This document shows positions 1 through 21,236 of a stretch of 21,236 nt of DNA, piece after piece. Made by a program: the position numbers and the translations under genes. Location: IMG/VR virus record IMGVR_UViG_3300005577_000102, positions 1 to 21,236 of that record; one strand, given 5' to 3'. The notes beneath the pieces are model-generated. The model made no database searches. It was not told the origin of the DNA and saw only the letters and a list, made by a program, of their open reading frames with translations. This DNA comes from a virus. Numbering within the stretch: position 1 is the stretch's first letter; the number at the start of each line of letters is the position of its first letter.

Positions 1-19
1 AACACTGGGACCACAGCAA

Positions 20-772
20 ATGAATCTCGAACTCCAAGCCAAGCAACGTCTGCTCGCCAGCTCGACCTACGACCAGCCGACGCAGCCCGTGTCCAATTCG
101 GCCACCTTCTTCGCCAGCGTCGACGACGACTCGCGGCGCGTGATCGAGACCGAGCTGGGCGATGCACGCCGCGGCCACGCCGCCGCAAAGGCCCGTGGTC
201 ACACCGATGCGGTGACCGCTTACGAGAACCTGATCTCCGAGCTCGAGCGCGCGTCCAAGCCGGTCACGGCCAACGACACGTCGGACTTCGGATCGCTGCC
301 GACCTCGAACCCGAGCGACCTGCCCGCCACAGACCACGAGGCGGAAGCCGCAGACGACGTGATCCTGGGCGCCGACACGAGCTCCGCGCAGCAGCCGTGC
401 ATCATGGAAGGCGACGTCGATCCTGCCGATCCGAACGGCGAAGACCCGCTGAAGCTCGACACGACGGCCAGCCGCCTCTTCACCGAAGCCGAGGTGCGTG
501 AAGCCGGCAAGCGCTATCGCGCGGAACTCGAGGCCGAAGCCGGCCGACCGCTCAGCGACGACGAGGTGATCGCCATGGCGAATGCGAAGACGCTGGCGTC
601 GACCGAAGATCCGATCTCCGACGGCGCGGCCTTCGACATGCTCATCGACGGCGACGACGAGGAAGACGAGCCGGTCGTGCAGGAGCTGACGAACAACGAC
701 GGTGGCGTCGAGCCGCCGACCGATCAGCCGCTCCTCATCGACGACGTGAGCCAAGGCCCTCCCACCATCTAG
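20..772 (+). CDS. Acidic 250-residue protein with the shared N-terminal tag; function unknown
   Basis: I do not recognise a family. The protein begins MNLELQAKQRLLASS, which carries the L-x-A-K-x-R-L core found at the start of seven other proteins here; this fixes the start at position 20, although only a weak purine stretch (ctggga) precedes it. The rest is hydrophilic and strongly acidic, rich in Asp, Glu, Ser, Thr and Pro, with no membrane segment. Residues about 160-200 (FTEAEVREAGKRYRAELEAEAG and on) look helical, and an Asp/Glu run near residues 210-220 (DGDDEEDE) precedes a Pro-rich tail. Such composition is common in scaffold-like or internal head proteins. It is followed after 9 bases by the next gene with a good ribosome site, suggesting one transcript. 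A packaged virion protein is my inference from the tag; the coding call is secure. Confidence 0.8.
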   Translation: MNLELQAKQRLLASSTYDQPTQPVSNSATFFASVDDDSRRVIETELGDARRGHAAAKARGHTDAVTAYENLISELERASKPVTANDTSDFGSLPTSNPSDLPATDHEAEAADDVILGADTSSAQQPCIMEGDVDPADPNGEDPLKLDTTASRLFTEAEVREAGKRYRAELEAEAGRPLSDDEVIAMANAKTLASTEDPISDGAAFDMLIDGDDEEDEPVVQELTNNDGGVEPPTDQPLLIDDVSQGPPTI

Positions 773-781
773 GAGTCCCAC

Positions 782-1474
782 ATGGGCCCGTACTCGAAGC
801 TGCTCCAGCGGCCACCAGGGCCTCTGGACTTCCCGCACAACTTCAACCCGCACGCTGTAAATATCTGGTTTGCAGCGTGCTCGGGTCTTCCCTCCGACAC
901 ACGGTCAGCATGGGTTACCGCTCTCCAACGCTACAAGGAGGGTTGTAAATCGGCTGGCCTGTTGCCATTTGTGATGCCGGAAGCGGACACCAACATCGCA
1001 ATCAGGAACTACCTCTGGACCCAGCGCCGGCACCTGGTCAGGTTCTTGAATGTGAGCCGACTGATGCGGGGCCTGAGCCCGTGGCACAACTTGGAGCGGC
1101 AGGCCCGAATCGAGAGCTACGGCTTCTCGATCCTCGTGCAAGCGCAGTTCAAGATCGAAGACCCCGAGTGGCACACCCGGCTGTTCCGTATGCCCGGCGG
1201 TTACAGGTTCAGCCGCATCCGCGATTCGGAGCGCCGCTACCGGTGCGAGCTCGACCCTGGTCTGCTCGTCTTCGTCTACAACCGCGAGACCCTGAATCCA
1301 CGGCAGTGGTTCATCGGCTACGAAATCAGGGCGCCGCTCGTGCCGGTCTACGCGCCAGGCATGAACACGGGTCCCGATCTCCGTGCCAAGGAGCAGTTCA
1401 TCCTCGATGAGCTGTGGAAGCCGCTGATGAACACGTACCGAGCTCGCGACTCGACAGGAGTGCGACACCTATGA
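782..1474 (+). CDS. Hypothetical protein, 230 residues
   Basis: No recognised domain. It is a soluble-looking, Arg- and Trp-rich protein of mixed alpha/beta character with no signal peptide or membrane segment. The ATG is preceded by aggag at 771-775 with normal spacing. Its stop overlaps the next start as ATGA (1471-1474), so the two are probably translationally coupled. Codon use is more relaxed than in the capsid genes: GTA, AAT, TTT, TGT, AAA and TTG occur close together around 855-975. That suggests lower expression or a different history from the structural genes. Its place just upstream of the giant helicase is the only clue to its role. A second long plus-strand reading exists inside it, but it lacks a ribosome site and I do not accept it. 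Confidence 0.75.
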   Translation: MGPYSKLLQRPPGPLDFPHNFNPHAVNIWFAACSGLPSDTRSAWVTALQRYKEGCKSAGLLPFVMPEADTNIAIRNYLWTQRRHLVRFLNVSRLMRGLSPWHNLERQARIESYGFSILVQAQFKIEDPEWHTRLFRMPGGYRFSRIRDSERRYRCELDPGLLVFVYNRETLNPRQWFIGYEIRAPLVPVYAPGMNTGPDLRAKEQFILDELWKPLMNTYRARDSTGVRHL

Positions 1475-1836
1475 CCTACGTCAGCTTCGACTACCGCTAC
1501 CAGGGAGCGTCTGGCGAATGCGCGGGCACCAGCTTCAAGCAGGCACTCGACCACGCCAAGAATGATTTCCTGAAGCGGCGCGGCTACCCAATCACGCATC
1601 CCAAGTTCAAGATCATGAAGGCTGAACTCCGGGATGCACCGTTCCTGCTCAGCCTCAGTCCGCTCGCGGCCCGCAGGTACAAGGAACTCTATCTCGCGTT
1701 TCGGGAGGGACAACTCCGAGGCGACGAAATCAAGACACTGGATGACTTCCAGGCCATCATCAAGTCCAAAGAGGAATTCAATGAACGCCATCGCATCGGA
1801 ACGCATCGGCCAACCGCTCCTGCCGTTGCCCGTTAG
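1471..1836 (+). CDS. Hypothetical protein, 121 residues, overlapping the helicase start
   Basis: The start at 1471 is chosen because it forms an ATGA overlap with the upstream stop and lies just after acaggag (1455-1461). An upstream non-ATG start in the same frame would lie deep inside the previous gene. The product is basic and mainly helical, starting MTYVSFDYRYQGASGECAG. The N-terminal YVSFDYRYQG stretch looks like a beta strand, and residues about 60-105 (LAARRYKELYLAFREGQLRG and on) look like two helices. I do not recognise a family. The last 56 bases overlap the start of the 1624-residue helicase gene in another frame, so this gene carries the ribosome site of its neighbour (aaagaggaa at 1768-1776). 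Translational coupling to the helicase is likely. The C-terminal Arg/Pro/Ala tail is translated from the overlap and may not be functionally constrained. Confidence 0.7.
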   Translation: MTYVSFDYRYQGASGECAGTSFKQALDHAKNDFLKRRGYPITHPKFKIMKAELRDAPFLLSLSPLAARRYKELYLAFREGQLRGDEIKTLDDFQAIIKSKEEFNERHRIGTHRPTAPAVAR

Positions 1837-4800
1837 CAAGCTCAGGGCGGCCCTGGTGAAGCGGCCGCGCACGAACCTGGTACCCAACAGCCAGTTCGAC
1901 GTCACCAAGGAGCAGAAGCAGCAGGGCTTCCTCGGTGTCTTCAACTGGATGTACAGCGGTGACCCGCGCAAGACGATGCTGAAGCTCGCCTTCGCACCGC
2001 TGATGAACATGTCGGCCATGCCGGTCGGCAAGATGCCTGCCGCCAAGACGCCGGAGCAGCGCAAGGAGCGCAAGAACCTCAACCAGGCCATCGCCGAGTG
2101 GGAGAAGAAGCGCATCGACTGGGGCCTGAACCAGTACACGTCGCTGCGCAAGGTCAACGCCGGCAACGACTCGCACTTCCTGCTGAAGCTGCCGGTCGTC
2201 CAGCTGACGACTGCGAGCCCTGAATCGGTCGACTTCGTGCTGCAGCTGTTCGGCGGCGAGTCCATGACCGACGAAGCCCGCAACAAGTACATCGAAGTCT
2301 GCCAGGCCGGCCTCACATCCGAGACTCCGCAGTACACCCTGTTCCCGGGTTCGCAGGTCGTGGCCAAGGCCGGCATCAAGGCCGACGCGACCACGATGTT
2401 CAGCCAGTGCCTGCGCGGCGTCGGCTACCAGGTTGACAGCCGCCATGTCACGATCTTCCTCGAGTTCGTCATCAAGCCGGTCGAGGCCTGCTACCTGATC
2501 TCGACCGACTGGGCCGAGATCCGTCCGGTCGACCTGTACCCGCTGTTCACGATGTGGGTCGAGGCCGAGTACGTCAGCCGTCAGTACGGCAAGAGCGCGA
2601 CCTCGATCTCTCGCATCGCCGAGACGCTGCCGAAGCATCTCGAGTCCGACGAGCGCGTGGACGAGAACAACATCACCATCAACCTGAAGGGCGAGCCGAT
2701 CTGGATTCCGCGTGCCTGCAACAACACGAACAAGTACGAGTCCATGTTCAGCGCTGCCGGTCAACAAGGTGACGGCGAGTTCGCGCTGCGCCGGATGGGC
2801 TCGGCTGGCAAGCCGCAGCTCCCGATCAACATCCCGATCCTGACCGACTGGGTGAACAACAAGTTCACGTACTCGGACTCGACCGGCAAGCCGCAAGTTC
2901 TCGACCTGGCGCACATGCGCAAGTGCAACGCGTCGATGGCCATGAACCTGCTGAAGCGCCCGATCCCGGATGCATTCATCACGCGCATGAGCCACTACGC
3001 GGAGGCCTGCAACCTGAGCATCGTGGCCCGGAACTACGGCGCCAAGATCGAGGACTTCCCCGGCGCGAGCGACGACCTCAGCATCGAGGACTACGCGAAG
3101 TTCGCCTTCAAGCAGTACTACGAGCTGACGAACGCGCAGTTCATGACCGGCTACTGGCTGATGGACAGCCTCAACGTCGTTGGAGGCGACCACAACTCGC
3201 CTGACGTGGAAGCCGAGCTCGCGATCCAGCCCGTCGCACGGTTCATCGTCACGCTCGCGGCCACGATGGTGAGGAACATCGAGTCGCTGTTCGTCAAGTA
3301 CGCCGTGACCACGATGACCGACCAGCTGGGTCAGATCCAGGTGCTCGCTGCCTACGGCGCTGATCTCGCCACGACGACGGTGCAGGCCGCGGCCATCAAC
3401 AAGCCGGCCGCTCTGCAAGGCGTGGACAAGAACTGGACTCCGCCGGCAGCCCCGCTGCTGACGCGCAAGTTCAGCGAGGAAGAGTCGGGTCTTCTGCCCC
3501 ACCAAGCCAAGATCCGCAACATCATGCGCGGTCGTCCTGACCTCGCTGCGTGGCCGGTCGACGCCGGTGGTGGCAAGTCGATGCTGGCGATCACGGACAT
3601 CCTGTACGAGATCGCGCACGGCGAGTCGTCGCCCTACCTCGTGATGTGCCCCAGCCACCTGGTGGCCAACTACGTGTCGGAAATCGTCGAGTTCACCGAC
3701 GGCAAGATCAACGTGATTCCGATCACGAGCTACAACGTGCGCACTTCGGGCCTCCCGCGCCTGAAGGAGATCATGGAAGCGGCGCCGATCAACACCATCC
3801 TGGTGGTCGACTACGACGCGCTGAAGTTCCGCTCGCGCGCGACCGTCTACGGCACGTCGACCATCACGGTCTACCCGGTCATCGACCTGATTCGTCAGTT
3901 CCAGCCTGGCTACGTCCTCATGGACGAATCGCACTTCCTGCGCAACACGGGCTCGGCTCGCATGAAGTCGGTGATGACCCTGGTCGCCGACATCAAGAAG
4001 AAGCGCATCGCTTCGGGCACGATGAACCCGGATTCGCCGTCCGACCTCCCCGGCCAGATGGCTATCCTGGACCCGACGGTCTTCGGCACCCGTGCGCAGT
4101 TCAACGAGAAGTACGGCGCGAAGATCAGCGGTCAGCGCGTGCTGCAGTGGAACCAGACCGGCCCGAATGCGGTCTCGACCGTGCTGTCGAAGCTGAAGGA
4201 GACTGTGGTGTGGGCGCCGGCGAAGCGCAAGGAATGGGCTTGCGCCCTGCCCCCGCGCTCCGACCAGTTCTCCATGGTGACGCTGACGCCTCGGCAGAAG
4301 GAGATGTACGACGCGATCTTCGACGACATGATCTCGAGCATCCGCAAGGCCGCCGAGACCGACAAGAACGCGAAGGCACTTCTGGAGAAGCTGACGGGCA
4401 AGAAGGCGACTGCCGAGGACGAAGAGAAGTTCGGCGACCTCGGCGACGTGAACCCGGATGCCGACGACGACTCGGAAGACGACGTGGACGACATCGGTCC
4501 GGCCATCCAGCCGTACCTGGCCGACATCGAGCGCTTCGTCACGAACCCGGCCTTCCATCCGTACGCCAAGAACGGCTTCATCAACGCTGAAGGCCAACGT
4601 GTGCCGCCGCTCTCGGGCGACGACCTCAAGAGCCCGAAGGCGCTGCTGCTGGCGCGTCGACTGCGCGAGTACCTCGACACGCACGACTCGAAGGCTCTGG
4701 TCTTCACCAACTACAACGAGTCCACCGACTCGCTGTTCGAGGCGATGCCTGACGACCTCAAGGCTTGCGGGCTGCTCTACAAGACCAGCAGCAAGACCGA

Positions 4801-6655
4801 GATGGTCAACGCCTTCAAGAAAGATCCGAAGATCCGCTGGATGATCGGCATCCGCAAGAGCCTGGAAGTCGGTCTGAATCTGCAGCAGGCCGGCATGCTG
4901 ATCCGCATGGAAGGCGTGTGGACGCCGGGTGAACAGGAGCAAGGTGACTCGCGTATCGAACGCCCGAACTTCTCGAAGGGCGGCGACAAGCGCGAAGAGC
5001 TGATCTTCGACACCATCGTGGCCGACAAGACGATCGACATCACGAAGGCTGCGCGCCTGCGTGCCAAGATCGTGCAGCTCGCGAAGTTCGACAACCCGAC
5101 GAACCCGAACTACCAGGCGATCCCGGAGATCCCCGTCATTCCTATGACGCTGGACACCATCGTCACGATGAATGACTTCGACTCGAACCTTGCCGCCTAC
5201 AAGGACTCGATGGAGATGCTCAGCGAGACGGTGAAGGCCGAGAACCGCGAGTACAAGGAGAAGATGATCGCCGAGGGCGGCTTCAAGTTCACGCAGGTCG
5301 CGCAGGCGCCTACACCTCCGGGTGCAGCACTGCTGGCCCGCGTGCCTTACGCCCAGGGCACCGAGCTCTACAAGGCGTCGGAGATGGGCCTGGTCCGGGT
5401 CGACAACTACCTGGGCATGGAACTCACCGGCGAGGACGACGAGGACGAGGTGCCGACCGGCGACGACGATGACGACTCGAAGGACAGCGCCGTCATCAAG
5501 GCCCAGCGTGCCAAGGTCATGGGCATGCGGTGTCACTGCGAGTTCGGCGACGGCACGATCTTCGGCGCTGCTGCACTCGGCAAGGGCAACTTCATCTCTC
5601 GCGTTCACGTGCTGCTCGAAGACGGGTCCAAGGCGCGTGGTCTCAAGGCCACCAACGTCTTCGTCATGACACGGACCGAGACCAATGGCATCGACATGCG
5701 CAACAAGATCGCGCAGGCGGCCGGTCTGGAAATGACCGCGCCGATCACGGTGCCGGGCTTGGTCGTCAAGCAGGCGAAGATCAGCCAGCGCCAGATCGAC
5801 CTGAAGAAGAAGGCCGAAGAGAAGGAGAAGCTGAAGAACCAGGTGAAGATCCTCGACCGCAAGTCGAAGATGAGCATCGGGCTGCAGCTGTCGATGCTGA
5901 ACGGCTACATGCGTCTCACCTACGACATCGGCACGAACCAGTCGGCGGTCAAGGCACTCGAGGCCGTGGGCTTCCGTCGCGATCCGGCCTACATGCAAGC
6001 GCGTATCAAGAATGCGCGCGTGCTCCTCAAGCAGGCTGAAGTGTGGGCCGAAGCCGGCTTCGAGGTCGACGACAAGGTCGACAACGACGCGTTCGACGTG
6101 CTGACGCAGGAACTGACCGGTGGCAACATCGCGACTTCCCGGCGCTACGCGCGGCTCATGGCTGGTGGCAACTTCCGCAACTACATGCGGCAGGAGTTCA
6201 AGCCGCGTGCCGACAAGAAGAGCCTCTGCCTCTTCGCACTCGTGACCGACGGTGGTGACACCGACCCGATCGCGATCCGTGAAGCCGAGAAGAACGGGGT
6301 CAACCCGAACTTCGGTGTCGCCTACATGTGTCTGCCCTACGGCGGCGGTTTCCCTGGCACCAAGCTGGCGACCTCCAGCCGCTACAAGGTGCCGGGCATG
6401 ACGTGGCGCCTGGCCGATCCGACCCTGTCGGTCTTCGTCAACAACCTCAGCGGTGCAGCCAAGGTCATCAACCAACTGCTGCAAGCCGGCGTCAAGGTCA
6501 TGAACGGCGACGAGCTGAAGCTGCAGGCGAAGAAGGTCAAGAAGCTGGTGCCGAAGGACGACGACACGCTCGATTTCCGAGTCGATGCCGCGCCGGAGGC
6601 TGGAGGCGAGGACGAAGAAGAAGTGCAACCGCAACGTCGTGGTCGCAAGGGCTGA
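1781..6655 (+). CDS. Giant SNF2-family (superfamily 2) helicase/translocase, 1624 residues
   Basis: An ATP-driven nucleic-acid translocase by its motifs. Residues 594-600 (DAGGGKS) are the Walker A motif with K599. MDESH at 714-718 is motif II (DExH type). SGT follows as motif III. In the second RecA lobe VGLNLQQA is motif V and QGDSRIER at 1054-1061 is motif VI with the arginine-finger residues. About 590 residues precede the ATPase core and match nothing I know. Acidic linkers lie near 880-907 and 1217-1236. Residues about 1247-1300 (FGDGTIFG, then VLLEDGS) look like a small SH3/Tudor-like barrel, followed by a charged helix near 1337-1365. The start at 1781 follows gaggaa and is preferred to an in-frame start 147 bases earlier. 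No methyltransferase motif was seen. Its place beside head genes suggests a virion-associated or DNA-entry/protection role, perhaps analogous to phage P1 DarB, but that is inference. Confidence 0.88.
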   Translation: MNAIASERIGQPLLPLPVSKLRAALVKRPRTNLVPNSQFDVTKEQKQQGFLGVFNWMYSGDPRKTMLKLAFAPLMNMSAMPVGKMPAAKTPEQRKERKNLNQAIAEWEKKRIDWGLNQYTSLRKVNAGNDSHFLLKLPVVQLTTASPESVDFVLQLFGGESMTDEARNKYIEVCQAGLTSETPQYTLFPGSQVVAKAGIKADATTMFSQCLRGVGYQVDSRHVTIFLEFVIKPVEACYLISTDWAEIRPVDLYPLFTMWVEAEYVSRQYGKSATSISRIAETLPKHLESDERVDENNITINLKGEPIWIPRACNNTNKYESMFSAAGQQGDGEFALRRMGSAGKPQLPINIPILTDWVNNKFTYSDSTGKPQVLDLAHMRKCNASMAMNLLKRPIPDAFITRMSHYAEACNLSIVARNYGAKIEDFPGASDDLSIEDYAKFAFKQYYELTNAQFMTGYWLMDSLNVVGGDHNSPDVEAELAIQPVARFIVTLAATMVRNIESLFVKYAVTTMTDQLGQIQVLAAYGADLATTTVQAAAINKPAALQGVDKNWTPPAAPLLTRKFSEEESGLLPHQAKIRNIMRGRPDLAAWPVDAGGGKSMLAITDILYEIAHGESSPYLVMCPSHLVANYVSEIVEFTDGKINVIPITSYNVRTSGLPRLKEIMEAAPINTILVVDYDALKFRSRATVYGTSTITVYPVIDLIRQFQPGYVLMDESHFLRNTGSARMKSVMTLVADIKKKRIASGTMNPDSPSDLPGQMAILDPTVFGTRAQFNEKYGAKISGQRVLQWNQTGPNAVSTVLSKLKETVVWAPAKRKEWACALPPRSDQFSMVTLTPRQKEMYDAIFDDMISSIRKAAETDKNAKALLEKLTGKKATAEDEEKFGDLGDVNPDADDDSEDDVDDIGPAIQPYLADIERFVTNPAFHPYAKNGFINAEGQRVPPLSGDDLKSPKALLLARRLREYLDTHDSKALVFTNYNESTDSLFEAMPDDLKACGLLYKTSSKTEMVNAFKKDPKIRWMIGIRKSLEVGLNLQQAGMLIRMEGVWTPGEQEQGDSRIERPNFSKGGDKREELIFDTIVADKTIDITKAARLRAKIVQLAKFDNPTNPNYQAIPEIPVIPMTLDTIVTMNDFDSNLAAYKDSMEMLSETVKAENREYKEKMIAEGGFKFTQVAQAPTPPGAALLARVPYAQGTELYKASEMGLVRVDNYLGMELTGEDDEDEVPTGDDDDDSKDSAVIKAQRAKVMGMRCHCEFGDGTIFGAAALGKGNFISRVHVLLEDGSKARGLKATNVFVMTRTETNGIDMRNKIAQAAGLEMTAPITVPGLVVKQAKISQRQIDLKKKAEEKEKLKNQVKILDRKSKMSIGLQLSMLNGYMRLTYDIGTNQSAVKALEAVGFRRDPAYMQARIKNARVLLKQAEVWAEAGFEVDDKVDNDAFDVLTQELTGGNIATSRRYARLMAGGNFRNYMRQEFKPRADKKSLCLFALVTDGGDTDPIAIREAEKNGVNPNFGVAYMCLPYGGGFPGTKLATSSRYKVPGMTWRLADPTLSVFVNNLSGAAKVINQLLQAGVKVMNGDELKLQAKKVKKLVPKDDDTLDFRVDAAPEAGGEDEEEVQPQRRGRKG

Positions 6656-6673
6656 CCGCAATTTCATGAGACA

Positions 6674-6695
6674 GGGTGAGACTACGGTCTCGCCC
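6674..6695 (+). terminator. Stable stem-loop with TACG tetraloop after the helicase gene
   Basis: A 9-bp stem (gggtgagac paired with gtctcgccc, one G-T wobble) closes a TACG loop, giving the C(UACG)G form that is exceptionally stable in RNA. It sits 18 bases after the helicase stop and 29 bases before the next start. No T run follows, so a classical intrinsic terminator is not well supported. An RNA 3'-end stabiliser, processing site or partial terminator separating the helicase from the head genes is equally plausible. Confidence 0.5.
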
Positions 6696-6724
6696 GCTCT
6701 CTGATCCACACAAAGGACTGTGAC

Positions 6725-7474
6725 ATGTCGAATCTCTCTGTGATTCCGCTGAAGAAGGCGATGGCCGAAGCCGGCTTTCTGATCTCCGAAGGCGAAGGCT
6801 TCCTCAAGCACGAGTTCCAGATGGCTCGTGACTACCTGACCAACATCGGGATGGGCCACATCGGCGACAACTTCCACGAGTTCGAGGCCGAGCTGGCCAA
6901 GGGCGCGCACGCGCTGGTCTCCGGCGTCACGCACCTCGTGGCCAAGGTCGAAGAGAAGGCGAAGGACCGCTTCGACCCCGAGACCGGGAAGAAGATCGTG
7001 GAGCCGCCGCTGAACAACAGCCCGCTGCTGAACACCGATCCGATCCCCGGGTCCACCGCCAACACCATCTCGGTCGCCGATCTGCACGCCGCGCATCAAG
7101 CGCCGCCGGTCGCCGTCGCCGAACAGCCGGGCTTCAGCTTCGAAGGCCAGCCGGTCGACACCGAAGAAGACGAAGCGACGGAAGAAGCCGAGCAAGCCGC
7201 TGCCGCCGAGAAGGCCGCAGCCGAAGCTGCTGCGGTGCAAGCTGCCGAAGCCCAGGAAGCCCAGGCTGCGATCGAACGCCAGGCGGCTGCCGAAGCCCAA
7301 GCCAAGGCTGAAGCCGAAGCGGCTGCTGCCGCGGAAGCCAAGGCCAAGGCTGATGCGGAAGCCGAGAAGGCCGCTGCGGTCGCTGCTCAACAGGCTGCCG
7401 ACTCGCAGGTGCAAGCCTCGACCGATCCGACGCACGTCGAGTCGACCGCCAACCAGACCGAAACCAAGGAGTAA
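6725..7474 (+). CDS. Ala/Glu-rich putative virion or assembly protein, 249 residues
   Basis: Residues 1-80 look like an ordered helical domain (for example KKAMAEAGFLISEGEGFLKH). Residues about 81-145 form a Pro/Asn/Thr-rich linker, and residues 146-228 are almost entirely Ala, Glu, Lys and Gln, predicting one long helix or coiled coil. There is no signal peptide or membrane helix. The start is supported by aaagga 7 bases upstream. It is the first gene after the hairpin at 6674 and begins the run leading to protease, scaffold and capsid genes. T4 has small acidic or helical prohead-core genes (67, 68) in the comparable place before protease gene 21. A prohead-core or assembly role is therefore a reasonable inference, not a recognised homology. 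Low-complexity Ala-rich coiled coils also occur in tail and injection proteins. Confidence 0.75.
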   Translation: MSNLSVIPLKKAMAEAGFLISEGEGFLKHEFQMARDYLTNIGMGHIGDNFHEFEAELAKGAHALVSGVTHLVAKVEEKAKDRFDPETGKKIVEPPLNNSPLLNTDPIPGSTANTISVADLHAAHQAPPVAVAEQPGFSFEGQPVDTEEDEATEEAEQAAAAEKAAAEAAAVQAAEAQEAQAAIERQAAAEAQAKAEAEAAAAAEAKAKADAEAEKAAAVAAQQAADSQVQASTDPTHVESTANQTETKE

Positions 7475-7477
7475 CGC

Positions 7478-7903
7478 ATGGCCCGAATCGTCGGTAACGG
7501 TGGCGGCTCTGGTGGCCTCGGCGCTTCGGGCTCCGGCTCGGGCGTCGCCCGCCAGCGCGCCCCCTTCGGTCGTGTCACCATCGTCGCGGATGCCGATGGT
7601 GACATCATCTACCTGCCCATCACGGCGCTGATGGTGCACAACGGCCAGCTGTACCAGGGCATCTTCGCGCAGGCGGCCGCCATCACCGGCGGCACCGTGC
7701 AGATCGATACCACGCTGGTCGAGCCTGACCTCGCGCTCAACCACTCGCAGGACACTCCTGCGGCTGGCGAGCCGAGCCACTGGCATCCCGACACCACGGT
7801 CGCGGTCGGCAACGGCATCTCCAAGCTCACGACTCCGGTCGCGACCGCACTCCGCATCACCTTCGCCAAGAAGGGCACGATGCTCTTCCTCGCAGGAGTC
7901 TGA
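7478..7903 (+). CDS. Small putative virion structural protein, 141 residues
   Basis: The product starts with a Gly/Ser-rich flexible segment (residues 2-25, GNGGGSGGLGASGSGSG). A predominantly beta-sheet body follows, with alternating hydrophobic strands (VTIVADADGDIIYLPI, ALRITFAKKGTMLFLAGV). This layout is typical of capsid decoration or head-surface proteins, but I cannot name a family. The ribosome site aaggag lies in the tail of the previous gene, 3 bases upstream, and the stop of this gene is one base before the protease start, so the trio 6725-7474, 7478-7903 and 7905-8693 is clearly co-transcribed and probably co-translated. Codon use is strongly biased, as in the capsid genes, which fits an abundant product. 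A head-completion or decoration protein is my best guess. Confidence 0.72.
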   Translation: MARIVGNGGGSGGLGASGSGSGVARQRAPFGRVTIVADADGDIIYLPITALMVHNGQLYQGIFAQAAAITGGTVQIDTTLVEPDLALNHSQDTPAAGEPSHWHPDTTVAVGNGISKLTTPVATALRITFAKKGTMLFLAGV

Positions 7904-7904
7904 C

Positions 7905-8693
7905 ATGGGTGGCCGTTTTCCCGCACAGTACTTCGACCGCGAGGAGCGTGATCGCATGCTCACGGCCGCCACGCTCATCAAGGGCGTGGGCGTCAGCGAG
8001 GAGCCGGCCTTCGATGCAGATGCGAAGCCGGATACCGAAGCGGCCGAGATGGTTCGCAAGCTCGACTTCGAGACGTGGCTGCCGTTCGCGGCAAAGACGT
8101 ACCACATCAGTCCTCACATCGAGGACTACATCATGAAGTCGATGCCGATCTGCCCGTCGGATTTCCCGAATCGGAACGGCATCGGCTTCCCGCTGCAAGA
8201 GCTCATCGCCTTCCAGCCGCCTCCGATGAACCGCCAGGTCTACAAGGCCTGGACCGGCTGCCCGATTCACCTCGAGCACGACAACGAGGACTGGACCAAG
8301 GCCTACGGTGTCATGTTCGACACGGCACTGACCAAGATCACGAACTTCGGGCGCGGCAAGCACTGGAAGGTCATGGGTCTGGTCGGCGTCGACAAGAACA
8401 AGTACCCCGACATCGCGAAGGAGCTGCTCGAAGGCAAGATCACGACCGGCTCGATGGGTGCGCTGGCTGACAGGTTCTCGTGCGCGGTCTGCGGTCGCGA
8501 AGCCACGGAGAACAAGTTCATGAACTGCAACCACGTGGGCTCCACCAAGGAGGTCAACTGGAAGCTCGTGGACTACATGGGCAAGCAGCGCATCGCGTAC
8601 CTCAACGCTCACGGCCTGTCGCCGATCGAGTACTCCATCGTCCGCGATCCCGCCTGGGTCTCGGCCATGTCCGACCACATCATGAGCTGGTGA
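7905..8693 (+). CDS. Prohead (capsid maturation) serine protease, 262 residues
   Basis: Likely the phage prohead protease that trims scaffold and capsid proteins during maturation (herpesvirus assemblin-like fold). Candidate catalytic residues are H122 or H125 (IHLEHDNED) and S183 in GSMGALADR. The serine lies in the Ser-Met-Gly context, with the preceding VMGLVGVDK strand and IAKELLEGKI helix, that I associate with T4-type and jumbo-phage prohead proteases. It is followed by CAVCGREATENKFMNCNH (C193, C196, C208, H210), a Cys/His cluster that could bind zinc and that I recall in similar phage proteases. The gene position agrees: it precedes the acidic scaffold candidate and major capsid gene, as T4 gene 21 precedes 22 and 23. 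Start is supported by caggag upstream. The N-terminal 60 residues are hydrophilic and may be an autocleaved leader. Protease identity rests on motif plus context. Confidence 0.72.
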   Translation: MGGRFPAQYFDREERDRMLTAATLIKGVGVSEEPAFDADAKPDTEAAEMVRKLDFETWLPFAAKTYHISPHIEDYIMKSMPICPSDFPNRNGIGFPLQELIAFQPPPMNRQVYKAWTGCPIHLEHDNEDWTKAYGVMFDTALTKITNFGRGKHWKVMGLVGVDKNKYPDIAKELLEGKITTGSMGALADRFSCAVCGREATENKFMNCNHVGSTKEVNWKLVDYMGKQRIAYLNAHGLSPIEYSIVRDPAWVSAMSDHIMSW

Positions 8694-8697
8694 CACC

Positions 8698-9066
8698 ATG
8701 ACCAAACTGCAAGCAAAGTCGCGGCTCGTCGCCGCAGCCATCGCACGTGTCGTGACCGCGACCAACATCCCGTGGGACAAGACGTTCAAGAAGACGTTCA
8801 CGGGAAGTCCGTCGACCGGCACCTACGGTCTCAAGACCAAGGAAGGCGGTCACGCGCAGGTGCGCGTCATGATCGACAGTGAGGACGAGACTCCGGACTC
8901 GAAGAAGCTGCGCGAGATGGACCAGAAGTATGGCGGCAACCTCATGGACGGCGTGCCGAACATCGAGCTCAAGATCGCGGGCAAGGACATCGCCCTGACC
9001 TGGGAAGAAGCCTACAACCTGGGCTTCATGCTGATGAAGAACGCAGAGAGCGCCTACTACGGCTGA
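8698..9066 (+). CDS. Tagged small protein next to the prohead protease, 122 residues
   Basis: The N-terminus MTKLQAKSRLVAA carries the shared tag, with one extra residue before the K-L-Q-A-K-S-R-L core. The rest is a small soluble domain with a basic, aromatic first half (DKTFKKTFTG) and a more acidic middle (DSEDETPDSKKLREMDQKYGG) ending in a helix (TWEEAYNLGFMLMKNAES). I do not recognise a family. It lies 4 bases after the protease stop, and only a weak ribosome site is visible, suggesting coupling to protease translation. If the tag is a capsid-targeting signal, this protein would be an internal head protein made together with the protease that could cleave it. That interpretation is inference. 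Confidence 0.75.
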   Translation: MTKLQAKSRLVAAAIARVVTATNIPWDKTFKKTFTGSPSTGTYGLKTKEGGHAQVRVMIDSEDETPDSKKLREMDQKYGGNLMDGVPNIELKIAGKDIALTWEEAYNLGFMLMKNAESAYYG

Positions 9067-9075
9067 AGGACGACC

Positions 9076-9339
9076 ATGAACGACATCAAGCTGAAGGCCA
9101 AGAGCCGCCTCGGTTCCGAACTCGGAGCCTCGACCTCGCTGCACACGAGCGAGAACACCGCACCGCAGACGCAACCGGTTGCCAGGCTCGGCAACGGTGG
9201 CTCGCGAGCTGTCGGTCTGAATGCCGAACCCGCTGCCAACGCGGAAGCTCCGAACCCGATGAAGGTGGGCGCCGTTGCCCGCCTGAAGAACGCGGGCTCG
9301 AGCGCCAGCGCCGTCAAGGCGCAGAAGACGAACCAATAA
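9076..9339 (+). CDS. Tagged 87-residue low-complexity protein with two degenerate internal repeats
   Basis: It begins MNDIKLKAKSRLGSEL, carrying the shared core K-L-x-A-K-S-R-L with three residues ahead of it. The rest is small, basic and probably disordered, rich in Ala, Asn, Gly and Ser. It contains two related segments, VARLGNGGSRAVGLNA near residue 35 and VARLKNAGSSASAVKA near residue 65, each with a VARL element echoing the tag's RL. No folded domain is evident. The start is supported by aagga just upstream, overlapping the end of the previous gene. A basic, unstructured, tagged protein beside protease and scaffold genes resembles DNA-associated internal head proteins of other large phages in general character only. 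No homology is claimed. Confidence 0.68.
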   Translation: MNDIKLKAKSRLGSELGASTSLHTSENTAPQTQPVARLGNGGSRAVGLNAEPAANAEAPNPMKVGAVARLKNAGSSASAVKAQKTNQ

Positions 9340-9406
9340 GAACCGAGAAAACCTAAGTGTGCGTGCGGTCGTCGAGAGGGTCGACTGCATTCAAACGAGG
9401 GAGACC

Positions 9407-9892
9407 ATGAAGACGCACCTGAGCGATCCGTCCCAGCGTGCATATGTCGGTACACTGGTTGCCATGCTGCAGCCAGGGCTCCGACCTCTAGACAAGGTGC
9501 AGACAGACGCGCGGCAAGCCGTGGCCGCGTTTCTGATCGCGCACAGGGACGATGAACTCGACGCCGACCTCGTGCTGGTTGGCGACTCTTTCTCCGATCC
9601 ACTTCCGATCCACTGCTTCGTTCAGGCTCGCACCGGTGTGCGACTTGCAGACTCCAACAGGTGCTGCAAGATTCGAGGCAAGGTCTACGAGTGGCCGAAT
9701 CGTCATGGCGTCACCATCAGTGGTGTAGTCATTGCACGCATCTCGGTTCGTCACCTACTTGGTGACTACGTATTACTCGCGTCGTTGGAGACCAAATTGC
9801 AGCGCCGTCACAATCGCCGGAGAGCAAGTGATGCTCCGGAATTGAAACGGCGTTTCACACCACTCGATGCGGATGTGAGAACGCAGTTGTAA
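9407..9892 (+). CDS. Hypothetical protein with atypical codon use, 161 residues
   Basis: I chose ATG 9407, preceded by gaggga at normal spacing, over an in-frame GTG 48 bases earlier. The product is a mixed alpha/beta soluble protein; a Cys pair (NRCCKIRGKVYEWP) is followed by strands (VTISGVVIARISV) and a basic C-terminus (LQRRHNRRRASDAPELKRR). I do not recognise it. Codon use differs from the flanking structural genes: within 9740-9800 it uses CTA, CTT, GTA, TTA, TTG twice and AAA, which the capsid gene largely avoids. It lies between the protease group and the capsid block, and a strong intrinsic terminator follows its stop within 17 bases. This fits an independently acquired, weakly expressed insertion (a moron-like gene). 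It carries no shared tag. Confidence 0.68.
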   Translation: MKTHLSDPSQRAYVGTLVAMLQPGLRPLDKVQTDARQAVAAFLIAHRDDELDADLVLVGDSFSDPLPIHCFVQARTGVRLADSNRCCKIRGKVYEWPNRHGVTISGVVIARISVRHLLGDYVLLASLETKLQRRHNRRRASDAPELKRRFTPLDADVRTQL

Positions 9893-9908
9893 AGCGAGAT
9901 CAACGAAC

Positions 9909-9943
9909 AAGGCCGTGACTTGGCAACGAGTCACGGCCTTTTT
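9909..9943 (+). terminator. Intrinsic (Rho-independent) terminator
   Basis: A 12-bp perfect stem (aaggccgtgact with agtcacggcctt) closes an 8-base loop, and the 3' arm runs into five consecutive T residues. It starts 17 bases after the stop of the 9407 gene and ends the protease-side operon before the capsid block. This is the clearest classical terminator in the window. Confidence 0.9.
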
Positions 9944-10102
9944 CTCGCCCTGACTTTCGGGTGCACCTCTGATTTCGCCCGGATTCTGCGACATACATTT
10001 TTATTTTGCGGGCGGGAACGCCTGAGAACGCGAGCGGGTTAGCCTGAGCGGACTAGTACGCTTTGGCTAACCTACTCATCAACTTTGACCCAAGGAGTGC
10101 TC
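9944..10102 (+). promoter_or_regulatory. Probable promoter and leader region of the capsid block
   Basis: This is the longest stretch without a gene. It lies just after a strong terminator and before the scaffold/capsid genes, so a new promoter is expected here. The only distinctly A+T-rich block is around 9991-10006 (acatacatttttatttt), a candidate -10-type or phage-specific promoter element. I see no convincing paired -35/-10 hexamers. Downstream lies a long inverted repeat (10037-10072), then the scaffold ribosome site aaggag at 10092-10097. No open reading frame with a credible ribosome site is present. Confidence 0.45.
10037..10072 (+). repeat. Inverted repeat/hairpin in the leader of the scaffold gene
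   Basis: Outer arms ggttagcc (10037-10044) and ggctaacc (10065-10072) pair perfectly. After one mismatch an inner stem gagcg/cgctt (one wobble) closes an 8-base loop containing the palindrome ACTAGT (10052-10057). It ends 20 bases before the ribosome site, so it could protect the 5' end of the late mRNA, modulate translation or be an operator. It is not followed by T residues, so it is unlikely to be a terminator. Confidence 0.6.
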
Positions 10103-11629
10103 ATGACCGACAAGGTTCACGCAGCAGCCTCGACCACGATGACCCATGACGGCAACGGCAAGGATCTCAAGGTCGAGCAGGGCGACCAAGGTCTCGAAAA
10201 CTCGCAACAGCCGATGATGCTCATCGACCCCGCGAGCCTCGAGTCCGGCCCCACGCATTCGCAAGAGGAGCCCAAGATGCCCGGCAAGACCAAGGCCCCC
10301 ACGACCGCCAGCGCCACGCCGGTGGCCGCGGCCAAGAAGAAGCCGGCGGTGCAAGCCAACGGCGCACCTGCCCAGTCGCTGAAGGACGAGACCATGCCTT
10401 CCAGCGGCAACATCTCGCAGCTCGACAACGACGTCGATCCCGGCGCCGGTTACCTGGAGAAGGAAGCGGGCATGCCCGTCGTCCACAACGCCAGTGCCGA
10501 CGAAGAGAACGAGCTGAACGACGCCCCGGCGCCGGAAGCTCCGGGTGCCGACGAGTTCGAGGAAGACGACGAGTCCGATCCGATGGCCGCCAGCACCGAG
10601 TTCGACGACCTCCCGTCGCTGAGCGCCGGCGCCGACGACCTGGACGACGACGAGTTCGAGGACGTGGGCTTCGAAGCCCCGGCCCCGGAAGCCCCGGTCG
10701 AAGCCGACATGGGCGCGGGCGCGCCGAACGAAGCCCCGGCGATGGAATGCGCCGACTTCGAAGCCGAAGCCCCGGCCGCTGCTGAAGAGCAGATGCCGCT
10801 GGTCGACGTCGACAACGTGGAAGACGGCGAAGGCAGTGATGCCCTCGCGTTCGCCTCCATCGGCGCCGCCGTGCACGTGATCCGCAGCAACCGCATCATC
10901 GCTTCGATGGGTCCGGCCGCGGCGCGCAAGCTCAACGTCACGGACGTGTACCAGACCCCGCAGTACCAGGACGTCGTCGCTCACGCGATCGACACCAAGG
11001 GCCTGCGTCGCGGCCTGGTGGCACAAGGCTTCACGCTGGCCAAGGTCACGCTGTCGGCTTCCAAGGCCACCAGCCGTGTCGTGCAGGCCAAGGTCGAAGC
11101 CGGCATGAAGTCGCGCGTCGAAGCCATTGCCAAGCAGAACGCCGCGATGGAACAGAGCCTGGCCATCGCCGCCGTCGGCATCAACAAGCGCTACTTCAAG
11201 GATGCGCCCAACCCGCTCAAGGCCGCTCTGCTCGAACAGCTCAAGCAGGCCGGCGTGCGCGGCGCGCAGTCCCTGATCTCGGCCGCGTTCGCCGAACACG
11301 GCGTCGAGTACGCGAAGTCGATCCTCACCCTCGCGCAACGCATCGCTGCCATGCCCGAGGAAGTCCGTGACAACCACGCTGAAGCGCTGGACATGACCAG
11401 CGACGAGGACTTCGTGGATGACGCGGGCACCGAGGTCGACAGCGAAGTCGATGGCGACGACACGGAAGACGAGTTCGAGGACATCGGCGCTCCGTCGTCG
11501 GTGACCGCGGCCCTCTCGTCGGCCGGCCCCCGTCGTCTCTCGCAACCCGGTGGCAAGGTCACCGCTGGCATCTCCGACATGGCCAGCGTGAACAAGCTGC
11601 TGTTCGGCAACCAGTCGCTGGTCGGCTGA
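10103..11629 (+). CDS. Putative prohead scaffold/core protein, acidic, 508 residues
   Basis: The likely internal scaffold around which the capsid assembles. Residues 1-120 are hydrophilic and low-complexity with an Ala/Lys-rich patch (KKKPAVQANGAPAQ). Residues about 130-245 are extremely acidic and Pro/Ala-rich (FEEDDESDP, DDLDDDEFEDVGFEAP). Residues about 250-425 form a more ordered, Ala-rich helical domain (SRVVQAKVEAGMKSRVEAIAKQ, then LKAALLEQLKQAGVRGAQ). A second acidic stretch (about 430-460) precedes a basic Gly-containing C-terminus. Acidic, helical, low-complexity composition just upstream of the major capsid gene and downstream of a prohead protease is the usual arrangement for scaffold genes (compare T4 21-22-23). 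The start is ATG 10103 with aaggag 5 bases away; an in-frame TTG at 10085 lies before that site and is rejected. No sequence homology is claimed, and a minor capsid or internal protein is possible. Confidence 0.68.
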   Translation: MTDKVHAAASTTMTHDGNGKDLKVEQGDQGLENSQQPMMLIDPASLESGPTHSQEEPKMPGKTKAPTTASATPVAAAKKKPAVQANGAPAQSLKDETMPSSGNISQLDNDVDPGAGYLEKEAGMPVVHNASADEENELNDAPAPEAPGADEFEEDDESDPMAASTEFDDLPSLSAGADDLDDDEFEDVGFEAPAPEAPVEADMGAGAPNEAPAMECADFEAEAPAAAEEQMPLVDVDNVEDGEGSDALAFASIGAAVHVIRSNRIIASMGPAAARKLNVTDVYQTPQYQDVVAHAIDTKGLRRGLVAQGFTLAKVTLSASKATSRVVQAKVEAGMKSRVEAIAKQNAAMEQSLAIAAVGINKRYFKDAPNPLKAALLEQLKQAGVRGAQSLISAAFAEHGVEYAKSILTLAQRIAAMPEEVRDNHAEALDMTSDEDFVDDAGTEVDSEVDGDDTEDEFEDIGAPSSVTAALSSAGPRRLSQPGGKVTAGISDMASVNKLLFGNQSLVG

Positions 11630-11659
11630 TCTCCTTCCCAACTTTCCAACGGAGTCCAC

Positions 11660-12340
11660 ATGCTCTACCTGCCTCTCTCGAAGTTCCCGGACAGCAGCGA
11701 AACCGTCGTCGCTTCCGGTGCCGCCATCACCGCCGAGGGCCAAGCCCTGGTCCGCGCCGCGGGCGCCACGTCCACCGGCGTGACCCCGTCGCAAGGCACG
11801 AGCGGCGAGCTCTTCGCCGGCTTCTCGTTCGCCGGCGTCAGCGCTGCCCCGTTCGCGGCCGCGTACCTGTCCAAGGTCGAGAAGTTCATCGTCCCGTCCT
11901 CGGGCACCGTGCAGCTGGCCTTCGCGCCGCAAGCCGGCCAGGTCTTCGTCTTCGACTCGACCACCGGCGCCGCCGTCCCCATCACGGGTGGCGTGACCGT
12001 CGTGGGCAACACCGTCAACGGCCTGACCTCCGGCGACACCGTGCTGGTGACCTACAAGTACCCGGCCTCGGTGATCCAGGCGCGCGCCATGCAAGGTGAC
12101 GTGCAACCCGGCGGCTACGCCGGTGCCTACGTCGGCCAGATCGGCCTCATCAAGCGCGGCCTGATCTACACCGACCAGTTCGACGCGTCGGTCAACTGGT
12201 TCTCGCCCGCCTCGATCAACCTGGGCGCCGGCGGCATCCTGACCGTGGGCGGCTCCGGCGTGGCCCTGGTCGGTGCCTACGTGGTCGCGCAGCCGACGCA
12301 GGACGTGCCGTTCCTCGGCATCGAGTTCAGCGCCGCCTGA
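11660..12340 (+). CDS. Putative capsid decoration/cement protein, 226 residues
   Basis: A beta-rich, Gly/Ala/Val/Ser/Thr-rich protein with almost no charged clusters, as expected for an abundant shell-surface protein. Strands are visible as alternating hydrophobic runs (KFIVPSSGTVQLAFAP, GQVFVFDSTTG, GDTVLVTYKYPASVI, GVALVGAYVVAQ). No signal peptide is evident. It lies between scaffold and major capsid genes, with ggag 5 bases before ATG and 30- and 42-base gaps on either side, and shares their extreme codon bias, which points to very high expression. Many phages encode the head-stabilising protein in this slot, so a cement or decoration role is my best inference. A minor capsid subunit such as a vertex protein is an alternative. 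I recognise no specific family. Confidence 0.68.
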   Translation: MLYLPLSKFPDSSETVVASGAAITAEGQALVRAAGATSTGVTPSQGTSGELFAGFSFAGVSAAPFAAAYLSKVEKFIVPSSGTVQLAFAPQAGQVFVFDSTTGAAVPITGGVTVVGNTVNGLTSGDTVLVTYKYPASVIQARAMQGDVQPGGYAGAYVGQIGLIKRGLIYTDQFDASVNWFSPASINLGAGGILTVGGSGVALVGAYVVAQPTQDVPFLGIEFSAA

Positions 12341-12382
12341 TCGGTCGTCTGACACACATCAACCAATCAGGAGTTTCTCAAC

Positions 12383-13456
12383 ATGCGTACCCAAGTGAAC
12401 ATCCGCGCGGCCAAGTCGCCCGTGCTCGCCGCCGACCTCCGCCCGGTCGACGGTGGCGAATCCTTCGTCGGCCGCTACCAGGGCTCCGGCAAGGGCGAGC
12501 TGAACGCGAGTTCGAAGCGCGACCTGCTGGAACAGCAACGCAAGTTCCTGACCGCAGCGTCGGCCGGCAACATGCTCGCGATCACGGCTTCCGAGTCGAA
12601 GGACCTGGTCCGTGCCGCGTTCAACAGCCCCGAGGCCCACCGCGTGCTCGGCGAGAAGATCAGCGAGTCGCTGTACATCACGGCGAATCGTCAGGGCTTC
12701 ATGCGCAAGTACCTGGCCAAGATCGACGTCGAGATGGGCTCGATCCCGCGCTTCCCGCTGCGCAACAAGAACGTGACCGCGGTCTGGTCCACCAGCCCGA
12801 CCAAGGTCGAGTCGCAGATCACCCGCGACAAGTGGTTCACCCCGCCGGAACTGACGGTCGTGGCCCGTCCGTTCATCCCGCAGGTGGAACTGAACCAGTC
12901 CAGCGGCGACGTGCTGCAGGAGAAGTACATCGAGGCCGTCGAGGCCACGATGGTGGCGGAAGACCGCCTCTACTACAACCAGCTGCAGAGCCTGGTCGGC
13001 GTCGACAACAACCTGACCATCGTGTCGGGCCAGCTGACGCCGTACAGCCTGATGACGGTCGTGACCAACGTGACCCGCTGGGGTCTGAAGGGCGCGCACC
13101 TGCTGATGGCGACGGACCTGTGGCAGGACGTGGTCGGCAACTCCGACTTCTTCACCGCCATCGACCCGGTGGCCCGTCACGAGCTCCTGCTCACCGGCGA
13201 GCTGGGCACGATGTACGGCATGACCGTCACGTCGGACGCGTTCCGTCATCCGGAGCACAAGGTCCTGGGCCAAGGCGAGTTCTTCGTGATCTCGGACGCC
13301 CTGAACCACGGCGCGTACTCGGATCGCGGCGGCCTGCAGTCGACCCCGATCGACATCTCGATCGAGAAGATCCCGGGTCGCGGCTTCGTGCTGCACGAGG
13401 CCCTGGCCGTGTCGGTGGCGAACAGCCGCTCCTTCGCGAAGGGCTACCGCCTGTAA
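12383..13456 (+). CDS. Major capsid protein, HK97-like fold, 357 residues
   Basis: The main shell subunit. Length is normal for this fold. Helical N-terminal part (SSKRDLLEQQRKFLTAAS, about residues 44-60) is followed by the body and then by a C-terminal beta-rich region with the phrasing of phage capsid subunits: LLMATDLWQDVV, HELLLTGELGTMYGMTVTSDAF, VLGQGEFFVISD and GRGFVLHEALAVSVAN. The N-terminus MRTQVNIRAAKSPVLAAD is basic and could be a propeptide removed by the protease encoded upstream; its AAKSPVLAA faintly resembles the shared tag but does not match the R-L core. Start is supported by caggag. Codon use is the most biased in the window (nearly all Leu CTG or CTC), consistent with the most abundant virion protein. 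A large hairpin follows the stop by 8 bases. Confidence 0.85.
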   Translation: MRTQVNIRAAKSPVLAADLRPVDGGESFVGRYQGSGKGELNASSKRDLLEQQRKFLTAASAGNMLAITASESKDLVRAAFNSPEAHRVLGEKISESLYITANRQGFMRKYLAKIDVEMGSIPRFPLRNKNVTAVWSTSPTKVESQITRDKWFTPPELTVVARPFIPQVELNQSSGDVLQEKYIEAVEATMVAEDRLYYNQLQSLVGVDNNLTIVSGQLTPYSLMTVVTNVTRWGLKGAHLLMATDLWQDVVGNSDFFTAIDPVARHELLLTGELGTMYGMTVTSDAFRHPEHKVLGQGEFFVISDALNHGAYSDRGGLQSTPIDISIEKIPGRGFVLHEALAVSVANSRSFAKGYRL

Positions 13457-13463
13457 TCGAATC

Positions 13464-13506
13464 GGCCGGGGAGGGCTTAGTCACTAGTTGACGGCCCTCC
13501 CTGGTT
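13464..13506 (+). terminator. Long stem-loop after the major capsid gene
   Basis: A perfect 8-bp core (gggagggc with gccctccc) is extended outward by about 5 further pairs including wobbles, and inward, after a 2-base bulge, by gtca/tgac around a loop lying within the palindrome ACTAGT. No T run follows. It may act as a partial terminator or as a 3' stabiliser of the capsid mRNA. Its loop shares ACTAGT with the hairpin that precedes the scaffold gene. Confidence 0.55.
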
Positions 13507-13548
13507 GGTCCGAAACAGACGCAACCCAACGCAACCAGGAGAACTGAC

Positions 13549-14079
13549 ATGGCCCAGCCGATGCTGAAGTACAACCGCGCGCTCGACTGCCTGGCCCTGG
13601 CCGCGCAGGCGATGCATCGCGACGGTGACGAAGTCCTGGCGGCGCGCCTCTTCGCGAAGGCGATGAAGCAGCCCGACATCCAGGCCGCGATCAACACGAT
13701 CGAAGCGACGAACCGCGTGGCGTTCGCCCAACTCGAGGCCTCCAACAAGGCCGCGAAGGAAGCGACGCCCGCGACCAAGCCCGTGACGACCACGGCGGCT
13801 GCGAAGCCCGCCGCGGCTCCGACGAAGCCCACGCAAGCCAAGCCGGTCTCGGCCGCGAAGCGCGTGCAAGCGGCGGAGGAAATGGTCGAAGAAGCCCCGG
13901 TCGCCGAAGAGGTGATCGAGGAGGAGCCCGTCATCGAAGCCGACGCTTTCGACGGTGACCCGCTCGACGACGTCGTCGAGGACGAAGAAGTCGACGAAGC
14001 CCCGGTCGAGCCGGTGGTGGCCGGCCGCCGCATGGCGGAAGTCCTGTCGTCGATGAAGCGCACCCGCGACGGCAAGTAA
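13549..14079 (+). CDS. Acidic Ala-rich putative head protein, 176 residues
   Basis: Residues 1-65 form an ordered helical domain resembling a repeat-helix hairpin (KYNRALDCLALAAQAMHRDGDEVLAARLFAKAMKQPDIQAAIN), followed by a Lys/Ala/Pro/Thr-rich linker (about 66-110) and a highly acidic C-terminal half (EEMVEEAPVAEEVIEEEPVIEAD, then DDVVEDEEVDEAP). It ends in a small basic tail (GRRMAEVLSSMKRTRDGK). The start has aggag 7 bases upstream. The design, a short folded head plus acidic tail, resembles scaffold or assembly-chaperone proteins. Its position between the capsid protein and the tail block, ahead of two terminators, fits a last gene of the head operon. I do not recognise a family. Confidence 0.72.
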   Translation: MAQPMLKYNRALDCLALAAQAMHRDGDEVLAARLFAKAMKQPDIQAAINTIEATNRVAFAQLEASNKAAKEATPATKPVTTTAAAKPAAAPTKPTQAKPVSAAKRVQAAEEMVEEAPVAEEVIEEEPVIEADAFDGDPLDDVVEDEEVDEAPVEPVVAGRRMAEVLSSMKRTRDGK

Positions 14080-14107
14080 GCACGAGCCGCACCCTACGGT
14101 GCTTTGG

Positions 14108-14132
14108 AAAGGGAGCCCTCGTGCTCCCTTTT
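14108..14132 (+). terminator. Intrinsic terminator 1 of a tandem pair
   Basis: A stem aaagggagc/gctcccttt with a 6-base loop is followed by a short T run (ttttc). A smaller 5-bp hairpin (gcacc/ggtgc, 14089-14102) with three T residues lies just ahead of it. It follows the stop at 14079 by 28 bases and ends the head operon. Confidence 0.8.
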
Positions 14133-14140
14133 CTCACATG

Positions 14141-14171
14141 GGTCGCAGCATTTAACTATGCTGCGACCTTT
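14141..14171 (+). terminator. Intrinsic terminator 2 of a tandem pair
   Basis: A perfect 11-bp stem (ggtcgcagcat with atgctgcgacc) encloses the 6-base loop ttaact and is followed by ttt. It lies 8 bases after the first terminator and 26 bases before the start of the next gene, so the neck/tail genes would need their own promoter or read-through. The A+T-rich tract taattttatg at 14178-14187 follows directly and may belong to a promoter. Confidence 0.75.
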
Positions 14172-14197
14172 GTCCCCTAATTTTATGGGCATCGAAC

Positions 14198-14851
14198 ATG
14201 GACGCTAAGCCGCAAACCGAAATCGACCCAGTAGACAAGTTCGTGCGGGCGGGCTTCGAGCAGCGGATGCAGAGCCAGTTCCGTGCCCCTGCCATTTGGG
14301 TTCAGAGCCCTGACGCGCTCCCGACCCTGAAGACGATGCTGGGTAACCGTCAGCCCGAGTATCCGTACCTGTTCCTCTACGAGTCCGGGTCCAGCCCGAA
14401 CACGGAGTCGTATCCGACCAACCGCCTGGCTCGTCATGGTATCCCCGTGACGATGAACCAGGACGGCAAGCAGTTCCAGACCGTGAAGGTGCTGCCGACG
14501 AACTTCGAGGTCGAGGTCACGTACATCACCGACAAGTTCCAAGGCAATGAGGACTCGGTCGACTTCTTCAAGCGCCGGTGGTGGTTCACGCGGCGCAATG
14601 GTGCGCTGAATTTCGGCATCGACTATGGACTCTCCAAGCTCACGGTCACATCGACCTTGACGGACAGCCTGCAGATCCCGAAGCGCGAGAATCCGGCAGA
14701 GACCGAGTCCGTCTACACGGTCACCACCAACGTCACGATCCACGGTTGGCTCTCCGAGGCGTTGCTGATGACGCGCGGTCGGATCAATCAGGTCGTTCTT
14801 GCTGACGGCCCGCCACCGAAGCCCGGCGAGCAGTTCTTCCCCTTCAACTAG
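14198..14851 (+). CDS. Putative neck / tail-sheath completion protein (T4 gp15-like layout), 217 residues
   Basis: By layout it resembles the proteins that cap the tail sheath and join it to the head. The central region has the order I associate with that group: P-T-N-F-E-V-E-V-T-Y-I (about residues 105-115), a strand with D-K-F and then a helix with R-R-W-W-F (about 128-132), a Gly/Leu segment, then RENPAETESVYTVTTNVTIHGWL (about 168-190) with a strand ending in GWL. No signal peptide or membrane helix. It sits directly before sheath and tube genes, as T4 gene 15 shares a cluster with 18 and 19. Homology is not certain; a tail-terminator or other neck protein is possible. No convincing Shine-Dalgarno precedes ATG 14198, which follows tandem terminators. 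Confidence 0.6.
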   Translation: MDAKPQTEIDPVDKFVRAGFEQRMQSQFRAPAIWVQSPDALPTLKTMLGNRQPEYPYLFLYESGSSPNTESYPTNRLARHGIPVTMNQDGKQFQTVKVLPTNFEVEVTYITDKFQGNEDSVDFFKRRWWFTRRNGALNFGIDYGLSKLTVTSTLTDSLQIPKRENPAETESVYTVTTNVTIHGWLSEALLMTRGRINQVVLADGPPPKPGEQFFPFN

Positions 14852-14862
14852 AGGACCCCAAA

Positions 14863-15180
14863 ATGGACGTTCTGAACCTGAACAAGCACGCGGTGCCGGT
14901 CAAGCTGGTCACACCCGACGGCAAGGTCGACTACGCAACCGTGGCACCCAGCCGCCGCGTCACGATCCCGGACGGCTACAAGGTCAACACGAACTGGCTG
15001 AGTCAGCAAGGCTCCAAGGTCAAGACCTTCGCCGACTCGAAGTCGGAGACCCCGATGGAAATCCCGCAGGCACCGATCAGCGACGCGGCCGCCGCAGCCT
15101 CGAAGTCGAGCGCGGCCGTGAAGATCACCGCGGTGGCCAAGGCTCCGGCTCCCGTCACCAACGACACGAAGGCTGAATAA
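14863..15180 (+). CDS. Small protein before the tail sheath, 105 residues
   Basis: Residues 1-55 form a compact beta-rich domain (NLNKHAVPVKLVTPDGK, ATVAPSRRVTIPDGYKV), followed by an Ala/Ser/Lys-rich flexible tail. The start has gagga 7 bases upstream, overlapping the previous stop, and its own stop is 2 bases before the sheath start, so it is part of the tail operon and probably coupled to sheath translation. I recognise no family. Possible roles are a minor tail or neck component or a sheath assembly factor, but the sequence decides none of these. Confidence 0.65.
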   Translation: MDVLNLNKHAVPVKLVTPDGKVDYATVAPSRRVTIPDGYKVNTNWLSQQGSKVKTFADSKSETPMEIPQAPISDAAAAASKSSAAVKITAVAKAPAPVTNDTKAE

Positions 15181-15182
15181 TC

Positions 15183-17120
15183 ATGACCCAGCTCGTTTCC
15201 CGCGCATCGGACATCCGTGTCACCGAGATCAACCTCAGCTCCGTCATCACCAGCACGTCGGTCACGGTGGCTGCGGTCCCCGTGATCTCGAAGCAAGGTT
15301 CGACCCATCCCCTGCTGTTCACGAACGCTCGGGACTGGCTCGACGAATACGGCAACCCGGACCCGTCGATCTCGATGACGGTCCAGGCCGGCCTGAACTA
15401 CTTCACCGAAGGCAACCAGGCGTGGGGCCTGCGCGTCGTCGGCGCCGGTGCCGAATACGCCGGCGTGCTGATGTACGCCAACAGCTCGGGCACGACCGTG
15501 CTGAAGGGTCAGGTCACGGCCGACCCGCTGAACACGGACCTGAGCACCCTGGTGAGCCCGGGTGAAAAGGCCATCGCCCTGTTCTACCCGAACCGCGGCC
15601 CCGGCTCCTACGGCAACAACTACTCGATCGAAATCGCGACGGCGGCCGTGCAAGCCCCGACCGGCCTGGATGCCAACGCGCAGACCGGCAGCGGCTCGAT
15701 GTCGCCTGCGACCTACACGTACCAAGTGTCGGCCCTGAGCCCGACCGGCGAATCGCTGGCCAGCTCGCAGGTGCAAGTGGTGCTGGGCGGCCTGTCGGTC
15801 CCGATCGCCTCCATCACCCTGACCTGGGATGCGGTCGACGGCGCCATCGGCTACAACCTGTACGGCCGTGCCACGGGCGGCACCTACGGTCTGGTGGCCA
15901 CGGTCGGCGCCTCGACTCTGACGTTCGTGGATGACGGCACCGTCGTTCCCGACACTGGACACCAGCCGATCACGGACGGCGGCCTGGTCGTCGGCTCGGA
16001 CGAGTTCATCGTCTACGTCACGGACAACACGCAGCCGAACCAAGGCGCGCTGGAAGCCTGGACCTGCACGCTGAAGCAGAAGATCGGCTCGGACGGCACG
16101 CAGCTGGAACTCGAGCACCACATCAACCCGTTCTCGTCCTACATCCAGGTGGTGTCGAACGTGCCGGCGCTGACGTCGGTGCCCGCAATCGGCAACGCAG
16201 GCCCGCAGGCCATGACCGGCGGCGCGTCGGGTTCGACCCCGACCAGCTACCAGATCGCGGCTGCGATGCAGGTGTTCTCGAACAAGAGCCTGTACGGCAC
16301 GAACGTGTTCGTGAACGCGGGCATCGCCGATCCGATCTACCAGCTGGCCATCGACTCGCTGGTGCAGGCCCGCGGCGATGCCGTGTCCCTGATCGACGTT
16401 CCCTCGGCCAGCCAGAAGTTCCAGGCTTCGATCGACTACCGCAACCTGAGCCTGAACCTCAACTCGACGTACAGCGCGCTGTTCGGTCCCGACCTGCTGC
16501 AGGCGGACCTCATCAACGGCATGCAGGTCTACAACCCGCCTTCGGGCTGGGCGGCTGCCCTGTGCGCGCGTACCGATCGCGTGGCGAACCCCGCGTACTC
16601 GATCGCCGGCCTGAACCGCGGCCTGCTGAACGTGCTGAAGCAGCGCTACGCCTACGATGACGGCGAAGCCACGGCCCTCTTCAACGCGCAGGTGTCCTAC
16701 ACCCGCACGTTCGTGGGTCAAGGCATCGCGCTGTGGGAGCAACTGACGCTCGCAGGTCAGCAGTCGGCCCTGTCGTGGCTGTCGGTGCGTCGCATCACGA
16801 ACGTCATCAAGGTCTCGCTGTACAAGTTCCTGCTGTACTCGCTGCAAGAGATGGACACGGACGCCGTCCGTCGCCAGATCATCAACAGCTGCAGCCAGTA
16901 CCTGGACGCCGTGGTCCGTGCCAACGGCCTGAACTCGTACACGGTCGAGTGCGACAACGGCAACAACAGCGCGGCGACGGCCAACGCAGGCGTGCTCGTG
17001 GTGACGGTGGTCCTCGTGCCGAACATCCCGATCCACGAGATCCAACTGCAGATCGTGATCTCGAAGCAGGGTGTGACGTTCAGCGAAACCCTGTCGCAGG
17101 TCAACGGCAACACGCAGTGA
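15183..17120 (+). CDS. Contractile tail sheath protein with inserted Fn3-like domain, 645 residues
   Basis: The sheath subunit that contracts during infection. Sheath-like features are the N-terminal RVTEINLSSVITS and FTNARDWLDEYGNPDP, the GYN-free core strand GSYGNNYSIEI before the insertion, a middle portion with repeated short Ala/Gly strands, and the C-terminal portion (SVRRITNVIKVSLYKFLLYSL, then IPIHEIQLQIVIS) typical of the conserved sheath domain. Residues about 158-262 look like an inserted Fn3/Ig-like module: PTGLDANAQ, TYTYQVSALSPTGESLAS, ITLTWDAVDGAIGYNLYGR and TLTFVDDGT. Sheath strands resume with DEFIVYVTDNTQPN. The module would lie on the outer surface. Start ATG 15183 has only a weak ribosome site and probably depends on coupling to the previous gene. 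A tube gene follows after a hairpin. Confidence 0.85.
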   Translation: MTQLVSRASDIRVTEINLSSVITSTSVTVAAVPVISKQGSTHPLLFTNARDWLDEYGNPDPSISMTVQAGLNYFTEGNQAWGLRVVGAGAEYAGVLMYANSSGTTVLKGQVTADPLNTDLSTLVSPGEKAIALFYPNRGPGSYGNNYSIEIATAAVQAPTGLDANAQTGSGSMSPATYTYQVSALSPTGESLASSQVQVVLGGLSVPIASITLTWDAVDGAIGYNLYGRATGGTYGLVATVGASTLTFVDDGTVVPDTGHQPITDGGLVVGSDEFIVYVTDNTQPNQGALEAWTCTLKQKIGSDGTQLELEHHINPFSSYIQVVSNVPALTSVPAIGNAGPQAMTGGASGSTPTSYQIAAAMQVFSNKSLYGTNVFVNAGIADPIYQLAIDSLVQARGDAVSLIDVPSASQKFQASIDYRNLSLNLNSTYSALFGPDLLQADLINGMQVYNPPSGWAAALCARTDRVANPAYSIAGLNRGLLNVLKQRYAYDDGEATALFNAQVSYTRTFVGQGIALWEQLTLAGQQSALSWLSVRRITNVIKVSLYKFLLYSLQEMDTDAVRRQIINSCSQYLDAVVRANGLNSYTVECDNGNNSAATANAGVLVVTVVLVPNIPIHEIQLQIVISKQGVTFSETLSQVNGNTQ

Positions 17121-17128
17121 TGAGCCCT

Positions 17129-17154
17129 GGCCGGTCCTTTGATTAGGACCGGCC
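17129..17154 (+). terminator. 10-bp hairpin between sheath and tube genes
   Basis: Perfect 10-bp inverted repeat ggccggtcct/aggaccggcc around the loop ttgatt, 8 bases after the sheath stop. No strong T run follows (tccaactctctc). It may be a weak terminator, an RNA-processing or stability element, or a way to set the sheath-to-tube ratio. The tube gene's ribosome site lies just after it. Confidence 0.6.
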
Positions 17155-17177
17155 TCCAACTCTCTCAAGGAACAGAC

Positions 17178-17696
17178 ATGGCACGTACCAGCTACGACAA
17201 CATCCAGAACCTGCCCGACGCCGCGCAGTCCTGGAACTTCGACCTCTTCTTCCCCACGGTCCCGGGCACCTCCGGCATCGCGCGGTCGATGACGTACAAG
17301 TGCAAGACCACGGCCCTGCCTTCCAGCTCCATCGAACCCGTCGGCATCGAGCTGCACGGCATGAAGAAGCAGGAAGCCGGCCGTGCCACGTACCAGCACA
17401 CGTTCAACGCCACGATCATGGAGACGGTCGACTACTCGACCTACATGGCGATGCGCGCGTGGCGCGACTTCCAGCGCTCGTGGAAGAACAACACGGGCTC
17501 GAACTCGGCGGCCTACAAGGTCAACCTGGAGCTCGACGTCTACGACAACGCCGGCGCCATCAGCCAGACGATGATCCTCGCTGGCTGCTTCATCACCGAA
17601 ATCGCGGACGTGCAGTTCGACGGCGCGAGCTCGACGGTGATCGACCTGAGCCTCACGTTCAGCTTCGACTACATCAACGACGGCAACACGTTCTGA
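17178..17696 (+). CDS. Tail tube protein, 172 residues
   Basis: The inner tube subunit through which DNA passes. Size and layout match myovirus tube proteins (T4 gp19-like): an N-terminal NIQNLPDAAQSWNFDLFFPT, the strand-turn pattern with SMTYKCKTTALPSSSIEPVGIEL, a central helix region YMAMRAWRDFQRSW (about residues 93-106), then VNLELDVYDNAGAISQTMILAGCFITEIAD and the C-terminal strand IDLSLTFSFDYIN. ATG 17178 is preferred, with caagga upstream, over an in-frame TTG inside the hairpin loop at 17139. It directly follows the sheath gene, the usual sheath-tube order. Codon bias is extreme, consistent with abundance. The tagged-gene run begins 8 bases after its stop. Confidence 0.82.
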   Translation: MARTSYDNIQNLPDAAQSWNFDLFFPTVPGTSGIARSMTYKCKTTALPSSSIEPVGIELHGMKKQEAGRATYQHTFNATIMETVDYSTYMAMRAWRDFQRSWKNNTGSNSAAYKVNLELDVYDNAGAISQTMILAGCFITEIADVQFDGASSTVIDLSLTFSFDYINDGNTF

Positions 17697-17704
17697 GGCC
17701 GATC

Positions 17705-18082
17705 ATGAAACTGCAAGCTAAATCCAGGTTACTCGCGTCAGGTGTCGATCCGAAGGTCTCGAAAGCGACCGAGGAGTTTCTGACGATGGCACAGAAGCAT
17801 CTGAAGTCTGCCGGATTCGAGGTCAAAAAGCGCAAGCAGAGTGCCCTCTACGACTGGGAGTTTGAGAAGGACGGTCGCAGGATCGTCCTCAACGGCTGGC
17901 ACGGCACGGGTGGTTTCGGCGCCGGCAAGACGCTTTTTGACATCTTCGACACGGAACCGACTGCCGGCCACAAAGCCGACAAGTACGACCGTATTGTCCA
18001 CATTGAGCCCGACGCGAGCACCGAAGAGATGCTCAAGGCGGTGCATGATGGGACTGCCTACATCCAGTCGGTGAAGAAATGA
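17705..18082 (+). CDS. Tagged small protein 1 after the tail tube, 125 residues
   Basis: Begins MKLQAKSRLLASGV, the fullest copy of the shared tag, which fixes the start at 17705 within a longer open frame. After residues 11-35 (helical) comes an alpha/beta domain: KHLKSAGFEVKKRKQ, YDWEFEKDGRRIVLNGW, then GTGGFGAGKT (67-76) and a C-terminal helix. GTGGFGAGKT formally matches a Walker A pattern, but the protein is too short for a P-loop ATPase and has no visible Walker B, so I do not call it one. Codon use is looser than in the tube gene (AAA, GCT, TTA, TCC). The stop overlaps the next start as ATGA. I recognise no family; a packaged or injected small protein is inferred from the tag. Confidence 0.75.
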   Translation: MKLQAKSRLLASGVDPKVSKATEEFLTMAQKHLKSAGFEVKKRKQSALYDWEFEKDGRRIVLNGWHGTGGFGAGKTLFDIFDTEPTAGHKADKYDRIVHIEPDASTEEMLKAVHDGTAYIQSVKK

Positions 18083-18402
18083 AACTCAACGCCAAGGCAC
18101 GACTCCTGGCGCTGCAGGACCTCAAGACCCTCGGACCTCGGCTGCTCGAGGTCCTGAAGGACACGTTCGAGACCGCTGACTTCGAGCTCACGCACAACGG
18201 GCGTCAGGAGATCAAGAGCAACGGCCGTCTCTCCGATGGCATGTTCAAGATCGGCGCCCGCGACCTGAACAAGCTGGTGTTCACCCATCTCGGTTACAAG
18301 ATCGCGGACCACGGGTCCAAGATCACGTGGTCGAAGAAGGGTGAGCCCGGATGGGTCATGGAGCACATCGGCGGCAAGGTCCACCTCCACGAGGAACTGT
18401 GA
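18079..18402 (+). CDS. Tagged small protein 2, 107 residues
   Basis: Begins MKLNAKARLLALQDL, with Q to N and S to A changes relative to the previous copy. The body is alpha then beta: LGPRLLEVLKDTFETADFEL, then MFKIGARDLNKLVFTHLGYKIAD, and a closing strand (KITWSKKGEPGWVMEHIGG). I recognise no family. Overall arrangement (helix, FEL or FEV strand, then short strands) loosely resembles the preceding gene, so the two could be diverged paralogues beyond the tag; this is weak. Start and stop overlap both neighbours (ATGA and TGATG), so this gene is translated by coupling. It has no strong independent ribosome site. Confidence 0.72.
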   Translation: MKLNAKARLLALQDLKTLGPRLLEVLKDTFETADFELTHNGRQEIKSNGRLSDGMFKIGARDLNKLVFTHLGYKIADHGSKITWSKKGEPGWVMEHIGGKVHLHEEL

Positions 18403-18767
18403 TGAAGCTGCAGGCGAAGGCCAGACTGAGCTCGCTGATCTCCATCCTCGCCTCCGTCGTCAACACAACTGATCGGCCTCCGTCGACCTACATGGACGAA
18501 GCGGAGGCCGACCACCAGTTGCCGCGTGAAGACGAAGTCGACGATGAGTTGATCGGCAAGGGCATGGATGATGCCGACAACCCGGGTAACACCGGGTATC
18601 AGCCGGATGATGAGAACCAGAACCTCATCAAGCAGAGTGACGCCGAGATCATGCACAGCGACACGGGCCCAACATCCATGGGCATGGGTCTCGGTGCTGG
18701 TCATCGACTTCTGTCGACGGGTCCTCTGCAAGCCATGCCCGACCTCGGAGACTATCAGACCCTTTAA
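18402..18767 (+). CDS. Tagged small protein 3, acidic and probably disordered, 121 residues
   Basis: Begins MKLQAKARLSSLISILASVV, tag first and then a short hydrophobic helix (residues 9-20). Beyond residue 24 it is hydrophilic, acidic and rich in Asp, Glu, Asn, Gly and Pro (DEAEADHQLPREDEVDDEL, then DDADNPGNTGYQPDDENQN), ending in a Gly/Met-rich segment (MGMGLGAGHRLL). No folded domain is apparent. The start overlaps the previous stop by one base (TGATG at 18400-18404). A tagged protein with a long acidic disordered region is unusual among the set, and similar in composition to the first gene in the window. Function unknown. Confidence 0.7.
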   Translation: MKLQAKARLSSLISILASVVNTTDRPPSTYMDEAEADHQLPREDEVDDELIGKGMDDADNPGNTGYQPDDENQNLIKQSDAEIMHSDTGPTSMGMGLGAGHRLLSTGPLQAMPDLGDYQTL

Positions 18768-18777
18768 GGAGGACACG

Positions 18778-19470
18778 ATGAGCGATCCCATCCAGTGTTT
18801 CATGCTCGAAGTCGTGGAGCGCGAGACCGCGTTCGTATGCGCTTCGCTGAAGAGCGAACTGCGCGGCGGCTCCGTTCCAGCCGAACAGCGAGCATGTCCG
18901 AAGATGCCCGGTCGCCTCCATCGTGCAGAGATCCAGGTGCCTGTCGGCTTCGGTCTCTCCAACGTCTTCACGGGCGCCGACGACACCCTCTACGTGCAGC
19001 TGAGTGACAAGCGCGTCCAGCTGTGCTGCGACGGCTGCGGCATGGCCTTCAAGGCTGACGAGTCGGACGCGTGGTCTTCCCACCCGACTCGCTGGTACCG
19101 CAATCCGCGCACGGGCAAGGAAGGCTCGAACGCATATCAGGTGGGGTCACCTGGCGCCATCTACAGCGCGGACTGGCTCGATGATGAAGAGCACATGTCC
19201 GACCTGCTCAGCGACTACTACCGTCAGCAGTGGCGCGGCAAGCGCAAGCCCCTGACGGTGGTGCTGCCCGACAACACGCACTGGGTCGTGGATCAGAAGT
19301 CCACGATCCGCGGTCAACCGAATCAATGGGGTCCCGGTTGGACCATCACGGGCGACGCACCGTACTTGACTGCGAGCCCCAGCATCGACACGAACACGTA
19401 CCACGGCTTTCTCCAGTCGGGTGTCCTCACCCCTGACCTCGAAGGTCGTACATACGCAACCAGGACCTGA
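18778..19470 (+). CDS. Hypothetical protein without the tag, 230 residues
   Basis: It begins MSDPIQCFMLEVVERETAF and has no copy of the tag, the only exception in this run. The start follows a perfect taaggagg at 18766-18773, better than its neighbours. The N-terminal half has several Cys (residues C7, C21, C40 and CCDGCG near 82-87), perhaps a metal site. The C-terminal half is rich in Trp, Tyr, Asn and Gly (RWYRNPRTGKEGSNAY, then PDNTHWVVDQKSTIRG and WGPGWTITGDAPYLTASP), giving the look of a small beta-rich domain. I do not recognise a family. Its position inside the tagged run suggests joint expression rather than the same sorting. Confidence 0.72.
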   Translation: MSDPIQCFMLEVVERETAFVCASLKSELRGGSVPAEQRACPKMPGRLHRAEIQVPVGFGLSNVFTGADDTLYVQLSDKRVQLCCDGCGMAFKADESDAWSSHPTRWYRNPRTGKEGSNAYQVGSPGAIYSADWLDDEEHMSDLLSDYYRQQWRGKRKPLTVVLPDNTHWVVDQKSTIRGQPNQWGPGWTITGDAPYLTASPSIDTNTYHGFLQSGVLTPDLEGRTYATRT

Positions 19471-19472
19471 CG

Positions 19473-20324
19473 ATGAAGCTGCAAGCCAAGTCCCGTCTGT
19501 TGGCGTTCGCGCCAACGTCCGAGCTGACCGATGTGATCCGCACGCGGGTCGCTGAAGCGCTCCACAAGGTGGGGCTCAAGGTGCAGCCGCAGCACAGCGC
19601 CGGGATCTACCCCACCATCCTGTACTTCGACTTCGAGTCCAGCTCGTGGGCCATATCCATCGGCGAGGTCCAGCACGGCGTGGCACAGCTCTTCGTCGAG
19701 ACGCCACGCGAGATCACGAACGAAGCGCTGCGGCTCTTCACTCGCACCAAGAGCTGGGACGGTGTGGAGGCTGCGAACGAGCTGGTTCGACGTTGCCTCG
19801 CGACCCTGAAGAAGACGGGCATTCACTTCGAGCTCGAGCAGCCGAACGTGATTCACAAGCTGGTGACGATCGCCGGCACGTTCCCGGTCCCGAAGCAGCT
19901 GAAGGCCGCCAAGCAACAGCTGGCCTACCACTTCACCGAAGGCAAGAACGTGCGCAAGATCGAGCGCGAAGGCCTGAAGCTGACGAAGGAAGGCCAGGGC
20001 CTGTGGAAGGGCAGCCTCAAGTACGGCAAGCCCTCGATCTTCCTGACGATGTCGAAGAAGCCCGAAGTCGTGTCGCAGGTCATGGGCATGCTGCTGTCCA
20101 AGCGCTGGTCGCTGGAGGAGTGGGGCGAGTTCGATGAGTCGAAGCTCCGCGCTGTCAACGCGCAGTATCGTGCGGTCACGATCGATCTCGCGAAGGTCCC
20201 TGGCGCGGTGCTGTACCAGGACGAGCTGGTCGATGAGCCGGAGTTCAAGTTCATCACCGTGCCCGTGCCGCCCGAAGCCATCGTCTCCTTTTTCATGGTC
20301 GAACCCAACTGGTGGAATGCCTGA
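19473..20324 (+). CDS. Tagged ADP-ribosyltransferase-like protein, 283 residues
   Basis: A candidate enzyme that moves ADP-ribose from NAD+ onto a target. The tag MKLQAKSRLLAF is followed by a domain of residues about 15-145 with no recognised family. The C-terminal part then shows an ADP-ribosyltransferase pattern: YHFTEGKNVRKIEREGL (152-168, with H153, the usual H-x-T/S ... I ... GL first motif), PSIFLTMSKKP (187-197, the strand-and-turn of the second motif) and EFKFITVPVPPEAI (257-270, with the P-P-E-A-I ending seen in Tpt1/KptA- and DarT-like families; E-rich DELVDEPE precedes it). Whether it ribosylates proteins, DNA or RNA, or acts as an RNA 2'-phosphotransferase, cannot be read here. 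T4 Alt, packaged and injected, is the model for its suggested role. Start has caggacc upstream, 3 bases after the previous stop. Confidence 0.65.
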   Translation: MKLQAKSRLLAFAPTSELTDVIRTRVAEALHKVGLKVQPQHSAGIYPTILYFDFESSSWAISIGEVQHGVAQLFVETPREITNEALRLFTRTKSWDGVEAANELVRRCLATLKKTGIHFELEQPNVIHKLVTIAGTFPVPKQLKAAKQQLAYHFTEGKNVRKIEREGLKLTKEGQGLWKGSLKYGKPSIFLTMSKKPEVVSQVMGMLLSKRWSLEEWGEFDESKLRAVNAQYRAVTIDLAKVPGAVLYQDELVDEPEFKFITVPVPPEAIVSFFMVEPNWWNA

Positions 20325-20325
20325 G

Positions 20326-21236
20326 ATGAAACTCGAAGCTGAGACGCGCCTCATGCTCATGGAGGCGGCCGACGTCACCTATGAGCAGTACGCGACAGTG
20401 GTCGAAGCCCTGGCGCGTGATCCGCACGAGCTGCAAGCCTTCGAGTTCAAGGTGCCGAGTGCACTGAAGAAGCTGTGGTCCGAGCTGAAGGAAGTCGGAG
20501 CACTGCTGGCCGAGTCGGCTCACATCGGCTGGGACTCCATCGTCCAGGCCTTCAAAGAGAAGTCGGTGTTCCGACTCCTGAAGGGTGTGGGCTTCTCGAT
20601 CGCCAAGCTACTCAAGGCCGTCAAGAAGGCGATGGCACTTCCGGCGACCGCGTTGTTCGCGGCCTTCGATGATCTGATCGAGACCTTCGGTTCCTCGAAG
20701 CTGATGCAGCATCTCGATGTCCACGAGCGCGTGAAGAAGCTGGACGAAGTGATCCATCGCCATCCGGTGCTGACCAAGGTCACGGGTCTCGCAGTCGCAG
20801 GTTTCCTCGTGTGGGGATTCCTTCACGCGTCGTCGACCGGCGATGCAGACTACGACCTGGGCATCGTCGACGCGGTCATCAACTGCATCAAGGGTGACTA
20901 CAGCCTGGCCGACATGTTCGCCTCCAAGCAAGGCCTGAAGGACATCAGTGTCCTGCTGTTCGGTCTCGCGTCCGGTGGTCTCGGCATCACGGCCTACGGC
21001 GCCTCTCATGTGGAAGGCCTGCTGCACTTCCTCGGCTCCCACTCGGGCGATGCCGCGTCGCTCATGGTCGCGCTCTTCTACGCGGCAGCAAAGAAGCTGC
21101 ACCTCAAGATCAACTACGAGCACATGCCGCAGCCTCTGCACGGCGCACTCGTCATCGATCCGAAGGAGCCGCACGGTCGGACCCACAAGTGGTTCCATTC
21201 GCTGCCTGCCGAGGATCGCAAGGCCTACATGAAGAA
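20326..21236 (+). CDS. Tagged membrane-associated protein, truncated by window end
   Basis: Begins MKLEAETRLMLMEAAD, a more divergent tag (K to E at position 6) that keeps the L-x-A-x-x-R-L spacing. The frame stays open for 303 codons to the last base, with no stop. Residues about 45-125 are helical, with Lys-rich stretches (LLKGVGFSIAKLLKAVKKAM). Two hydrophobic segments, about 148-168 (VLTKVTGLAVAGFLVWGFLHA) and 207-225, could cross a membrane. The final segment (HGRTHKWFHSLPAEDRKAYMKK) is basic and His-rich. A membrane-active internal protein that helps DNA cross the host envelope would fit tag and topology, but that is inference. It starts one base after the preceding stop. Full length and family are unknown. 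Confidence 0.75.
   Translation, partial: MKLEAETRLMLMEAADVTYEQYATVVEALARDPHELQAFEFKVPSALKKLWSELKEVGALLAESAHIGWDSIVQAFKEKSVFRLLKGVGFSIAKLLKAVKKAMALPATALFAAFDDLIETFGSSKLMQHLDVHERVKKLDEVIHRHPVLTKVTGLAVAGFLVWGFLHASSTGDADYDLGIVDAVINCIKGDYSLADMFASKQGLKDISVLLFGLASGGLGITAYGASHVEGLLHFLGSHSGDAASLMVALFYAAAKKLHLKINYEHMPQPLHGALVIDPKEPHGRTHKWFHSLPAEDRKAYMK

What the first reader, a model, noticed from the sequence alone, without database searches (positions are those of the whole stretch)
19473..20324. Tagged ADP-ribosyltransferase-like protein as a possible injected host modifier
The C-terminal half has three ADP-ribosyltransferase-like motifs (YHFT...IEREGL, PSIFLTMS, EFKFITVPVPPEAI). The N-terminus carries the shared tag and the gene lies in the structural region, not among early genes. 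T4 Alt is the known example of a packaged and injected ADP-ribosyltransferase. An enzyme of the Tpt1/DarT-like rather than Alt-like type with a sorting tag would be a new variation.
Basis: partly seen in the sequence, partly recalled or inferred. Interest (0 to 1): 0.82.

Follow-up and report, generated by a model that had tools for sequence, protein, structure and literature searches.

The report
Tagged phage cargo with ADP-ribosyltransferase-like end
A giant bacterial virus makes a late protein whose first 11 residues are a label that it puts on at least a dozen unrelated proteins, probably to load them into the virus particle; the other end of this one looks, by short motifs only, like an enzyme that modifies host molecules using NAD+.

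Summary
The gene is real: 19473-20324, 283 aa, start codon 2 bases after the upstream stop; 12 synonymous versus 1 non-synonymous change against a sister phage. The window comes from a jumbo myovirus related to Burkholderia BcepSauron and Achromobacter Motura.

The tag is solid. A peptide [LI]-x-A-[KR]-x-R-L-L-A begins 8 window proteins, 13 in the sister contig, and many in relatives. Codons vary, so it acts as peptide. It is an add-on: a tagged oligoribonuclease has about 22 extra N-terminal residues. Tagged genes lie in the head/tail block and turn over fast. The slot holding this gene is empty in one relative; in two others it holds a protein sharing this N-domain but with a different C-terminus. 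This fits cargo sorting into the virion, as with T4 capsid-targeting sequences, but no virion data exist.

The ADP-ribosyltransferase reading is motif-level only. H153 and E257 fit, yet no Pfam, NCBIfam, PHROG, PADLOC or PDB search gives a significant match, the C-domain has no homologue outside the same phage, and AlphaFold2 failed (pLDDT 31-34). It is not a Tpt1, DarT or Alt family member by the tests run.

Verdict: new variant of a known kind (tagged, probably ejected cargo); enzyme activity plausible, unproven.

The parts
19473..20324 (+). 283-aa tagged protein: tag + N-domain + ART-like C-domain
   Evidence: 12 synonymous/1 non-synonymous change against sister contig G002; GC3 0.88 like its neighbours
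19473..19505 (+). N-terminal tag MKLQAKSRLLA (residues 1-11)
   Evidence: 50-member tag set, codons vary; start-proximal enrichment; PSSM score 32.6
19506..19877 (+). N-domain (about residues 12-135), shared with a 232-aa tagged protein in the same slot of relatives G005/G007
   Evidence: tag-free Smith-Waterman score 84, z 13.8, 0 of 3000 shuffles
19893..20321 (+). C-domain (residues 141-283), ART-like by motif, no detectable homologue
   Evidence: 8 synonymous/0 non-synonymous changes against G002
19929..19931 (+). codon of H153, proposed strand-1 NAD-binding histidine (HxT)
   Evidence: local alignment to E. coli KptA YHGT
20241..20243 (+). codon of E257, candidate catalytic glutamate before VPPEAI
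   Evidence: inference from ART layout
20..772 (+). tagged acidic protein (MNLELQAKQRLLAS)
8698..9066 (+). tagged 122-aa protein next to the head maturation protease
9076..9339 (+). tagged 87-aa protein (IKLKAKSRLGS)
17705..18082 (+). tagged 125-aa protein present here, absent at the same site in both sister contigs
18079..18402 (+). tagged 107-aa protein
18402..18767 (+). tagged 121-aa protein
18757..19470 (+). untagged gene on the upstream edge of the variable slot, conserved in relatives
   Evidence: weak DUF6527 match below cut-off
20326..21236 (+). tagged helical protein on the downstream edge of the slot, conserved in relatives (runs off the window)
7905..8693 (+). head maturation protease, candidate tag-cleaving enzyme
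   Evidence: PHROG 18299, E 4.8e-77
12383..13456 (+). major capsid protein; its N-terminus IRAAKSPVLAA vaguely resembles the tag
   Evidence: PHROG 2522, E 2.3e-87

Best explanation
The protein is late-made cargo of a jumbo phage. Shown: an 11-residue N-terminal peptide, shared with a dozen or more unrelated late proteins, is followed by an N-domain that relatives join to a different C-terminus, and then by a C-domain unique to this phage. Inferred: the tag docks the protein to the prohead core or shell during assembly, is perhaps trimmed by the phage's head protease, and the protein leaves with the DNA at infection; the C-domain then uses NAD+ (H153 binding, E257 catalytic) to ADP-ribosylate a host molecule, or a defence component, early in infection. 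My estimates: tag sorts cargo into the virion 0.65; C-domain has the ART fold 0.6; it is an active transferase 0.5; the whole chain 0.35-0.4.
For: Tag: start-proximal enrichment, peptide-level selection because codons vary, found only in the 39.6-78.2 kb part of the 139-kb sister contig, which includes the head and tail genes, and in similar blocks of relatives G007/G008/G009 and Motura. Add-on nature: the tagged oligoribonuclease aligns to solved oligoribonucleases from residue 23-28, leaving the tag as an extra extension (Pfam RNase_T); a tagged NUDIX protein. Turnover: tagged window genes have homologues in 0.9 of 4 relatives against 3.5 for untagged ones, P 1e-4. Slot exchange: empty in G008, a 62-aa tagged ORF in G009, N-domain plus another C-terminus in G007/G005. 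Sister phages differ by one whole tagged gene, with the break in identity at the start codon and tag. C-domain under purifying selection (8 synonymous, 0 non-synonymous). ART motif order; the weak sub-threshold hits, NCBIfam KptA E 0.15 and Pfam DUF7002 E 0.12-0.24, both fall on the HxT...EGL segment. Published precedent: T4 capsid-targeting sequence of 10 residues (PMC9026906), P1 DarB signal (PMC9024508), ARTs often encoded beside head genes and predicted packaged in myoviruses (PMC9503650).
Against: No virion proteome for any tagged phage. No significant family match for the C-domain; AlphaFold2 failed. Alignment to KptA is motif-long only, z 2.1, matched by 22 of 500 shuffles. The tag does not resemble the T4 tag in sequence and is absent near the head genes of the Erwinia, Vibrio, Xanthomonas, Rhizobium and Alcaligenes relatives examined, so its role rests on analogy.
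Confidence: 0.4

Rival explanations
1. Tagged virion cargo, but the C-domain is not an ART: the HxT / EGL / FLT / VPPEAI pattern is a coincidence in an orphan domain with a structural, DNA-protecting or inhibitor role.
For: No significant match in any library; no reliable model; the motif pattern was chosen after seeing the sequence; KptA similarity z only 2.1. The slot-mate with the same N-domain has a C-terminus unlike this one and without the motifs.
Against: The order and spacing of all elements fit an ART and occur in 7 of 200,000 shuffles and no other ORF of 11,965; the two best sub-threshold family hits fall on the HxT...EGL segment; the C-domain is conserved as protein.
Confidence: 0.3
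2. The tag directs proteins somewhere other than the head interior: to the tail or baseplate, the inner membrane, or a replication compartment, or it marks them for a chaperone.
For: Tagged genes also lie just after sheath and tube genes; one tagged protein is strongly helical-looking with long hydrophobic runs (sequence inspection); no localisation data.
Against: Tagged genes flank the head protease and head genes; tagged enzymes such as an oligoribonuclease and NUDIX make sense as injected cargo; T4 and P1 use short N-terminal peptides for exactly this (PMC9026906, PMC9024508).
Confidence: 0.2
3. The shared 5' ends are kept as DNA or RNA elements (recombination joints or translation enhancers), and the peptide has no sorting role.
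For: The identity between sister phages breaks at the start codon and tag where a whole tagged gene was gained or lost.
Against: Within the tag, Arg uses six codons, Ala four and Leu five, while the residues stay fixed: selection is on the peptide. The tag may still act as a joint as a by-product.
Confidence: 0.07
4. A late ART-like enzyme acting inside the infected cell (late transcription or lysis control, like T4 ModA/ModB in being non-packaged), the tag being incidental.
For: Late gene position alone does not prove packaging; T4 has non-packaged ARTs (PMC9503650).
Against: The tag is shared with many unrelated late proteins; an incidental peptide would not be conserved at residue level across phages with 65-76% identical core proteins.
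Confidence: 0.1

Closest known systems
T4 Alt (packaged ADP-ribosyltransferase) and T4 internal proteins IPI/IPII/IPIII with capsid-targeting sequence
   Same: Short N-terminal peptide shared by otherwise different proteins, late expression with the head, variable cargo between relatives; Alt is a packaged, ejected ART (PMC9026906, PMC9503650).
   Different: T4 peptides read MKTYQEFIAEA and MKTFKEFTS, unlike LQAKSRLLA; Alt is of the R-S-E class while this domain would be of the H-first class; packaging and processing not shown here.
H-Y-[EDQ]-type phage ARTs of polyvalent, MuF- or portal-fused proteins
   Same: H-first ART motif, gene beside head genes, predicted to be packaged and injected (PMC9503650, PMC5512222).
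   Different: Those are carried by large polyvalent proteins or fused to MuF/portal; here the carrier would be an 11-residue tag plus a small N-domain. The second motif residue is F190, not Y.
KptA/Tpt1 RNA 2'-phosphotransferase
   Same: QLAYHFT...IEREGL against QFLYHGT...IKKQGL in E. coli KptA.
   Different: No Arg-His dipeptide anywhere, while KptA has LRH; 11.6 bits against a cut-off of 231.
P1 DarB capsid-targeting signal
   Same: An N-terminal stretch of up to 30 residues loads a heterologous protein into the capsid (PMC9024508).
   Different: That paper found no consensus shared by the N-termini of the Dar proteins, whereas here the consensus is plain.

Membership tests
ADP-ribosyltransferase superfamily | ART fold (split beta-sheet NAD-binding cleft) | tested here: inconclusive
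   AlphaFold2 pLDDT 31.5 (whole) and 34.5 (residues 140-283), no homologues for an alignment; fold search not run on such models
ADP-ribosyltransferase superfamily | Ordered motif residues: H or R on strand 1, Y/S/F on strand 2, E/D/Q on strand 5 | tested here: inconclusive
   H153, F190, E257 in the right order, but assigned by eye without a structure or alignment
ADP-ribosyltransferase superfamily | Significant profile match to an ART family | tested here: not met
   Pfam 0 families at E<=1 for the whole protein and only DUF7002 (E 0.24) for the domain; NCBIfam best KptA E 0.15; PADLOC none
Tpt1/KptA | Arg-His of the N-lobe (active-site tetrad; literature knowledge) | tested here: not met
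   No RH dipeptide in the protein; E. coli KptA has FVLRHKP
DarT | Match to the DarT family model | tested here: not met
   No Pfam match at E<=1, nor for the domain at E<=10 apart from DUF7002; PADLOC none
T4 Alt/VIP2 | R-S-E active site and match to phage Alt families | tested here: not met
   No PHROG or Pfam match; H-first motif instead of R
T4-like capsid-targeted internal proteins | Short N-terminal peptide common to unrelated late proteins of one phage | tested here: met
   8 window proteins, 13 in sister contig, more in relatives
T4-like capsid-targeted internal proteins | T4-type peptide sequence MKT[YF]xEF | tested here: not met
   Consensus here [LI]xA[KR]xRLLA against T4 IPs
T4-like capsid-targeted internal proteins | Presence in the mature head, cleavage of the peptide by the head protease, ejection | not testable with these tools
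   No proteome of a tagged phage found

The most novel reading that the evidence does not exclude
Jumbo phages of the Saruman/Motura kind carry a capsid-loading code unrelated in sequence to T4's: the peptide [LI]xA[KR]xRLLA is a universal plug that loads a fast-changing set of a dozen or more injected effectors (among them an orphan H-first ART), and tagged genes are gained and lost as whole cassettes whose joints lie at the tag.
Probability: 0.45. Interest if true: 0.78.

Novelty: new variant of a known kind. Interest (0 to 1): 0.6.

Why it matters
Packaged effectors of giant phages are hard to recognise because they share no sequence. A residue-level tag shared across a phage's cargo would let one list the injected proteins from the genome alone, predict new host-takeover and anti-defence enzymes, and load foreign proteins into a large capsid. 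For this gene it would give a concrete candidate for an injected, H-first ADP-ribosyltransferase without a MuF or polyvalent carrier. The claim can be tested quickly with a cultured relative.

Tried and rejected
AlphaFold2 on the whole protein and on the C-domain: unusable, so no fold search was run on the models. Searches for C-domain homologues in viral contigs, genome contigs, phages and plasmids found only the same phage. L003 (40% over 60 aa) is rejected as chance: it shares little beyond KKTGIHFE, in the N-domain part, and its neighbours are those of an unrelated phage. H32 and H33 lie in a glycoside-hydrolase-like ORF and a phosphoesterase-like ORF. A DNA motif scan for YHFT...EGL gave only the same phage plus chance hits. 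A tag-DNA scan of viral contigs gave the known contigs plus one further tagged fragment, L079. Counting tags in a greedy ORF set failed because long antisense ORFs in this GC-rich DNA displace real genes; it was replaced. The similarity of the capsid protein's N-terminus to the tag is suggestive but scores only -1.6, below several internal background positions.

Full report
Observation. The ORF 19473-20324 exists exactly as described: 283 aa, ATG start two bases after the stop of the preceding gene, GC3 0.88 like its neighbours. A 139-kb contig (G002) and a 9-kb contig (L001) carry near-identical copies. Against G002 the gene has 13 nucleotide changes, 12 synonymous, and the C-domain has 8 synonymous and no non-synonymous change, so the C-domain is maintained as protein.

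The phage. The capsid protein is 68% identical to that of Burkholderia phage BcepSauron and 55% to Achromobacter phage Motura; head protease, capsid protein and sheath match PHROG families. The window is a fragment of a jumbo myovirus. Gene order head protease - ATPase-like protein - capsid - sheath - tube is shared with Sauron and Motura.

The tag. Eight window proteins, and 13 in G002, start with a peptide of consensus [LI]-x-A-[KR]-x-R-L-L-A within a few residues of the start. Of strict matches in all six-frame ORFs, 7/7 (window), 12/14 (G002), 9/11 (G007), 12/15 (G008), 6/7 (G009) and 5/8 (Motura) lie just after a Met, where about 9-12% are expected. Sauron is not enriched by the strict pattern (1/9) but shows looser versions such as MKLEAATRLLATS. 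The loci examined from Erwinia, Vibrio, Xanthomonas, Rhizobium and Alcaligenes relatives show no such set. Over 50 tags, A5, R8 and L9 are invariant while their codons vary widely: the peptide is selected.

The tag is an add-on. A tagged G002 protein (42127-42774) is a 3'-5' exoribonuclease (RNase_T E 2.7e-6); solved oligoribonucleases align from query residue 23-28 with their own first residues, 3-8 in most cases, leaving the first 22 or so residues as an extra extension that contains the tag. Relative G007 has a tagged NUDIX protein (E 3.6e-15). Tagged genes turn over faster: window tagged genes have homologues in 0.9 of four relatives on average, untagged genes in 3.5 (tagged genes are also shorter, which biases this somewhat).

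The slot. Between the conserved genes at 18757 and 20326 the relatives differ. G008 has nothing there. G009 has a 62-aa tagged ORF. G005 and G007 have, among others, a 232-aa tagged protein whose N-domain is homologous to residues 19-126 or so of this protein even when the tag is left out (score 84, z 13.8, 0 of 3000 shuffles), but whose C-terminus is unrelated (103 of 300 shuffles as good). So the architecture is tag + shared N-domain + exchangeable C-domain. In the same cluster the window carries a tagged gene (17705-18082) that both sister contigs lack; the sisters are identical up to the start codon, and identity breaks at the tag. Tagged genes therefore come and go as cassettes.

The C-domain. 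LAYHFTEGKNVRKIEREGLKL...KPSIFLTM...YRAVTIDL...EPEFKFITVPVPPEAI has the order of an H-first ART: strand-1 HxT, helix ending in I-x-x-E-G-L, a strand ending FLT, and a glutamate before a VPPEAI turn. But no library gives a significant hit. The nearest are KptA (E 0.15) and DUF7002 (E 0.12-0.24), both on the HxT segment. No homologue exists in the viral, genome, phage or plasmid collections at the sensitivity used. AlphaFold2 without an alignment gave pLDDT 31 and 34, so the fold is untested. Against KptA only 20 residues align, z 2.1. Membership in Tpt1, DarT or Alt is not met by the features tested. ART-like function remains plausible (about 0.5), not shown.

Mechanism. Short N-terminal peptides load internal proteins into the head in T4, where 10 residues of IPIII suffice, propeptides are cut by gp21, and Alt is ejected (PMC9026906). 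A stretch of up to 30 residues does so for P1 DarB (PMC9024508). Viral ARTs are concentrated in myoviruses, often beside head genes, and have been predicted to be packaged (PMC9503650, PMC5512222). By this analogy the tag here most likely loads the protein into the prohead, with trimming by the head protease (7905-8693) possible, and the protein acts right after DNA entry. The shared tag, position and turnover are shown; loading, cutting, ejection and catalysis are inferred.

A possible cross-check. The downstream tagged protein (20326) has a distant homologue (32% identity, query residues 17-217) in a 40%-GC contig (G011) whose genes match PHROG families of DNA primase and dCMP deaminase; that it is a T4-like phage is my reading. 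That homologue begins MISFKEYNEV, which resembles the T4 peptides MKTFKEFTS and MKTYQEFIAEA and lacks the LQAKSRLLA tag. If real, the same protein carries each phage's own loading peptide. It is one case, found after the fact, and no other protein of that contig shows the T4-type pattern.

Novelty. Packaged ARTs and capsid-targeting peptides are known kinds. The tag set is not described in the papers I could search, which cover only part of the literature.

Noticed in passing
L012:3127-3771 (G002 42127-42774): Tagged oligoribonuclease-like exonuclease with about 22 extra N-terminal residues that contain the tag; the clearest case of the tag as an add-on.
   Followed up: yes
G007 42727-43713 (in L032): Tagged 328-aa NUDIX hydrolase, another candidate injected enzyme; NUDIX proteins are often discussed as packaged.
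   Followed up: partly
L100:7574-8326: Homologue of the tagged 20326 protein in a low-GC, probably T4-like contig starts with MISFKEYNEV, similar to T4 capsid-targeting peptides, instead of the LQAKSRLLA tag.
   Followed up: partly
window 17705-18082: Tagged gene present here but absent in two near-identical sister contigs; identity breaks at the start codon and tag; lower GC3 (0.74) suggests recent arrival.
   Followed up: yes
window 12383-12430: Capsid protein N-terminus (IRAAKSPVLAA, and similar in relatives) loosely resembles the tag; may share a docking or cleavage partner.
   Followed up: partly
window 18757-19470: Conserved untagged gene with a CxxCG motif and a weak C-terminal DUF6527 match (E 0.0016, below cut-off).
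   Followed up: no
C-terminus of the 20326 protein in G002 (L013) and relatives; L005:20540-22270; L101:14848-15579; G009 6241-6741: A recurring short motif of the type W-x-x-L-x-x-x-x-R-x-x-Y-x-K-x-x-P-x-[ST]-K-[FY] in tagged or related proteins (several times in Sauron gp075, N-terminal in NCTB); function unknown.
   Followed up: no
G008 78305-78805 (in L040): Tagged protein with GHEGRHRARELQAQG, reminiscent of ParB-like or polyvalent-protein nuclease motifs; no Pfam hit.
   Followed up: no
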